Assembly: GCF_009193155.1 (NCBI RefSeq)
Contig: NZ_VUKD01000001.1
Location: 434,001-498,000 of the forward strand
Direction: 5' to 3'
Length of the DNA stretch: 64,000 bases
Source: Georgenia subflava
GTDB taxonomy: Bacteria; Actinomycetota; Actinomycetes; Actinomycetales; Actinomycetaceae
The position numbers and the translations under genes are program-made. Below, in pieces: positions 1 through 64,000 of the stretch. The notes under the pieces were generated by a model that worked only from the letters and a program-made list of their open reading frames with translations, was not told where the DNA came from and ran no database searches. Position 1 is the first letter of the stretch, and each line of letters starts with the position of its first letter.

Positions 1-267
1 GTCGATGTCCTCGAAGCTCTCGGCCTCCGCGATGGCGGCGGTGGTGATGGCACCCATCCAGCCGTGGTCGGCGGCGGGGGCGGAGAAGCCGATGGTGACG
101 GTCTCGCCGGACTCGTCGTTGCTGCTGCCGGCGTTCGTGTTCTCGGTCGTCCCGCCGTTCGCGGTCTCGGTGGTCTGTTCCGGGGTGTTGGACGTGCACG
201 CGGCGAGCAGGGCCACGGAGGCGAGCAGCACCACAGGGGTGGCGATGCGACGGGTGGTCGCGGACAT
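1..267 (-). CDS. Sugar ABC transporter substrate-binding lipoprotein (5' part only)
   Basis: This is the N-terminal part of a periplasmic-binding-type solute receptor; the gene runs off the left edge of the window. The visible 89 residues start with a lipoprotein signal peptide (RRIATPVVLLASVALLAAC, lipobox LAAC) and a Thr/Asn/Gly/Glu-rich linker. The domain then begins with TVTIGFSAPAADHGWMG, the usual first strand of RbsB/Peripla_BP_4 sugar receptors. An AAGGAG ribosome site lies just upstream of the ATG. It is the third gene after an RbsA-like ATPase and RbsC-like permease, so it should supply the ligand to that importer. The sugar cannot be told from this fragment. Confidence 0.85.
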   Translation of the reverse strand, partial: MSATTRRIATPVVLLASVALLAACTSNTPEQTTETANGGTTENTNAGSSNDESGETVTIGFSAPAADHGWMGAITTAAIAEAESFEDID

Positions 268-400
268 GGTGGGTCTCCTTCGACGGATGAGCTGGTGGGG
301 ATGCGGATCGGGGTGTCGCTCGGTGCGACGGCTGCGCGGACCGTGTGGTCGGGGCCCGGCGGCGGCGGACGGTCCGCCTCCTGCGCCGCCGGGCCGGCGG

Positions 401-1477
401 TCAGGTGGATGACCTCGCACGGGAGGCGAAGCGCTGCTGGAGGAGGACGGCGATCACGATGATCGCGCCCTTGGCCAGCTGCTGGGCGGAGGGGGACAGG
501 TTGTTCTGGATGAAGATGTTCGTCAGGACGGCGAAGACGAGGACACCGAGGACGGTGCCGACGATCGTGCCGCGTCCGCCGATGAGGAGCGTCCCGCCAA
601 CCACCACCGCTGCGATGGCGTCGAGCTCGTAGAGGAGGCCGTTGGTGGAGGTGCCGGCGGTGGTCCGGCCGAGCATCATGAGCGCGGCGATGCCGGCGGT
701 GAGCCCGGAGAGCGCGAAGACCCACATGGTGTGCCGCTGCACCTTGATACCGGCCAGCCGGGCGGCCTCCGGGTTGCCGCCGACGGCGATCGTGCGCCGC
801 CCGAACGTCGTGCGAGCGAGCAGGACCCACCCGCCGACCGCCACGAGGAAGAAGATCCAGACGATCACCGGGACGCCGATGACGTCGGCCCGGAAGAAGT
901 CGAGGAAGCCCTCGACCGTGACGATCTGGCTGCGGCGGTTTGAGATGATCTCCGCCAGGCCCCGGGCGGCGACGAGCATCGCGAGGGTCGCGATGAACGA
1001 GACGACCCGGCCGTAGGCGACGATCACCCCGTTGACGAGCCCCGCGGCGGTGCCGACGGCGAGCGCGGTGAAGACCATGACGACCCAGTGGGTGTCCGTC
1101 GCCATCGTCTGGGTCGCCAGCGTCGACGCCCATACGGTCGCCAGCCCCATGACGGAGCCGACCGACAGGTCGATCCCGCCGGCGGTGATGACGAACGTGA
1201 CACCGATGCTGATGACGCCGATGACGGCGGCCTCGCGCAGGATGACCATGACGTTGTCGATGCTGACGAAGCGCTCGCCCGAGGTGAGGACACCGATGAG
1301 CAGGAGCGCGGCCAGGGCGATGATCAGGCCCAGGCTGTGGCCCAGGCCCCCGAGCCGGAACGTGGGCAGGCGCCCGCTCCGCTGCGGGGGTGGGCTGAGG
1401 TCGCGGTTGCTCGGCGGCAGCCCGGTCTCGGGAGCGCCGCCGGCCGGGACGGTGCCCGCCGACTGGTTCTCGGTCAT
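401..1477 (-). CDS. Sugar ABC transporter permease, RbsC family
   Basis: Membrane-spanning subunit of a ribose/galactose/xylose-type ABC importer (BPD_transp_2 family), 358 aa, the usual length. After a polar N-terminal tail of about 50 residues come about ten hydrophobic segments. The family-typical stretches GGIDLSVGSVMGL, the cytoplasmic loop AVGGNPEAARLAGI and the glycine-rich GGTLLIGGRGTIVGT near the C-terminus are all present. Its ATG overlaps the stop of the ATPase gene by 4 bp (ATGA), so translation is probably coupled. The binding protein follows after about 130 bp. A role in sugar uptake is well supported by family; the substrate is unknown. Confidence 0.93.
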   Translation of the reverse strand: MTENQSAGTVPAGGAPETGLPPSNRDLSPPPQRSGRLPTFRLGGLGHSLGLIIALAALLLIGVLTSGERFVSIDNVMVILREAAVIGVISIGVTFVITAGGIDLSVGSVMGLATVWASTLATQTMATDTHWVVMVFTALAVGTAAGLVNGVIVAYGRVVSFIATLAMLVAARGLAEIISNRRSQIVTVEGFLDFFRADVIGVPVIVWIFFLVAVGGWVLLARTTFGRRTIAVGGNPEAARLAGIKVQRHTMWVFALSGLTAGIAALMMLGRTTAGTSTNGLLYELDAIAAVVVGGTLLIGGRGTIVGTVLGVLVFAVLTNIFIQNNLSPSAQQLAKGAIIVIAVLLQQRFASRARSST

Positions 1478-2994
1478 GCGTGGGTTCCTTCCATGACGAG
1501 GTCGAGCACGCGGTGCTCGTCGATCTGGTCCGCCGGGCCGGCGTGGGCGACGTCGCCGTCGGCGATGACCAGGACGTGGTCGGCGAGGCCGAGCACCTCC
1601 TCGATCTCGCTGGAGACCACGACGATCGCGGCTCCCTCGGCGGCGAGCCGGCGGACAAGGGTGTAGATCTCGGCGCGGGCGCCGACGTCGACGCCCCGGG
1701 TGGGCTCGTCCAGCAGCAGGACGTTGCAGCCGTGGACGAGCCAGCGGGCGAGCATCGCTTTCTGCTGGTTGCCGCCGGAGAGGGTGCGGGTGGTGCGTCG
1801 CGGGTCGGCCGGGGCCAGCTGGAGCGCCGTGATCTGCTGCTCGGCGGCGGCGCGCTCGGCACGCTCGTCGAGGAAGCCGCCACGGGCGAACCGCCCGAAG
1901 GTGGACAGGGTGATGTTGCGGAAGACGGGCTCGTCGAGAAGGAGCCCCTGGCTCTTGCGCTCCTCCGGTGCCAGGCCGATCCCCGCGTCGACCGCGGCGG
2001 TCACCGAACCGCGCCGCAGCGTGCGCCCGTTGACCCGGACCGTTCCGGTGGTGGCCGTGCGGGCGCCGTAGACGGTCTCGAGGATCTCCGACCGTCCGGC
2101 GCCGACCAGGCCGGCGAGACCGACGATCTCCCCCGGTCGGACGCTGAACGAGACGTCCCGGAAGACGCCCGCCAGGCCGAGGCTCTCCACCTCGAGGACC
2201 GGCTCGTCCGCCGTCGCCCCGCCTGGGGCGCCGCCGAAGTTCGTCTCGACGTCGCGACCGGTCATGAGCGGGATGAGCCTGGCCGTCGGGGTCTCGGCGA
2301 CGGCGAGGCCGGAGGCGACGGTGCGACCGTCCTTGAGGACCGTGATGCGGTCCCCGATCTGGCGGATCTCGTCGAGCCGGTGCGAGATGTACACGACGGC
2401 GACGCCGTCGGCGCTCACGGACCGGACGACGCGGAACAGGTTCGCGACCTCCTCCGGGTCGAGGACCGCCGAGGGTTCGTCCATCACGATGACCTTGGCG
2501 TCGCGGGAGAGCGCTCGGGCCATGGAGACGATCTGCTTGCCGGCCGCGGAGAGCCGGCCGACCTCCCGAGAGGGCGGGATCTCGGGGTGGCCGAGGCGGC
2601 GGAGCAGCTCGCGGGTGCGCTCGTGCGCCTCGGCACGGCGGAGCAGGCCACCGCTGGCGAGCTCGTGGCCGAGGAAGATGTTCTCCGCGACGCTGAGCCC
2701 GTCGACGACGTCGAGCTCCTGGTACATGGTGGCGACGCCGAGCTCCAGGGCGGCCTCGGGCGAGGAGATCGTGACCGGCTCGCCCTGCCAGAGGATCTCG
2801 CCGCGGTCGGGCCGGTGGGCGCCGGCGAGCGTCTTGATGAGGGTGGACTTGCCGGCCCCGTTCTGACCGAGGAGGCAGTGCACCTCGCCGGCGCGGATGT
2901 CGAGGTCGACGCCGTCGAGCGCCTTGGCGCCCGGGAAGTGCTTGACGATCCCGCGCATCTGAAGGAGCGGCTGGGTGGGGTCTGCTGTGACCAT
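1474..2994 (-). CDS. Sugar ABC transporter ATP-binding protein, RbsA/MglA type
   Basis: Energising subunit of the sugar importer, 506 aa, with two ABC domains in one chain as in RbsA/MglA/XylG. The first domain (about residues 9-245) has Walker A GQNGAGKST, a degenerate signature (LSAAGKQ) and Walker B VIVMDEPSAVLD. The second (about 255-500) has the degenerate P-loop GLVGAGRSE typical of this family, signature LSGGNQQKAMLARWL and Walker B LLLDEPTRGVD. It is the first gene of the ATPase-permease-receptor operon. Its ATG lies 6 nt after a TAGGTT -10 box, so the mRNA may be leaderless. A ROK regulator sits divergently. Confidence 0.95.
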   Translation of the reverse strand: MVTADPTQPLLQMRGIVKHFPGAKALDGVDLDIRAGEVHCLLGQNGAGKSTLIKTLAGAHRPDRGEILWQGEPVTISSPEAALELGVATMYQELDVVDGLSVAENIFLGHELASGGLLRRAEAHERTRELLRRLGHPEIPPSREVGRLSAAGKQIVSMARALSRDAKVIVMDEPSAVLDPEEVANLFRVVRSVSADGVAVVYISHRLDEIRQIGDRITVLKDGRTVASGLAVAETPTARLIPLMTGRDVETNFGGAPGGATADEPVLEVESLGLAGVFRDVSFSVRPGEIVGLAGLVGAGRSEILETVYGARTATTGTVRVNGRTLRRGSVTAAVDAGIGLAPEERKSQGLLLDEPVFRNITLSTFGRFARGGFLDERAERAAAEQQITALQLAPADPRRTTRTLSGGNQQKAMLARWLVHGCNVLLLDEPTRGVDVGARAEIYTLVRRLAAEGAAIVVVSSEIEEVLGLADHVLVIADGDVAHAGPADQIDEHRVLDLVMEGTHA

Positions 2995-3000
2995 GCGGAC

Positions 3001-3029
3001 AACCTAGGAGGACTTCTGTCGCGCGTCAA
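3001..3029 (-). promoter_or_regulatory. Promoter of the sugar ABC operon
   Basis: On the minus strand TTGACG (3029-3024) and TAGGTT (3006-3001) are separated by exactly 17 nt, a near-consensus housekeeping promoter. Only 6 nt separate the -10 box from the ATG of the ATPase gene, so transcription should start at or next to the start codon. The 108-bp space to the divergent ROK gene is the likely place for its operator. Confidence 0.7.
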
Positions 3030-3102
3030 GCAAAAGCCGCGCGTGCCTGTTCACCGTTATGCGGCCGAGACAAACCGAAGACCCCGTGGTTCAATTCGCA
3101 GC

Positions 3103-4323
3103 ATGGCCATCTCGCACGCTGCGGCCGCTCGGCCCCGCCCCGGGACGCCACAGGCGCTCCCCAGCAGCGCCGGCAGCCTCTTCCAGCTCCTCCGCGACGG
3201 CGCGCCGCGCACTCGGGCCGATCTCGCGGCAGTCACGGGTCTTGCCCGCTCGACCATCTCCGCGCGTGTCGAGGACCTGCTCGGCTCCACCCTCGTCGCG
3301 CCGACCGGCGAGGCGGCCTCGACGGGCGGGCGGCCACCGGCGACGTTCGCCTTCAACCCCGGCGCCCGCTTCGTCCTCGCCGTGGATCTCGGCGTCAGCC
3401 ACGCCCGCGTGGCCCTGACGGACCTCGCCAACCGCGTCCTCGTCGAGCAGATGCTCGACCAGGACATCGCCGCCGGACCGGCCGCCGTGCTCGGCGCCGT
3501 CACCGACGTGGCGCTCCGACTGATCGGCGAGGTCGGCCGGCCGCTCGCCGACCTGGCCGGCGTCGGCATCGGGCTGCCCGGGCCGGTCGAGCACGACTCC
3601 GGCCGTCCGACGAGCCCGCCGGTCATGCCCGGGTGGGACCGCTTCGACGTCCCTGGGCACCTGCGGGAGACGTTCCCGGTCCCGATCCTCGTCGACAACG
3701 ACGTCAACATCATGGCCCTGGGCGAGCACGAGACCGTCTACCCCGACGTCGAGGACATGGTCCTCGTCAAGATCGCCTCCGGCATCGGCGCCGGGATCAT
3801 CAGCGACGGCCGGCTCCAGCGCGGCGCCCAGGGTGCGGCCGGCGACCTCGGCCACATCGCGGTGCCCGACGGCAACGACACGCTCTGCACGTGCGGGAAC
3901 GTCGGCTGCCTCGAGGCGGTCGCATCCGGCGCCGCGGTGGCCGCGAAGCTGCGCGAGCAGGGCTACGAGATCTCGACCAACGCCGACCTCGTCGAGCTGG
4001 TCCGCTCCGGGGACCGGGTCGCCGTCCAGTCCGTGCGCCAGGCGGGCCGGGAGATCGGTGCCGTGCTCGCCGGGCTGGTGAACCTGCTCAACCCGTCGGT
4101 CATCGTCATCGGCGGGGTCGTGGCCGCAGTCGGTGAGCACCTGCTCGCCGGTATCCGGGAGTCGGTCTACAGCCGGTCGCTGCCGCTGGCCACCCAGCAC
4201 CTGCGGATCGTCGGCTCGCGGACCGAGGGTCGGGCCGGCGTGCTCGGCGCGTCGGCGCTGGTCACCCAGCACGTGCTCTCCCCCGAGGGCATCAACGCCA
4301 TCGCCGGCCCCGACGCGGGCTGA
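3103..4323 (+). CDS. ROK family transcriptional regulator
   Basis: Probable sugar-responsive repressor of the adjacent ABC operon, 406 aa, a normal length for ROK/NagC/XylR regulators. Residues about 20-75 form a winged helix-turn-helix (LLRDGAPRTRADLAAVTGLARSTISARVEDL). Residues about 85-400 form the ROK sugar-kinase-like fold, with LAVDLGVSHARVAL, the GIGLPGPV segment and the zinc motif CTCGNVGCLEA. The ATG at 3103 was chosen because the helix-turn-helix begins soon after it and the longer open frame upstream runs through the oppositely oriented ATPase gene. The divergent position next to sugar-importer genes is the usual arrangement for a local regulator; the inducer is unknown. Confidence 0.9.
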   Translation: MAISHAAAARPRPGTPQALPSSAGSLFQLLRDGAPRTRADLAAVTGLARSTISARVEDLLGSTLVAPTGEAASTGGRPPATFAFNPGARFVLAVDLGVSHARVALTDLANRVLVEQMLDQDIAAGPAAVLGAVTDVALRLIGEVGRPLADLAGVGIGLPGPVEHDSGRPTSPPVMPGWDRFDVPGHLRETFPVPILVDNDVNIMALGEHETVYPDVEDMVLVKIASGIGAGIISDGRLQRGAQGAAGDLGHIAVPDGNDTLCTCGNVGCLEAVASGAAVAAKLREQGYEISTNADLVELVRSGDRVAVQSVRQAGREIGAVLAGLVNLLNPSVIVIGGVVAAVGEHLLAGIRESVYSRSLPLATQHLRIVGSRTEGRAGVLGASALVTQHVLSPEGINAIAGPDAG

Positions 4324-4335
4324 GGACCGACGCCG

Positions 4336-7158
4336 CTACACCAGGTGCGCCCGTGCCGGCAGCAGGTCGAGCCGACGCACGGCACGGACGGCGTCCCGGC
4401 GGTTCTCGACGCCGAGCTTGCGGTAGATCGACTTCAGGTGGTGCTTGACGGTGTTGACGGTGATGCTCAGCTCCGCGGCGATCTCGTCGTTGGTGGCCAT
4501 CGCCGACAGGCCCGCCAGGACGCTGAGCTCGCGCGGGGTCAGCGGGACGTCCGGCCGCTTCCCGGGCAAGGACGCTCGCCCACGCCGGGCCAGGACCGAC
4601 TCGACGAGAGCCCGGTGCGTCCCGACCACCTGCGCGTGCCGGTGCAGGAGGTGATCGAGGCGTGGCTCCTGGTGCAGGAAGGGAGCGAGCACGTCGTCGC
4701 GGGCCGCGAGGTCCAGGGCGCGGGCCACCGCATCGGCGGCCTCCCCGTCGCGGCGCCGCCGGTCGGCGTCCACCGCCAGGACCAGGCACGCCTCCACACC
4801 AGCCACGCCCGGAGCCCGCGCGAGCCGACCGAGCAGCTCGCGCGCCCGGGACTCCTCCCCGGTCGAGAGCATGGCCTCGGCCCGCAGGACCGCCAGCTCA
4901 CGGCTGAGCGCACCGTCCACGCCGCCCAGGCCGTCCACGCCGCCCTCGCCGTCCCCGCCGTCTACGCCGCCCGCACCGTCTACGCCGCCCGCACCGCCCG
5001 CACCGTCTACGCCGCCCGCGCCGTCCGCGCCGTCCCCGCCGGCCGGACCGTCCGCGCCCGCCGCTCCCTCCACACCGTCCGCGCCGGCCGGACGGCCGAC
5101 GAGCAGGATGTCCGCCGCCGGCACCGCCCGGCCCACCGACAGCTCTCCCGCGGCGGCGACGACGGAACGGAGACGGTGGACCAGCTCGGCGCCGCGCAGC
5201 TGCACCAGCTCCTCGTCCGCCTCCGCCACCAGCCCTCGCGCCCGCCCCTGGTCGCCGGCGACCACCGCCCGGCCCGCCGCGACCAGCGTCAGGCACACCC
5301 GGACGAATGGGTCGACGGCGGTGGCGAGGCTGCGCTCACCGCCGGCAAGAGCACGGGCCGTCCCGTCGAGGTCGCCACGGGCGAGCTCCACGACTGCGAG
5401 GGCGAGCCACGCGACGGCGGCGTCCGGGGCCGCGGCCGACCCCTCCGCCTCGGCGGTTCGCAGCACCCCGGTGGCGATCCGGCGCGCCTGGACGATCTGG
5501 CCGCGGGCGGCCGTGGCGAGGGCCAGGTACCCGCCGAGATGGGCCCGGCCGAACACGGAGAGCTGCTCGAGCCCCGCCTCGGGCCGCGCCTGCGCGAGAT
5601 GGGACGCGGCACGCTCCGGGTGCCCGAGCCACATCTCCCCGGTCGCCCAGAGCACCAGCGGCAGCTTGCGGTACCGGGACCAGCCCGGGGCGGCATCTGC
5701 CGGCAGCTCCGCTACGAGCGCCGCGGCCTCGGCCCCGTGCTCGCCGAGCGCCGCCGCGTCCCCCTCGTCCCGGGCGGTGAACGCCGCCAGGACGCTGGTG
5801 GTCAGCAGCAGGAGCCTGCGTCGGGGCTCGGGCAGCGCCGGCGCACCGGCGCGTGCTCGGTCGAGGTGGTAGTGGACCGCCTCCGGCTCGTCCCGGCAGT
5901 AGGCGCCGACGGCTCGCGCGGCCTCCAGCTCGGGCCGGCCGACGGCGACGGCGTCGGGGATCCGGTCCACGAGCGCGGCGAGCGGTCCCCGGTCGGCGGA
6001 GAACATGGCGACGACGGCCGAGCGCATCATCACCACGCCTGCCAGCGACCAGTCCGCGGCCGCCACGGCGTGCTCGAGGGCAGCCAGCGGCTCCGCGGCT
6101 CCCTCGAACCAGGCGCTCGCCCGCCGGTGCTGCTCCGCGGCGCGCTCAGGCCCGGCGATGTCCAGGCGGGCGCGGAGCATCTGCCGCAGCATCGGGTGGT
6201 AGCGGAACCATCCGCCGTCGACACGCTCGACGAGTGCGTTGGCGGCCGCGAGGGACTCCAGGAGCGCTCCGGCATCCGACCGGCCGGTCAGCGCGCGGGC
6301 CAGCGGGCCGCACAGCTGCGTCACGACGCACGTCCCCAGCAGGAGCTCGACGCACGCGGGCGCCGCCCGGGCCAGGACCTCGTCCAGCAGGTACCCGGTC
6401 ACGACTGCGTGGCTCCCGTCGAAGCGGCGGACCGCGTCCGCGGGGTCGGCCGCGTCGGCGAGGGTCATGGCGGCGATCCTGAGCCCGGCCGCCCAGCCTC
6501 GCGTCGTCTCGAGCAGCAAGGCCAGCTCACGTGGAGGCAGGCGAGCTCCGTGGGCGACCAGCAGCCGGCCCGCCTCGGTCTCGGTGAGCGCGAGCTCGGC
6601 GCCGCGGACCTCGGCCAGGCCGCCGTCCACGCGGAGCCGGGACAGCGACAGCGCCAGGACGTGGCGGGCGACCAGCACCACGTGGAGGCCCGGGACCCGC
6701 CGGTTCAGGAGGACGTCGAGGACGGCGAGCGCGCCCGGGTCGTCGATCTCGTGGACGTCGTCCAGCACCAGGACCAGCTCCTGGCCGGCGAGCGTGCTCG
6801 CGGACATGTCCGGGAGGGGGTGGTCGGCCACGTCGTCGAGGTCGGCGCCGGCACCGCCGTGCTCGACCGTCGGAACCCGTGCGGCCAGGGCCTCGTCGGC
6901 CGCCGCGCGGATCGTCGTCCGCAGCCGGGCCGGGTCGTTGTCGGCCCGGTCGAGGGTGGCCCAGGCGACGGGCTCACGGGCATGGCGGGCCCAGTCGGCG
7001 ACGGCGCACGTCTTGCCGGTACCGGCGGCCCCCGTCACCACGGTGACCGGACCGGCGGCCGCGACGTCGAGCAGGCGGCGGAGCCGTTCGCGCACCACCG
7101 GCCGGGCGGGAGGCAGCGGCACGGCGAGCCGGCTGTCGAACGGTCGCGCACCCGTCAT
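4336..7158 (-). CDS. STAND-type LuxR family regulator (MalT-like) with collagen-like insert
   Basis: Large ATP-dependent transcriptional activator of the MalT/LAL class, 940 aa. The N-terminal NTPase has Walker A VVTGAAGTGKTCAVADWA and Walker B LVLVLDDVHEI. A long TPR-like helical region follows. The C-terminal LuxR helix-turn-helix includes LTPRELSVLAGLSAMATNDE and NTVKHHLKSIYRKLGV. Residues 692-749 are an uninterrupted run of Gly-X-Y triplets, unusual for a cytoplasmic regulator. The ATG at 7158 is preferred over an ATG 234 bp upstream, which would overlap the divergent peptidase gene and adds no recognisable sequence. The 166-bp divergent gap suggests it controls the peptidase/carrier cluster; that is inference. 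Confidence 0.9.
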   Translation of the reverse strand: MTGARPFDSRLAVPLPPARPVVRERLRRLLDVAAAGPVTVVTGAAGTGKTCAVADWARHAREPVAWATLDRADNDPARLRTTIRAAADEALAARVPTVEHGGAGADLDDVADHPLPDMSASTLAGQELVLVLDDVHEIDDPGALAVLDVLLNRRVPGLHVVLVARHVLALSLSRLRVDGGLAEVRGAELALTETEAGRLLVAHGARLPPRELALLLETTRGWAAGLRIAAMTLADAADPADAVRRFDGSHAVVTGYLLDEVLARAAPACVELLLGTCVVTQLCGPLARALTGRSDAGALLESLAAANALVERVDGGWFRYHPMLRQMLRARLDIAGPERAAEQHRRASAWFEGAAEPLAALEHAVAAADWSLAGVVMMRSAVVAMFSADRGPLAALVDRIPDAVAVGRPELEAARAVGAYCRDEPEAVHYHLDRARAGAPALPEPRRRLLLLTTSVLAAFTARDEGDAAALGEHGAEAAALVAELPADAAPGWSRYRKLPLVLWATGEMWLGHPERAASHLAQARPEAGLEQLSVFGRAHLGGYLALATAARGQIVQARRIATGVLRTAEAEGSAAAPDAAVAWLALAVVELARGDLDGTARALAGGERSLATAVDPFVRVCLTLVAAGRAVVAGDQGRARGLVAEADEELVQLRGAELVHRLRSVVAAAGELSVGRAVPAADILLVGRPAGADGVEGAAGADGPAGGDGADGAGGVDGAGGAGGVDGAGGVDGGDGEGGVDGLGGVDGALSRELAVLRAEAMLSTGEESRARELLGRLARAPGVAGVEACLVLAVDADRRRRDGEAADAVARALDLAARDDVLAPFLHQEPRLDHLLHRHAQVVGTHRALVESVLARRGRASLPGKRPDVPLTPRELSVLAGLSAMATNDEIAAELSITVNTVKHHLKSIYRKLGVENRRDAVRAVRRLDLLPARAHLV
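4912..5085 (-). repeat. Gly-X-Y (collagen-like) coding repeat inside the LuxR regulator
   Basis: This degenerate 9-bp-period repeat (GGC-N3-N3) encodes 19 consecutive Gly-X-Y triplets, mostly GVD, GAD, GAG and GGD, in the linker before the last helical part of the STAND regulator. It contains almost no Pro, unlike true collagen. Such DNA is prone to slippage and copy-number change. Confidence 0.85.
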
Positions 7159-7324
7159 CGTCCCGCCCCCGTCGGTCGGTACCCGTGCCCATTGTGGACC
7201 CGAACTACCCGCAGCGGGTGATCCGTGGCGGGGCGGGGTCGCGCCACCGTTGGACCGTCCGACCCGGCCCGTCCCGATCCGGCCGGCACGACCCGTCCTG
7301 CTCCCGGCCCGGTGCGAGGCACAC

Positions 7325-8689
7325 ATGAACACCGCCAGCACGCTCCCGGCACGTGTCCGCGCGATGATGCCCGCCCTCGTCGCCGACCTCAAGGAGCTGA
7401 CCGCGATCCCCTCGGTCTCGGGTCCCGGCGCGGCCGCCGAGCCGCTCTTCGCCGCTCACGACCTCGTCGCCGGCATGCTGCGTGACGTCGGGGCGGAGGT
7501 GAGCGACCTGCGCATCGAGGGCAAGACCGCCCCCGTCGTCGTCGCGCGGATCCCGGCACCCGAGGGCGCACCGACGGTGCTGCTCTACACCCACTACGAC
7601 GTCGTGCCGGCCGGCGACGAGTCGCTGTGGGACAGCCCGCCCTTCGAGCCGGTCGAGCGGGACGGCGCCCTGTACGGGCGCGGCACCGCGGACTCGAAGG
7701 CGAACGTCGTCGGCATCGTCGGGGCGCTGCGGGCCTGGGACGGGCGCCCGCCGGTGGGTGTCGTGGTGGTCGTGGAGGGGCAGGAGGAGGTCGGCAGCCC
7801 GTTCGACACCTACCCGCCCGAGGCCCCGGACCTCTTCCGCGCGGACGCGATGGTCATCGCCGACGTCGGGAGCGTGCGTCCGGGCACCCCCACCCTGACC
7901 GTGGCGCTGCGCGGCTCGGCGCAGGTCGACGTCGAGATCCGCACCCTTGCCGGCGACAAGCACTCGGGCCAGTACGGCGGCGCCGCCCCGGACGCCCGGC
8001 TGGCGATGATCCACCTGCTCGCCTCGCTGCACGAGCCGTCCGGCGACGTCGCCGTGCCGGGCCTGCGCCGGGAGGAGTGGTCCGGCACCACCTACACCGA
8101 CGCGGAGTTCCGCGAGCTCGCCGAGATCGCCGACGACGTCCCGCTCCTCGGCACCGGCGGGCTCGGGAGCCGCATCTGGTCCGGTCCGGCGATCACCGTC
8201 GTCGGGCTCGACGCGCCGCCGAGCGCCGCACCGATCAACGCCGTGGCGGCCCACGCGCGCGCCTCCCTCAACGTGCGGGTGCACCCTGCCCAGGCCGCGG
8301 CCGAGGCCCAGGCCGCCGTCGTGGCGCACCTGCAGGCCCAGCGGCCCTTCGGGATCGCGGCCACCGTGACTGCGGGCGAGGTCGGCAACGGCTTCGCCGC
8401 CGGGCGGGAGGGGCCGGCCTTCGACGCCGCGATGGCTGCCCTCGGCCGCGCGTGGGACGCGGAGCCTCAGCTGATGGCCGGCGGCGGGTCGATCCCGCTG
8501 GTGATGGCCCTGCACGAGGCGGTCCCGGAGGCCGAGAAGCTCCTGCTGGGCGCCACCGACTCCTACGCGAACATCCACGCCCCCAACGAGCGGGTCCTGC
8601 TCGACGAGCTCGAGCGCGCGGTGCTGACGAAGGCGCTGTTCTTCGACCTGTACGCCGCGAGCTGGCCCCGGAGAGGAGATCAGCGATGA
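7325..8689 (+). CDS. M20 family metallopeptidase (dipeptidase/deacylase)
   Basis: Zinc-dependent exopeptidase or amidohydrolase of the M20 family, 454 aa. The first metal motif LLYTHYDVVP (H-x-D), the bridging Asp region YGRGTADSKANV, the catalytic Glu in GQEEVGSP and a C-terminal metal-ligand region TDSYANIHAPNERV are visible, with a lid domain between. The ATG at 7325 follows the divergent promoter region; the longer frame upstream is antisense to the LuxR gene. Its stop overlaps the start of a YfcC-type carrier by 4 bp. This suggests the carrier imports a peptide or acylated amino acid that this enzyme cleaves in the cytoplasm. The substrate is not identifiable. Confidence 0.92.
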   Translation: MNTASTLPARVRAMMPALVADLKELTAIPSVSGPGAAAEPLFAAHDLVAGMLRDVGAEVSDLRIEGKTAPVVVARIPAPEGAPTVLLYTHYDVVPAGDESLWDSPPFEPVERDGALYGRGTADSKANVVGIVGALRAWDGRPPVGVVVVVEGQEEVGSPFDTYPPEAPDLFRADAMVIADVGSVRPGTPTLTVALRGSAQVDVEIRTLAGDKHSGQYGGAAPDARLAMIHLLASLHEPSGDVAVPGLRREEWSGTTYTDAEFRELAEIADDVPLLGTGGLGSRIWSGPAITVVGLDAPPSAAPINAVAAHARASLNVRVHPAQAAAEAQAAVVAHLQAQRPFGIAATVTAGEVGNGFAAGREGPAFDAAMAALGRAWDAEPQLMAGGGSIPLVMALHEAVPEAEKLLLGATDSYANIHAPNERVLLDELERAVLTKALFFDLYAASWPRRGDQR

Positions 8690-10239
8690 GTGCCGTCGAG
8701 GCCGACGTGGACCGCGACGCCCCGGCCAAGAAGTCCTTCCAGTTCCCCGGCGCGGTGACGGTGCTGGCGGTCGTCATGGTGCTCGTGTGGGTGGCAGCCC
8801 TGCTGATCCCCGCCGGCACCTACCAGACGGACGCCGACGGCGCGCCGATCGCCGGGTCCTACGAGCGGGTCGATTCCCCCCTCACCTTCGGTGAACGCGT
8901 CCAGCAGCTGCTCCTCGCCCCGGTCAACGGCGTCTACGGCGTCCAGGACCTCGACACCGGGTTCATCGACACGGAGAACCTCGGTGCGCTCTTCGGCTCC
9001 ATCGGCGTCGTCGTCTTCATCCTGGCCCTCGGGGCGTTCATCTCCGTCAGCTTCGCGACCCGCAGCCTCGAGGTCGCCGTCGGCCAGCTCGCCGCCCGGC
9101 TGGGCGACCGCGGATGGCTCCTCATCGTCGTCGTGATGGCGCTGTTCTCCCTGCTGGGCTCCACGATGGGGTTCTCGGTGGAGACGTTCGGGTTCTACGC
9201 GCTGCTCGTGCCGCTCATGCTCGCCCTCGGTTACGACAAGATGGTGGCCGCGGGCATGATCATCCTCGGCGCCCTGATCGGCGCCATGGCGTCCACCGTC
9301 AACCCGTTCTCCATCGGCGTGGCCTCCGACGAGGCCGGGATCTCCATCGGCGACGGGATCGTTCTCCGGGTCATCCTGTGGCTGCTGCTCACGACGCTGG
9401 CCATCCTGTACGTGCTGCGCTACGCCCGCCGGGTCAGGCGGGACCCCTCCCGCTCCCTCGTCGGCCTCGACCCCGCCGACGCCGCACCCCCGGCCGGACC
9501 GGTCATCACCGAGCGGCTCACCTCGGCTCAGAAGTGGGTGCTGGTCATCACCGGGGTGACCTTCGGTCTGCTGATCTTCTCCGTCATCCCGTGGTCGGCG
9601 ATCCTCGGCGCGACGGCCGGCCCGGCGGAGTACGACCAGGTGCACGAGACCGCCGCCGAGCCGTACTGGTTCGAGCTCGGCTGGTGGTTCCCGCAGCTCG
9701 TGGTCCTCTTCCTCGTCGCCACGATCGCCGTCGGCCTCGTATCGAGGATGGGCGAGAAGCGTCTGGTCTCGCTCGTCACCCAGGGCATGGGCGACATGAT
9801 GGGGCCCGCCATCGTCATCGTCCTGGCCCGCGGCGTCGCGGTCATCATGTCCAACACCCAGACGCTGGACACCGTCCTGAACGCGATGGAGCAGGCGGTC
9901 AGCGGCGCGTCCGCGGGCGTCTTCGCCGTTCTCGTCTCGGTCGTCAACGCCCCGCTCGCCTTCCTCATCCCTTCCTCCTCCGGCCACGCCACCCTCGCGA
10001 TGCCGCTGCTCGCCCCGCTCAGCGACTTCGCCGGGGTCAGCCGGGCCCTGACGATCACCGCGTACCAGATGGGGCACGGATTCATGCTGCTCGTCTCCCC
10101 CACCAACGTCGTCGTCGTGGGCGGACTCGCCATCGCGGGCGTCGGCTACGACAAGTACCTGCGCTTCGTCGCCCCGTTCCTGGGCGTCGTCGCCGTCGCC
10201 GTCGCCGTCGTCCTCGTCCTGGCCGCGACCGTCGGCTGA
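8686..10239 (+). CDS. YfcC family (C4-dicarboxylate/arginine-ornithine antiporter-like) carrier
   Basis: Integral membrane carrier of 517 aa with about twelve hydrophobic segments, of the YfcC/DcuC (ion transporter) superfamily. Typical features are the N-terminal WVAALLIPAGTYQ stretch, the loop STMGFSVETFGFYALLVPLM, the motif ASTVNPFSIGVAS and the second half LIPSSSGHATLAMPLLAPL. Members move dicarboxylates, amino acids or short peptides. The ATG overlaps the M20 peptidase stop (ATGA), so both proteins are probably made from one mRNA and work on the same nutrient. DUF1269 and SLC13-type genes follow at 57 and 12 bp. Confidence 0.88.
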   Translation: MSAVEADVDRDAPAKKSFQFPGAVTVLAVVMVLVWVAALLIPAGTYQTDADGAPIAGSYERVDSPLTFGERVQQLLLAPVNGVYGVQDLDTGFIDTENLGALFGSIGVVVFILALGAFISVSFATRSLEVAVGQLAARLGDRGWLLIVVVMALFSLLGSTMGFSVETFGFYALLVPLMLALGYDKMVAAGMIILGALIGAMASTVNPFSIGVASDEAGISIGDGIVLRVILWLLLTTLAILYVLRYARRVRRDPSRSLVGLDPADAAPPAGPVITERLTSAQKWVLVITGVTFGLLIFSVIPWSAILGATAGPAEYDQVHETAAEPYWFELGWWFPQLVVLFLVATIAVGLVSRMGEKRLVSLVTQGMGDMMGPAIVIVLARGVAVIMSNTQTLDTVLNAMEQAVSGASAGVFAVLVSVVNAPLAFLIPSSSGHATLAMPLLAPLSDFAGVSRALTITAYQMGHGFMLLVSPTNVVVVGGLAIAGVGYDKYLRFVAPFLGVVAVAVAVVLVLAATVG

Positions 10240-10296
10240 TCCAGACCCGGGCCGGGACCCCGGCACCGGACGACCTCACGGAACGGAGCACCACCC

Positions 10297-10782
10297 ATGT
10301 CCGAGCTCATCGTCCTCGGCTACGACGACCACGCCACGGCCGAGAAGGCGTACCAGAAGGTCCTGGACCTGCAGCGCGACTACATCGTCACGCTCTCCGG
10401 TCTGGCCGTCGTGCGCGTCGACGACGACGGCAAGCAGCACGTGGACACCCCGGGGCGCATCGTCGGGGCCTCCGCCTCCTCGGGCGCCGTGTGGGGAATG
10501 ATCATCGGCCTGCTCTTCCTCGCCCCCGGCATCGGCTTCCTCGTCGGCGGCGCGCTCGGCGCCCTGACCGGCAAGCTCAGCAAGTCGGGGATCAACCAGT
10601 CCTTCCGGGCGCGGGTGGGCGAGATGCTGGAGCCGGGGCGGGCCGCCGTCGTCGTGATGGCCACCAAGATCACCGAGGACAAGTTCGCCGCGGCCCTGGC
10701 CGAGTACGGCGGCACCGTCCTGCAGACCTCGCTCTCCGACGAGGACGAGAAGGAGCTCGCGGCCGAGCTCAGCGCGTCCTGA
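10297..10782 (+). CDS. DUF1269 domain membrane protein
   Basis: Protein of 161 aa matching the DUF1269 family of unknown function. A ferredoxin-like N-terminal part (MSELIVLGYDDHATAEKAY) is followed by a glycine-rich hydrophobic hairpin (ASSGAVWGMIIGLLFLAPG, then FLVGGALGALTGKLSKSGI). The C-terminal part contains GEMLEPGRAAVVVMATKI. It lies between two transporter genes, 57 bp after one and 12 bp before the next, so it is probably cotranscribed. No function can be assigned; a membrane-associated accessory role is a guess from position. Confidence 0.85.
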   Translation: MSELIVLGYDDHATAEKAYQKVLDLQRDYIVTLSGLAVVRVDDDGKQHVDTPGRIVGASASSGAVWGMIIGLLFLAPGIGFLVGGALGALTGKLSKSGINQSFRARVGEMLEPGRAAVVVMATKITEDKFAAALAEYGGTVLQTSLSDEDEKELAAELSAS

Positions 10783-10794
10783 CCCCGGGCAGCC

Positions 10795-12594
10795 ATGACC
10801 CTCGACCCGGCGGTCACGAGCCTGCTCGTCCTGGCCGCCGCCGTCGCGGTCTTCGTCTGGAACCGCCTCCCGGTGGGGGTGGTGGCGGTCCTGACGGCGC
10901 TCGCCCTGTACGCCACGGGCCTCCTCGACGCCGGACAGGCTCTCGGCGGCTTCGGCGACCCGGTGGTGCTCTTCGTCGCCGGCCTCTTCGTGGTCTCGGA
11001 GGGGCTCGACGCCACGGGTGTCACCACCTGGGCGGGGCAGGCCATCACGGGGCGGGCGGGGACGGGACGGTCCGCGCTGCTCGTCGCCGTCATGGTCCTG
11101 GCCGCCGTGCTCACGGCCTTCATCAGCCCGAACGGGTCGGTGGCCGCCCTGCTGCCGATGGTCGTCGTCATGGCTGTGCGGAACGGGCACGCACCGGGCC
11201 ACATGCTCCTGCCGCTGGCCTTCGCCGCGCATGCCGGCTCCCTGCTCGCGCTCTCCGGCAGCCCGGTCAACGTCATCGTCTCCGACGCCCTGGCCGACGC
11301 CGGTCGCGGCCGCTTCGGGTACTTCTCCTTCGCCGCGGTGGGCCTGCCCCTGCTGGTGGTCACGGTGATCCTGGCGGTCACCGTCGGCCCGCGACTGCTG
11401 CCCGTGCGCGCCGGTGCGGCACCGACGGACCTCAGCGGTCACGCGCGCACGCTGGCGGGCCACTACACCGCGGGCTCGGACGTCTTCCGGCTCCTGGTGG
11501 GCCTCGGTTCCTCCCTCACGGGCACCACGGTCCGCGACCTCTCCCTCGAAGGAGCGCGGCTGGTCGGGGTCCAGACCGCCGCGGGCGGGAGCGCCACCGA
11601 GGGGCACCGGCTCGCCGACGACGACGCGCTGGTCCTCGCCGGCCCCCGTGCTGCGGTGGAGGAGTTCGCCGCGGCGCACGACCTTGCCATGGGGCCGGGC
11701 CCCGTCCGTCCCGGCCCCGACGACCTGCTCAGGCGGGAGGCCGGCGTCGTGGAGGTCGTGGTCCCGCCCCGTTCGCCGCTCGTGGGTGAGACCGTGTTCC
11801 CCGGCATGGTCCGGCTCGGCGAGATCACCGTCCTGGCCGTGCAGCACCTCGGGCGGGACCGGGGCGCGCGCCCGACCCGGCTCACCGAGGGCGACGCCCT
11901 CCTCCTGCACGGGCGGTGGAGCGCCATCGACACCCTGGTCGACGACCGCGACATCCTGGTCGTGGATGCGCCGTCGGAGCTGCGGCGCCAGGCTGTGCCG
12001 CTGGGGCTGCGGGCGGCGGAGGCGGTGGCCGTGCTGGCGGTCATGGTGGTGCTGCTCGTCACCGAGGCGGTGCCGCCGGCCGTGGCCTCGCTGGGCGCGG
12101 CCGCCGCCATGGTGCTGCTGCGGGTCGTCAGCCCGCACCAGGCGTACCGGTCGGTGTCGTGGGAGACGGTCGTCCTGCTCGGCGGGCTCATACCGCTCTC
12201 GACGGCGATCCAGTCCACCGGTGCGGCCGACCTCATCGCCGGGCACCTCATCGGGGCGGTCGGCCAGGGCAGCCCGTACCTGCTGCTGACCGCTCTCTTC
12301 GTGCTCACCGCCGCGCTCGGTCAGGTCGTCTCGAACACCGCCACCGTTCTCATCGTCGTGCCCATCGCGGTGGTGGCAGCGCTCGAGTCCGGGACCGCCG
12401 TCGAGCCGGTGCTCATGACGGTCGCGGTCGCCGGCGCGTCGTCGTTCCTGACCCCGATCGCCACACCGGCGAACATGATGGTCATGGCGCCCGGCGGCTA
12501 CCGGTTCGGCGACTACTGGCGGTTCGGTCTGCCGGTGCTGGTCGCCTGGCTGGGGGTCGCGCTCCTCGTCATACCGCTGGTGTGGCCGCTGTGA
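10795..12594 (+). CDS. SLC13/DASS family permease with RCK_C (TrkA-C) domains
   Basis: Membrane transporter of 599 aa from the divalent-anion:sodium symporter superfamily. About six N-terminal helices include the family turn SPNGSVAALLPMV and SGSPVNVIVSDA. A cytoplasmic insert of roughly residues 205-385 carries two TrkA-C-like modules (GSSLTGTTVRDLSLEGARLV and RSPLVGETVFPGMVRLGEI). The remaining helices contain VVSNTATVLIVVPIAV and FLTPIATPANMMVMAPGGY. Substrates in the family include sulfate and di/tricarboxylates. It is the last gene of the peptidase/carrier cluster. Confidence 0.9.
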   Translation: MTLDPAVTSLLVLAAAVAVFVWNRLPVGVVAVLTALALYATGLLDAGQALGGFGDPVVLFVAGLFVVSEGLDATGVTTWAGQAITGRAGTGRSALLVAVMVLAAVLTAFISPNGSVAALLPMVVVMAVRNGHAPGHMLLPLAFAAHAGSLLALSGSPVNVIVSDALADAGRGRFGYFSFAAVGLPLLVVTVILAVTVGPRLLPVRAGAAPTDLSGHARTLAGHYTAGSDVFRLLVGLGSSLTGTTVRDLSLEGARLVGVQTAAGGSATEGHRLADDDALVLAGPRAAVEEFAAAHDLAMGPGPVRPGPDDLLRREAGVVEVVVPPRSPLVGETVFPGMVRLGEITVLAVQHLGRDRGARPTRLTEGDALLLHGRWSAIDTLVDDRDILVVDAPSELRRQAVPLGLRAAEAVAVLAVMVVLLVTEAVPPAVASLGAAAAMVLLRVVSPHQAYRSVSWETVVLLGGLIPLSTAIQSTGAADLIAGHLIGAVGQGSPYLLLTALFVLTAALGQVVSNTATVLIVVPIAVVAALESGTAVEPVLMTVAVAGASSFLTPIATPANMMVMAPGGYRFGDYWRFGLPVLVAWLGVALLVIPLVWPL

Positions 12595-12715
12595 CGATCG
12601 CCGGCCCTCGGGTCGGTCGGTACGGGCACGGGCGTCGCCTCACAGGTCCGCGGTGCACCGTCGTGCTGCCCAGACCCGAGCCGCCTCGCCGAGACTTCCC
12701 GGTGAGCGGCCCGGT

Positions 12716-13486
12716 TCAGGCGCGCCGGACGCCGCGGACCTGGGCGGCGAACGCCTGCGCGATGGCCCGGCCGACCGCCGAGACCTCGGCGTCGTGCTCA
12801 CGGGCGGCCGCCACCAGGGCGTCGGTGTCGACATCGTCCTTGTCGGCGGACCAGCGCGCGAGCAGCTCGGGCGAGGCCTCAGGATGGAACTGCACGCCGA
12901 GCGCCGAGCCGAGCCGCATGGCCTGGAACGGATAGGCGTGCGAGTAGGCGAGCCAGACCGCGCCCGGGGGGAGCTCGACGACGGCGTCGGCGTGCATCGC
13001 CGGCTGGCGGGCCGTGCCGAAGCTGTCGGCCAGCCCGGACGCCCCGCGCCGGTCCCCGGCGGAGCCCGCGCGGACGGCGGCACCGAGCACCGGGTCGTCG
13101 GCGGCCTCCGCGCGCCAGGAGATCTCCACGATCCCGGCCTCGCGCCCAGGAGGTGCTGCCACGACGACCCGCCCGCCCGTGGCCTCGGCGAGCAGCTGGT
13201 GGCCGAGACAGATCCCGAGGGTGGGCACACCGCGCTCGACGGCGTCGACCAGCAGCTGCCGGACGGCGGGCAGCCAGGGGGCGACCTCGTCGTCCTGCGC
13301 GTTCATCTTGCCGCCGAGGACCAGCAGCCCCGAGCCGACCTGGTCGGCGCCGGGCACGTCCTCGCCGGCGAACGGGCGCACGATCCGCAGCTCGACGCCG
13401 TCGAGCCAGTCGGCGAAGCGGTCGAGGGGAACCTGCTCGTCGGGCTGCACGACGGTCAGCACCGCGGGAGTGGGGTTCGTACTCAC
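12716..13486 (-). CDS. Class I glutamine amidotransferase (GMP synthase-like)
   Basis: Stand-alone glutaminase-type protein of 256 aa. The nucleophile elbow LGICLGHQLLAEATGG supplies the catalytic Cys, and FHPEAS near the C-terminus supplies the His-Glu pair. There is no ATP-pyrophosphatase domain, so it is not a full GMP synthase. Related stand-alone proteins hydrolyse gamma-glutamyl compounds or serve as subunits of unknown complexes. The GTG at 13486 is chosen because TACCGT lies exactly 6 nt upstream; another in-frame GTG at 13489 is possible. A very long open frame continuing upstream is antisense to the TPM gene and was disregarded. Confidence 0.88.
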   Translation of the reverse strand: MSTNPTPAVLTVVQPDEQVPLDRFADWLDGVELRIVRPFAGEDVPGADQVGSGLLVLGGKMNAQDDEVAPWLPAVRQLLVDAVERGVPTLGICLGHQLLAEATGGRVVVAAPPGREAGIVEISWRAEAADDPVLGAAVRAGSAGDRRGASGLADSFGTARQPAMHADAVVELPPGAVWLAYSHAYPFQAMRLGSALGVQFHPEASPELLARWSADKDDVDTDALVAAAREHDAEVSAVGRAIAQAFAAQVRGVRRA

Positions 13487-13492
13487 CACAGA

Positions 13493-13498
13493 ACGGTA
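13493..13498 (-). promoter_or_regulatory. -10 box of a leaderless amidotransferase transcript
   Basis: TACCGT on the minus strand is followed by 6 nt and GTG, fitting TANNNT-N6-RTG. No Shine-Dalgarno sequence precedes either of the two adjacent GTG codons. Confidence 0.5.
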
Positions 13499-13627
13499 AC
13501 CCCGCACCGTGGCACGGGTCTCGCGGCAACCCCGCGCACGGGTCGCGCCGGGTTCCCCCTCTCCGCCGGGCGCGAACGTGGCCGCGGCAGCGTTGCGCCG
13601 ATTCCGCCCGCCCGAGAGGATCACCGT

Positions 13628-15655
13628 GTGAGACTCGTCGCCGCCGCGCGGACCCTGGCCGTCGCCGCCCTGGTCACCGCCCCTGCCCTGGCCCTCGCGG
13701 GCCCTGCCGCGGCGGAGCCGCCGACCTTCCTCGACGAGCAGGTGACCGACACGGCCGGGGTGCTCGACGACCCCGGTGAGATCCAGGCCGCCTTCGACGA
13801 GGTGGAGGCCGAGACCGGGCAGATGGTCTTCGTCGCCTTCGTCGAGACCTTCGACGGGATGAGCGCCCCGCAGTGGGCTGTCGACACCGCCACCCAGTCC
13901 AACCTCGGACCGGACAACATCCTGCTCGCAGTGGCGGTGGAGGACCGCTCCTACGGGTTCGCGCGGCACAACAGCTCGCCGATCAGCGAGGACCAGGTCC
14001 GCGAGGTCATCCGTGAGGAGGTCCAGCCGGCGCTCGGCGACGACGACTGGGCCCAGGCGGCGATCGGCTTCGCCGAGGGCATCGGCGACGCTGCGGACGG
14101 CGGTCTCGGCGGCGCCACAGGGGGTGGCGGCGGGTTCGGCAGCCTGCTGACCATCGGTCTGCTCGGTCTCGTCGTCATCGGCGGCATCGGGCTGTTCTTC
14201 GTCTTCCGCAAGAAGAAGGACGACGATGGCGGGCAGCCCCGCGAGCGCCGTCGCCAGCTCCCGCCGGACCACCCGCTGAACCTGCCGACGGAGCAGCTGG
14301 CCAACCGGGCGGGCTCGGCCCTGCTGGGCGCCGACGACGCGATCCGCAGCTCCGAGGAGGAGCTCGGCTTCGCCAAGGCGCAGTTCGGTCTGCAGGCCAC
14401 CGATGCCTTCACCGCGGCGCTCGAGGAGGCCAAGGGCAAGGCGCAGCGGGCGTTCACGATCCGCCAGCAGCTCGACGACGACGTCCCCGAGACCGAGCAG
14501 CAGCAGCGCGGGATGTACGCCGAGATCCTCCAGCTCACCGGCGAGATCGACTCGACCCTCTCGGCCCAGGCCGAGCAGTTCGTCAAGCTGCGCAACATGC
14601 AGGCGCGCACGCCGCAGATCCTGAGTGAGCTGGACCAGCGGGCCCGGGAGGTCGAGCGCCAGATCGAGGGCGCGCGCGCCCAGCTCGCCCGCCTGGCCAA
14701 CCAGTACCCCGCCGGGGCGCTCGCCTCGGTGTCGAGGAACCCGGACCAGGCCAAGGCACTGCTCGTCGCTGCCCACGAGTCGGTGGCCACCGGCCGCGCC
14801 AGCGTCGACGCCGGGGACCGCGCAACTGCCGTCACCCACGCCCGGGTGGCCGAGGAGGCCATCGGGCAGGCGGACCGGCTGCTCAAGGCGGTCCACGGCG
14901 CGGGGGACGCGCTGGCCGAGGCCGGCTCGCGGCTCGACACCGCGCTCGCCTCGATCACCGCCGACGTCCAGGACGCGAACCGGCTCGCGCCGAACGACCC
15001 GACGGTCGTCGCGCGCCGCAAGGCCGCCGAGGCCGCCATCGCGCAGGGGCACGAGGCACGGACGGGCGGCGACCCGCTCGCCGCGCTGCAACGCCTCCAT
15101 TCCGCGGAGACCGCCATCGACGCCGCCCTGGCGAGCGTGCGTCAGGCCGACGAGAACAACCGGCGTGCCGCCGCCCAGCTGCACGACCGGCTCGGACGGC
15201 TGAACTCGCAGATCCGCGCGGTCTCGGACTACATCGCCACCCGGCGCGGCTCGGTCGGCACCGAGGCCCGCACCCGGCTGTCGGAGGCCACGAGGCTGGC
15301 TACGGAGGCCAACCGGCTGTCCGGCTCGGACCCGGTCGCGGCGATGCAGAGGGTTGCGCAGGCCGAGCAGATGGCCGCCGCCGCCCAGCAGCTGGCCGAG
15401 CGTGACACCAGCCGCTACGACGACCCGTGGGGCGGCGGGTTCGGGGGTGGCTTCGGGGGCGGCCGACGTGGCGGTCTCGACGTGGGCTCCCTGGTCCTGG
15501 GTGGCATCCTCGGCGGCGTCCTCGGCGGCGGTGGTCACCACGGCGGGTGGGGCGGCGGCGGTGGCTTCGGTGGCGGCTTCGGCGGCGGCGGGTTCGGCGG
15601 CGGGGGCGGTGGCTTCGGTGGAGGCGGCTTCGGCGGCGGCGGAGGGCGCTTCTGA
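13628..15655 (+). CDS. TPM domain-containing membrane protein with Gly-rich tail
   Basis: Secreted/membrane protein of 675 aa. A signal peptide (to about residue 27, ALAGPAAAE) precedes a TPM domain (about 30-150, containing VTDTAGVLDD). After a Gly-rich spacer comes one transmembrane helix (LLTIGLLGLVVIGGIGLFFV) with a positively charged stop-transfer RKKKDDD. A long Ala/Glu/Arg-rich coiled-coil-like cytoplasmic region follows, with Asn/Ala-rich repeats. The tail is almost pure Gly/Phe (GGGFGGGF-type). A GAGAGGA site precedes the GTG start. The next gene is pspA, 87 bp on, which points to membrane-stress or quality-control work. TPM proteins such as B. subtilis YdjH also neighbour PspA homologues. 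Confidence 0.88.
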   Translation: MRLVAAARTLAVAALVTAPALALAGPAAAEPPTFLDEQVTDTAGVLDDPGEIQAAFDEVEAETGQMVFVAFVETFDGMSAPQWAVDTATQSNLGPDNILLAVAVEDRSYGFARHNSSPISEDQVREVIREEVQPALGDDDWAQAAIGFAEGIGDAADGGLGGATGGGGGFGSLLTIGLLGLVVIGGIGLFFVFRKKKDDDGGQPRERRRQLPPDHPLNLPTEQLANRAGSALLGADDAIRSSEEELGFAKAQFGLQATDAFTAALEEAKGKAQRAFTIRQQLDDDVPETEQQQRGMYAEILQLTGEIDSTLSAQAEQFVKLRNMQARTPQILSELDQRAREVERQIEGARAQLARLANQYPAGALASVSRNPDQAKALLVAAHESVATGRASVDAGDRATAVTHARVAEEAIGQADRLLKAVHGAGDALAEAGSRLDTALASITADVQDANRLAPNDPTVVARRKAAEAAIAQGHEARTGGDPLAALQRLHSAETAIDAALASVRQADENNRRAAAQLHDRLGRLNSQIRAVSDYIATRRGSVGTEARTRLSEATRLATEANRLSGSDPVAAMQRVAQAEQMAAAAQQLAERDTSRYDDPWGGGFGGGFGGGRRGGLDVGSLVLGGILGGVLGGGGHHGGWGGGGGFGGGFGGGGFGGGGGGFGGGGFGGGGGRF

Positions 15656-15666
15656 CTGACGACGAC

Positions 15667-15688
15667 GGCGCGCGCCGGCACGCGCGCC
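15667..15688 (+). terminator. GC hairpin between TPM gene and pspA
   Basis: An 8-bp perfect stem (GGCGCGCG/CGCGCGCC) with a 6-nt loop lies 11 nt after the TPM stop. There is no U-tract. It could be an attenuator that lets part of the transcripts run into pspA, or an mRNA stabiliser. Confidence 0.4.
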
Positions 15689-15742
15689 CCGACAGACTGA
15701 CCCACAATTCTTCGCGAGACCCCAACCAAGAAGGGCATCACC

Positions 15743-16543
15743 ATGGCAGAGAAGCAGAGCATCCTGGGCCGCATCGCCCAGCTCACCCGCGCGAACATCA
15801 ACTCGCTGCTGGACCGGGCCGAGGACCCGGAGAAGATGCTGGACCAGCTGGTGCGGGACTACACCTCCTCCATCGCCGAGGCCGAGGACGCTGTCGCCGT
15901 GACGATCGGCAACCTGCGCCTGGCCGAGCAGGACCACTCCGCAGACATGGCCGAGGCCCGCGACTGGGGTCAGAAGGCGCTCGCAGCCTCGTCGAAGGCC
16001 GAGGAGCTGCGCGGTTCCGGTGACGCCGGCGAGGCCTCCCGCTTCGACGACCTGGCCAAGATCGCCATCGGCAAGCAGATCACCGCCGAGAACGAGGCCA
16101 AGGCCGCCGAGCCGATGATCGACTCGCAGAACGAGGTCGTCGAGAAGCTCAAGGTCGGTCTGACCCAGATGCGCACCAAGCTGGACGAGCTGAAGTCCAA
16201 GCGCGACCAGCTCGTCGCCCGCGCGAAGACCGCGGAGGCCCAGGCGACCGTGCAGGGCGCCATCTCCTCGATCAACATCATGGACCCGACGTCGGAGATC
16301 TCCCGCTACGAGGAGCAGGTCCGCCGCGAGGAGGCCCGGGTCGCCGGTCACGCCGAGCTCCAGGGCGCGTCGCTGGAGTCCCAGTTCGCCGAGCTCGAGG
16401 ACTACGGCCGCAACGCCGAGATCGAGGCGCGCCTGGCTGCGCTCAAGGGCGGTGGAACGTCTGCTGCGCCGCAGCTCGGTGCTACCGCCACCGACGAGGG
16501 ATCGGCCGTCCCGACGCCGGACGAGGACAAGACGACCTACTGA
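15743..16543 (+). CDS. pspA: PspA/IM30 family membrane-stress protein
   Basis: Peripheral membrane protein of 266 aa from the PspA/IM30/Vipp1 (ESCRT-III-like) family. The N-terminal region (LGRIAQLTRANINSLLDRAE, then DPEKMLDQLVRDY) is diagnostic. Most of residues 25-220 is heptad-rich coiled coil (ELKSKRDQLVARAKTAEAQA). The C-terminal tail is variable and acidic. Homologues polymerise on damaged cytoplasmic membranes. It lies directly after a TPM-domain protein, with a weak hairpin between, and is followed by a strong terminator. No PspBC or ClgR homologue lies adjacent. Confidence 0.92.
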   Translation: MAEKQSILGRIAQLTRANINSLLDRAEDPEKMLDQLVRDYTSSIAEAEDAVAVTIGNLRLAEQDHSADMAEARDWGQKALAASSKAEELRGSGDAGEASRFDDLAKIAIGKQITAENEAKAAEPMIDSQNEVVEKLKVGLTQMRTKLDELKSKRDQLVARAKTAEAQATVQGAISSINIMDPTSEISRYEEQVRREEARVAGHAELQGASLESQFAELEDYGRNAEIEARLAALKGGGTSAAPQLGATATDEGSAVPTPDEDKTTY

Positions 16544-16594
16544 CCCACCGCCAGCGGTACCGACGCACTGCCCGCCCCTGCGCGGCGCGTCTCA

Positions 16595-16624
16595 CCAGGC
16601 CCTCACCCTCGGGTGGGGGCCTGG
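16595..16624 (+). terminator. Terminator hairpin after pspA
   Basis: CCAGGCCCTCACCC (16595-16608) pairs with GGGTGGGGGCCTGG (16611-16624) through 14 positions with one G-T wobble. It starts 51 nt after the pspA stop. The following bases are only weakly T-rich (TCCGTTCTCT). Confidence 0.75.
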
Positions 16625-16660
16625 TCCGTTCTCTACGGGCTGGTACCTCCGCCCGGTGCC

Positions 16661-16728
16661 CGGCCCGCCGGGCGCAGGGCGCCGCCGTCGTGGTGGAGCC
16701 CGGCCCGCCGGGCGCCGCCGTCGTGGTG
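16661..16728. repeat. Imperfect short direct repeats in the pspA/FMN-protein gap
   Basis: CGGCCCGCCGGGCGC occurs at 16661 and 16701, and GCCGCCGTCGTGGTG at 16681 and 16714. They lie in the 313-bp gap between pspA and the next gene. Apart from the pspA terminator and these repeats I see nothing defined in the gap. Confidence 0.6.
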
Positions 16729-16856
16729 AAGCCCCGGCCCGTCGCCGAGCGCTTCCTGGCACCGGCTCGAAGCCGGCACTCCTCCCCTGCGTGGCGGACT
16801 CGGACCTAGCCCCTCTGCTGGTGCGGACCTGCGGCGGCGCGAGCACACTGCGAGTC

Positions 16857-18425
16857 ATGAGGTGGTCCCGAGCGCTCATCCCCGCCGCCGGTCTTGTCGG
16901 CCTGGCCGCCCACGACCTCCTCCAGCGGCGACGCACCCTGCTGCGCAACTTCCCGGTGATCGGGCATGCCCGGTACGCGATCGAGGCGATCGGTCCCGAG
17001 CTGCGGCAGTACGTCGTCGCCGGCAACGACGAGGAGCGGCCCTTCACCCGCGACCAGCGCCGCTGGATCTATGCCTCGGCGAAGGGGGAGAACAACTACT
17101 TCGGCTTCGGCACCGACAACGACGTCGAGAACGCCGAGGGCTATCCGATCATCAAGCACCGCACCTTCACGCGCGTCGCGCCGCCCTCGGCGCCGGAGGC
17201 GGGCGAGGAGGTCCGGCTGCCCTCTGCGAAGGTCCTCGGCGGCGCCCGGGGGCGGGCACATGCTTTCCGCCCGCAGTCGGTCGTCAACGTCTCGGCGATG
17301 AGCTTCGGGTCGCTCTCGGGCAGCGCCGTCCGTGCCATCAACGAGGGGGCGGCAATGACCGGCGCCCTGCACAACACCGGCGAGGGCGGTCTCTCCCCGC
17401 ACCACCGCCACGGCGGCGACCTGATGTTCCAGATCGGCACCGCCTACTTCGGCTGCCGGGACCTCGACGGCGCCTTCGACCTCCGGCGGCTGACGGACCT
17501 GGTGGCATCGGCCCCCGTGCGGGCGCTGGAGATCAAGCTGAGCCAGGGAGCCAAGCCCGGCCTCGGAGGCGTGCTGCCCGCCGCGAAGGTCTCTGAGGAG
17601 ATCGCCGAGATCCGAGGTGTCCGGCCCGGGAAGGACTGCATCAGCCCCTCCCGGCACGCCGAGTTCAGCGACGTGGACAGCATGCTGGACTGGGTCGAGC
17701 TGCTCGCGGACGCCACCGGGCTCCCGGTGGGCATCAAGTCCGCGGTGGGCGATCTCGACGTCTGGCGCGAGCTCGCCGAGGCCATGGCCGACGGCCAGCG
17801 CGGCGTCGACTTCATCACGATCGACGGCGGCGAGGGCGGGACCGGCGCGGCACCGATGACGTTCAGCGACTCGGTATCCCTGCCGTTCAGGATCGGCTTC
17901 CCGCGGGTGTACGGCATCTTCGCCGAGGCGGGGCTCACCGACCGCATCACGTTCGTCGGCTCCGGCAAGGTCGGCCTGGCCGACAACGCGATCGTCGCCA
18001 TGGCGCTCGGCTGCGACCTGCTCGGCGTCGCGCGCGAGGCGATGCTCGCCATCGGGTGCATCCAGGCCCAGAAGTGCCACACGGACACGTGCCCCGTCGG
18101 TGTCGCCACCCAGAACCCGTGGCTCACGCACGGGCTCGACCCGACGATCAAGTCGGTGCGCCTCGCCGGGTACGTGCGTACCCTCCGGCGGGACCTGCTC
18201 AAGGTCGCCGAGTCGTGCGGCGTGCTCCACCCCGGCCTGATCGACATCGACGACGTCGAGATCCTCGAGGGGAACCTGCACGGCCGGCCCTTGCGCGACG
18301 TCGTCGGGTACCGACCGGGCTGGGGCCTGCCGTCCGACGCCCAGCAGGCCGAGCTGACCGCGCTGATGACCACGGAGGCGCCGCAGGGCGGCTCGGCCGC
18401 TGAGTCGGGGACCAGCCAGAGCTGA
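16857..18425 (+). CDS. FMN-binding glutamate synthase-like protein
   Basis: Protein of 522 aa with the FMN (alpha/beta)8 barrel of the glutamate synthase large subunit (Glu_synthase family) but lacking the glutaminase and C-terminal GXGXG domains. An N-terminal hydrophobic anchor (ALIPAAGLVGLAAHDLL) is followed by the domain. Barrel motifs include VSAMSFGSLSGSAVRAI, NTGEGGLSPHH, SPSRHAEF, DGGEGGTGAAP and the cysteine-containing QKCHTDTCPVGVATQ. These stand-alone proteins are widespread and their reaction is not settled. The ATG at 16857 begins just before the anchor segment usual for the family. The dehydrogenase on the other strand is convergent. Confidence 0.9.
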   Translation: MRWSRALIPAAGLVGLAAHDLLQRRRTLLRNFPVIGHARYAIEAIGPELRQYVVAGNDEERPFTRDQRRWIYASAKGENNYFGFGTDNDVENAEGYPIIKHRTFTRVAPPSAPEAGEEVRLPSAKVLGGARGRAHAFRPQSVVNVSAMSFGSLSGSAVRAINEGAAMTGALHNTGEGGLSPHHRHGGDLMFQIGTAYFGCRDLDGAFDLRRLTDLVASAPVRALEIKLSQGAKPGLGGVLPAAKVSEEIAEIRGVRPGKDCISPSRHAEFSDVDSMLDWVELLADATGLPVGIKSAVGDLDVWRELAEAMADGQRGVDFITIDGGEGGTGAAPMTFSDSVSLPFRIGFPRVYGIFAEAGLTDRITFVGSGKVGLADNAIVAMALGCDLLGVAREAMLAIGCIQAQKCHTDTCPVGVATQNPWLTHGLDPTIKSVRLAGYVRTLRRDLLKVAESCGVLHPGLIDIDDVEILEGNLHGRPLRDVVGYRPGWGLPSDAQQAELTALMTTEAPQGGSAAESGTSQS

Positions 18426-18539
18426 GCGACGTGCCGGAGGTCGGCGCCGGGCAGGGCATTGCCCACCGACGGCGGAGCAGCCCGCCGACGAGACGCACCG
18501 ACCGGGCGGGACCGACAGCCGAGCCCTGTACGGAGACCG

Positions 18540-19694
18540 TCAGCGCCGTCGCGGCAGGTACGGCCCGTTCCTCCCGACGGTCGTGATGCGTTCCTCGGCG
18601 AGGTGGTCCGCGGCGAAGGCGGGGCTGATGCTCTGCTCGTCGGCCCTCCGCAGCACGGCGCTGGTGGCGCCGAACAGGCCCTCCACGCGGTGCTTGGCCC
18701 GTTCGAAGTCGAACCCCTCGAGCTCGTCGCTCACCTGGATGACGCCGCCGGAGTTGACGAGGAAGTCGGGCGCATAGGTGATGCCGCGCTCGACGAGCCG
18801 CTCGGGCAGGCCTGCCTCGCCGTCGTCGGCGAGCTGGTTGTTCGCCGAGCCGCAGACGATCCGGGCGCTGAGCGCGTCGATGGTGTCGGCGTCGAGCGCT
18901 CCGCCGAGCGCGCACGGGGCGTACACGTCCAGCGGTGCCCGGACGAGCGCCTCGGTGCTGGGCACGGCCTCGATCTCGGGGTGGGCGGCGCGCACCGCCT
19001 CGAGCGCCGCATCGTTGACGTCCGTGACGACGACGTGGGCGCCGTCGGCCACGAGGTGCTCGGCGAGGATGTGGCCGACCTTGCCCACGCCCGAGATGCC
19101 CACGGTGCGTCCACGCAGGGTGGCCTGGCCCCACACGTGCTCGGCGCAGGCGCGCATCGAGGTGAAGACGCCGAACGCGGTGAGCACGGACGGGTCACCG
19201 GCACCGCCGTGAGGCTCGCTCCGGCCGGCGACCGAGGAGGTCTCGCGCGAGATCACGTCCATGTCGGCGACCACCGTGCCGACGTCGCACGCCGTGATGT
19301 ACCGGCCGCCGAGCGACTCGACGAAGCGGCCGTAGGCACGCAGCAGCGCCTCGGACTTGTCGCGGGTCGGGTCGCCGATGATGACGGCCTTGCCGCCGCC
19401 CAGGTCGAGCCCGGCGAGCGCGTTCTTGTAGGTCATGCCCTTGGACAGCCGAAGGACGTCGGCGAGAGCGTCGTCCTCGCTCTCGTACGGGTAGAAGCGG
19501 GTGCCGCCGAGGGCCGGCCCCATGGCCGTTGAATGGATCGCGATGATCGCGCGCAGCCCCGTGGCGGCGTCGTTGCAGTAGACGACCTGCTCGTGACCGT
19601 GCAGCGGGTCGAACGGTCCCGGGGCGCGGAACTCGGTGGCCGGGCTGTGCGTGGCGGGTCTCGGATGCGCGTCTGGGCGCGACAGGGTGGTCAC
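18540..19694 (-). CDS. Leu/Val (Glu/Leu/Phe/Val family) dehydrogenase
   Basis: NAD-dependent branched-chain amino acid dehydrogenase that oxidatively deaminates valine/leucine, 384 aa, close to Streptomyces valine dehydrogenase. The catalytic region [20 protein letters not shown] has both conserved lysines. The Rossmann glycine motif is [29 protein letters not shown] and [11 protein letters not shown] are typical of the family. The GTG at 19694 was chosen because an AAGGAG site stands 7 nt before it and the domain starts soon after. It supplies branched-chain keto acids or nitrogen from amino acids. It is a single gene on its strand. Confidence 0.92.
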
Positions 19695-19880
19695 GGTCAG
19701 GACTCCTTCGTCATCTCGTGGATGAGTCGGCGCCGGGCCCTGGGTGGTGGCACGGTCACCGTTGCCTCCAGGGTAATCCGCGCGAACCGGACCGGCAGGT
19801 GGGCGCACGGTCGCGCGCGAACCTCTTCGGCGCACTGCCACGACCCGCACGCCGCCGGGCGCTGGGCGAGCACGGCGCGG

Positions 19881-19960
19881 TCGCCGGCACCCTCGGTCTC
19901 GCGGCCGGCACCCTCGGTGCCGCCGCCGGACCCGCGGTCTCGCCGCCGGACCCGGCAGGA
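19881..19960. repeat. Four tandem 20-bp repeats in the LeuDH/hypothetical gap
   Basis: Four units of about 20 bp share the pattern CGCCGGCACCCTCGGT or CGCCGGACCCGCGGT. They fill 19881-19960 in the 313-bp divergent gap between the dehydrogenase and the next gene. The promoter of the plus-strand gene lies just downstream. Nothing else is evident in this gap. Confidence 0.6.
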
Positions 19961-19995
19961 GGAACCGGCCGCCCGGCCCGGCGGACCACCGGCGC

Positions 19996-20001
19996 TAGGC
20001 T
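19996..20001 (+). promoter_or_regulatory. -10 box of leaderless hypothetical gene
   Basis: TAGGCT is followed by exactly 6 nt and the GTG at 20008. There is no separate leader, so a leaderless transcript is likely. Confidence 0.5.
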
Positions 20002-20007
20002 CGAGGG

Positions 20008-20787
20008 GTGGAAGGGTTCTGGGGCTGGATCGGTAACTTCTGGTGGCTGGTCTTCCCGCTGGGTGGCGTCATCGGCGGAGGGATCAAGGGCCTCCAGGAG
20101 TGGGACGAGCGCCGTCGCAGGGACAAGATCGAGCTGGCCCGGATCAAGTACGGCCAGGCGCAGCAGGTCCCGCCGCCCGCACCGGAGCCGGCCCCGTTGG
20201 GCAAGGTCACCTCCGCCGACGTCGAGCGCGTGCTCGCCGAGCACGACGAAGTCCAGCGCCGCTGGCTCGCGTACGAGCTCGACGTCGCGAAGCTGATCGA
20301 CTACCCGATGATCAGCGACATGCGCGAGCCGCTCACCGTCGACTTCCACCGGGCGAAGCGGCACGCGGACGGGCTGCGGCCCGCGGATCCCAGACGGCTG
20401 AAGGACGCCGACCGGTTCGTCACGTACCGCTCCGCCGTGCAGGACCTGGCGCTCGCGTGGGACGTCGCCGAGCGCGAGGCGCGCAGGCGGCGGACCTCCG
20501 ACTTCACCGACACCGAGCGAGAGGTGCTGGCCCGCGCGCGCAAGCTCATAGCGCTCGCCGAGGACCGCGGCGCCACCCACGCCGAGCGCCAGACCGCGTA
20601 CCGGCGTGCGATGCGTGAGCTCGAGGGCCTCATCGTCGTGCCCGAGGCCGCCACCGAGAACATCGAGCACCGCATCGCCGGAGCGCTCGGCCAGAACCCC
20701 TCCCGCGGCACCGAGCACCGCCCCGGGCCGACGACCGAGAGCCAACCCGGACCGACACAGGGCCAACCCGGACCGACGCAGGGCTGA
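20008..20787 (+). CDS. Conserved hypothetical membrane-anchored protein
   Basis: Protein of 259 aa that I do not assign to a functional family. An aromatic N-terminal membrane segment (WGWIGNFWWLVFPLGGVIGG) is followed by a basic stop-transfer DERRRRDK. A Pro-rich spacer (VPPPAPEPAPLG) and a helical cytoplasmic domain of about 170 residues rich in Arg/Glu/Ala come next. The last 20 residues repeat GPTTESQPGPT-like units (PGPTQGQPGPTQG), coded by a short duplication at 20750-20785. The GTG start is 6 nt from a TAGGCT -10 box. It probably stands alone; the NYN nuclease gene downstream has its own promoter. Confidence 0.75.
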   Translation: MEGFWGWIGNFWWLVFPLGGVIGGGIKGLQEWDERRRRDKIELARIKYGQAQQVPPPAPEPAPLGKVTSADVERVLAEHDEVQRRWLAYELDVAKLIDYPMISDMREPLTVDFHRAKRHADGLRPADPRRLKDADRFVTYRSAVQDLALAWDVAEREARRRRTSDFTDTEREVLARARKLIALAEDRGATHAERQTAYRRAMRELEGLIVVPEAATENIEHRIAGALGQNPSRGTEHRPGPTTESQPGPTQGQPGPTQG

Positions 20788-20843
20788 GACCCCCGCCGCA
20801 GGTCACCCGGCCGCGCCACGCAAGATTCGCGCCCCGGCGCCAT

Positions 20844-20849
20844 TACGCT
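20844..20849 (+). promoter_or_regulatory. -10 box of leaderless NYN gene
   Basis: TACGCT is followed by 6 nt and the ATG at 20856. No Shine-Dalgarno sequence is visible. Confidence 0.5.
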
Positions 20850-20855
20850 GACCTC

Positions 20856-21422
20856 ATGTCCGACACCCGCACCACCTACCTGCTCGTCGACGGTGAGAAC
20901 ATCGACGCCACCCTCGGCATGAGCGTGCTGGGCCGTCGCCCCACGCCGGAGGAGCGCCCCCGGTGGGACCGCATCCTGCACTTCACCCACGACATCTGGG
21001 ACGAGGCGGCGCGGGGCCTGTTCTTCCTCAACGCCTCCAACGGACAGATGCCGATGAGCTTCGTCCAGGCGCTGCTGGCCATGGACTTCCACCCCATCCC
21101 GCTGGCCGGCACCTCCGCGGAGAAGGTCGTCGACATCGGTATCCAGCGCACGATGGACGCCATCCTCGAGCAGGGCGAGGGCGACGTGCTGCTCGCCTCG
21201 CACGACGGCGACTACATCCCCCAGGTGGAACGGCTCCTGGACGCCGGCCGCCGCGTCGGTGTGCTCTGCTTCCGTGAGTTCCTCAACGGCGAGCTGGCCG
21301 GCCTGACCGAGCGGGGACTGCACATCTACGACCTCGAGGACGACATCGGCGCGTTCCGAACGGTGCTGCCGCGCGTGCGGATCATCCCGCTCACCATGTT
21401 CGACCCCACGCGCTACCTCTGA
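20856..21422 (+). CDS. NYN domain protein (PIN-like putative ribonuclease)
   Basis: Protein of 188 aa with a NYN/LabA-like PIN-fold domain. Conserved acidic positions are visible in LLVDGENIDATL near the N-terminus, in VDIGIQRTMDAI and in LASHDGDYIPQVERLLDAG, matching the metal-binding Asp pattern of NYN ribonucleases. It fills almost the whole protein with no extra domain. Family members are predicted RNases acting on structured RNA. It is preceded by its own leaderless promoter. The RNA target is unknown. Confidence 0.87.
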   Translation: MSDTRTTYLLVDGENIDATLGMSVLGRRPTPEERPRWDRILHFTHDIWDEAARGLFFLNASNGQMPMSFVQALLAMDFHPIPLAGTSAEKVVDIGIQRTMDAILEQGEGDVLLASHDGDYIPQVERLLDAGRRVGVLCFREFLNGELAGLTERGLHIYDLEDDIGAFRTVLPRVRIIPLTMFDPTRYL

Positions 21423-21593
21423 CCGGCCGACGAGCGCTCCGGAGGGCACCGATGAGACCTCCCGTCCTCGACGCGAGGCGTGCGCGGTCGTGCCCCGGTC
21501 ATCGCCGTCGCGGTCTGCGGTCGGCCGGACCGGTCCGATGAGGACGTTCGCGCTCCTCGCCGCCGTCGCGGCCGGCCGCTGGGGGCCGTTGCG

Positions 21594-23306
21594 ATGAGCT
21601 CACCCGACGCAGACCTGACCGGCTCGGTCCTGATCCGCGAGGCGCGGCCCGTGACGGTGCCGTCGGCGCGCCCGCCAGGGCCGACTCCCGGAAGTGATGG
21701 ACGGACGACCCGTCCCGGCCCGACGACGTCGCAAGCTGGCGCGACCCGAGCGGCGCCCCCCTCCGGCCCGCTGGACCTGCGGATCGTCGACGGCGTCGTC
21801 ACCGAGGCGGCGCCGCACCTGGAGCGCGCCCCCGGCGAGGACGTGATCGAGGCTGCGGGCCGTTGGGTGGTTCCCGGCCTGTGGGACCAGCACGTGCACC
21901 TGACGCAGTGGTCCCAGACCTTCGGCCGGCTCGACGTCTCGGCAGCAGGAAGTGCCGCCGAGACCCTGACGCTGGTGCGCGACCTGCTGGCCACCACACC
22001 GTCACGGCGCGACCTCCCCGCGGTCGGCTACGGCTTCCGGCACGCCCTCTGGCCCGACAACGCGTCGCTGGCCGCGCTCGACGCCGTCGCCGGCGACGTG
22101 CCGGTGATCCTGATGTCCGGCGACGTGCACTGCGGGTGGCTCTCGAGCCGTGCCCGCCAGCTGCTCGACGTCCCGCCGACGTCCGACGACGACGGCCTCG
22201 TGCGGGAGAACGACTGGTTCGCCGCGCTGACCCGGCTCGCCCAGCTGCCGGGCCCCGACCCGACCGCCGGGTACCGACGCGCGATGGACGAGGCGGCCGC
22301 CCGCGGGATCGTCGGCATCACCGACATGGAGTGGGCCGCGAACGCCCAGGACTGGCCGGGACGGGTCGCGGCCGGTCTCGACCTGCTGCGCCTGCGCACC
22401 GCCACCTACGCCGACCGCCTCGACGATATCCTCGCCGCCGGCCTCCGCACCGGGGACCGGCTGCACGGCGGCCGGGGGCTGCTGACCATGGGACCGCTGA
22501 AGGTGATCTCCGACGGTTCGCTCAACACGGCGACGGCGCACACCGTCGCCCCGTACTCGCACCCGTTGGATCCCGCGCACCCGCACGGGGTGCAGAACGT
22601 GGCGCCGGACGAGCTCGTCGACCTGGTGCGGCGGGCCACCGCGGGCGGGCTCGCCGTCGCGATCCATGCGATCGGCGACGCGGCCGTGGGTATCGCGCTG
22701 GACGCGATCGAGGAGGCCGGCGCGAGCGGGTCGGTCGAGCACGCGCAGCTCTTGTCGCCCGGCCAGGCGTCGCGGTTCGCTGCGCTCGACGTGGTGGCGA
22801 GCATCCAGCCCGCGCACCTGCTCGACGACCGCGACATCACCGAGGACCGCTGGCCCGGACGAGGCGGCCGGGTGTTCGTGCTGCGCGAGCTCCTCGATGC
22901 GGGCGCCCGCGTCGCGTTCGGCTCCGACGCACCGGTGGCGCCGCTGGACCCGTGGCTGGCGATGGCGGCTGCCGTGCACCGCAGCGGGGACGAGCGTCCT
23001 GCTTGGCACCCGGAGCAGCACATCACGGCGGTCGAGGCGCTGGCGGCGTCGACCGACGGGCAGGGCACCGTGGAGGCCGGTTCCCGTGGCGACATCGTGC
23101 TGCTGGACGCTGATCCGCTGGCTGGTCCCGGGCTCGTGCCGGTTGCTCCCGTGGCCCCGGACGCCTCCGACTCTGCCGTCACGTCGCGGGGCGTCCGTGC
23201 TCGCGTAGACGCAACGTTGGACACGGCGGCGATGGCGGCTCATCTACGTGCGATGCCGGTGGCTGCGACGCTGGTCGCCGGCCGGACGACCTACCGAAAC
23301 CTCTGA
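21594..23306 (+). CDS. Amidohydrolase family protein (YtcJ-like)
   Basis: Metal-dependent hydrolase of the amidohydrolase_3 (YtcJ) type, 570 aa. The metal motif DQHVHLTQW, the mid-barrel HAIGDAAVGIALDAIEEA, the EHAQLL histidine and the Asp in FGSDAPVAPLDPW are all present. The ATG at 21594 is in frame with the barrel. An N-terminal stretch of about 50 Pro/Gly/Thr-rich residues looks non-conserved, so the true start could be further downstream. Substrates of this group are N-substituted formamides or amides and cannot be predicted. The last 60 residues have an Ala/Val/Pro-rich insertion (VPVAPVAPDASD). Confidence 0.85.
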   Translation: MSSPDADLTGSVLIREARPVTVPSARPPGPTPGSDGRTTRPGPTTSQAGATRAAPPSGPLDLRIVDGVVTEAAPHLERAPGEDVIEAAGRWVVPGLWDQHVHLTQWSQTFGRLDVSAAGSAAETLTLVRDLLATTPSRRDLPAVGYGFRHALWPDNASLAALDAVAGDVPVILMSGDVHCGWLSSRARQLLDVPPTSDDDGLVRENDWFAALTRLAQLPGPDPTAGYRRAMDEAAARGIVGITDMEWAANAQDWPGRVAAGLDLLRLRTATYADRLDDILAAGLRTGDRLHGGRGLLTMGPLKVISDGSLNTATAHTVAPYSHPLDPAHPHGVQNVAPDELVDLVRRATAGGLAVAIHAIGDAAVGIALDAIEEAGASGSVEHAQLLSPGQASRFAALDVVASIQPAHLLDDRDITEDRWPGRGGRVFVLRELLDAGARVAFGSDAPVAPLDPWLAMAAAVHRSGDERPAWHPEQHITAVEALAASTDGQGTVEAGSRGDIVLLDADPLAGPGLVPVAPVAPDASDSAVTSRGVRARVDATLDTAAMAAHLRAMPVAATLVAGRTTYRNL

Positions 23307-23402
23307 ATTCCGAATGCGACAGCTGCCGGATCTACGCCATTTCGGCGAGGCACGTCAGCGAAGTTGATGACCCTTCCGTGTGAGCGTTGCATTGTTACCG
23401 TC

Positions 23403-23483
23403 GCATCCACAGAAGCCGCGAGATGCCAACGTTTCCACAGGCCGGTTTATCCACAGTGGGGCGTTGTTGCCACCCTTTCCACA
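23403..23483 (+). other. Cluster of four DnaA-box-like 9-mers
   Basis: In an unusually AT-rich gap four same-strand 9-mers share the core TCCACA: GCATCCACA (23403), GTTTCCACA (23431), TTATCCACA (23447) and CTTTCCACA (23475). The third is a perfect E. coli-type DnaA box; the others match TTRTCCACA at 7 of 9 positions. Start-to-start spacings are 28, 16 and 28 bp. The gap (23307-23599, 293 bp) holds this cluster, an SOS box and the promoter of the HNH gene. There are no replication genes nearby, so a titration or regulatory role is likelier than an origin. Confidence 0.6.
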
Positions 23484-23516
23484 AATTTAATTCACGCACC
23501 ATTTCCTCTTGCATTC

Positions 23517-23538
23517 ATGAACGTGCGTTCGATACGGT
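23517..23538 (+). promoter_or_regulatory. LexA (SOS) box overlapping a promoter
   Basis: TGAACGTGCGTTCGA (23518-23532) contains the inverted repeat GAAC-N4-GTTC and matches the actinobacterial LexA consensus CGAAC-N4-GTTCG at nearly every position. A -10-like TACGGT (23533-23538) abuts it, so bound LexA would block RNA polymerase. It lies 62 bp before the ATG of the DUF222-HNH gene. Confidence 0.75.
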
Positions 23539-23599
23539 GGGGGTGGTTGAACGACCCGTTCTTCGTACCCCGACGACGTGGCGTGGCAGGGAGGCCCCG

Positions 23600-25129
23600 A
23601 TGTCCCCGATCGACGACGCCGGCCCGGCCGCGGCGCTGGCGGCGGGCCTGTCCCAGGTCCAGGAGCTGCTGTGCGGGCTCGCCGGGATCGACCTGCACAC
23701 CGTGCCCGGGCAGGCGGTGATGGATGCCCTGGACGACCTCGAGCACGCCCACCGGCAGGTCGAGGCCCTCACCGCCCGGGCGCTGGCCACGATCGAGGCC
23801 GGCGGGCTCTGGGCGCTGGACGGCGCCCGGTCCATGCCGACCTGGTACCGGGCCCGCACGGGCCGGCACAAGTCCACCGCCACGGCGCAGGTGCGCCAGG
23901 CCAGGGCGCTGCGCGACCACCTGCCCGCCACCGCCGCCGCCCTCGCCGACGCTCAGATCAGCGCCGACCACGCCGCCGCCCTGGTCAAGCACACCACCGA
24001 CACCGAAGCCCGGCGGGCGAAGCTGACCGACCCGGCCGTCGGAGAGGACTTCCTCCTCGCCCAGGCCAGGTCGTTGGACGCCTCGGCCTTCACGATCGTG
24101 CTCAAGCACTGGGGGCTGCGCGCCGACCCCGACGCCGCCGACCGCGCCTACGTCGCCGAGTCCGACCGGGAAGAGTTCTACCTGGCCGAGACCACCGACG
24201 GCTACGTCCCCGGCGGGTGGCTGTCCAAGGCCTCCGGCGAGGCCGTGCGGGCCGCCCTGGACGCCCGGGTCGGCACCCCCGCCGCCGGTGACCACCGCAC
24301 CGCCGGGCAACGCTACGCCGGCGCCCTGGCCTCCCTGGCCCACCTGGCCCTGGACTCCGGGACGCTGCGCCCCGGCGCCCGCATCCGCCCCCACCTCAGC
24401 GTCCACGTCCCCTTCGAGACCCTCCAGCGCCTGATCGCCGCGTCCGCACCCACCCGCCGCCACCCCGGCTGCCCGCTCCCGACCCACCCCGGCGCGGCGT
24501 TCGGGGCACCGCGGGGCGAGGACGACGACAGCACCGGTCACGGCGCGGTGGCCGACGACGCGCACGACCCGACCGGCGCCGGCGACCTGCTCGACGCGAC
24601 CGCCCTCGCTCTCGGGACCGGAACACCCACCGACCAGGAGCCAGGGACCTGCGGGTGCGGGCAACCGCTGCCCGAGGCAGTCATCGGTGCCGACCTCGAC
24701 CCCGCCGCCATGACCGAGGTCGAACCCGCGACCTTCGACGACGGCACCCCGCTTGCCCCGTCCCTGCTGGCCCGCATCGCCTGCACCAGCGAGGTCCACC
24801 GCGTCGTCTTCGGGCCCGCCTCCGAGGTGCTGGACACCGGCAGAGAGAAACGCCTCTTCACCACCGCCCAGACCCGCGCGATCATCGCCCGCGACCGCAC
24901 CTGCCGCTACCCCGGCTGCGACGCCCCACCAGGCGAGGGCGAGATCCACCACGCGATCTGGTGGTGGTCCCAGCACGGCACCACCGACCTCAAACACGGC
25001 ATCCTGCTCTGCTGGCACCACCACGACTTCGTCCACAAACGACGCATCACCATCGAGAACCGCGGCACCCACTGGCACTTCACCCGCCGCGACGGCACCA
25101 CCATCGAACCCACACCCCACGCAACCTGA
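23600..25129 (+). CDS. DUF222 / HNH endonuclease domain protein (13E12 repeat family)
   Basis: Protein of 509 aa of the actinobacterial REP13E12 family. Residues about 10-330 form DUF222, with LEHAHRQVEALTARALATIE and LADAQISADHAAALVKHT. An acidic, low-complexity region precedes the C-terminal HNH nuclease (about 420-490): CRYPGCDAPPGEGEIHHAIW, then LKHGILLCWHHHDFVHKRRI. Both the Cys pairs and HH residues are intact. The ATG at 23600 follows an AGGGAGG site. The gene sits behind a LexA box, so DNA damage should induce it, as reported for several M. tuberculosis 13E12 genes. The biological role of the family is not established. Confidence 0.9.
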   Translation: MSPIDDAGPAAALAAGLSQVQELLCGLAGIDLHTVPGQAVMDALDDLEHAHRQVEALTARALATIEAGGLWALDGARSMPTWYRARTGRHKSTATAQVRQARALRDHLPATAAALADAQISADHAAALVKHTTDTEARRAKLTDPAVGEDFLLAQARSLDASAFTIVLKHWGLRADPDAADRAYVAESDREEFYLAETTDGYVPGGWLSKASGEAVRAALDARVGTPAAGDHRTAGQRYAGALASLAHLALDSGTLRPGARIRPHLSVHVPFETLQRLIAASAPTRRHPGCPLPTHPGAAFGAPRGEDDDSTGHGAVADDAHDPTGAGDLLDATALALGTGTPTDQEPGTCGCGQPLPEAVIGADLDPAAMTEVEPATFDDGTPLAPSLLARIACTSEVHRVVFGPASEVLDTGREKRLFTTAQTRAIIARDRTCRYPGCDAPPGEGEIHHAIWWWSQHGTTDLKHGILLCWHHHDFVHKRRITIENRGTHWHFTRRDGTTIEPTPHAT

Positions 25130-25194
25130 CGCGCGACACGCCCAGGATGCGCCGTGCGTGACCGCCCGCACGCCGTTGGCGCCGCACCACTGAG

Positions 25195-25200
25195 TACCTT
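25195..25200 (+). promoter_or_regulatory. -10 box of leaderless PhzF gene
   Basis: TACCTT is followed by 6 nt and the GTG at 25207. There is no Shine-Dalgarno sequence. Confidence 0.5.
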
Positions 25201-25206
25201 GGGCAG

Positions 25207-26058
25207 GTGCACACTCGCCGCTTCGCCCAGGTCGATGTCTTCTCCGCCGAGCCGTTCGGCGGCAACCCGGTCGCCGTCGTCATCGACGGCGACGGACTGT
25301 CCGACACGGAGATGCAGCGCTTCGCAGCCTGGACCAACCTCTCCGAGACCACCTTCCTCCTGCCACCGACCACACCCGAGGCCGACTACCGCGTCCGGAT
25401 CTTCACCACCGCCGAGGAGCTGCCCTTCGCCGGGCATCCGACCCTCGGCTCGGCACACGCGTGGCTCGAGGCGGGCGGACAGCCGCGCAGCAGCGGCCAC
25501 CTGGTTCAGGAGTGCGCGCAGGGGCTCGTGCCACTGAGGCAGTCGGACGGCCGCTGGGCCTTCGCCGGTCCCGAGCTGACCCGGTACGAGCCCGCCGACG
25601 CTGCCACCCTCGCGCAGGCCGCTGCGGGGCTGCGGCTCGCCCCTGCCGACATCCTCGACTCCTCCTGGCTCGTCAACGGGCCGCAGTGGCTCGGTCTCCT
25701 GGTCGCGTCTGCGGACGAGGTTCTCGCCATCCGCCCCGACCACCAGGCGCTCGGTGACCTCTTCGTCGGTGTCGTCGGCGCCTTCCCCGACGACGACGGC
25801 GCCGCCGGCGTCGATGATCGTCCCGACTTCGAGGTCCGGGCGATCATGGGCACCGGGGTGGAGGACCCGGTCACCGGAAGCCTCAATGCCGGGCTCGGCC
25901 GGTGGCTCACCGACGCCGGCCTCGCCCCGTCCACCTACGTCGCGGCACAGGGCACCGTGCTCGGGCGGTCGGGTCGGGTGCACGTGAGCACTGCGCAGGG
26001 CGAGGTCTGGGTCGCTGGCGACACCGCCACCCGGATCTCCGGCTCGGTCCTGCTGTGA
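25207..26058 (+). CDS. PhzF family isomerase/epimerase
   Basis: Protein of 283 aa with the diaminopimelate-epimerase-like double fold of PhzF. The N-terminal motif FSAEPFGGNPVAVV, the catalytic Glu in WTNLSETTFLL, LPFAGHPTLGSAHAWLEAG and the C-terminal GTGVEDPVTGSLNAGLGRWL are all present. Members isomerise or epimerise small carboxylated metabolites. No phenazine genes are nearby, so it should not be named a phenazine enzyme. The GTG start follows a TACCTT box by 6 nt. Its stop overlaps the start of a small membrane protein gene by 4 bp. Confidence 0.9.
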   Translation: MHTRRFAQVDVFSAEPFGGNPVAVVIDGDGLSDTEMQRFAAWTNLSETTFLLPPTTPEADYRVRIFTTAEELPFAGHPTLGSAHAWLEAGGQPRSSGHLVQECAQGLVPLRQSDGRWAFAGPELTRYEPADAATLAQAAAGLRLAPADILDSSWLVNGPQWLGLLVASADEVLAIRPDHQALGDLFVGVVGAFPDDDGAAGVDDRPDFEVRAIMGTGVEDPVTGSLNAGLGRWLTDAGLAPSTYVAAQGTVLGRSGRVHVSTAQGEVWVAGDTATRISGSVLL

Positions 26059-26258
26059 GCGAGCCGGACCGCTGGGCCGCCGCCGACGAGGGCTGGAATG
26101 GCGCCGAGGAGAGGTGGACAGGCGCCGACCAGGGCTGGACCGGCGCCGCCGAGCCGGAGCCGACACCGTTGCGGCCCCTCTGGCACCGCGTCCTCGCCGG
26201 CGTCGTCGCCGCCGTCCTGATCGCCACCCTGGTGCTCTACACCGCCCTGATCTTCTGA
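26055..26258 (+). CDS. Small single-pass membrane protein
   Basis: Small protein of 67 aa whose GTG overlaps the PhzF stop (GTGA). The N-terminal half is Trp/Gly/Ala/Glu-rich with an imperfect repeat (DEGWNGAEERWTGADQGWTG). The C-terminal half is one hydrophobic helix (VLAGVVAAVLIATLVLYTAL) that ends the protein. I know no function. Its position 79 bp before a two-component system could suggest a signalling accessory, but that is a guess. Confidence 0.65.
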   Translation: MSEPDRWAAADEGWNGAEERWTGADQGWTGAAEPEPTPLRPLWHRVLAGVVAAVLIATLVLYTALIF

Positions 26259-26337
26259 CCGCTCGGCCCTCCCACTTCCGGCGTCCCCCCAGGCCGCTCC
26301 CAGGCAACCTCCAGCCAGGCGCGCAAGACTGGTCGGC

Positions 26338-27099
26338 ATGGACCTCAGCACCCGTTCGACGAGCACCGAGGCGACCGAGGCTCGGCTGCTCGTGGTCGAC
26401 GACGAACCGAGCATCCGCGAGCTGCTCTCCGCGTCGCTGCGCTTCGCCGGGTTCGAGGTCGACACCGCCGCCGACGGCAACGAGGCGCTGAGCACCGCCG
26501 CCCAGAACCCGCCCGACCTCGTCGTGCTGGACGTGATGCTCCCCGACATGGACGGCTTCACCGTGCTACGCCGCCTGCGGGCACGCGGCGAGACGATCCC
26601 CGTGCTGTTCCTGACCGCCCGCGACGACATGTCCGACAAGGTCCAGGGACTGACCGTCGGCGGCGACGACTACGTCACCAAACCCTTCAGCCTCGAGGAG
26701 GTCGTCGCCCGCATCCGAGCAGTCCTCCGCCGCACCCGTCCCCCGCAGGAGAACGACGGCGCCACCCTCGCCTACGCCGACCTCGAGCTCGACGAGGACG
26801 CCCACGAGGTGCGCCGCGCCGGCCGGCTCGTCGAGCTCTCCCCCACCGAGTTCAAGCTCCTGCGCTACCTGATGATCAACGCCGAGCGCGTCGTCTCCAA
26901 GACCCAGATCCTCGACCACGTCTGGGACTACGACTTCGCCGGGGACGCCGCGATCGTGGAGTCCTACATCTCCTACCTGCGCCGCAAGATCGACTCCGCC
27001 GACAACCTGGGACTGTCCGGTGCAGCAGCCTCCCAGCTCGAGCCGCTCATCCACACCCGGCGCGGCGTCGGTTACGTGCTCCGCCGGCAGCCGCGCTGA
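26338..27099 (+). CDS. OmpR/PhoB family response regulator
   Basis: DNA-binding response regulator of 253 aa. The receiver domain (about 18-130) has acidic pocket VVDDEPS, the phospho-acceptor Asp in VVLDVMLPDMDGF, LFLTARDD and the conserved Lys in VTKPFSLEE. The C-terminal winged helix (about 145-250) has LSPTEFKLLRYLMINAERVV and GVGYVLR. Its stop overlaps the start of the histidine kinase gene (TGATG), so the pair is made together. It resembles the actinobacterial MprA/TcrA type; the regulon is unknown. Confidence 0.95.
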   Translation: MDLSTRSTSTEATEARLLVVDDEPSIRELLSASLRFAGFEVDTAADGNEALSTAAQNPPDLVVLDVMLPDMDGFTVLRRLRARGETIPVLFLTARDDMSDKVQGLTVGGDDYVTKPFSLEEVVARIRAVLRRTRPPQENDGATLAYADLELDEDAHEVRRAGRLVELSPTEFKLLRYLMINAERVVSKTQILDHVWDYDFAGDAAIVESYISYLRRKIDSADNLGLSGAAASQLEPLIHTRRGVGYVLRRQPR

Positions 27100-28760
27100 T
27101 GCTTGCCCGCCTGCATCAGCGCTGGCGTGCCGTCCCGCTCAGCGCACGGCTCGTCGCCATCATCACCGGCCTCCTGCTCGTCGGGCTCGTCACCGCCGGG
27201 GCGACGACGATGACGCTCCTGCGTTCGCACCTCATCAGTCAGGTCGACCAGAACCTGACCGACTCCGCCGGCGACCTCGGCCAACGCACCGTGGACCAGC
27301 TCACCGCCGGCCGCGTGAGCCCCAACTATGTGCTCCCGTCCGACTACTACGTGCGAGTTCAAGTCGGCGACGAGACCGTAGCCGTGTTCATCAACCCCCA
27401 GACCGAGGACTCGGTCGGCCGGCCCGCGGTGGACACCGTCGATCTGGACTCGCTCGGCGACGCCGACCGCGAGCCCGTCACGGTCCCCGGCGAGAACTCG
27501 CTGGTGCGCTGGCGGGCCACCACGCTGCCGGTCAGCGAGGTGCCGGGCGGACCGACCGTCGGGGCGGTGACCGTCGCGGTGCCGCTCGCCCAGGTCGACC
27601 TGACGATCGGCCGCACCAGCTGGCTGATCCTCCTGTCCGGCATCGTCATCGTGGCGGTCGGCGCCGTCGCGGCGCTCGTTGCCGTGCGCCGCGCGCTGCG
27701 CCCGCTGCGCGAGATCGAGTCGACGGCGGGCGCCATCGCCGCGGGCGACCTGTCCCGTCGGGTCCCCACCCTCCCGGCGACGACGGAGGTCGGCTCGCTG
27801 GCCGGCTCGCTGAACGTCATGCTGGCCCAGATCGAGCAGTCCTTCGCCGCCCGCACCGCGTCCGAGCAGCGGATGCGACGCTTCGTCTCCGACGCCTCCC
27901 ACGAGCTGCGCACCCCGCTCGCGACCATCCGCGGCTACGGCGAGCTCTACCGGATGGGCGGGGTCAGCGAGAACGACGTGCCCCAGGCGATGGGTCGCAT
28001 CGAGTCCGAGGCCAAGCGGATGGGTGTGCTGGTCGAGGACCTGCTGCAGCTCGCCCGGCTGGACGAGGGCCGCCCCCTCCACCTCGACCGTGTCGACCTC
28101 GCCGCGATCGCCCGGGACGCCGCGGCCGACCTGCACGCCCAGGACCCGACCCGGCCGGTCGACGTCGTCCCCCTCGCCGTTCCTGCGGCCGGCGGCGCGG
28201 GCTCGCCGCCTGTCCCAGCGTCAGGCGGCACCACCACGGCACCCGCGACCTCGCCCGACGGCGCCACCGCACCACGCACGGCCGTTCCCGGCAGTGCCGG
28301 CTCGCCACCCGTCGCCACGTACGACGGCGGCACGTACGACGACGGCACCTCGCCCGGCGACCGGGGCGCCGCGACCCCGGCGCCCGGCCCGGTCGTTGTC
28401 ACCGCGGACGCGAACCGGATCCGACAGGTCGTCGCCAACCTCATGGGCAACGTGCTTCAGCACACCCCGACGGGTACCGCCGTCGAGGTCGCCGTCGGGA
28501 TGATCGAGCCCGGCTGGGCGCAGCTCGAGGTGCGTGACCACGGACCGGGCATCGCCTCGGCGGACGCCGACCGGGTGTTCGAGCGCTTCTACCGCGTGGA
28601 TCCCTCCCGCACGCGCAGCTCCGGAGGTTCGGGGCTCGGCCTGGCGATCGTGGCCGCCGTCCTCGGCGCCCACGGCGGTGCGGTACGGGTGGTACCGACT
28701 CCGGGCGGGGGCACGACAGTCCAGGTGGCCCTGCCGGTCTCCGGACCGGTCGAGCCCTAG
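27099..28760 (+). CDS. Sensor histidine kinase with low-complexity insert in the ATPase region
   Basis: Membrane histidine kinase of 553 aa. TM1 is about residues 17-39 and an extracytoplasmic domain of about 125 residues follows. TM2 is about 168-192, then HAMP, then the dimerisation/phosphoacceptor domain with SDASHELRTPLATIRGYGEL (His about 268). The ATPase has the N box NLMGNVLQHTP, G1 RDHGPGIA and G2 SGGSGLGLAIV. About 70 residues rich in Gly/Pro/Thr/Ser (about 360-428, including GGTYDDGTSPGD) are inserted in the early ATPase region. Its TAG overlaps the TAG of the convergent methyltransferase in a shared CTAG. Confidence 0.93.
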   Translation: MLARLHQRWRAVPLSARLVAIITGLLLVGLVTAGATTMTLLRSHLISQVDQNLTDSAGDLGQRTVDQLTAGRVSPNYVLPSDYYVRVQVGDETVAVFINPQTEDSVGRPAVDTVDLDSLGDADREPVTVPGENSLVRWRATTLPVSEVPGGPTVGAVTVAVPLAQVDLTIGRTSWLILLSGIVIVAVGAVAALVAVRRALRPLREIESTAGAIAAGDLSRRVPTLPATTEVGSLAGSLNVMLAQIEQSFAARTASEQRMRRFVSDASHELRTPLATIRGYGELYRMGGVSENDVPQAMGRIESEAKRMGVLVEDLLQLARLDEGRPLHLDRVDLAAIARDAAADLHAQDPTRPVDVVPLAVPAAGGAGSPPVPASGGTTTAPATSPDGATAPRTAVPGSAGSPPVATYDGGTYDDGTSPGDRGAATPAPGPVVVTADANRIRQVVANLMGNVLQHTPTGTAVEVAVGMIEPGWAQLEVRDHGPGIASADADRVFERFYRVDPSRTRSSGGSGLGLAIVAAVLGAHGGAVRVVPTPGGGTTVQVALPVSGPVEP

Positions 28761-29404
28761 CCCGGCCGGACGCCGACCGCGACGTGCCAGACCAGGCCCC
28801 GGCGAACCAGCCGGACCGCTGACCCGCACCGCTGGAGGGTGTCGAGCATCCGAGTCCACGGATGCACGTACCCGCGGAAGGACGTCCCGGACAGAGCGAC
28901 GACCGCGTTGGACACCGCGACGATCGCACGGGTGAGCCCGTCCGGCCGCGGAAAGCTCAGCACGACGAGCTCACGGGCATGGCTCGCCGCCGCCTCGAGC
29001 AGCGCGACGTCGTCGGGGTAGCAGCACACCACCCTGTTCAGGACGACGACGTCGGCCGGGGCGACCGCGGCCGGGTCGGCGACGATGTCCGCGCGCCGCC
29101 GGACGATCCGGTCGGAGACCCCCGCCTCACCGGCGAGAGCGGCGGCCTCACGTTCGTAGGTCGTGGCGAGCTCGAGGCACGTCGCCGAACCGGCTCCCCG
29201 CCGCAGAAGCTCGACGGACAGCACCCCGACACCCGCCCCGATCTCCAGCACCGTCCGGCCCTCGACGCCGCGCGCGACGACCTGGTCGACGATCGCCGCC
29301 GACACCCGGTCCAGCCCGCGGCGGCGGTAGCGCGCAGCGTCGCGCCGCGCGTTCGCCTCGGAGAAGGGCACGTCGTACGCACCTGGGTCGCAGCAGCCGG
29401 GCAT
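28757..29404 (-). CDS. Class I SAM-dependent methyltransferase
   Basis: Methyltransferase of 215 aa with the SAM-binding motif I TVLEIGAGVGVLSVELLRRG, an acidic end of strand 2 (TCLELATTYE) and motif IV DVVVLNRVVCCYPD. The N-terminus MPGCCDPGAYDVPFSEANA is typical of a conserved actinobacterial group, so the ATG at 29404 is preferred to one 33 bp upstream. A GATACT -10-like box stands 6 nt before it, fitting a leaderless mRNA. The substrate is unknown. It is convergent with the histidine kinase; a tandem repeat array lies upstream. Confidence 0.83.
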   Translation of the reverse strand: MPGCCDPGAYDVPFSEANARRDAARYRRRGLDRVSAAIVDQVVARGVEGRTVLEIGAGVGVLSVELLRRGAGSATCLELATTYEREAAALAGEAGVSDRIVRRRADIVADPAAVAPADVVVLNRVVCCYPDDVALLEAAASHARELVVLSFPRPDGLTRAIVAVSNAVVALSGTSFRGYVHPWTRMLDTLQRCGSAVRLVRRGLVWHVAVGVRPG

Positions 29405-29410
29405 GCGGCC

Positions 29411-29416
29411 AGTATC
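29411..29416 (-). promoter_or_regulatory. -10 box of methyltransferase gene
   Basis: GATACT on the minus strand (one base from TATACT) lies 6 nt before the ATG at 29404. It supports that start and a leaderless transcript. Confidence 0.4.
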
Positions 29417-29443
29417 CGCCACCACCAGCCGGGTCATCGAAAG

Positions 29444-29611
29444 CGGCGAGTCACCACGAGCGGCGTGCCACCACTAGGCGCACGCCACCACTCGCGGCGT
29501 GCCGCACTAGCGGTGCGCCACCGCTAGGGGGCAACCCCACAACTCGCGGCGCATCACCACCCGCGGTGCGTCACCCTCGCGGTGCGTCACCCTCGCGGTG
29601 CGTCACCACTC
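29444..29611. repeat. Degenerate 16-17-bp minisatellite at a gene 3' end
   Basis: About ten head-to-tail units of the type GCGGTGCGTCACCACTCG fill the space between the methyltransferase start and the alkyl-DHAP-synthase-like gene. They run a few codons into that gene's 3' end, and its stop codon (29603-29605) is inside a unit. The last three copies (near 29562, 29578 and 29594) are nearly identical with a 16-bp period; outer copies have drifted. Confidence 0.75.
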
Positions 29612-31291
29612 CCGGTGCGCGGGCAGGATGGTCCCCGGGTTGAGGTTCCGGCCCGGGTCGACGCCGCGCAGCAGGGCGACCATGACGTCCGTGCCGGCCG
29701 TGGAGATGTCCTCCTCGAGCCAGTGCGCGTGGTCGGTGCCCACCCCGTGGTGGTGCGAGATCGTGGCGCCGGTGTCGATGAACGACTGCTGGATCGCGTT
29801 CTTGACCACCCAGTACTTCTCGAGCTGCTCCGCCGCCACGTCGGTACCGGGCGCGAATGCGAACGTGAAGTACAGGCACGCGCCGGAGTGATAGCTGTGC
29901 GAGAGGTGGCACATGATGAACCCGCGGCACCCGATCTGGTCGAACGCCTCCTTGGCGGAGCGGAACGTCCCGGAGTACACGTCCTGCAGCTTCGACCACG
30001 GCGCGGCCGTCTCCGAGACGTCCCCCATGGCGCCGATGTCGAGCAGGAAGTCACGGATGTAGGGCGTGTCGAACTTCTTCTGGTCGTACAGCGCGCCTGG
30101 CCCGCGACCGAGCTTGATGCCGCCGTGCTTCTTGACGATCTTGCCCACGACCGACTTCTCGGCCTTCACCCGGGCGTCGCCGCCCTCGTAGCCCACGTAG
30201 GACAGGCACACGGCGTCGAGGTCCCAGCCGCGCCGCTGCAGCACGTCGAAGAGCACCTTCTGCACCTTGCCGGAGACACCCTTGGACTTCTTCTGCGTCG
30301 AGAACGAGAACGCCGTCTCGTTCGCGTCCGAGACACGCGTGACCGTGGGGTGGGCGTCCGACGTCGAGATCTCCTGCATCGCCGCGAGCGCGGCGGTCCA
30401 GCTCGGGTACAGGTAGGCGATGATGTCGCGGTTCTCCGGCATCCGGTGCACGTTGACCCACGCCTCGGTGATGACGCCCAGGCGCCCCTCGGAGCCGAGG
30501 ATCATCTCGCGCACGCTCGGTCCGGACGACGTCGACGGCAGCGGCCGCAGCACCACGACCTTGCCCGGCTGGACCATCCGCAGCCCGCGGGTGATGTCGG
30601 CGATGTCGCCGTACTTGTCGGACTGCATGCCCGACGAGCGCGTGGCGATCCAGCCGCCGAGGGTCGAGTGGCGGAAGCTGTCCGGCTGGTGCCCCATCGT
30701 CCAGCCGCGCGCGTTCAGCTGCTCCTCCATGTCCGGCCCGAGCACGCCGGCCTGGATGCGCGCGAGCCCGGCGGACTCGTCGACCTCCAGCACCCGGTTG
30801 AGCCGCCCGAGGTCGAGCGAGACGACGGTGCGCTCCTCGGCCGGCGGCGGGGTCAGCGAGCCGGAGATGTTCGAGCCGCCCCCGAACGGGATGAGCACGG
30901 CGTCGGCGGCCACCACGGCGTCGACGACGGCGCACACCTGGTCCTCGTCGGCGGGGTAGACCACGACGTCGGGCACCCGCGGCAGGTCCCCGGCACGCAC
31001 CCGCACCAGGTCCGCCAGTCCCTTGCCGTAGGTGTGCACCACACGGTCCATGTCGTCGGTGACCACCTGCTCGTCCCCGACGGCGGCCCGCAGCGTCACG
31101 GCGAGCTCGTCACCGAGCCGCGGTGCCGGGACGGCGATCTCCTCGAACGCCGGTGGCGGGGTGCCGGGCGCGGAGAGGTCGATCCCGACCTTGTCCATCA
31201 CGAACGGTGCCATCTTGGGCTTGTCGCGGTAGTTGAAGGCGATGCCCTCGACCCCCCAGCCCCACCACTTCTGGTGCTGGACACCGTTCAT
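29603..31291 (-). CDS. Alkyldihydroxyacetonephosphate synthase-like FAD enzyme
   Basis: FAD-linked oxidase-fold protein of 562 aa with strong resemblance to AGPS, which swaps the acyl chain of acyl-DHAP for a fatty alcohol to form the ether bond. It has FAD loops IPFGGGSNISGSL and LGSEGRLGVITEAW, the segment DSFRHSTLGGWIATRSSGM, the Tyr region GACLYFTFAF and the His triad SHHHGVGTDHAHW, which is essential in animal AGPS. The N-terminal KWWGWG also fits AGPS. It is the last gene of a four-gene operon; its ATG overlaps the acyltransferase stop (ATGA). Plain lactate/glycolate-oxidase-type flavoproteins lack the HHH signature, so the AGPS reading is favoured, but it is not proven. Confidence 0.85.
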   Translation of the reverse strand: MNGVQHQKWWGWGVEGIAFNYRDKPKMAPFVMDKVGIDLSAPGTPPPAFEEIAVPAPRLGDELAVTLRAAVGDEQVVTDDMDRVVHTYGKGLADLVRVRAGDLPRVPDVVVYPADEDQVCAVVDAVVAADAVLIPFGGGSNISGSLTPPPAEERTVVSLDLGRLNRVLEVDESAGLARIQAGVLGPDMEEQLNARGWTMGHQPDSFRHSTLGGWIATRSSGMQSDKYGDIADITRGLRMVQPGKVVVLRPLPSTSSGPSVREMILGSEGRLGVITEAWVNVHRMPENRDIIAYLYPSWTAALAAMQEISTSDAHPTVTRVSDANETAFSFSTQKKSKGVSGKVQKVLFDVLQRRGWDLDAVCLSYVGYEGGDARVKAEKSVVGKIVKKHGGIKLGRGPGALYDQKKFDTPYIRDFLLDIGAMGDVSETAAPWSKLQDVYSGTFRSAKEAFDQIGCRGFIMCHLSHSYHSGACLYFTFAFAPGTDVAAEQLEKYWVVKNAIQQSFIDTGATISHHHGVGTDHAHWLEEDISTAGTDVMVALLRGVDPGRNLNPGTILPAHREW

Positions 31292-32031
31292 GAAGCCTCC
31301 TCCTGCTGGTTGTCGCCGACCTCGCGGCCCGGGCGGGTGTCGCCGAGCACGTACGGCGTCTGCATGGCGAGCATGGTCTCGACCCGGGCCGCGACGCGGT
31401 CGTTGAAGTCGCGCGCCTTCTCCCCCGGGCGCGGGCGCATGGGCCGCCCGACGAGCATCCGCACCCGTGGGCGCCCGGGAACCGGCCAGTTCCGTCCGAC
31501 CGGCATGGCCTCGTAGGTGCCGAGCAGCGCGACCGGCACGCACGGGACCGACTTGGCCACGCACAGGGTGGCCGCGCCCGGCTTGAAGCGCTTCATCGCG
31601 CCGTCGCGCGAGCGGGTGCCCTCGGGGAAGATCAGCAGCGGGACGCCCTCGCCCAGGAGTCGCTGGGACAGGCCCTTGCCGGTGCGCTTGCCGCCGGAGG
31701 TGCGGTGGATCGGGTAGGTGTTGAAGAACAGCGAGGTCGCCGCCTTCATGTACCAGCGGCTGAAGAAGTAGTCGGCCGCTGCGCCGACGGCGAGGTGCTT
31801 GGTCACCGTCTTGGGCAACGAGGTGACCAGGACGGCGGTGTCGAGGTGGCTGCAGTGGTTGGCGACGACGACGTAGGCCTCGTCCAGCCCGTCGAGGTTG
31901 TCCAGCCCCTCCACGGTGGTGCGGGTGACGGTGCGCACCACCGGGCGCAGCACCATCCGCTGCGCCACGTAGCGGGCGGCGCGGTGCCAGCCGGCGTGGT
32001 AGCGCTTGAGGCTCGGGACGCGGTGGCTCAT
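31288..32031 (-). CDS. 1-acylglycerol-3-phosphate acyltransferase (PlsC-like)
   Basis: Acyltransferase of 247 aa. The catalytic motif is NHCSHLDTAVL (NHx4D). The substrate motif is FPEGTRSRDGAMKRFKPGA, followed by VPCVPVALLGTYEAMP. It transfers an acyl chain from a thioester to a lysophosphatidate-type acceptor at the membrane. In this operon the acceptor may be DHAP, acyl-DHAP products or alkyl-glycerol-phosphate; that is inference. Start and stop overlap both neighbours by 4 bp (ATGA). Confidence 0.92.
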   Translation of the reverse strand: MSHRVPSLKRYHAGWHRAARYVAQRMVLRPVVRTVTRTTVEGLDNLDGLDEAYVVVANHCSHLDTAVLVTSLPKTVTKHLAVGAAADYFFSRWYMKAATSLFFNTYPIHRTSGGKRTGKGLSQRLLGEGVPLLIFPEGTRSRDGAMKRFKPGAATLCVAKSVPCVPVALLGTYEAMPVGRNWPVPGRPRVRMLVGRPMRPRPGEKARDFNDRVAARVETMLAMQTPYVLGDTRPGREVGDNQQEEAS

Positions 32032-32861
32032 CGTCGGCTCCCCTTGATGACGGCGGTGGCCTGGCGCACCAGCGGGCGGGGTGCGTGCTCGGCGAGGAAG
32101 GCCAGCGCCTGGAAACGCTTGGACGGCACCGACCGGACCTTGCCCTTCTCCACGTCGGCGAGGCAGTCGGCGACCACCCGGTCGGCCTCCAGCCACAGCG
32201 CGTCCGGGATGGAGCTGGCGCGGATGCCGGCCCGCTCGTGGAACTCCGTCCGCACCCAGCCGGGCAGCAGCGCGGTGACGGTCACGCCGGTGCCGGCGAG
32301 CTCCAGGGAGAGCGACTCCGAGTACGTGCGCACCCACGACTTCACGGCCGAGTACGACCCCATCGGGATGAGCCCGGCGACGGAGGTCACGTTGACGATG
32401 ACACCGTGCCCGCGGGCCTTCATGGCCCGGCCGGCCGCGGCACCGAGGACGAGCACCGCGCGGATCATGAGGTCCAGGGCGTGCTCGTGCTCGGAGGTGT
32501 CCTCGGCGAGCAGCGGGACGTGCACCCCCTTGCCCGCGTTGTTGACCAGGATGTCCACCGGCGTGGTGGTGTCCCCGAGCCTCGCGGCGACGGCCTGGAG
32601 GGCCTCCCGGTCGGCGAGGTCGGCCACGACGGTCTCCACCTCGACACCGTAGCGCCAGCGCAGCTGCTCGGCGGTCTTGGCCAGCCGGGCCTCGTCCCGC
32701 GCCACCAGCACCAGGTCGCAGCCTCGAGCGGCCAGCGCCCGGGCGAAGGCGAGACCGATGCCGGAGGTCCCCCCGGTGACGAGGGCGCGCCCGCGGAGGA
32801 CGGAACCCTCGGGTGCCGACGCACGTGCCGCCGTCGGGCGGGGTGAGCTGGCCTGACTCAT
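32028..32861 (-). CDS. Short-chain dehydrogenase/reductase
   Basis: NAD(P)-dependent SDR of 277 aa. Cofactor motif TGGTSGIGLAFARAL, NNAG, Ser in VTSVAGLI and the YxxxK pair in GSYSAVKSW are all in place. The C-terminal part has RTEFHERAGI. In the operon it lies between a fatty acyl-CoA reductase and an acyltransferase. By analogy with the eukaryotic acyl/alkyl-DHAP reductase, itself an SDR, it could reduce the ketone of alkyl-DHAP. This role is inference; the family alone only shows a carbonyl/alcohol oxidoreductase. Confidence 0.9.
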   Translation of the reverse strand: MSQASSPRPTAARASAPEGSVLRGRALVTGGTSGIGLAFARALAARGCDLVLVARDEARLAKTAEQLRWRYGVEVETVVADLADREALQAVAARLGDTTTPVDILVNNAGKGVHVPLLAEDTSEHEHALDLMIRAVLVLGAAAGRAMKARGHGVIVNVTSVAGLIPMGSYSAVKSWVRTYSESLSLELAGTGVTVTALLPGWVRTEFHERAGIRASSIPDALWLEADRVVADCLADVEKGKVRSVPSKRFQALAFLAEHAPRPLVRQATAVIKGSRR

Positions 32862-35125
32862 GCCTTGCGTGCTCCCTTGATGCTGCGCAGGACCGGGGAC
32901 AGCCGGCCCTCGGCGGTGGCGGTCCAGGTGTGGATCGGCCAGCGCCGCGCCCGCGCGTACCGGTAGAGGCTGGCGTCGGGGTTCACGGCGTTGGGGTGTC
33001 CGGCGACCTCGAGCCACGACCGGTCCGCATAGCTGTCCCCGTAAGCATAGGACTCCGCCAGGTCCAGGCCGTGCTCGCGCGCGTAGCGGCGCAACCAGGC
33101 GGCGCGGGCCTCCCCCACGAGCGGAGAGGTGGCCAGGTGCCCGGTCCAGCGCCCGTCGTCGTCGGTCTCCATCTTCCCGGCGACGATCTCGTCGAAGAGC
33201 GGCGCGAGCGGCTCGACGAAGACGTCGATCTCGCCGGTGACCAGCACCGTGCGGTGACCGGCCGCGCGGTGCGCCCGGATCTGCTCGATCGCGTCGGTGA
33301 GGAGGCCGCGGCGCAGCGACGGGGTGACGGTGCGGGCGATGACGGCGCGCAGCTCCGCCTCGTCGGCGCCCTCGTAGCGGCGCATGAACGTGCGGATGAA
33401 GTCGCTGCGGTCGCGGCGCTCGGCCTGGAGGTAGCGCGGCCCGAGGGCCACGAGGTTCGCGAGGTTCGTCGCCCAGCTCGACGGCGGCCGGGCGGCCAGC
33501 TCGACCCACAGGTACTGCTCGACCAGCGTCGCGGCGGCGACCGTGCGCTGGAGGTCGAAGACCGCCAGCACGTCGGTGCGGCGGGGCAGCTCGGCTGGCG
33601 CGGCGGGAGCCTCCTTGGCGCCACGGTCGCGCATCAGCCCGGGCACCCCGGGGATGTGGACCTCCTGGAGGTAGTGGCGCCAGTCGATCTCCGTGACGTC
33701 GAAGCCGTGCTCGGCACGCCGCTCGGCGGGCAGGGAGGCGTGCAGCTCGCGCGTGCGGGCGTCGTCGAAGATCACCTCGGTCTGGGTGTACGGCTGGTAC
33801 AGCGAGGTGAACTTGCGCAGCGTGCCGAGGTCGCGGCGGGCCTTGTACAACGCGGACATCCAGCCGCGGGTGCGCTCGTTGGCGGGGAGCCGGCCGACCG
33901 CCCGGTCGGCCAGGTCGACCGCCTTCTCACGACGGCCGAGCGCGCGCTCGACGGCGCCGCGGTGCGGGAACGACCAGGCCGGGACGGCCACGTGAGCGCC
34001 CTCGGCGTCCTTGAGCGGGTTGGCGGAGAAGTACTCGCGCACCAGGTGGACGAGCTGACCGAGGCGCAACGGGTTGGTGATGCTCGAGCTGACCTGGAAG
34101 TAGTGGGAGTCCTCGGCCGGCGGCGGGGCGGCAGCGGCGGCCAGGATGGCGTTGACGACGAAGTCCACCGGGATGATGTCCAGCACGGTGTCGGCGAGCG
34201 CCGGGAACTCCGGGAGGAGGCCGCGTCCGTAGGCGGCGATCAGCGGGTCGGCGACCTTGAAGCCGTCGATCCAGCCCGGGTAGGGGTGCTTGAGGGCCGA
34301 CTCGATGATCGTCGGGCGGACGACGGACAGCCGGTGCCCGGTGCCGGCCCACATCTCCTCGGCGACGCGCTCGCCCATGGCCTTGGTGAACGTGTAGACG
34401 TCGGGCCAGCCCAGCGAGAGAGCGCGGGTGCGGCCGTGCTCGACGAGCTGGTCGCGGACCCAGGCCTGCCGCTTCTCCTCCGCCGCGGCCGAGACTGCGC
34501 CCGCGCCGGCGCGGCGGTGCTCCTTCTTCGCCTCCTCGAGGAGCCGGCCGAGCACCTCCGGCGTGCGGGAGGCCGCCTCGGCCTCCTCGCGGGCGATGAC
34601 GGCGGAGGCGAGCTCGAGGTCGCGGTCGATCTCGTGGTCCAGCGCACGCTCCTCGGCCACGCCCTTGCGCAGGCCCGCGACGTAGCTGGTGGACACGTGG
34701 ACGACGTGCGGGTCGGCGCCGGAGTCGATCAGGGCCTGGTAGAGCGAGACCGGGCCGCCGACGTTGGCGGTGAAGGCCTCGTCGACGGGCAGGTCGAAGG
34801 ACACCGTGGACGCGGAGTGGATGACGACGTCGATGTCGCCCGAGAGGGGCGGGACGTCACCGAGGTCGCCGGAGACGACCGCGACGCGCTCGGCGAAGAT
34901 CGCGGCCGCGTTCTCCTCGCCCACCTGCTTGCGCCACGCCTTGAAGATCGGCTTGCGCAGCAGCTTCTGGACCCGGCGCTCGGCGGTGAGGTCGCCGCGC
35001 GGACGAACGAGCAGGCTGATCCGGGTGGTGGGGTAGGCGGAGAGGAGCTTCTCCAGCACGGCCTGGCCGACGAAGCCCGTACCGCCCGTCAGCAGCACGT
35101 GCGAGGAGTCCAACGGTTGTGACAT
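32858..35125 (-). CDS. Fatty acyl-CoA reductase (NAD_binding_4) fused to HAD-like domain
   Basis: Two-domain protein of 755 aa. Residues about 8-330 form an extended-SDR male-sterility/NAD_binding_4 domain: LLTGGTGFVGQAVLEKLL, HSASTVSFDLPVDEAF and YxxxK in YTFTKAMGE. This is the fold of fatty acyl-CoA reductases that make fatty alcohols. Residues about 335-495 resemble the FAR C-terminal region. From about 520 a HAD-IB/SerB-like domain follows, with VLVTGEIDVF, the Lys in VAGKMET and GDSYADRSWLE, but motif I reads FDLQRT, so the second catalytic Asp is Gln. It is the first gene of the operon; a TAGAGT box lies 7 nt from its ATG. Confidence 0.88.
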   Translation of the reverse strand: MSQPLDSSHVLLTGGTGFVGQAVLEKLLSAYPTTRISLLVRPRGDLTAERRVQKLLRKPIFKAWRKQVGEENAAAIFAERVAVVSGDLGDVPPLSGDIDVVIHSASTVSFDLPVDEAFTANVGGPVSLYQALIDSGADPHVVHVSTSYVAGLRKGVAEERALDHEIDRDLELASAVIAREEAEAASRTPEVLGRLLEEAKKEHRRAGAGAVSAAAEEKRQAWVRDQLVEHGRTRALSLGWPDVYTFTKAMGERVAEEMWAGTGHRLSVVRPTIIESALKHPYPGWIDGFKVADPLIAAYGRGLLPEFPALADTVLDIIPVDFVVNAILAAAAAPPPAEDSHYFQVSSSITNPLRLGQLVHLVREYFSANPLKDAEGAHVAVPAWSFPHRGAVERALGRREKAVDLADRAVGRLPANERTRGWMSALYKARRDLGTLRKFTSLYQPYTQTEVIFDDARTRELHASLPAERRAEHGFDVTEIDWRHYLQEVHIPGVPGLMRDRGAKEAPAAPAELPRRTDVLAVFDLQRTVAAATLVEQYLWVELAARPPSSWATNLANLVALGPRYLQAERRDRSDFIRTFMRRYEGADEAELRAVIARTVTPSLRRGLLTDAIEQIRAHRAAGHRTVLVTGEIDVFVEPLAPLFDEIVAGKMETDDDGRWTGHLATSPLVGEARAAWLRRYAREHGLDLAESYAYGDSYADRSWLEVAGHPNAVNPDASLYRYARARRWPIHTWTATAEGRLSPVLRSIKGARKA

Positions 35126-35132
35126 TCGGCGA

Positions 35133-35138
35133 ACTCTA
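35133..35138 (-). promoter_or_regulatory. -10 box of the putative ether-lipid operon
   Basis: TAGAGT on the minus strand lies 7 nt before the ATG at 35125, so the operon mRNA is probably leaderless. No clear -35 hexamer is seen. The 159-bp gap to the divergent HD gene holds no other defined element. Confidence 0.5.
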
Positions 35139-35284
35139 CCGGGGTCGCCGCCCTCGCCCGAGCCACCGCCGTCCCCGGACCGCCGGGCGTGATGCTCGCC
35201 ACGATGCCTACGCTGGTGGAAGGAGCGGGCGTCACGAAGGTCTACGATCTCCGCGTCCGAACGAGACCTGCAAGGATCGGAGCC

Positions 35285-37072
35285 ATGGGCGTCACCGACG
35301 TACCGCAATGGTTGCCCGCAGCGTTCGTCCGCAGCGTGCTCGCCGTCGGGGCCACCGCCCCCCGCGAGGAGATCGAATCCACGTGCCGGCGTCTGCTGGA
35401 CCGCTGGCAGGCGGCCGACCGGCACTTCCACAACCTCCGGCACCTCATCGACGTCCTCGCCCGGGTCGACGAGCTCGCCGAGGAGACGCACCATCCCGAC
35501 ACCGTGCGGCTCGCCGCCTGGTACCACGGCGCCGTCTTCAGCTCGGTGGCGCGCAAGGCCTACTCGCGCAGCGGCGGCGAGGACGAGGAGGCCTCGGCCG
35601 AGCTGGCGACCGCCGAGCTCGGGGCGCTCGGCGTCCCGGAACGGGTCACGGCACGCATCGGCGAGCTCATCCTGAACCTCAAGCGGCACGAGGCCAGCCG
35701 GCGTGACATCGACTGCCTGGCACTGTGCGACGCCGACCTGGCGGTGCTCGCCTCGGAGCCGCAGAAGTACCAGGCGTACCGCAAGGCCGTGCGCGCGGAG
35801 TACGCGCACCTCCCCGCCCGCCACTACGTCGAGGCCCGCACGGCCATCGTCACCAAGCTGCTGAACCGGCGAGACATCTTCGTCTCCCCGATGGGCGCCC
35901 AGTGGGAGGACGCGGCCCGGGAGAACCTCTCCGCCGAGCTGGACCGGCTGCACGCCGAGCACGCCCGGCTGGGCGAGGCCGGGCCGGAGGACTCGGTGGC
36001 CGCGGCCGAGGCCGCGCAGGGCGAGATCACGCAGGAAGAGCCACGGGCGGACGACGGCGACACGTCCGTCCCCCACACGTTCACCTCGGCCCCGCCGAGC
36101 TCGCTCCCGGGCTGGGCGGGGCACGGCACACCGTCGTCCGCCGGCAACCGTGCGCCCCGTCGGGAGGGTGCAGCCGCGACGGCGCAGGGGGACGAGGTCG
36201 GTGACGACGCGTCGGCCACCGGGCAGGCTGCCGCCGAGGCGCCCGCCGGCGAGACACCCGCCTCCGAACCCGCCGCAGGGACACGGACGTCCGAGCCCGC
36301 CGGCGAGACGCGCGGCTCCGAGCCCGCCTTCCGGAGCTCCGAGCCCGCCACCGGGACATGGACCTCCGGGCCCGCCCTCGGGTTGCCGTCCTCCGGCCGG
36401 GCCGCATCCCGCGCAGCGGGCCGGTCGTCCTCGCTCGAGGCCCTGCCGGAAGAGCTCGACGCGCCGCGCCGTCGGGGCGACGACGAGGCGACGTCCGATC
36501 GTGAGGAGATCGCACGGTCGTCGCGAGGGCGCATCGAGGCGGCCGTACGGCTCGGCCGCGAGCGCGCCGAGCGCGAGCGCCGGCAGCGCGAGCGACTGGC
36601 CGCCGCACGCGCCGAGCGGGCGGGCGCGATGGGGTTGCGCGAGCGCCGGACCGGCCAGGGCGACGGCGTCACGTCGGCGCGGACGGCGGCCTCTTCGCTG
36701 TCGGCACGGACGGCGGAGTCCGCGGTGTCGCCGAGGACGGCTGACTCGCCGGCGCCGGCACGGACGGCGGACTCACCGGCGTTCCCAGGCACGGGCGCCT
36801 CGCCGGCGTCCGCACCCAGCTCGGTCACCCCGCGTGAGGCGGTGACCGGTGCCAGCCCGGCCGAGGCGGCGGCGTCCCACGTGCCGCTCGAGCACCGACC
36901 GGCCGTGGACGACGTGCCGCGGATGATCGAGCCTGACCCGCTGACCGGTGCACGCACGCGCGTCGACGACGCACCGCTCCACGGCATCGAGCGCGAGCCG
37001 GACTACGACCGACCGCGACGCAAGGACCGCAAGGACCGGAAGGGCCGAAAGAAGGGGCGCGCGGAGCGCTGA
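35285..37072 (+). CDS. HD-superfamily protein with degenerate HD dyad and long disordered tail
   Basis: Protein of 595 aa. Residues about 1-210 match the predicted metal-dependent HD phosphohydrolase family (COG4339 type): WQAADRHFHNLRHLIDVL and AVRAEYAHLPARHYVEAR. The signature dyad, normally WFHDAVY, reads WYHGAVF here, so the metal-ligand Asp is Gly. Residues about 215-595 are low-complexity with imperfect repeats (SEPAGETRGSEP; SARTAESAVSPRTADSPAP) and an Arg/Glu-rich helix, ending in a Lys/Arg/Gly-rich tail. A paralog with an intact dyad lies 0.65 kb downstream. It may be a non-catalytic partner; that is inference. Confidence 0.8.
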   Translation: MGVTDVPQWLPAAFVRSVLAVGATAPREEIESTCRRLLDRWQAADRHFHNLRHLIDVLARVDELAEETHHPDTVRLAAWYHGAVFSSVARKAYSRSGGEDEEASAELATAELGALGVPERVTARIGELILNLKRHEASRRDIDCLALCDADLAVLASEPQKYQAYRKAVRAEYAHLPARHYVEARTAIVTKLLNRRDIFVSPMGAQWEDAARENLSAELDRLHAEHARLGEAGPEDSVAAAEAAQGEITQEEPRADDGDTSVPHTFTSAPPSSLPGWAGHGTPSSAGNRAPRREGAAATAQGDEVGDDASATGQAAAEAPAGETPASEPAAGTRTSEPAGETRGSEPAFRSSEPATGTWTSGPALGLPSSGRAASRAAGRSSSLEALPEELDAPRRRGDDEATSDREEIARSSRGRIEAAVRLGRERAERERRQRERLAAARAERAGAMGLRERRTGQGDGVTSARTAASSLSARTAESAVSPRTADSPAPARTADSPAFPGTGASPASAPSSVTPREAVTGASPAEAAASHVPLEHRPAVDDVPRMIEPDPLTGARTRVDDAPLHGIEREPDYDRPRRKDRKDRKGRKKGRAER

Positions 37073-37201
37073 GGTGCTCCGCACGTCAGAAGGGCACGCC
37101 GAGCGCTGAGGTGCGGGCCGCACGTCAGGAGGGCGCGCGGAGCGCTGAGGTGCTCCGCACGTCAGAAGGACGGAGCGCCGCGGTGCGGGCCGCACGTCTC
37201 G
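37061..37201. repeat. Tandem repeats of 33-39 bp with hairpins at the HD gene 3' end
   Basis: Four units start near 37061, 37098, 37137 and 37170. Units 1 and 3 carry GCGGAGC-N8-GCTCCGC hairpins followed by ACGTCAG; units 2 and 4 carry GTGCGGGCCGCACGTC instead. The first copy contains the last codons and stop of the HD gene. The remainder of the 313-bp gap to the WXG100 gene holds a TAGCTT box near 37329 and nothing else I can define. Confidence 0.75.
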
Positions 37202-37385
37202 CGACGGCCGGGCCGCGGATCAGCTGGGGCCGGCAGCTCCGACGCTGGTGCCCGTTCCACAGCACCCGGTTCCTGCCGCGTCGTCCACAGGGCGAGCGCC
37301 GCTGCCGTCCCGGCTCGTGCCGATGTCCCTAGCTTCGAGCTGTCGCCGCACCGTCGGGGTGCGGCCGGACGAGACGGAGCAGACG

Positions 37386-37676
37386 ATGGCCCGCTTCCAG
37401 GTCGACAGCGCCGAGGTGGCCCTCGCCGCCGCGCAGACCCGCACGACCACCTCGACCATCCGTGCGGAGGTGGCGGCGATGATGAACCACCTCCTCCAGC
37501 TCCAGGCCAGCTGGACGGGCACCGCCGCGGCGGCGTTCGGTGGCTGCGCCGACCAGTGGCGGGCCACCCAGGCACAGGTGGAGTCGTCGCTCGAGCAGAT
37601 CACCCTCTCGCTCGACGCCGCCTCGCGCACCTACGCCGACGCCGAGGCATCCGCGCAGGGGCTGTTCGCCCGCTGA
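37386..37676 (+). CDS. WXG100 (ESAT-6-like) protein, orphan
   Basis: Small helical-hairpin protein of 96 aa of the WXG100 family. The turn motif is W-T-G in LQASWTGTAAAAFGGCADQW. Two amphipathic helices flank it (DSAEVALAAAQTRTTTSTIR and SLEQITLSLDAASRTYADAE). The length is typical. WXG100 proteins are type VII secretion substrates or chaperone-like partners, but no EccC ATPase or other ESX gene is in the window, so it is an orphan here. It sits between two HD-domain paralogs. The ATG at 37386 follows GGAGCAGACG. Confidence 0.9.
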   Translation: MARFQVDSAEVALAAAQTRTTTSTIRAEVAAMMNHLLQLQASWTGTAAAAFGGCADQWRATQAQVESSLEQITLSLDAASRTYADAEASAQGLFAR

Positions 37677-37709
37677 AGGACCCCGGCTGCCACGCGGCCG
37701 CGCCACTCA

Positions 37710-37715
37710 TAGCAT
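37710..37715 (+). promoter_or_regulatory. -10 box of leaderless DUF4031-HD gene
   Basis: TAGCAT is followed by 6 nt and the GTG at 37722. Confidence 0.5.
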
Positions 37716-37721
37716 CCAGGT

Positions 37722-38630
37722 GTGGCCATCCTCGTCGACCCGCCCCGCTGGCCCGCGCACGGCACCGTCTGGGCGCACCTGGTCTCCGACACCTCGCTGG
37801 TGGAGCTGCACGCCTTCGCGCGGTCGAACGGCGTGCCGCGGCGGGCCTTCGACCTCGACCACTACGACGTACCCGCCGAGCGCATCGACGATCTGGTCGA
37901 AGCCGGCGCGGAGCGTGTCGAGGGGCGTGTCCTGCTCTCCCGGTTGCGCGGGTCAGGGCTGCGGGTGCGCGGGGCCGACCGCGCTGACGAGACCGCGCGC
38001 CGCCGTCGCGCGGAGCTCGCCGGCCGCTGGGCCGCGCTCGTGGACGAGCCGCCGCCGGGGTGGGCCGAGCTGGGTGAGGAGCTGATCGCACGATGGAGCG
38101 AGCCGCACCGCCGCTACCACGACCTCGTCCACCTTCACGACGTCCTGCGCCACCTCGACGACCTCGGCGACGACGGCGAGGAGGTGACCCGGTCGGTGCG
38201 ACTGGCCGCGTGGTTCCATGACGCCGTCTACGACGGTGTTCCCGGCGTCGACGAGGAGGCGTCGGCGATGCTCGCCGAGGACCGGCTGCGCACGGTCGGC
38301 GTACCCGCCGCCGAGGTGACGGAGGTGAGCCGGCTCGTGCGACTCACGGCCGGGCACTCCCCCGGCCCGGACGACCCCGCCGGCGCCGCGCTCTGCGACG
38401 CAGACCTGGCGATCCTGGCCGCCGCGCCCGCCCGGTACCGCATATACGGCTCTGCCGTGCGAGCCGAGTACGCACACGTCCCCGACGCCGACTTCCGCCG
38501 CGGACGAGCAGCCGTGCTCGCGGACCTGCTCGGACACGACAGGCTCTTCACCACGGCGGCCGGGTTCCGGCGGTGGGAGCAACGCGCCCGGGAGAACATC
38601 GCCGCCGAGCTCGGGGCGTTGCAGAGCTGA
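37722..38630 (+). CDS. DUF4031 fused to HD-superfamily phosphohydrolase
   Basis: Fusion of 302 aa. Residues about 1-85 are a DUF4031 domain (MAILVDPPRWPAHGTVWAHL, SNGVPRRAFDLDHYDVP). Residues about 110-302 are an HD-type phosphohydrolase of the COG4339 kind: RYHDLVHLHDVL, the intact dyad in AAWFHDAVYDG, and CDADLAILAAAPARYRIY. It parallels the larger HD gene upstream but keeps the catalytic Asp. The GTG start is 6 nt from a TAGCAT box. Substrate unknown; a nucleotide is the usual guess for HD enzymes. Confidence 0.87.
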   Translation: MAILVDPPRWPAHGTVWAHLVSDTSLVELHAFARSNGVPRRAFDLDHYDVPAERIDDLVEAGAERVEGRVLLSRLRGSGLRVRGADRADETARRRRAELAGRWAALVDEPPPGWAELGEELIARWSEPHRRYHDLVHLHDVLRHLDDLGDDGEEVTRSVRLAAWFHDAVYDGVPGVDEEASAMLAEDRLRTVGVPAAEVTEVSRLVRLTAGHSPGPDDPAGAALCDADLAILAAAPARYRIYGSAVRAEYAHVPDADFRRGRAAVLADLLGHDRLFTTAAGFRRWEQRARENIAAELGALQS

Positions 38631-38730
38631 TCGGCGCTCGAGGGCGGGGGCATGCGCCCCCAGTCCCGGGGCGTTGCAGAGCTGATCGGCGTTCGAGGAG
38701 GCGGGCATGCGAGCCAGTCCCCGGAGCGGC
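38612..38730. repeat. 55-bp tandem duplication of the HD gene 3' end
   Basis: CGGGGCGTTGCAGAGCTGAT begins at 38612, containing the last codons and stop of the DUF4031-HD gene, and again at 38667. A partial third copy reaches about 38730. Copies differ at a few positions, for example GCGCTCGAGG against GCGTTCGAGG. Confidence 0.75.
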
Positions 38731-38845
38731 GACCACACAGAACGGGACGCGCCCTGGCGGCGGACGCCCGGACGGCGGACCATGGGAGGACAGCCCCGGC
38801 CACGGCGACGCTGCCGGTCACGGCCGGCGACCACTCGGAGGAGTC

Positions 38846-39127
38846 ATGGCCAGGTCGTGGAACGTCGAGATCCAGCTCTTCAGCGCCGACGAGGTGCGCT
38901 CGGACGAACCCGTCACCACCGCCCATGCGGTGCTGACCACGGCGGCCGGCGCCACCCTGAACGGCTACGGACGGGCCCGCCGCAACCCTGAGGACCAGGA
39001 CATCGAGGAGATCGGTGAGGAGCTCGCGGCCGCACGGGCGCTGCGCGACCTCGCCGACCGGCTGCTGCGGGCCACCTCGGACGACATCTCGGCGATCGAG
39101 CATCATCGCGTCGTGCTGCCCAGGTAG
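38846..39127 (+). CDS. DUF1876 domain protein (dsRBD-like)
   Basis: Small protein of 93 aa of the actinobacterial DUF1876 family. It has the conserved opening WNVEIQLFSADEV, the central GYGRARRNPEDQDIEEIGEE and a C-terminal helix LRDLADRLLRAT. A GGAGGAG site precedes the ATG, which was chosen over a longer upstream frame for that reason. Function unknown; the fold is thought to resemble double-stranded RNA-binding domains. Confidence 0.87.
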   Translation: MARSWNVEIQLFSADEVRSDEPVTTAHAVLTTAAGATLNGYGRARRNPEDQDIEEIGEELAAARALRDLADRLLRATSDDISAIEHHRVVLPR

Positions 39128-39156
39128 GGCGAGCCACGACTGGCGGCGTGGGTCGG

Positions 39157-39597
39157 TCAGAGCTCGGCGAGCGCCGCGTCGGCGTCGGCGTCCGCGACGA
39201 GCTCGTTGTCGCGCAGCCACTCGATCGCGCGGCGGCGCTCGGCGACCCTGCGGATCCCGGAGAACTCGTCCCAGAGGTCCGGGTAGCGGTACAGGGTGTC
39301 CTTGAAGCGACGGAACGCGCCCGGACCCTGGATCGCGACGGTCAGCAGCTCGCGCGTGCGCTCGTCGGCGATGCCGGCGACGAAGTCGGCCATGTCCCGG
39401 TAGGCCGCATGTGGGTCGTCGGCCTCGATCACCACCAGGTCGCGGTCCTCCATCTCTTCCTCGAACTCGCCCGCGAGGTCGTCGGGTCGGTAGATGACCT
39501 CGCCGGTCTGCCGGTCGAGGAACCACGTGCTCTCGTACGAGCGGTCCTCCAACGCACTCTCGAGCATGTCCAGATCGACCACCGCCAGGTCCAGCAT
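39157..39597 (-). CDS. UPF0158 family protein
   Basis: Acidic protein of 146 aa of the UPF0158 family: YESTWFLDRQTGEVIYRPDD near the start, then AIQGPGAFRRFKDTLYRYPD and a C-terminal WLRDNEL. The ATG at 39597 has a GGCGGGTGG ribosome site; in-frame GTG codons at 39624 and 39630 would add 9 or 11 residues. A TAGCGT -10 box at 39638-39633 fits a leader of about 28 nt to the ATG. Function unknown. Confidence 0.85.
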   Translation of the reverse strand: MLDLAVVDLDMLESALEDRSYESTWFLDRQTGEVIYRPDDLAGEFEEEMEDRDLVVIEADDPHAAYRDMADFVAGIADERTRELLTVAIQGPGAFRRFKDTLYRYPDLWDEFSGIRRVAERRRAIEWLRDNELVADADADAALAEL

Positions 39598-39670
39598 CGT
39601 TCCACCCGCCTCGTCGTCCGTCACAGCCACGCACGCTACGCGGGTACGCCGCCCGCGTCACCCAGCCTCG

Positions 39671-40330
39671 TCATCCGCCGGGACTCACCAGCCCGGTCTC
39701 GTACGCCAGGATCACCAGCTGCGCCCGGTCTCGGGCGTCGAGCTTGCCGAGGAGCCGGCTGACGTAGGTCCGGGCGGTTGCCGGGCTGAGATAGAGGGCC
39801 CGGGCGATCTCGTCGTTGGTCAGTCCGCGCCCGACCTGCTCGAGGACCTCCCGTTCGCGCTCCGTCAGGCCGGCCAGCCGTCCGTTGTCCACCGCGCGGC
39901 GCGGGCCGGTCGCCAGCGAATGCATCACCGTCCGCGTCACCGACGGCGACAGCAGCGACTGCCCGTCCGCCACCACCCTGACGGCGCGGCGCAGCTCGGC
40001 CGGGGCGATGTCCTTGAGCAGGTAACCGGCGGCACCGGCACGGATGGCCTCGAAGACCTGCTCGTCCTCGTCGAAGGTCGTCAGGATCATCACCTTGACC
40101 GTCCGGAGGTCCGGGTCTGCGACGATCTCCCGGGTCGCCGCGAGCCCGTCCATCTCGGGCATGCGGACATCCATCAGCACCACGTCGGGGCGCATCTCGC
40201 GCACCCGCGCCAGCCCGGACCTGCCGGTGGCCGCCTCGGCGACCACGGTGATGTCGCCGTCGTGCTCCGCGAGGGTCCGCAGCCCGGTACGCACCAGCTC
40301 CTGGTCATCGACGAGAACGATCCGGATCAT
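39671..40330 (-). CDS. NarL/LuxR family response regulator
   Basis: DNA-binding response regulator of 219 aa. The receiver has VLVDDQELVRTGL, the phospho-acceptor Asp in VVLMDVRMPEMDGLAA, and the Lys in GYLLKDIAP. The LuxR helix-turn-helix is LTEREREVLEQVGRGLTNDE followed by ALYLSPATARTYVSRLL. Its ATG overlaps the stop of the HisKA_3 kinase gene (ATGA). The likely target is the divergent membrane protein/multicopper oxidase operon; that is inference from position. Confidence 0.95.
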   Translation of the reverse strand: MIRIVLVDDQELVRTGLRTLAEHDGDITVVAEAATGRSGLARVREMRPDVVLMDVRMPEMDGLAATREIVADPDLRTVKVMILTTFDEDEQVFEAIRAGAAGYLLKDIAPAELRRAVRVVADGQSLLSPSVTRTVMHSLATGPRRAVDNGRLAGLTEREREVLEQVGRGLTNDEIARALYLSPATARTYVSRLLGKLDARDRAQLVILAYETGLVSPGG

Positions 40331-41667
40331 GGGACCAGTCTCACCGGTAGCTCCGCGCGCACCACGAAGCCGCCCCGTTCGGGACCGGCCTGCAGCTCGC
40401 CGCCGAGCAGCTTGGCCCGTTCCCGCATACCCGCCAGGCCCTGCCCAGCCGACGGCGGAGCCCCCACCCCGCCGCCGTGCAGCGCGCCCCGTACCCGCAC
40501 GCCCGCCAGACCCTGCCCAGCCGACGGCGGAGCCCCCACCCCGCCGTCCTCGCCACCACGGCCGTCGCCGCCGTCGCGACGGGCGCTGCGTCCGTGTCCG
40601 GCGTCCCTCGGGTCGTGCGAGGCTGCTGTGCCGCCCCGCACGTCGCCGGCGCCGTCGTCGGTGATGGTCAGGACGAGCAGGTCTCCGGCGATCAGCGCCC
40701 GCACCTCGGCGTGCGCAGCGCCCGAGTGGCGCAGGACGTTGGTCAAGGACTCCTGCACGATCCGGTACGCCGCGGCGTCGATGGCGCTGTCGAGCACGCC
40801 GGGCGGGACGTCCACCTGCGCGGTGACCTCGATCCCCGCCTCCTCGGTCGAGCGCACGAGAGCGTCGAGCCCGGTCAACGTCGCCCCGTGCGGCGGGTCG
40901 GCGGAGGCGCCGGGTGAGCGGAGCAGGCGCACGGTCGAACGCAGCTCGCGCATCGTGTCCGAGGTGGCGGTGCGCACCTGCTCGATCGCGCGGCCGGCGG
41001 CGTCGTCGTCCTGACCGACGGCCTCGGCGGCGACCGCGGCGTGGACGGAGATGACGGACATGGTGTGCCCGACCGCGTCGTGCAGGTCACGGGCGATGCG
41101 CACGCGTTCGGCCTGCAGCCTCCGCTCCGCCGCCTGGGCCTGCTCGGCCGCCATGACGACGCGCAACCGCTCCTGGTGCTCGCGCGAGACCCGGCTGGCG
41201 CGCACGCTGATGCCCAGCGCGATGGCGGCGGCGATCAGCGCGACGTTGGTGATCAGCTCGTAGCTGTACAGGTAGGAGGTCGGCTGCCCTTCGTCCACGC
41301 GGAAGAAGGCGGAGACCACGACGAGGACGGCGCCGGCACCGATCGCCCACCGGGTCCGTCCCAGCTCTGCCGCCGAGTACAGCGCGGCCACCGCCGGCAG
41401 GGCGATGCCGATCGGCGGGAAGCCGAAGATGTAGTACACGAAGATGCCCAGCACCGTGGCGACGAGCACGGCGCGCGGGAACCGCCGTCGGGCGAGCACG
41501 AGGCCGCCGAACGCCACGGCGAAGAGGTAGGCCCCCGGTCCCGCCCGCCCGGTGCCTTCCAGATCGGCGGCTATCACGACGGCGACGGCGATCGTCATGC
41601 CCGCCGCCAGCACCGCGTCGACCAGACGAGGATCCACGTCAGGGTGCCGGGCGCCGGAACGTTGCAT
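40327..41667 (-). CDS. HisKA_3 sensor histidine kinase with duplicated G2 segment
   Basis: NarL-partner kinase of 446 aa. About five to six N-terminal transmembrane helices lead to the HisKA_3 box RIARDLHDAVGHTMSVISVH. The ATPase has the N box ESLTNVLRHSGAAH and G1 ITDDGAGDV. Between G1 and the final G2 box GLAGMRERAKLLGG lies an insert of about 60 residues ending in an in-frame 24-residue duplication, so GQGLAGVR and GQGLAGMR both occur. The ATG at 41667 was chosen because TAGCCT lies 6 nt upstream; a TTG two codons earlier is also open. It is coupled to the response regulator gene. Confidence 0.92.
   Translation of the reverse strand: MQRSGARHPDVDPRLVDAVLAAGMTIAVAVVIAADLEGTGRAGPGAYLFAVAFGGLVLARRRFPRAVLVATVLGIFVYYIFGFPPIGIALPAVAALYSAAELGRTRWAIGAGAVLVVVSAFFRVDEGQPTSYLYSYELITNVALIAAAIALGISVRASRVSREHQERLRVVMAAEQAQAAERRLQAERVRIARDLHDAVGHTMSVISVHAAVAAEAVGQDDDAAGRAIEQVRTATSDTMRELRSTVRLLRSPGASADPPHGATLTGLDALVRSTEEAGIEVTAQVDVPPGVLDSAIDAAAYRIVQESLTNVLRHSGAAHAEVRALIAGDLLVLTITDDGAGDVRGGTAASHDPRDAGHGRSARRDGGDGRGGEDGGVGAPPSAGQGLAGVRVRGALHGGGVGAPPSAGQGLAGMRERAKLLGGELQAGPERGGFVVRAELPVRLVP
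40418..40560 (-). repeat. In-frame 72-bp tandem duplication in the kinase gene
   Basis: CTGCCCAGCCGACGGCGGAG and the following CCCCCACCCCGCCG occur at 40441 and again at 40513, giving a 72-bp period (24 codons). Flanking bases are also similar. The copies have diverged at several positions, so the duplication is not fresh. Confidence 0.85.
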
Positions 41668-41673
41668 CTGCAA

Positions 41674-41679
41674 AGGCTA
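41674..41679 (-). promoter_or_regulatory. -10 box of leaderless histidine kinase gene
   Basis: TAGCCT on the minus strand is followed by 6 nt and the ATG at 41667. It supports that start over the upstream TTG. Confidence 0.5.
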
Positions 41680-41809
41680 CGAAGTCAGGGTCCTCGGGGA
41701 CATCCGCCCCAGGTCGTCAGGGCACGTCGCTCCGAGGCGACCGAGGTGTCCGCCGGAAGCGGTCCGGAGAGACGCCCACGGGCCGATGTGGCCCACGGCC
41801 GCTCGTTCG

Positions 41810-41815
41810 TAGCGT
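41810..41815 (+). promoter_or_regulatory. -10 box of the multicopper oxidase operon
   Basis: TAGCGT is followed by 7 nt and the ATG at 41823. The 155-bp divergent gap with the kinase gene is where a response-regulator site would be expected. Confidence 0.5.
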
Positions 41816-41822
41816 CGACAGC

Positions 41823-42389
41823 ATGAACACCAACACTCCTGAGAACGAGCCCTGGAACGCCGGCAACGCGAGCGCTCGTCGGCCCGGCAACAGCACCGGT
41901 GAGCACGGTCAGGCCGGCTCCGGTCCGGCCGTCCGGCCGGCGGGCCCCGCACCGGGCGCTCCCGTCCCGGGCCCCGGCGCGAGGACACCGGCCCGTCGGT
42001 CCGACCCGCTGAGCTGGCCGCTCGTCCTGGGCCTGGGCGCGGTTGCGCTGCTGTGGCCCCTGATGCAGCTGACCGGCCTGGCGGACGCGATCGGTCGTCA
42101 GGCCACGCCGTTGGTCGTCGCCCTGGCCGTGGCCCTGGTCTGGGTCGGCGTCGTCGGCCTGGGCAGAGCGCCACGCCCGGTGCTCACACTGACTCTCGCC
42201 GGTGTGGCCTACGGCGTCTACCTCCTGGTGCTGGGCATCGTGCTCGGCCCGGCGCTGGGCGATGGTGGCATCCCGCTGAGTGCGATCCCGTGGGCGATGG
42301 CACCGATGCTGGCACTCGACGCGTTCTACGGCTTCCTGGCCGGCCTCCTCGCCCTCGTCGTCCAGAACGTGCGGGGAGGACGGTCATGA
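41823..42389 (+). CDS. Multi-pass membrane protein
   Basis: Protein of 188 aa. The first 60 residues are polar, Pro/Gly/Ala-rich and likely cytoplasmic. Four hydrophobic helices follow (PLVLGLGAVALLWPLMQLTG; LVVALAVALVWVGVVGLG; VLTLTLAGVAYGVYLLVLGI; LDAFYGFLAGLLALVVQNV). I do not recognise a characterised family. It is transcribed with the multicopper oxidase, whose ATG overlaps its stop by 4 bp. It may partner the oxidase or the divergent kinase. Confidence 0.8.
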   Translation: MNTNTPENEPWNAGNASARRPGNSTGEHGQAGSGPAVRPAGPAPGAPVPGPGARTPARRSDPLSWPLVLGLGAVALLWPLMQLTGLADAIGRQATPLVVALAVALVWVGVVGLGRAPRPVLTLTLAGVAYGVYLLVLGIVLGPALGDGGIPLSAIPWAMAPMLALDAFYGFLAGLLALVVQNVRGGRS

Positions 42390-44023
42390 GGACGACGACC
42401 GCCTCGGTCCGCCGTCGCGGCGTCCGTCTCGCGGCAGGTGCCGCCGTCGCAGGCCTGGTCGCGGCTGGCTGCGGGGCCGTCCCCGGCTCGATCTCCTCGG
42501 TCGACGAGCCCGCCGAATTCTCCACCGAGCTGACGATCCCACCCCTGGCGGAGTCCCGGGTCGAGGACGGCGTCCGCATCTTCGAGCTCACCGCGCAGGA
42601 GGGCAGCACCTCGTTCCTGCCGGGCAAAGAGTCCGAGACCTGGGGCTTCAACGGAGACCATCTCGGCCCCACCCTGCGCGCCGAGCGCGGCGAGGAGGTC
42701 GCCGTCGAGGTCGCCAACGAGCTCGACGAGGCGACGTCGGTCCACTGGCACGGGATGCACCTGCCGCCGGAGATGGACGGCGGACCCCACCAGGAGATCG
42801 AGCCGGGCGGCACCTGGCGCCCGCACTGGGAGATCGACCAGCCCGGTGCCACGCTGTGGTACCACCCGCACCCGCACGGGCGGACCGAGGAGCACGTCTA
42901 CCGCGGGCTGGCCGGGATGTTCATCCTCGACGACGCCGAGACGGCGTCGGCCGGCCTGCCTGACGAGTACGGCGTGGACGACGTCCCGGTGATCGTGCAG
43001 GACAAGGTCATCGCGGACGACGGCGCCCTCGAGCTGGACTCCGACGGCAACGAGGTCGGGCTGCTGGGCAGCACGGTGATGGTCAACGGCACGGTCGGCG
43101 CCTACCACGACGTCACCACCGAACGGGTGCGGCTGCGCCTGCTCAACGGGTCGACCGCCCGGACCTACGCGTTCGGCTTCGAGGACCGCACGGTCCAGCT
43201 CGTCGCCACCGACGGTGGGCTGCTCCGGGCACCGGTCACGACCGACCGGGTACGACTCTCGCCGGGCGAGCGGGCCGAGATCGTCGTGGAGATGGAGCCG
43301 GGCACAACCGCGCGGCTGCGGTCCTTCGAGCCGGAGCTCGGCGCGGTGGCGGCCCCGTTCGCGGTCGGCGCGAACGACTCGTTCGACGTCCTCGAGCTCC
43401 GCGCCGCGTCCGAGCTGGCCCCGTCGGAACCGGTCGCCTCCAAGCTGGCCGAGTTCGGCCTCGCCGAGTCCGACGCGACGGTGACGCGCACGTTCGAGCT
43501 CGACGGCCGGAAGATCAACGGGCAGAAGATGGACATGGGCCGCATCGACGAGGTCGTCGAGGTCGGCTCCACGGAGATCTGGGAGGTCCGCAACGTCAAC
43601 CTCTCGCCGCACAACTTCCACGTGCACGACGTGCAGTTCGAGATCCTCGACATCGACGGCGAGCCACCGCCACCCGACCTCGCCGGCCGCAAGGACACCG
43701 TCTATCTCGAGCCGCGGCGCACCTACCGCCTGATCATGCGGTTCGAGGACTATGCCGACCCGACCTGGCCCTACATGTTCCACTGCCACCTGCTCCTGCA
43801 CGAGGACGAGGGGCTGATGGGCCAGTTCCTCGTCGTCGAGCCGGGGCAGGACCCCGAGGGGCCACCGGCGGGCCACGGCGGGCGCGGCGGTGCGGCTCAC
43901 GGTGACAGTGGCACCAGCACCAAGGACGGCAGCGGCGGCGACAGCGAGCACGTCGAGCACGGCGACCACCGAACAGCGACGGACCGTCTCGCGGACGACC
44001 CTCGTGGTCACGACCACCACTGA
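42386..44023 (+). CDS. Multicopper oxidase lipoprotein
   Basis: Exported copper oxidase of 545 aa. A lipoprotein signal (AAVAGLVAAGC) precedes three cupredoxin domains. Copper motifs are HWHGMHLP, WYHPHPHG, HNFHVHDVQF and FHCHLLLHEDEGLMGQF, so the type 1, 2 and 3 ligands are complete with a Met axial ligand. The tail of about 60 residues is His/Asp/Gly-rich (HVEHGDHRTATDRLADDPR), a likely copper-collecting segment. Possible roles are Cu(I) oxidation in copper tolerance, laccase-like oxidation or Fe/Mn oxidation. The gene is coupled to a membrane protein and divergent from a NarL-type two-component system. Confidence 0.93.
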   Translation: MRTTTASVRRRGVRLAAGAAVAGLVAAGCGAVPGSISSVDEPAEFSTELTIPPLAESRVEDGVRIFELTAQEGSTSFLPGKESETWGFNGDHLGPTLRAERGEEVAVEVANELDEATSVHWHGMHLPPEMDGGPHQEIEPGGTWRPHWEIDQPGATLWYHPHPHGRTEEHVYRGLAGMFILDDAETASAGLPDEYGVDDVPVIVQDKVIADDGALELDSDGNEVGLLGSTVMVNGTVGAYHDVTTERVRLRLLNGSTARTYAFGFEDRTVQLVATDGGLLRAPVTTDRVRLSPGERAEIVVEMEPGTTARLRSFEPELGAVAAPFAVGANDSFDVLELRAASELAPSEPVASKLAEFGLAESDATVTRTFELDGRKINGQKMDMGRIDEVVEVGSTEIWEVRNVNLSPHNFHVHDVQFEILDIDGEPPPPDLAGRKDTVYLEPRRTYRLIMRFEDYADPTWPYMFHCHLLLHEDEGLMGQFLVVEPGQDPEGPPAGHGGRGGAAHGDSGTSTKDGSGGDSEHVEHGDHRTATDRLADDPRGHDHH

Positions 44024-44076
44024 CCGCCCGCGACGACAGCCACCACCGGCACGAGCCGACGTGCGCCACTGCCGAG

Positions 44077-44111
44077 GTCCGGCCGACCTCTCGACAAGAG
44101 GTCGGCCGGAC
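44077..44111. terminator. Bidirectional terminator between convergent genes
   Basis: GTCCGGCCGACCTCT (44077-44091) and AGAGGTCGGCCGGAC (44097-44111) form a perfect 15-bp stem with a 5-nt loop. It lies between the multicopper oxidase and DUF998 genes, which converge on it. Confidence 0.85.
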
Positions 44112-44128
44112 GCGATGGGTTCTCGAGC

Positions 44129-44794
44129 TCAGCGTGGCGCCATCTCCCGGCGGAGCTTCGCCGCGACGAGGGACACGTACCCGAGCAGCAGGGTCACGAC
44201 GACGGCCAGCCGGATGCTGATGCTGCCGGGGTCGGGCCACCAACCGACGAGGAGGACGGCGACAGCCATCGCCACCGAGGCGACAGCCCAACGCCGCTCG
44301 CCGTCCCGGGAGAAGCGACGGGCGAGCACGACACAGCCGATGGTCGCCGGGTCGGTCGCCAGCAGCGCGGCGATGTTGTGCGCAGTGCCGTGCCAGGTCG
44401 GTTCCGTGACCTCCGGGGTCCCTGGCGGGAAGCCGAGGCCGGGATCGGCGACGAAGACTCCGGCCGCGACGAGCCCGACGCCGAGGACACCGAAGAGGAT
44501 CGGCCCCCAGGTGCCGGCGCGCCCGGAGCGGCGCATCCGTCGCAGTCCTACGGCAAACCCGATGACGAGGAGCCCGGTGAGAACGAAGTTGGCGATCTGG
44601 ACCCAACCACCGGGTCCGGTGCTCAACAGGCTCAGGGGGTGACGGGTGAGGTCGAAGCCGTCCCGGGCGAGCACCTGGGTCGCCGCGACGCCGACGAACA
44701 GAGGTGCGGCCAGCATCGCGCCGGCAAGCAGCCTCCCGGTTGTTCTGCTCGTGACTCGCGACGGGCTGGCGACGCGTGGAGTTGTGGTGCTCAT
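44129..44794 (-). CDS. DUF998 membrane protein
   Basis: Protein of 221 aa with about six transmembrane helices and the DUF998 pattern: an early helix ending in VLARDGFDLTRHPLSLLSTG, GWVQIANFVLTGLLVIGFAV, then VFVADPGLGFPPGTP and HGTAHNIAALLA. Function unknown. It follows the ECF sigma gene by 55 bp on the same strand with a GGAAGGGA ribosome site, so it may be part of the YCII/sigma operon. Confidence 0.85.
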   Translation of the reverse strand: MSTTTPRVASPSRVTSRTTGRLLAGAMLAAPLFVGVAATQVLARDGFDLTRHPLSLLSTGPGGWVQIANFVLTGLLVIGFAVGLRRMRRSGRAGTWGPILFGVLGVGLVAAGVFVADPGLGFPPGTPEVTEPTWHGTAHNIAALLATDPATIGCVVLARRFSRDGERRWAVASVAMAVAVLLVGWWPDPGSISIRLAVVVTLLLGYVSLVAAKLRREMAPR

Positions 44795-44849
44795 GATCGT
44801 CCCTTCCTGCGAGATGGTGCGTGGTCGTCCGGGACGTCGGAGCCGAGCA

Positions 44850-46184
44850 TCACGTTTCGACGTTCCCGGGGAGGTCGCCCAGCGGGTCGTGGCTCGTCAG
44901 GTCCCGGGGCACCACTCCGCGGCCCCCGCCCTCCAACGCCTCCGCCCGCGCGCGGAGGTACCGCTGCTCCGGCGGTGAGGTCGTCATCCGTGCGGCACGG
45001 CGGTAGTGCTCGGCCGCAGCAACCGGCTCACCGGCCATCTGCAGGAGGTGGGCCCGCACAGCCTCCAAGCGATGGCTGCGAGCCATCCGGGGGTCGCTCT
45101 CGAGCTCACCGATCAGGGCCAGACCCACCCGTGGCCCGTGCACCATCGCCGTCGCGACGGCGCGGTTGAGATGCACGACCGGGTTGTCGCCGAGCCGCTC
45201 CAGCAGGTCGTACAGCGCAAGGATCTGCGCCCAGTCGGTGTCCTCGGCGGTGCGTGCCTCGTCGTGGACGGCGGCGATCGCGGCCTGCAGCTGGTACGCA
45301 CCGGGCCGGCCTCGCGAGAGTGCCTCGGTCAGCAGTGCCGTGCCCTCGGCGACGGCGTCTGCATCCCACAGTGCGCGGTCCTGGTCGGCCAGCGAGACGA
45401 GGTCTCCGTCCGGTCCGGTGCGCGCCGGCGTCCTGGCCTCCGTCAGCAGCATGAGGGCGAGCAGGCCGGTGACCTCGGCGTCCTCGGGCAGCGCCTCATG
45501 CAGGATGCGCGCCAGACGCACGGCCTCACCGGCGAGCTCGGCACGGTGGGTCGTGCTGGCCGCGGTGGAGGTGTACCCCTCGTTGAAGATGAGATACAGG
45601 ACGTGCAGGACCGCGCCGAGGCGACCAGCCGCATCCTCCGACGGCGGCAGCCGGAACCTGGCCCCCGACTCCTGGAGGCGCTGTTTCGCCCGGCTGATGC
45701 GCTGCCCCATCGTGGTCTCGGGCACGAGGAACGCCCGCGCGATCTCCGTCGTCGTGAGCCCGCCGACGGCACGTAGCGTCAGGGCGATCTGGGAGGGCAG
45801 GGTCAGCGCGGGGTGGCAGCAGAGAAAGAGCAGGACGAGCGAGTCGTCCTGCTCACCGGTGCGTGCGGAATCCGCCGCGGGCGCCAGATACTCTTCCGGC
45901 AGCAACCGGACCGCCATGTCGTCCTCCCGGCGCCGGCGCGCCTGGTCCGCGCGCAAGAGGTCAGTCAGCCGACGGGAGGCCACCGTGACGAGCCAGGCGC
46001 GCGGGTTCTCGGGCCTGCCGTGCGCCGGCCACTGGGTGGCGGCCGCCAGCATCGCCTCCTGGACGGCGTCCTCCGCGAGGTCGAAGTGGCCGTAGCGGCG
46101 CACGAGCGCACCGAGGACCTGCGACGCCAGCCGGCGCAGCAGCACCTCGGTGTCCGGCCCGCTCGCGCGCGGCGTCGCGCTCAC
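44850..46184 (-). CDS. ECF-type RNA polymerase sigma factor with C-terminal extension (SigJ/DUF6596-like)
   Basis: Sigma factor of 444 aa. Sigma region 2 is HFDLAEDAVQEAMLAAATQW with RAWLVTVASRRLTDLLR. Region 4 is LPSQIALTLRAVGGLTTTEI followed by VPETTMGQRISRAKQRL. A TPR-like extension of about 250 residues follows (EGYTSTAASTTHRAELAGEA; NPVVHLNRAVATAMVHG). This ECF group is regularly encoded with YCII/DGPF proteins, and here its GTG overlaps the YCII stop by 4 bp (GTGA). No anti-sigma gene lies alongside; the extension is thought to control activity. Confidence 0.93.
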   Translation of the reverse strand: MSATPRASGPDTEVLLRRLASQVLGALVRRYGHFDLAEDAVQEAMLAAATQWPAHGRPENPRAWLVTVASRRLTDLLRADQARRRREDDMAVRLLPEEYLAPAADSARTGEQDDSLVLLFLCCHPALTLPSQIALTLRAVGGLTTTEIARAFLVPETTMGQRISRAKQRLQESGARFRLPPSEDAAGRLGAVLHVLYLIFNEGYTSTAASTTHRAELAGEAVRLARILHEALPEDAEVTGLLALMLLTEARTPARTGPDGDLVSLADQDRALWDADAVAEGTALLTEALSRGRPGAYQLQAAIAAVHDEARTAEDTDWAQILALYDLLERLGDNPVVHLNRAVATAMVHGPRVGLALIGELESDPRMARSHRLEAVRAHLLQMAGEPVAAAEHYRRAARMTTSPPEQRYLRARAEALEGGGRGVVPRDLTSHDPLGDLPGNVET

Positions 46185-46546
46185 TCCTGGGCGCCGTCGT
46201 CCTCGAGGGGCCGCATCTCCACCCGCCCGAACGCCTGGCACATCTGGGCCGCGATCTCCACGGCCCGGTCGTGGCTCGCGACGTCCACGACGCCGAAGCT
46301 GACGAGGAACTCCTTGGCCTCGGCGTACGGACCGTCGGTCACAACCGGCACACCCTCGCGCAGCTCGATCGTCTGGGTGTGGGTCGGGTCGGCAAGACCG
46401 CCGGCGTAGACGAACTCCCCCGACTCGATGAGCGCCTGGGCGAAGGAGTCCGCCGGGCCGTACTGCTCGTCGGGATGCTGCTTCTGGTACTCGGCGCCCA
46501 TGTCCCAGTCGGCCTGGGTGCCGTAGGCAAGCATGATGTACTTCAC
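46181..46546 (-). CDS. YCII-related (DGPF domain) protein
   Basis: Protein of 121 aa: YIMLAYGTQADWDMGAEYQ, then TQTIELREGVPVVTDGPYAE with the DGP(F/Y) motif and KEFLVSFGVVDVASHDRAVE. The GTG start follows GAGGAGCGATC. It is the first gene of the operon, upstream of its usual ECF sigma partner. These small dimeric proteins may bind a ligand and modulate the sigma factor; the mechanism is not established. Confidence 0.9.
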   Translation of the reverse strand: MKYIMLAYGTQADWDMGAEYQKQHPDEQYGPADSFAQALIESGEFVYAGGLADPTHTQTIELREGVPVVTDGPYAEAKEFLVSFGVVDVASHDRAVEIAAQMCQAFGRVEMRPLEDDGAQE

Positions 46547-46777
46547 GATCGCTCCTCGTAGACGGTGAGCCCTGGTCGGCTCGCGCACCGGGGACGTCGG
46601 AGCAGGCGCCACGGCTTCGACATCACCGTGAGCTGACGTCGGCATCGACGTTGCCCCCAGCCTAGAGCTCGGACCGGGCGCCCGGTCCCGACTCCGGGCA
46701 GGTGCGTGGGAACTGCCTTCGGCCGAGGTGAAGCACCACGCGCGATGTCGAGATCGTCCTGGTGGCTCCGACGTCTC

Positions 46778-46805
46778 CTGTGCAGGGCATGACAGCTCTG
46801 CACAG
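46778..46805. promoter_or_regulatory. Inverted repeat, possible operator
   Basis: CTGTGCAG (46778-46785) and CTGCACAG (46798-46805) are perfect 8-bp inverted arms separated by 12 bp, so half-site centres are 20 bp apart. They lie in the divergent gap between the YCII/sigma operon and the DUF1579 gene, 30 bp before its ATG. A dimeric regulator could bind here. Confidence 0.45.
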
Positions 46806-46835
46806 AGCCGATCGACTGACACGGAGGAGCACATC

Positions 46836-47276
46836 ATGAGCGAGATCGAGATCATCCAGTACCCGGTGAGCGACGACGTCGCCGCCCTGGACCGCCTGGT
46901 CGGCACGTGGACCGTGACCGGAGGCGCCGAGGGCACCGTGACCTACGAGTGGATGGACGGCGGCTACTTCCTCCTCCAGCGGGTCGAGCTGGAGCAGTAC
47001 GGCGAGAAGACATCAGGCCTGGAAGTCATCGGCCGGCTGCGCCCGTTCATGGAGGAGCCGTCCGAGCACGTCCACTCCCGGTTCTACGACAGCCAGGGCA
47101 ACACGCTGGACTACGTCTACGAGCTCGATGGCGATGAGCTCACCATCTGGGCCGGGCAGCACGGCTCGCCCGCCTACTTCCGGGGCCGCTTCGACGAGGA
47201 CGGCACCGTCCTCGACGGCAGCTGGGTGTACCCCGGCGGAGGCGGGTACGACTCCACGATGACAAGAGTGGGTTGA
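46836..47276 (+). CDS. DUF1579-like/lipocalin-like small protein
   Basis: Protein of 146 aa with beta-barrel-like alternation. The segment ALDRLVGTWTVTGG with the G-T-W motif, then YEWMDGGYFLLQRVEL and GSPAYFRGRFDEDGTVLDGS, recalls DUF1579/nitrobindin-like folds that often neighbour ECF sigma/YCII operons. A GGAGGAGC site precedes the ATG. Function unknown. It is divergent from the YCII gene and probably shares regulation through the gap between them. Confidence 0.8.
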   Translation: MSEIEIIQYPVSDDVAALDRLVGTWTVTGGAEGTVTYEWMDGGYFLLQRVELEQYGEKTSGLEVIGRLRPFMEEPSEHVHSRFYDSQGNTLDYVYELDGDELTIWAGQHGSPAYFRGRFDEDGTVLDGSWVYPGGGGYDSTMTRVG

Positions 47277-47323
47277 CCGGTCGCCTGCCCATCGAGGTTC
47301 CCCACCCCAGGCGCCGGTATCCC

Positions 47324-47358
47324 GAAGAGTTCGTACCGGATGTCGGTACGAACTCTTC
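47324..47358. terminator. Perfect 14-bp hairpin after the DUF1579 gene
   Basis: GAAGAGTTCGTACC and GGTACGAACTCTTC flank a 7-nt loop. The stem is unusually AT-rich for this genome and has no U-tract. It may be a terminator. It and the groEL terminator are the only elements I see in the 314-bp gap 47277-47590. Confidence 0.5.
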
Positions 47359-47513
47359 AGCCAGTGCGCGTCGGTGGCGGGGTGGGGTGGTGCCGCGGTG
47401 CAGTGGCAGCGTGCGGGCTCTCGCTCGGGCTGTGACGTCCGGGCTCCCGCTTGGGCGCTGCCCCGGCGCATCGCCGCTGGGCGCATCACCGGGGCCTCCC
47501 CGGACGCACCGAA

Positions 47514-47540
47514 GGGCGGCACCCTCGTGGGGTGCCGCCC
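47514..47540 (-). terminator. Terminator hairpin after groEL
   Basis: GGGCGGCACC (47514-47523) and GGTGCCGCCC (47531-47540) form a 10-bp GC stem about 50 nt past the groEL stop. On the minus strand it is followed by TTCGG. Confidence 0.75.
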
Positions 47541-47590
47541 TCCGGCGTTGTGCTGTTCAGACGGCCTGGGCCGCCGTCAGCGGGGCGGGA

Positions 47591-49361
<1,771 letters not shown>

Positions 49362-49365
49362 CTCG

Positions 49366-49394
49366 ATATTGGCACTCTCACCACCCGAGTGCAA
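49366..49394 (-). promoter_or_regulatory. groEL promoter
   Basis: On the minus strand TTGCAC (49394-49389) and CAATAT (49371-49366) are 17 nt apart, directly upstream of CIRCE. The predicted leader is about 140 nt. Confidence 0.65.
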
Positions 49395-49472
49395 GATGCG
49401 TTCCGCTGTCGGAGGAACCACGACGGCCCGTCCGGCCGGGGACGGCGACCGGACGAGCGCTTCGTCGGCGGC

Positions 49473-50159
49473 TCAGAGAGAGGCAGCGGACCAGACGGCG
49501 CCGCTGTCCGCCACCAGCTCCACGCCGGACGCGCCGTCGGGAGCAGGCACGACCCAGACCGTCGGACCGCCGGAGCGCAGCGTCCACCGGCCGACGTGGA
49601 CCGGGTCGCCGCCGTCGACGAGCACCCGGCAGTCGTAGCTGGCTCCCTCGGGCGCACCGGTGATGTCGACCACGAGCACCCGCTCGCCGCCCTGCACCGC
49701 GGCGGAGACCTGCCCGACGACGTCGCCGTCGGACGTCCGCAGGGGCGTTCCGGAGCTCACCGCGACCGACGGCGGCTCGTCCCCCGGCGGTCCGAGAACC
49801 GTGGCCGCGCCCACCCCGAGTGCCACACCGAGCCCGGCGGCGGCCGCGGCCAGCACGAAGGTGCGACGGCGCAACGACCACCTCGGGACGTCCCGGGACT
49901 GGCGGGCCGACTTCGGGTGAGCGTCCGCCGTCGGGGTCAAGCCGATGGCGGCGAGCGCGCGGGCGTCGAAGCCCGGCGGCGGCGAAGTGCGGGGAGCGGC
50001 GGTGAGCACGTGCTCGAGTCCTGCGGCGACGTCGGAGTAGTCGGCACGGCAGACGTCGCAGGCGGCGAGGTGGCGGGCGAGCGCATCCTGCTCCGGCCCG
50101 TCGACCTCGCCCAGCGCGAGGTCCACGAGCACGTCCTGCTCGGGGTGCCGCTCAGCCAC
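49473..50159 (-). CDS. Zinc-binding anti-sigma factor (RskA-like)
   Basis: Anti-sigma factor of 228 aa. Residues about 1-50 have the zinc motif HLAACDVC (Hx3Cx2C) of the ZAS domain, which holds the sigma factor. One transmembrane helix follows (TFVLAAAAAGLGVALGVGAA). The extracytoplasmic domain of about 100 residues (PLRTSDGDVVGQVSAAVQGG; TVWVVPAPDGASGVELVA) is like the RskA family. The GTG overlaps the sigma stop by 8 bp, a normal sigma/anti-sigma pairing. Release of sigma by proteolysis or redox change is typical of the family. Confidence 0.9.
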   Translation of the reverse strand: MAERHPEQDVLVDLALGEVDGPEQDALARHLAACDVCRADYSDVAAGLEHVLTAAPRTSPPPGFDARALAAIGLTPTADAHPKSARQSRDVPRWSLRRRTFVLAAAAAGLGVALGVGAATVLGPPGDEPPSVAVSSGTPLRTSDGDVVGQVSAAVQGGERVLVVDITGAPEGASYDCRVLVDGGDPVHVGRWTLRSGGPTVWVVPAPDGASGVELVADSGAVWSAASL

Positions 50160-50727
50160 GTTCTTCCTCCATCGCCTGCCGCACCCGTTTCAGTCCGGTG
50201 CGGATCCGGGTCTTGGCCGTCCCCAGGGGGATGCCCTCGTGCTCCCCGACCTCCTTCGCCGTCAGCCCGCCGACCACCGCCAGGACTACGGCCCGCGCCT
50301 GCTCCGCGGGGATCTGGAGCAGCCGTTCGGTCGCCTGCGCGCTCTCCAGGCCGCGCAGCGCGACCTCCTCAGGGTCCGGCGGCCGCATCGTCGCGTCGAG
50401 CAGCTGCTCGAGCGCGTCGGCTTCCGTCGGGGCGGAGCGCCGGGCCCGCACGGCATCGATGGCGGCGTTGCGCGTGATCGTCAGCAGCCAGGTGAGCACC
50501 GACGCGCGACGGACGTCGTAGCTCGCCGCCGCCCGCCACGCACGCACGAAGACCTCCTGGCTCACGTCCTCCGCCAGCGCCCGGTCCCGCGTGATCGACA
50601 CCGCCAGACCGAAGACCGCACCCTGGAAGCGGCGCACGAAGGCCTCGGCCGCGTTCGGGTCGTCCACCGCAAGGCCGTCGACCAGCGCCGCGTCGGCCGC
50701 CCGGTCGGTCCGCGGGAAGAGCTGCAC
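50152..50727 (-). CDS. ECF RNA polymerase sigma factor (SigK/SigL-like)
   Basis: Extracytoplasmic-function sigma factor. Region 2 is SITRDRALAEDVSQEVFVRA and WLLTITRNAAIDAVRAR. Region 4 is IPAEQARAVVLAVVGGLTAK with GIPLGTAKTRIRTGLKRVR. The start is uncertain. The GTG at 50727 gives 191 aa, a normal ECF length, and from it codons are nearly all G/C-ending. The open frame continues to an ATG at 50949 with a strong GGAGG site, but codons there are far less G/C-biased and the sequence resembles nothing known. It lies divergent from two COG4315 lipoproteins that may be its targets. Confidence 0.85.
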   Translation of the reverse strand: MQLFPRTDRAADAALVDGLAVDDPNAAEAFVRRFQGAVFGLAVSITRDRALAEDVSQEVFVRAWRAAASYDVRRASVLTWLLTITRNAAIDAVRARRSAPTEADALEQLLDATMRPPDPEEVALRGLESAQATERLLQIPAEQARAVVLAVVGGLTAKEVGEHEGIPLGTAKTRIRTGLKRVRQAMEEERG

Positions 50728-50957
50728 ATCATCAGGTACGGCCCCGGCCGCCGTCGGGATTGCGCCAGGTCCACCAGGGCCCGCCGGCACACGGTCGCCG
50801 CCGGCCTCGTCGGGAGCCGTGCGAGGGGTCGTCAGGTCGGCGGCCGCGGTCCTCCGACGTCCGCTCGCCCCGGACCGCCATCCCGGGGCGCCCCCCGGAC
50901 GTACCACCCTCGGCGGCTCCTCGGCCGGGGACCGCTTCGACCACCTCATCGACCCAA

Positions 50958-50967
50958 CCTCCGGAGG
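50958..50967. promoter_or_regulatory. Palindromic ribosome binding site
   Basis: CCTCCGGAGG reads the same on both strands. On the plus strand it serves the lipoprotein ATG at 50973. On the minus strand it stands 8 nt before an ATG (50949) that would extend the sigma factor. The gap 50728-50972 shows no recognised -35/-10 pair. Confidence 0.5.
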
Positions 50968-50972
50968 GAATC

Positions 50973-51542
50973 ATGAGTGCACGAGGCGGCCTGCGGGCCG
51001 CGACAGCGGTGCTGCTGCTGGGCGGGGTCCTCGCGGCGTGCGGGGACGACGGCGGCGACGACCCCGGCGGCGCCACCGACGCCACCACCGAGGCCGCCAC
51101 CAGCGAGGAGGCCACCGAGGACACGACCGGGGACATGACCGAGGAGGCCACCGACGAGGCAACCGGCGATGACGACGGTACCGCTGCCGGCGCCGCCACG
51201 CTGGAGCTCGCGGAGACGGACCTGGGGCAGATCCTCGTCGACGGCGAGGGCATGACCCTGTACCTGTTCACCAACGACTCCCCCGGCACCAGCGTCTGCG
51301 AGGGCGACTGCCTGGTCGCGTGGCCGCCGCTGGAGGGCGAGGTCGGGGCCGGCGAGGGGGTCGACCAGGCGCTGGTGGGGACCATCGAACGCTCCGACGG
51401 CTCCATCCAGGCCAGCTACAACGACTGGCCGCTGTACTACTGGCAGAACGACACCGCGCCCGGCGACACCACGGGCCAGGGCGTCAACGAGGTCTGGTAC
51501 GTGATCGGTGCCGACGGCGAGGCCATCATGACGATGCCCTGA
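50973..51542 (+). CDS. COG4315-type lipoprotein (secreted repeat family), first copy
   Basis: Lipoprotein of 189 aa. Signal peptide VLLLGGVLAAC ends in a lipobox. An acidic Thr/Glu/Asp-rich linker (about 25-70) leads to two copies of the Lipoprotein_15 motif. Visible elements are LGQILVDGEGMTLYLFTNDS, CEGDCLVAWPPL with a Cys pair, and NDWPLYYWQNDTAPGDTTGQ. Family members are extracytoplasmic and of unproven function. The GGAGG site is palindromic and shared with the divergent sigma region. A paralog follows at 93 bp. Confidence 0.9.
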   Translation: MSARGGLRAATAVLLLGGVLAACGDDGGDDPGGATDATTEAATSEEATEDTTGDMTEEATDEATGDDDGTAAGAATLELAETDLGQILVDGEGMTLYLFTNDSPGTSVCEGDCLVAWPPLEGEVGAGEGVDQALVGTIERSDGSIQASYNDWPLYYWQNDTAPGDTTGQGVNEVWYVIGADGEAIMTMP

Positions 51543-51634
51543 CGGCGACGGCTCGGCTCGGCCTCGCGAGACGGCGGCGGCTCGCCCGGCTGAGCGACGT
51601 CGCAGATCCCGGCACGAGCAACGCGGAGGGAACC

Positions 51635-52222
51635 ATGAAGGGACACCGAGGCCTGGACCCGCGCAGCGTCCTGCGGACCACAGGTGCACTGCTGCTGCTG
51701 GCGGGCGTGCTCGCGGCCTGCGGCGACACGGACGCCGACGCCCCGCCCGGCGGCGAGGTCGACGGCGGTACGGACACGGGAGGCCGCGGCTACGGTCTCG
51801 ACGGCCTCGGGAGCGACGCGACGGACGGCGCCGACACCGGCGACGACAGCGGTTCGGGCGCCGACAGTCCCGGCACGGGGCCGCTGGCCCTCGTCGAGAC
51901 GGACCTCGGGCAGATCCTGGCTGACGCGGGAGGCATGACCCTCTACATCTTCACCAACGACTCCGCCGGCACGAGCACCTGCGAGGACTCCTGCCTCGAC
52001 CTCTGGCCACCGGTTCCCGGAGACGTCACTGCCGGCCCGGGCCTCGAGGCCGATCTCCTCGGCACCCTGGAGCGGTCGGACGGGACCACGCAGGCCAGCT
52101 ACGCCGACCGTCCGCTGTACTACTTCGCCCAGGACGCCGAACCCGGCGACACCACCGGCCAGGGCTTCAACGACGTGTGGTTCGTGGTGGGCGCCGACGG
52201 CGAGCCCGTGGCGGCGAGATGA
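51635..52222 (+). CDS. COG4315-type lipoprotein, second copy
   Basis: Lipoprotein of 195 aa, paralogous to the preceding gene. Signal peptide LLLLAGVLAAC, a Gly/Asp/Ser/Thr-rich linker, then LGQILADAGGMTLYIFTNDS, CEDSCLDLWPPV and ADRPLYYFAQDAEPGDTTGQ. The linkers differ while the domain is well kept, pointing to an older tandem duplication. A GCGGAGGGAACC site precedes the ATG. It is probably in one transcript with the first copy and, by position, possibly under the adjacent ECF sigma factor. Confidence 0.9.
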   Translation: MKGHRGLDPRSVLRTTGALLLLAGVLAACGDTDADAPPGGEVDGGTDTGGRGYGLDGLGSDATDGADTGDDSGSGADSPGTGPLALVETDLGQILADAGGMTLYIFTNDSAGTSTCEDSCLDLWPPVPGDVTAGPGLEADLLGTLERSDGTTQASYADRPLYYFAQDAEPGDTTGQGFNDVWFVVGADGEPVAAR

Positions 52223-52267
52223 GAGCTCCGCCGCGACGACAGCCCCCGTCGTCGCGGCGGCTTCGCG

Positions 52268-52273
52268 TAGGCT
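52268..52273 (+). promoter_or_regulatory. -10 box of the leaderless GH15-like gene
   Basis: TAGGCT is followed by 6 nt and the GTG at 52280. Confidence 0.5.
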
Positions 52274-52279
52274 CCTTCG

Positions 52280-53752
52280 GTGAGTACCGCCGTCGTGAGC
52301 ACCCGTACCGACGCGCTGGCCGTCCCTGACGGCATAGACGCAGCGGACGGGCGGCCCGCACGCCGACGGCCGTGGCAGCGCTGGGTCGCCGCGGCGCTGG
52401 CGGTGGCGCTGTACGTCGCGGCAGCGGCCTGGTCCGTCCATCTGAAGGCGACGGAGTCCACCGAGGCGTTCATCGACCTGTATCTCGACGGGGTGCACCT
52501 GCAGGCCGACGGGTCCGTCTCGGACGTCCCGGCCCGCGAGCAGGCCGAGTACCTGCCGGGCAGCCGGGTGCTGGCGGCCGACGCCGACGACCCGCGCGCC
52601 GTCGAGCTCGCCGAGGCCCAGCGCGCCTGGCTCGCCGCGGGCGAGGTGCCCGGGGCCGGCACGGCCTACGAGGACCTCGTCACGGGCGCGCTGCTGGACA
52701 TCCACACCCTGACCGGTGCGACGTTCGAGGAGGACGGGCGCACCACCACGGCCGTCGAGGGCGCGGCCGTGGCCGGCTGGACCGACCGCTGGCGCTACGT
52801 GTGGCCCCGCGACGCCTCCTTCGTGGCGGCCGCGCTGGCGCGCACCGGGCACCTCGAGGACGCGGTGGACGTGCTCGGCTTCGTGGCGGACGCCCGCAGC
52901 GAGGCCGGCGGGTTCCAGGCGCGGTACCTCCCCGACGGTTCGGGGCCGCCGGACGGGCGCGGCATCCAGCTCGACGGCAACGGCTGGACGCTCTGGTCCG
53001 CCGCCACGGTCCTCGCCGAGACCGCGGACGCCGACGAACGTGCCGAGGTGTTCGCCGAGCTCCGTCCCCTCGTCGACGCCTCCACCGAGCACATCCTCGA
53101 GCTCACCTCGGACGCGCCGCACCTGCCGCCGCCGTCGGCCGACTACTGGGAGGTGCGCGAGGACGAGCTGACCCTGGGCACCGTCGCGCCGCTGCTGGCC
53201 GGCCTCGAGCACGCGACCACCATCTACCGCGACGCCGGCCTCACCGCCGAGGCCGACGCCGCCGCCGAGCGGGCCGCGCAGGTGCACGCGGCCGTCGAGG
53301 AGACCTTCGGCCCGGAGGGCTACACCCGCTACGCCGGGGACGGTGGCCCGATGACCTCGCTCTTCGGCTCCGACGGGCGCGACGCCGCCACCGCGATGCT
53401 GCTGCCGCCGTTCGTCGGCGAGCCGCCGAGCGGCGCAGAGGACGCCTGGCTGAGCTCCGCCGCGGAGATGGCCCGGCCCGCCGGCGGGCTCGCCCCCGGC
53501 GCGGGGTGGAAGCGCGACGGGATCAGCTGGACCCCGGAGACCACCCTCTACGCCCTCACCGCGGCCGCGAACGGGCACCCCGAGCTGGCGGCCGACTGGC
53601 TCGACTGGATCAGCGAGCACCGCACGGCGTCCGGGGCGATCCCGGAGAAGGTGCTGGCCAACGGGGCACCGGCCGCGGTCGCTCCGCTGACCTGGTCGAG
53701 CGCGAACGTCCTCCTCGCGGTCGCGGCCCTGGAGGAGGCCGGAGAGCTGTGA
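52280..53752 (+). CDS. GH15-like (alpha/alpha)6 glycoside hydrolase, membrane-anchored
   Basis: Protein of 490 aa. A cytoplasmic tail with RPARRRPWQRW and one helix (VAAALAVALYVAAAAWSV) anchor it in the membrane with the enzyme domain outside. The domain has WPRD in WRYVWPRDASFVAAALARTG, GRGIQLDGNGWTLWSA and the candidate general acid in PPSADYWEVREDELTLG, all in the pattern of GH15 glucoamylase-like enzymes. ISWTPETTLYALTAAANGHP follows. It lacks the beta-sandwich domain seen in many GH15 members. Its stop overlaps the start of an SGNH hydrolase gene (GTGA). The substrate is unknown; a cell-wall or storage glycan is possible. Confidence 0.83.
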   Translation: MSTAVVSTRTDALAVPDGIDAADGRPARRRPWQRWVAAALAVALYVAAAAWSVHLKATESTEAFIDLYLDGVHLQADGSVSDVPAREQAEYLPGSRVLAADADDPRAVELAEAQRAWLAAGEVPGAGTAYEDLVTGALLDIHTLTGATFEEDGRTTTAVEGAAVAGWTDRWRYVWPRDASFVAAALARTGHLEDAVDVLGFVADARSEAGGFQARYLPDGSGPPDGRGIQLDGNGWTLWSAATVLAETADADERAEVFAELRPLVDASTEHILELTSDAPHLPPPSADYWEVREDELTLGTVAPLLAGLEHATTIYRDAGLTAEADAAAERAAQVHAAVEETFGPEGYTRYAGDGGPMTSLFGSDGRDAATAMLLPPFVGEPPSGAEDAWLSSAAEMARPAGGLAPGAGWKRDGISWTPETTLYALTAAANGHPELAADWLDWISEHRTASGAIPEKVLANGAPAAVAPLTWSSANVLLAVAALEEAGEL

Positions 53753-54570
53753 GCACCGACGCCGCGCCAAGGACCGACGACGCGTCCCGGTGGGCGCGGT
53801 ACGTGGCGCTGGGCGACTCCATGACCGAGGGGCTCTGGGACGTCGACCCCGCCACCCCCGGTCTCCCGCGCGGCTGGGCGGACCTGCTCGCCGAGCGGCT
53901 CGCCCGACGGCGCGAGCAGCCCCTGGAGTACGCCAACCTCGCGGTGCGCGGCCGGCTCCTCGGGGAGATCGTCGCCGAGCAGGTGCCTGCTGCCCTGGAG
54001 CTGGCGCCCGATCTGGTGTCCCTGATCGGCGGGGGGAACGACCTGCTGCGCCCCGGCTCCGACCCCGACGCGCTGGCCGGCCGGCTCGAGGGCGCCGTGC
54101 GGCGGCTGCGGGCAACGGGGACGGACGTGCTGCTCGCCACCGGGATGGACACCCGCGGGTCGGGCGTGCTGCGGGCCACCCGGTCCCGCACCGCCGTCTA
54201 CAACAGCCACGTCTGGTCGATCGCCCGGCGCCACGACGCGTACGTGCTCGACGTCTGGGGCATGCGATCGCTGCACGACTGGCGCATGTGGGCCGCGGAC
54301 CGCATCCACCTGACCACGGCCGGCCACGAGCGGGTCACGCAGGCCGCGCTGGTCGCGCTCGGCCTGGGCGCCGACGACCCCGCCTGGGACGACCCGCTGG
54401 AGCCGCTGCCGCCGGTCGCGCGTGCCGAGCGTCTTCGTGGCGACCTGACATGGGTGCGCACCCACGCGGGGCCGTGGGTCGGGCGCCGGCTGCGCCGTCG
54501 GTCCTCGGGGGACGCACGCCGGCCCAAGCACGCCGTCCCCGTCGTGATCGAGCGCACGCAGCGAGGGTGA
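53749..54570 (+). CDS. SGNH/GDSL-type hydrolase
   Basis: Serine esterase/lipase-fold enzyme of 273 aa. Block I is YVALGDSMTEGLWDVDP (nucleophile Ser), block III GGGNDLLRPG, block V DRIHLTTAGHERV (Asp-His). There is no signal peptide, so it should act in the cytoplasm. The GTG overlaps the stop of the GH15-like gene by 4 bp. The last codons lie in the first copy of a 59-bp tandem duplication. The substrate is not predictable. Confidence 0.88.
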   Translation: MSTDAAPRTDDASRWARYVALGDSMTEGLWDVDPATPGLPRGWADLLAERLARRREQPLEYANLAVRGRLLGEIVAEQVPAALELAPDLVSLIGGGNDLLRPGSDPDALAGRLEGAVRRLRATGTDVLLATGMDTRGSGVLRATRSRTAVYNSHVWSIARRHDAYVLDVWGMRSLHDWRMWAADRIHLTTAGHERVTQAALVALGLGADDPAWDDPLEPLPPVARAERLRGDLTWVRTHAGPWVGRRLRRRSSGDARRPKHAVPVVIERTQRG

Positions 54571-54673
54571 GGGCTGGTCACCGAGCCGCTACAGCACGAC
54601 GACGGAGACGGCGCACGCGGCGAGGGTGAGCGCTGGTCGCGGAGTCGCTACAGCACGACGACGGAGACGGCGC
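54561..54673. repeat. 59-bp tandem duplication across convergent gene 3' ends
   Basis: GCGAGGGTGAGGGCTGGTC begins at 54561 and GCGAGGGTGAGCGCTGGTC at 54620. Both are followed by GCTACAGCACGACGACGGAG. Copy 2 includes the last codons and stop of the CheX-like gene (minus strand). Copy 1 includes the stop of the SGNH gene and a second, now untranslated, version of the CheX-like C-terminus. Confidence 0.85.
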
Positions 54674-55133
54674 CCTCGCCGTAGCCCCGGATGTCGAACG
54701 CGACGTCCGTCCGGCGGCCGTAGCCGCGCAGCCAGCCCGCCACGTCGGCCGGCAGGAGCCCGGCCGGGCCGTGCACGCGGTACAGGCGCACGTGCGGGGC
54801 GTCGTCGGTGTTGAGCAGCGAGGAGATGACGTTGAGCACCTCCGAGACGTTCTCCGCGAGCGCGTCGTCGAGATGCTGGGCCTCGACGGCCCGGTCGGCC
54901 ACGCGCGGGGGCAGCAGCGCGAGCGCGGCGCCCGCCCGTGCGGCCAGCGGCAGGTCCAGCGCGACGAGCGCTGCGGTGCGCAGGCCCTCCCGGACGTAGA
55001 CGCCCACCACGACCCCGCCCGGCGTGGCCGCGGTGACCGGGTCGGGCGGCTCCGCCACGGTGATGTCGCGCCCGAGCATCCCGACGAGCAGGTCGCGCAG
55101 TCCCTTGGTGCTCGGCAGCGGTGTCTCTCTCAC
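54648..55133 (-). CDS. CheX/CheC-like protein, divergent
   Basis: Protein of 161 aa at the end of the chemotaxis operon. The helix LAENVSEVLNVISSLLN resembles the ExxN signature of CheC/CheX/FliY phosphatases, and the beta-rich surroundings fit that fold, but similarity is weak. If active it would dephosphorylate CheY-P. Its GTG overlaps the CheY stop by 4 bp (GTGA). The C-terminal codons are part of a 59-bp duplicated segment. It could instead be an unrelated conserved hypothetical. Confidence 0.65.
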   Translation of the reverse strand: MRETPLPSTKGLRDLLVGMLGRDITVAEPPDPVTAATPGGVVVGVYVREGLRTAALVALDLPLAARAGAALALLPPRVADRAVEAQHLDDALAENVSEVLNVISSLLNTDDAPHVRLYRVHGPAGLLPADVAGWLRGYGRRTDVAFDIRGYGEGAVSVVVL

Positions 55134-55489
55134 AGGTGCGGCTCGAGGCTCTCGCGGAACGTCTCGGGCGTGAACGGCTTGGCGATGAGGAACTGGGCAC
55201 CGGCCTCCTCGGCGAGCGCACGCATCTGGTTCGACCCCTCCGACGTCACGAACCCGACCGGGACGGTCGAGCCGCTCGCCCGGAGCGCCCGCACGAGGTC
55301 GAGCCCGGACATCTCCGGCATGTTCCAGTCGGTCAGCACGAGGTCCGGTGCCTCCTGGTGCGCGAGCGCGAGCGCCTCGGCGCCGTCACCGGCCTCGATC
55401 ACCTGCCACCCGTCGTAGCCGGCCTGACGGAGGGTGCGCGCGACGATCCGGCGCATCACCCGGCTGTCGTCGGCCACCAGCACCTTCAT
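55130..55489 (-). CDS. cheY: CheY-type response regulator
   Basis: Single-domain receiver of 119 aa: VLVADDSRVMRRIVART, phospho-acceptor Asp in LVLTDWNMPEMSGLDLVRAL, Thr in VGFVTSEGS and Lys in LIAKPFTPETF. The DWNMP sequence is typical of chemotaxis CheY, which binds the flagellar switch. An AAGGTG site precedes the ATG at 55489. It lies between the two CheX-type genes, one of several couplings in the chemotaxis operon. Confidence 0.93.
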   Translation of the reverse strand: MKVLVADDSRVMRRIVARTLRQAGYDGWQVIEAGDGAEALALAHQEAPDLVLTDWNMPEMSGLDLVRALRASGSTVPVGFVTSEGSNQMRALAEEAGAQFLIAKPFTPETFRESLEPHL

Positions 55490-55509
55490 GTTCACCTTCT
55501 CCTGTCGTC

Positions 55510-56097
55510 TCAGCCAGGCTGCAGCACCGCGACGGTGATCCCCGCACCGTGCCACAGCAGGTCGGCCTCCGGCCCAGCGCTGCCGTCCGGTCGGGCCCTC
55601 GACACCTGCGGCAGCCCGAGGCCGCCGCCGGTGGGGCGCGCGGCCGCGACACTACCCGCAAGCATGTTCACGATCTCACCGAGCGCGTCGGCGATCTCGT
55701 CCGGCTCCAGCTCCTCCTCCGGGCCGGCACCGCACATCGCCCTGGTCAGGCGGGCGGCGGTGGTCGGCTCGGTGATGAGCACCGTACGAGCAGCGTACGT
55801 GCCCGAGGTGTCGACCCACGCATGCAGCGGGTCGGCGAAGGAGTGCGCCTCCCCCGTCTCGACGGCCAGATGGCCGGGTTCGCCGTCGATCATCGTGGCG
55901 AAGATCTCGCGCAGGGCCGCCACGACCTCCCCGGCAGCCGGCAGTGCCGTGCCCGCCGGCGCGATCACGCCCGTAGCGATGTCCGGGCCGGCGACGCGTC
56001 CCGCCACCATGTCCCCGACGTCGGGCGCGACCCGTCCCGCCACCATGTCCGCACCGACGGGCGCGACCCGTCCCGCCACCATGTCCGCGCCGGTCAT
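55510..56097 (-). CDS. cheX: CheX-type CheY-P phosphatase with N-terminal repeats
   Basis: Protein of 195 aa. The core (about 50-195) has EVVAALREIFATMIDGEPGH and the signature helix EIADALGEIVNMLAGSVAA with the E-x2-N motif of CheX/CheC. The first 36 residues are three near-identical 12-residue repeats built on DMVAGRVAP, followed by a decayed fourth. The ATG at 56097 overlaps the preceding cheY stop (ATGA), supporting this start; ATG codons in the repeats could also serve. It should shorten the life of CheY-P. Confidence 0.87.
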   Translation of the reverse strand: MTGADMVAGRVAPVGADMVAGRVAPDVGDMVAGRVAGPDIATGVIAPAGTALPAAGEVVAALREIFATMIDGEPGHLAVETGEAHSFADPLHAWVDTSGTYAARTVLITEPTTAARLTRAMCGAGPEEELEPDEIADALGEIVNMLAGSVAAARPTGGGLGLPQVSRARPDGSAGPEADLLWHGAGITVAVLQPG

Positions 56098-56492
56098 CGC
56101 CCGACACCCCGCCCGACCAGGCCGAGGAGCTCGAGCTTGGCGCGCAGCTCGTCAGCGGTGAAGGGTTTCGTCAGGTACTCGTGCGCGCCCGCCGCGAGCG
56201 CGCGCACCACCTGGATGTGCTCCCGCTCCGACGTGATCATCAGCATCGTGAGGTCCCGCCAGTCGCGCCGGGCGCGGATCTCGCCGACGAGCGACAGCCC
56301 GTCCATCACGGGCATGTGCCAGTCGATGCAGACGAGGTGGACGCCGTCGGGTCCGCTCGTCCCGTGGGCGGTGAGGAGCGCGAGCGCGTCCTGGCCGTCG
56401 GTCGCCGTCAGCGTCTCGAGCCCGAGGTCGCCGAGGTAGGCGGAGATGATCCGCCGCATCGTGCGGGAGTCGTCCACCACGAGCGCCCTCAT
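56094..56492 (-). CDS. cheY: CheY-type response regulator
   Basis: Second single-domain receiver of the operon, 132 aa: ALVVDDSRTMRRIISAYLGD, Asp in CIDWHMPVMDGLSLV, Thr/Ser in LMITSERE and Lys in YLTKPFTADEL. It is clearly diverged from the other CheY (DWHMP against DWNMP). Its ATG overlaps the cheR stop and its stop overlaps the cheX start. One of the two may drive the motor and the other act as a phosphate sink; the sequence does not say which. Confidence 0.93.
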   Translation of the reverse strand: MRALVVDDSRTMRRIISAYLGDLGLETLTATDGQDALALLTAHGTSGPDGVHLVCIDWHMPVMDGLSLVGEIRARRDWRDLTMLMITSEREHIQVVRALAAGAHEYLTKPFTADELRAKLELLGLVGRGVGR

Positions 56493-57304
56493 GCCGCACT
56501 CTCCGCGAGCCGGTACGCGCTGACGCCGGGAAGGGTGAGCCGACGCCAGGAGTCGTCGACGCCCACCGGAGTCTCGCCGGCACCGAGCACGACGAGACCG
56601 CCGGGCACCAGGTGTCGCCGCACGCGGCCGAGCACCGCGGCCCGCGCCGCCAGGTCGAGGTGCATGAGGACGTGTCGCAGGAACACGATGTCGAACGTGC
56701 CGCCGGGGCCGCCGGGGTCGAGCAGGTTGTGCCGCCGGAACGTGACGCGCGAGCGGACGGCGGCGCTGACCTGCCACCGCTCCCCCGCCGGCCGGAAGTG
56801 CCGTTCCAGCACCCCGTCCGGCAGGCCGCGGGCGAGCTCGTGCTCCGTGTACCGCCCCGTGCAGGCCTGCCGGAGCACCGCCGCCGACAGGTCCGTGGCC
56901 AGGACGGAGAAGTCGGGCACGTCGTTGTCGAGCAGCACCATCGCGAGCGAGTACGGCTCCTGCCCGGTCGAGCAGCCGGCCGACCAGAGCCGGGGGCCGC
57001 CGGTCCGGGCGGGCAACGCGCCGAGCAGCAGGTCCAGCGCGGCGAACGGGCTGCCGTCGCGGAACCAGCTCGTCTCGGTCGTCATGAGGGCCTCGACCAC
57101 GCGCTCGGCCTCGTTCCGGTCGGCACCGGCGCGCAGCCGGCCGACGTACCTGTCGACGGCGTCGGCCCCGGTGTGCCCGCGGGCGTGGGCGAGCCGCGCG
57201 AGCCGCGACTCGACCAGGTACCGCTTGCCCCGGTGCAGGTCGACGGCACAGGTACGCCGCAGCAGCGACGTGACGTAGCTGAACGACGAGGACGACATGC
57301 TCAT
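56489..57304 (-). CDS. cheR: Chemotaxis methyltransferase CheR
   Basis: SAM-dependent glutamate methyltransferase for chemoreceptors, 271 aa. The N-terminal helical domain has LHRGKRYLVESRLARLA. TTETSWFRDGSPF is the family motif, and the SAM site is LWSAGCSTGQEPYSLAM. LRHVLMHLDLAARAAVLGRV closes the domain. The ATG at 57304 overlaps the cheB stop (ATGA); a second in-frame ATG lies two codons later. Confidence 0.95.
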   Translation of the reverse strand: MSMSSSSFSYVTSLLRRTCAVDLHRGKRYLVESRLARLAHARGHTGADAVDRYVGRLRAGADRNEAERVVEALMTTETSWFRDGSPFAALDLLLGALPARTGGPRLWSAGCSTGQEPYSLAMVLLDNDVPDFSVLATDLSAAVLRQACTGRYTEHELARGLPDGVLERHFRPAGERWQVSAAVRSRVTFRRHNLLDPGGPGGTFDIVFLRHVLMHLDLAARAAVLGRVRRHLVPGGLVVLGAGETPVGVDDSWRRLTLPGVSAYRLAESAA

Positions 57305-58434
57305 CCGGTGACCTCCCAGCTGGTCGCGTCGCTCGTCACCGGCTGCCCGAGGACGGCCAGTGCTCTCGCGATGGAGTCGAGCGAGCTCACCCGGTGCGCG
57401 TGGCCGGCCGTGACCACGGCCCCGGGCATCCCCCACACGACGGCGGACTCGGCGTCCTGCACCGTCACGGTGCCGCCCGCGGCCACCACCGCCGCGGCGC
57501 CGTCGGCGCCGTCGGTGCCCATCCCGGTCAGCACGACGGCGTGCAGCCCGGCGCCGTAGACCTCGGCGGCCGACCGGAACAGCACGTCCACGGACGGGCG
57601 GTAGAAGTGCACGGGCGCACCGTCGTCGACGACGGCGTAGACCCGGTCGGCGTGCCGGGCGACGCTCAGGTGCCGGTCCCCCGGCGCGATGTAGGCGTGG
57701 CCGGCCTCGAGCACCGTGCCGTGCACCGCCTCGTGCACCCGGGTGGGTCCGCCGCGGTCCAGCCTGGCGGCGAGCTGGCGGGTGAAGACCGGCGGCATGT
57801 GCTGGACCACGAGGACGGGGACGGCGACCGGAGCCTCGAGGGCGCCGAAGATCCGCGAGAGGGCCTCCGGCCCGCCGGTCGAGCTGCCCACCACGACCGC
57901 GCGGATCTCGCGCGCCACGACGTCGGGCACACCGGGGTCGGCCGGCGCCGCCAGGTCCGCGGCCGCGGAACCGGCGACCAGGGCGTGGACCCGCGGGAGC
58001 AGGTCGCGCGCGAGCCGGAAGAGCGACTCGTTCAGGCTCCGGCTCGTGCCGGGCTTGGTGACGTAGTCGCTGGCACCGGCGGCGAGGGCGTCGAGGGTGG
58101 CGTCGGCACCGCGCTCGGTGAGCGTGGAGAGCATGATGACCGGCACCCGCAGCCCGGCGCGGCGCAGCGCGCGCACCGCGGAGATGCCGTCCAGCTCGGG
58201 CATCTCCACGTCCATCGTCACGACGTCGGGAAGCAGCTCGACGACCTGACCGAGCGCGCTGCGCCCGTCGGCGGCGTTGCCGATGACGTCGACGGTGGGG
58301 TCACGCCGCAGCGCGCCGGCGACGAGGCGGCGCATGACCGCGGAGTCGTCGACGACGAGGACCCGCACCCTCGCAGGCGGCACGCCTGTCGGCGGCGCCC
58401 CCGCGGGTGGCGCCCCGGCGGGCCGGTCGCTCAT
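57301..58434 (-). CDS. cheB: Chemotaxis protein-glutamate methylesterase CheB
   Basis: Response-regulator methylesterase of 377 aa. A Pro/Ala/Gly-rich N-terminus (about 20 residues) precedes the receiver (VLVVDDSAVMRRLVAGAL; Asp in VVTMDVEMPELDGI; Lys in DYVTKPGTS). The esterase domain has catalytic Ser in VVGSSTGGPEAL, His in VVQHMPPVFTRQLAARL and Asp in LTGMGTDGADGA. It removes methyl groups (and deamidates) on the MCP. The ATG overlaps the MCP stop (TGATG). Confidence 0.96.
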   Translation of the reverse strand: MSDRPAGAPPAGAPPTGVPPARVRVLVVDDSAVMRRLVAGALRRDPTVDVIGNAADGRSALGQVVELLPDVVTMDVEMPELDGISAVRALRRAGLRVPVIMLSTLTERGADATLDALAAGASDYVTKPGTSRSLNESLFRLARDLLPRVHALVAGSAAADLAAPADPGVPDVVAREIRAVVVGSSTGGPEALSRIFGALEAPVAVPVLVVQHMPPVFTRQLAARLDRGGPTRVHEAVHGTVLEAGHAYIAPGDRHLSVARHADRVYAVVDDGAPVHFYRPSVDVLFRSAAEVYGAGLHAVVLTGMGTDGADGAAAVVAAGGTVTVQDAESAVVWGMPGAVVTAGHAHRVSSLDSIARALAVLGQPVTSDATSWEVTG

Positions 58435-60365
58435 CAGTACCGGAACTGCGCGACCCGGGCGCGCAGGTCGGACGACATCTGGGCCAGCCTGGCGATGGAG
58501 CCGTTGAGCTGGTTGAGCGCCCCCTGGTTCGCGGCCGTGGTGTCGGCGACGTGCGCGATGTTGCCGGCGATCTCCCCGGAGCCGGTAGCCACCTCGCCCA
58601 GCCCGCGCAGCATCTCGTTCGTCGTGGCCGTCTGCTCCTCCACGGCCGAGGCGATCGTGAGCTGGTAGCTGCTGATGGAGCCGACGATCTGCGAGATCTC
58701 CGCGAGGGCCTCGACGGCGTCGGCCGAGTCGGACTGGATGGCCTGCACACGCCGCGCGATGTCCTCCGTCGCGCGGGCGGTCTCCTGGGCGAGCTCCTTG
58801 ACCTCGCTCGCGACGACGGCGAAGCCACGGCCGGCGTCACCGGCCCGGGCCGCCTCGATGGTCGCGTTGAGGGCGAGGAGGTTGGTCTGCTCGGCGATGG
58901 ACGTGATGACGCGCACGACCTTCCCGATCTCCTGCGAGCTGACGCCGAGCTTGGTGACCGTCTCGTTGGTGGTGCCGACGACGTCGGTGGCCCGGGTGGC
59001 GACGTCGGCGGCCTCGTTGGCGTTGGTCGCGATCTCCTGGATCGAGACACCCATCTGCTCGGCACCCGCCGCCACGGCCTGGACGTTGTGGGACACCTGC
59101 TCCGCGGCCGTCGCGACGACGCCGGCCTGCGAGGTGACGTCCTCCGTGCCGGAGGCGAACTGCGTGCCGGCGGCCGAGAGGGCGTGAGCGGCGTCCGCGA
59201 CGGTGTGCGAGGTGACCGCCAGCTCCCCGACGACCGCCCGCAGGTTCGTCTGGGCCCGGCTGAGCGACCGGGCCATCCGGCCGACCTCGTCACGGGTGCG
59301 GACCTCGGTCGGCACGGTGAGGTCGCCGTCGGCGAGGGCGTCGATCGACTGCCCGACCCGGCGCAGCGAGGCCCTGATGGAGTGGGCGAGCCGGTATCCC
59401 GCGACCAGAGCGACCACCAGCGCGAGCGCGGAGACGGTCACGAGGATCGCGATGCCCCGCTGCGTGCGCTCGTGCGCGGCGGCCGAGATCCGGTCGACCT
59501 CCTCGGCGATCTCCACCTGCAGCCCGTCGAGGGCGGCGGTGTACCGCTCGGCGAGGGCGTCGCTGCTGTCCTCCGCGCTGCGGGAGTAGAACTCGTGGAG
59601 GCCGTTGGGCACCAGCGTCTCGTCGCGCAGCGCCGACCACTCCCCCCACGCGTCGCGGAACTCGGCCCAGTGCGGCGAGGCCCCGGCAGGAGTCTGCGAG
59701 AAGGTCTCGATCGCCGCGTCGACCTCCGCGGTGACCTTCTCGAGCTCGGCGATCAGCTGCTCCTCGGTGAAGAGGTTCTCCCGCTCCGAGATCTGCACGA
59801 CGAGCAGCTGGGAGCGCAGCGCGCCGTTCTCCACCGCGTCGCGCCCGGCGACGATGTCGCTCTGGACCATGGCGAGCTCGTCGGTGTTCGCGACCATGGT
59901 GCGCATCACGGACGTCGCGTAGACGGACGTGCCGATGACGACCAGCACCAGGAGCAGCACGATGGTGAAGATCCGTGCCCGGATGGAGGTGAACCTTCGG
60001 CGCCCGGTCGCCCGCGCGGGCCGGCGCGACCCGCCCTTGGCCACTCCGCGACGACGCCCGTCGGTGCGGTCGGCGCCCGTGCCGCCGTCCGCCGCGCCGC
60101 CCTCACCGAGAGGCGCACCGCCGGGAGCGAATGCCGCACCGTCCCTGACGCGGGCTGCCGCGACCGTGCCGCCGGGCACCCCGCCGGTGGCGTCAGGCGC
60201 CGCGGCGTCGGGGTCCGCGCCCGCCGCGGCCGTGGCGGGGGTCGCTGCCGACGTCGTCGCGGCCTCGTCCGCCGACACGGTGGCGACGGCGGTCGGGCCG
60301 GCGACGGTGGTCGCGCCGGTGCCGGGGATCGCGCCCGGGACGGCGTGGTCGTGGTCTGACGACAT
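58434..60365 (-). CDS. Methyl-accepting chemotaxis protein with long N-terminal extension
   Basis: Chemoreceptor of 643 aa. The first 120 residues are Ala/Gly/Thr/Asp-rich, low-complexity and end in a basic patch ([19 protein letters not shown]). They precede TM1 ([19 protein letters not shown]), which is unusual since MCPs normally start a few residues before TM1. A helical ligand domain of about 160 residues, TM2 ([20 protein letters not shown]), HAMP and the signalling hairpin follow. The tip has [20 protein letters not shown] and [20 protein letters not shown]. An AAGGAG site precedes the ATG. It is the only MCP in the window. Confidence 0.95.
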
Positions 60366-60403
60366 GGTCGTGCTCCTTGCGGTGACGGGGCGGAAGTCGG
60401 GTC

Positions 60404-60813
60404 TCATGCGGTCACGGCTTCGAGGTCGAGGACGAGCAGCAGTCCGTCGGGATCCGGGAGTGCCCCTCGGATGTAGCCGTTGAGCGGCGGGACGAGCGTG
60501 TCGGGCGGCGGCTCCACCCGGTCCTCGTCGACGTCGGTGACGTCTCCGACGGCGTCCACGAGGAGCCCCACCTGCTCGCCGCCGACATCGGCGACCACGA
60601 GCATCGGCTCCTGGTCGGCGGGGGCGGCCGGAAGCTCGAGGCGGGGCCGGAGGTCGAGGCAGGTCAGCGCCCGGCCGCGCAGGTTCACCATGCCTGCGAC
60701 CACCGCCGGCGCCAGAGGGACCGGCGTGCGGCGCGGTGCCCGCATCGCCTCACGGACGTGGACGACGTCGACGCCGTACCGCCGGCCGGCGATGGTGAGG
60801 GTCACGAGGGAGG

Positions 60814-60817
<4 letters not shown>
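60404..60817 (-). CDS. cheW: Chemotaxis coupling protein CheW
   Basis: Scaffold protein of 137 aa joining the MCP to Che[41 protein letters not shown] and [20 protein letters not shown] are the standard CheW beta-barrel elements. The ATG overlaps the cheA stop (ATGA). Confidence 0.96.
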
Positions 60818-63321
<2,504 letters not shown>

Positions 63322-63374
63322 TGTCACCTCCACCAAACCGGGCCACGACCGAGCGGGCCCCGCCCTCAGTGGAG

Positions 63375-63382
63375 ATATCGGC
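63375..63382 (-). promoter_or_regulatory. SigD/FliA-like -10 element before cheA
   Basis: GCCGATAT on the minus strand is identical to the -10 consensus of the motility sigma factor SigD and one base from FliA's GCCGATAA. It lies about 54 bp before the cheA GTG. The expected TAAA -35 is poor here (TCAC at the right distance). Confidence 0.5.
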
Positions 63383-63415
63383 CCGGGCGCTGGGGATGTG
63401 AGAGGTCCGGCGGTA

Positions 63416-63661
63416 CTACCGCTCCGGCTCGCGCGGTGCGGTGAGCGCGCGCAGGGCCGCGACGGCGTCGTCGTCGACGGCGGCAGCGGCCTCCCGGTTG
63501 GCCTCCTCGACGGCCTGGCGGACCTCGGCACGGTTGACGCTGACGCTGCGCGGGGCGTCGATCCCCAGCCGGACGGTGTCGTTGCGCACGTCGACGACGG
63601 TGAGCACGATGTCGTCGCCGATGACGATCTGCTCGCCCACTCGTCTGCTCAGCACCAGCAC
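63416..63661 (-). CDS. csrA: Carbon storage regulator CsrA
   Basis: RNA-binding post-transcriptional regulator of 81 aa: MLVLSRRVGEQIVIGDDIVL, VRLGIDAPRSVSVNRAEV. The core is complete; a C-terminal Ala/Glu/Asp tail of about 25 residues extends it. In Gram-positive bacteria CsrA with FliW controls flagellin translation. It is 94 bp before cheA on the same strand, which fits a flagellar gene region continuing past the right edge. A TAGTGT box lies 7 nt before the GTG. Confidence 0.96.
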   Translation of the reverse strand: MLVLSRRVGEQIVIGDDIVLTVVDVRNDTVRLGIDAPRSVSVNRAEVRQAVEEANREAAAAVDDDAVAALRALTAPREPER

Positions 63662-63668
63662 GGCGTCG

Positions 63669-63674
63669 ACACTA
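63669..63674 (-). promoter_or_regulatory. -10 box of leaderless csrA
   Basis: TAGTGT on the minus strand is followed by 7 nt and the GTG at 63661. Confidence 0.45.
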
Positions 63675-63734
63675 TCTCCTCGGGGCGGCTGGGCACAGGC
63701 GGCGCCCGGCGCACGGAGGACGCGGCGGCCGGGC

Positions 63735-64000
63735 CTACTGGTCCGGGCCCGGCTCGTCCGCCCGGGCGAGGGCCTCCTGGAGCAGCGCCGCCCACAGCAC
63801 CGGGGTTGCCACGAGCCCGTCGAGCCAGCCGACCCCAGGCCCCAGGCCCAGCAGGTCTCCGGGCCGGTGAGCCCGCCAGGTGTGCTGGCCGGCGATGGCG
63901 TCGACGCGCGGCACGGGGAGCTCGGCGAGCTGGGCGGCCAGCTCGCCCGGCGAGCGTCGTGCGTCCAGCGCGGCCCAGATCTGGTCCGGGGCCAGCGCGG
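63735..64000 (-). CDS. Unidentified protein, C-terminal part only
   Basis: An open minus-strand frame enters from the right edge and ends at TAG (63735-63737). The visible 88 residues include PDQIWAALDARRSPGELAAQ, HTWRAHRPGDLLGLGPGVGW and VATPVLWAALLQEALARADE. Codons are strongly G/C-ending, so it is very likely real. I do not recognise the family. The position before csrA suggests a flagellar-region gene, without proof. Confidence 0.6.
   Translation of the reverse strand, partial: ALAPDQIWAALDARRSPGELAAQLAELPVPRVDAIAGQHTWRAHRPGDLLGLGPGVGWLDGLVATPVLWAALLQEALARADEPGPDQ

What the first reader, a model, noticed from the sequence alone, without database searches (positions are those of the whole stretch)
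29603..35125. Candidate aerobic ether-lipid (alkyl-glycerolipid) operon in an actinobacterium
Four genes overlap by 4 bp each: fatty acyl-CoA reductase (fatty alcohol), SDR, PlsC-type acyltransferase and an AGPS-like FAD enzyme with the essential-type HHH motif. The eukaryotic peroxisomal pathway needs the same four activities: FAR1, an acyltransferase, AGPS and an SDR-type acyl/alkyl-DHAP reductase. Among aerobic bacteria ether lipids are best known from myxobacteria, with a differently built locus. The family calls come from motifs seen here; the pathway is inference. An alternative is a fatty-alcohol/wax or lipid-remodelling pathway with the flavoenzyme doing something else.
Basis: partly seen in the sequence, partly recalled or inferred. 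Interest (0 to 1): 0.88.

Follow-up and report, generated by a model that had tools for sequence, protein, structure and literature searches.

The report
Ether-lipid operon in aerobic actinobacteria
A Georgenia-like actinobacterium carries four overlapping genes that resemble the animal ether-lipid enzymes and would likely build ether-linked membrane lipids, and the same genes lie in related bacteria for which chemical traces of plasmalogens are on record.

Summary
In detail: four minus-strand genes (29603-35125), each overlapping the next by 4 bp, encode a fatty acyl-CoA reductase fused to a HAD domain, an SDR, a PlsC-type acyltransferase and an AGPS-family flavoenzyme. The flavoenzyme matches solved AGPS (E 4.7e-110, 5.7e-78) far better than D-lactate dehydrogenases (2.9e-17) and keeps ten of eleven AGPS positions compared. 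PlsC precedes AGPS in 80 of 80 fetched relatives, SDR in 75; one metagenomic protein fuses PlsC to AGPS. Likely an aerobic DHAP-type ether-lipid operon; no activity is shown. Relatives with it include Subtercola vilae DB165, whose published profile holds about 22% dimethyl acetals (plasmalogen markers), while the CarF/PEDS1 family and a PlsA/PlsR marker were not found in its genome. In 38 of 80 loci FAR is accompanied by a ferritin-like diiron protein (D1) and a ligand-deficient paralogue (D2); D1's model best matches acyl-ACP desaturases, and the window's own genome has a D1-D2 pair elsewhere. D1/D2 is a candidate CarF-independent vinyl-ether desaturase. Against it: D1 occurs in six sampled genomes without FAR, three of them also without any AGPS match, and in an AGPS-less FAR-PlsC-D1 locus. 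No lipid data were found for this strain.

The parts
32858..35125 (-). FAR-HAD: fatty acyl-CoA reductase (residues 12-327 NAD_binding_4, 436-494 Sterile) fused to a HAD-IB domain (521-706)
   Evidence: Pfam; solved FAR 7eoz E 6.9e-56 over residues 5-504; G14, G17, G20, Y244 and K248 in 59 of 59 aligned rows
33008..33565 (-). HAD-IB domain of the FAR protein; Asp524 kept in 59 of 59 rows, position 526 is Glu, Gln or His in 59 of 59
32028..32861 (-). SDR; candidate acyl/alkyl-DHAP reductase (inferred)
   Evidence: Pfam adh_short; S160, Y170, K174 in 77 of 77 rows; best NCBIfam model mycolate_SDR, 171.5 bits against a cut-off of 380
31288..32031 (-). PlsC-type acyltransferase; candidate DHAP acyltransferase (inferred)
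   Evidence: Pfam; solved PlsC 5kym E 3.2e-15; H59 and D64 in 79 of 79 rows; an acyltransferase is fused to AGPS in P0239
29603..31291 (-). AGPS-family flavoenzyme; would swap the acyl of acyl-DHAP for a fatty alcohol (inferred)
29747..29755 (-). HHH motif (residues 513-515), aligned with H615-H617 of guinea-pig AGPS
32858..32861 (-). ATGA overlap FAR/SDR; like overlaps lie at 32028-32031 (SDR/PlsC) and 31288-31291 (PlsC/AGPS)

Best explanation
The four co-directional, 4-bp-overlapping genes encode FAR-HAD, SDR, PlsC and AGPS-family proteins and are predicted to form one operon that likely makes 1-O-alkyl glycerolipids by the aerobic DHAP route, whose products a diiron protein pair (D1/D2) encoded elsewhere in the genome may then desaturate to plasmalogens. 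Predicted steps: FAR would reduce acyl-CoA to fatty alcohol; PlsC would acylate DHAP; the AGPS enzyme would replace the acyl group with the alcohol; the SDR would reduce alkyl-DHAP to alkyl-glycerol-3-phosphate, which enters ordinary phospholipid synthesis. D1 (metal ligands kept) with D2 (ligands lost) would introduce the vinyl-ether double bond. Shown here: gene order, families, active-site residues, conservation, a fusion, co-occurrence. Inferred: every substrate, every product and the D1/D2 step. The confidence given is for the ether-lipid operon; the D1/D2 step alone I put at 0.38.
Against: I found no lipid data for this strain or any Georgenia. In M. xanthus, disrupting the AGPS homologue MXAN_1676 reduced ether lipids only slightly (PMC9131029 passages). 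PlsC resembles acyl-G3P acyltransferases; nothing here shows use of DHAP; the SDR's matches are generic. D1 occurs without operon-type AGPS in 18 of the 394 class genomes; six of the 18 have no FAR match at E 1e-30, six have no AGPS match of any type at E 1e-30, and three (G225, G686, G515) have neither. In L215 (G419) FAR, PlsC and D1 lie in one locus without AGPS, with a Lar_N protein and an alcohol dehydrogenase instead; the eight Subtercola loci hold that Lar_N gene beside FAR as well, so their DMA might have another source. Of 37 AGPS genomes in the class sample 15 have no D1; five Georgenia-labelled operon genomes have none at E 1e-5. Subtercola data conflict: PMC9287328 names no DMA and gives much summed feature 8 in several species.
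Confidence: 0.72

Rival explanations
1. The operon makes only saturated alkyl ether lipids, and D1/D2 has an unrelated role, for example as an acyl desaturase or another diiron oxidase.
For: Six D1-bearing genomes of the class sample lack FAR at E 1e-30 (G225, G268, G686, G352, G372, G515); G225, G686 and G515 also lack any AGPS match at E 1e-30. L215 has D1 with FAR and PlsC but no AGPS. In the window's own genome D1/D2 lies about 435 kb from the operon. Five Georgenia-labelled genomes have the operon but no D1.
Against: D1 and operon-type AGPS co-occur beyond chance in the class sample: 22 of 37 AGPS genomes have D1 against 18 of 357 others; by genus 7 of 10 against 9 of 128 (relatedness not corrected). 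D1 lies in the operon locus in 38 of 80, each time with a second paralogue. S. vilae has D1/D2 but no unsaturated acyl chain in one table and about 2% in another, while dimethyl acetals reach about 22% in the first.
Confidence: 0.37
2. The cluster is a fatty-alcohol or wax-ester pathway and the flavoenzyme is an unrelated oxidase.
For: FAR is also a wax-pathway enzyme; 14 of 28 operon-bearing genomes have a WS/DGAT family match.
Against: No WS/DGAT match in the window's own genome or in S. vilae; the flavoenzyme keeps the AGPS active-site positions, and its type is fused to an acyltransferase in P0239.
Confidence: 0.07
3. Plasmalogens in these actinobacteria come from the anaerobic PlsA/PlsR ester reductases, from a CarF/PEDS1 desaturase, or from the Lar_N-containing FAR-PlsC-D1 gene set, so this operon does not explain them.
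For: plsA/plsR orthologues are reported from several actinobacterial orders (PMC9702350 passages); CarF-family members exist in 12 of 296 sampled Actinomycetota genomes; a Lar_N gene sits beside FAR in all eight Subtercola loci, in Labedella L053 and in AGPS-less L215.
Against: PF09989, used as PlsA/PlsR marker (choice recalled), is found in 1 of 28 operon genomes, and that one, G317, is none of the DMA taxa (the search rings in 4 of 14 control genomes). PF10520 is found in 0 of 28. The Agreia and Frigoribacterium loci, genera with DMA on record, have D1 and the operon but no Lar_N match.
Confidence: 0.1
4. D1 is an aldehyde-deformylating oxygenase that turns FAR-derived aldehydes into alkanes.
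Confidence: 0.06

Closest known systems
Animal and Dictyostelium peroxisomal ether-lipid pathway (FAR1, GNPAT, AGPS, PexRAP)
   Same: Proteins of the same four kinds; ten of eleven AGPS positions compared are identical; GNPAT and AGPS form a complex in mammals (PMC9131029) and a PlsC-AGPS fusion exists here.
   Different: Bacterial operon; acyltransferase is PlsC-like; FAR carries a HAD domain; no PEDS1-family match in the genome.
Myxococcus xanthus MXAN_1676-1674 operon
   Different: There FAR and acyltransferase are one protein; here FAR is fused to HAD and the acyltransferase stands alone. Its AGPS was not in my tree.
Myxococcus xanthus elb locus (ElbD)
   Same: FAR-like and acyltransferase domains and a HAD protein (ElbB) recur.
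   Different: ElbD also has acyl-CoA synthetase and ACP domains; no such domain is in the four window proteins. No AGPS is named among elbA-elbE in the passages read.
CarF/TMEM189/PEDS1 plasmanylethanolamine desaturase
   Same: Proposed step (vinyl ether from alkyl ether, with oxygen).
   Different: CarF belongs to PF10520 (recalled), found in 0 of 28 operon genomes; D1 has an acyl-ACP-desaturase-like model.
PlsA/PlsR anaerobic plasmalogen synthesis
   Same: End product.
   Different: Reduces ester lipids (PMC9702350 passages); PF09989 is not found in the window's own genome or in S. vilae.
Acyl-ACP desaturases (DesA2, castor stearoyl-ACP desaturase)
   Different: 12-19% identity in those ten rows; PF03405 score 18.8, below the cut-off of 22.7, and no Pfam match at E 0.01 for the own-genome D1; D1 has the D2 partner.

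Membership tests
Alkylglycerone-phosphate synthase (AGPS) | FAD_binding_4 plus FAD-oxidase_C architecture | tested here: met
Alkylglycerone-phosphate synthase (AGPS) | Closer to solved AGPS than to D-lactate/glycolate oxidases | tested here: met
   4.7e-110 and 5.7e-78 against 2.9e-17; trees (links between the main AGPS groups are weakly supported)
Alkylglycerone-phosphate synthase (AGPS) | Active-site residues H300, D303, R419, R515, Y578, H615-H617 (roles recalled; positions counted from the chain printed) | tested here: met
   24 of 24 operon-type rows
Alkylglycerone-phosphate synthase (AGPS) | Exchange of acyl for alkyl on acyl-DHAP | not testable with these tools
   needs enzyme assay
Fatty acyl-CoA reductase, alcohol-forming | NAD_binding_4 plus Sterile domains and Y-x3-K motif | tested here: met
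DHAP acyltransferase (GNPAT-like) | Acyltransferase with H-x4-D that uses DHAP | tested here: inconclusive
   H-x4-D kept in 79 of 79 rows; substrate unknown; fusion P0239 supports a link to AGPS
Acyl/alkyl-DHAP reductase (SDR) | SDR with S-Y-K that reduces alkyl-DHAP | tested here: inconclusive
   catalytic residues kept; generic SDR matches only; no DHRS7B sequence compared
elb locus | ElbD with FAR, ACS, ACP and acyltransferase domains | tested here: not met
   no AMP-binding or ACP domain match in the four proteins
CarF/PEDS1 pathway | PF10520 desaturase in the genome | tested here: not met
   0 of 28, own genome included; the same search finds the family in 12 of 296 sampled genomes
PlsA/PlsR pathway | PF09989 protein in the genome (marker recalled) | tested here: not met
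   own genome 0; 1 of 28 in all
Acyl-ACP desaturase fold (for D1) | Ligand set E, E-x2-H, E, E-x2-H on a helical bundle | tested here: met
Acyl-ACP desaturase family PF03405 (for D1) | Score over the curated cut-off | tested here: inconclusive
   18.8 against 22.7 bits

The most novel reading that the evidence does not exclude
Aerobic actinobacteria run a complete, animal-like DHAP ether-lipid pathway and finish it with an invention of their own: D1/D2, a soluble acyl-ACP-desaturase-like diiron enzyme with a ligand-deficient partner, is a second plasmanyl desaturase that makes the vinyl ether without CarF/PEDS1 and without the anaerobic PlsA/PlsR reductases. The window's organism, which has both the operon and D1/D2, makes plasmalogens.
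Probability: 0.38. Interest if true: 0.88.

Novelty: new variant of a known kind. Interest (0 to 1): 0.74.

Why it matters
A review treats plasmalogens in aerobic bacteria as a myxobacterial exception (PMC9131029 passages), yet branched dimethyl acetals are on record for aerobic Subtercola, Agreia, Frigoribacterium and Kineococcus (passages), with no genes named in the passages I read. This operon, with D1/D2, gives a genetic hypothesis that one or two gene deletions in a harmless environmental strain can settle. If D1/D2 makes the vinyl ether, aerobic plasmalogen synthesis arose twice with unrelated desaturases.

Full report
What is there. The four genes are adjacent and overlap: 35125-32858, 32861-32028, 32031-31288 and 31291-29603, all minus strand, with ATGA at each junction. 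The window lies in a 4.3-Mb genome (G000:C3:434001-498000); the closest AGPS relative listed is from Georgenia sp. EYE_87, 91% identical (which may leave out very near genomes).

The flavoenzyme is AGPS-like. Solved chains: Dictyostelium AGPS E 4.7e-110, guinea-pig AGPS 5.7e-78, best D-lactate dehydrogenase 2.9e-17. BLASTP identities: 38% to Dictyostelium, 31% to guinea pig, 26% to a GlcD-like gene near the L067 operon. Of eleven guinea-pig positions compared, ten (H300, D303, S304, S367, R419, R515, Y578, H615, H616, H617) are unchanged in 24 of 24 operon-type rows; T309 is T in 20 and S in 4. In 17 other actinobacterial AGPS-like rows D303 is E (12) or Q (5), so the operon type stands apart from them. 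What each residue does is recalled from AGPS structure papers, which I did not open. Trees put the operon-type rows, with fusion P0239 next to them, on one side of a branch (support 100); how the main AGPS groups join is not resolved.

The other genes. FAR matches a solved fatty acyl-CoA reductase over residues 5-504 and keeps G14, G17, G20, Y244 and K248 in 59 of 59 rows. Its HAD domain keeps Asp524 and the G696-D697 and D701 positions in 59 of 59, but position 526, normally Asp in HAD phosphatases (recalled), is E 34, Q 17, H 8. The SDR keeps S160, Y170, K174 in 77 of 77 and PlsC H59 and D64 in 79 of 79 (rows are the window plus fetched loci with a match over at least three quarters of the protein).

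Conservation. Of 307 relatives found by one scan of genome contigs the best 80 were kept. PlsC lies upstream of AGPS in 80 of 80; SDR is in line in 75, on the other strand in 1, not seen near by in 4 (two of these four have under 2.4 kb of upstream DNA). FAR-HAD is in the fetched DNA in 58 (25 same strand, as in the window; 33 opposite). Of the 22 without it, 7 have under 3.4 kb of upstream DNA. Fifteen genomes were then searched for FAR: 12 have a full-length copy (one of these, G331, already had it beside AGPS), one (G337) has it in two pieces, two (G302, G339) show only HAD-like matches. One metagenomic protein, P0239, joins an acyltransferase (34-181) to an AGPS (345-792) whose AGPS part is 58% identical to the window's; its acyltransferase is 31% identical to the window's PlsC over the aligned 214 columns. 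Mammalian GNPAT and AGPS work as a complex (PMC9131029 passages), so the fusion favours a role of PlsC in feeding AGPS.

Abundance. AGPS at E 1e-60 or better is in 53 of 296 sampled Actinomycetota genomes, the 52 besides the own one at 40% identity or less; at E 1e-140 it is in 37 of 394 of the class, own genome included.

The phenotype link. Passages of PMC5945732 give, for Subtercola vilae DB165, i-16:0 DMA 17.0, a-15:0 DMA 3.2 and a-17:0 DMA 1.9 per cent of peak area, DMA also in S. frigoramans, S. boreus and S. lobariae, iso-C15:0 DMA up to 4% in Agreia, and none in Frondihabitans. PMC7472656 identified a-15:0 DMA by GC-MS in Kineococcus, in a peak that the MIDI system had called C14:0 2OH, and takes DMA as a sign of plasmalogens. 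PMC12823222 lists 15:0 anteiso aldehyde/DMA for Frigoribacterium strain D8 and the F. faeni type strain, not for two other species. The operon is in S. vilae DB165 itself (L040) and in records labelled S. lobariae, S. boreus, Agreia pratensis and F. faeni; only for S. vilae is the strain name the same in paper and record. In these five genomes (G308, G306, G307, G310, G316) PF10520 (CarF) and PF09989 (PlsA/PlsR marker, recalled) were not found. Against: PMC9287328 names no DMA for Subtercola and gives large summed feature 8 in several species; for S. vilae it lists 15.6% 2-OH C14:0, which fits the misnaming just described, and 0.8% summed feature 8. Frondihabitans genomes were not examined.

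How strong is the D1 link? In 394 class genomes the operon-type AGPS is in 37, D1 (E 1e-20) in 40, both in 22 (Fisher P 8e-16; by genus 7 of 10 against 9 of 128, P 7e-6; neither corrected for relatedness). The 18 D1-only genomes: 12 have FAR-HAD at E 4.6e-186 or better and six none at 1e-30 (G225, G268, G686, G352, G372, G515); six have no AGPS match at 1e-30 (G225, G477, G686, G419, G483, G515); three have neither (G225, G686, G515). In L215 of G419 FAR-HAD, an alcohol dehydrogenase, a Lar_N (lactate-racemase-like) protein, PlsC and D1 stand in a row without AGPS. The same Lar_N gene stands beside FAR in the eight Subtercola loci and in Labedella L053, and in no other of the 80. So D1 has, at least in some genomes, another substrate or another source of ether lipid, and Subtercola's DMA could draw on that set too; the Agreia and Frigoribacterium loci have D1 and the operon without Lar_N. 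Fifteen of the 37 AGPS genomes have no D1; among 36 operon genomes searched by handle 17 have a D1 match (one, G338, broken by stops), and five Georgenia-labelled ones have none. These would make alkyl ethers only, a testable prediction.

Verdict. An aerobic, DHAP-type ether-lipid operon is the best reading (0.72); D1/D2 as vinyl-ether desaturase stands at 0.38. Nothing biochemical was shown.

Noticed in passing
33008-33565 (HAD domain of FAR): The second Asp of the HAD DxD motif is never Asp (E 34, Q 17, H 8 of 59 rows), so the fused domain is an unusual HAD of unknown role.
   Followed up: partly
L215:7985-15026; also L031-L036, L039, L040, L053: A variant gene set without AGPS: FAR-HAD, Zn alcohol dehydrogenase, Lar_N (lactate-racemase-like) protein, PlsC and D1. 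The Lar_N gene also stands beside FAR in all eight Subtercola loci and in Labedella, next to a complete AGPS operon.
   Followed up: partly
37722-38630 and 35189-37072: Genes beside the operon: one with DUF4031, one of 627 aa without Pfam match; similar ORFs stand near the Georgenia L004 and Jiangella L013 loci.
   Followed up: no
L028, L029, L051, L067 (Propionibacteriaceae): FAR is not near the operon here; endonuclease-IV-like and CobQ-like ORFs (names from a look at the sequence) stand upstream, and FAR-HAD is elsewhere in the genome.
   Followed up: partly
L084-L112: A second actinobacterial AGPS-like type has Glu or Gln in place of D303 in 17 of 17 rows examined; its function may differ.
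   Followed up: no
L024, L025: Operon-type genes in two records labelled Mycobacterium, 72-73% identical to the window's AGPS, suggest transfer between families.
   Followed up: no
L229 (genome G317, Ruaniaceae bacterium KH17): The only one of 28 operon genomes with a PF09989 protein, so it may hold both an aerobic and an anaerobic plasmalogen route.
   Followed up: no
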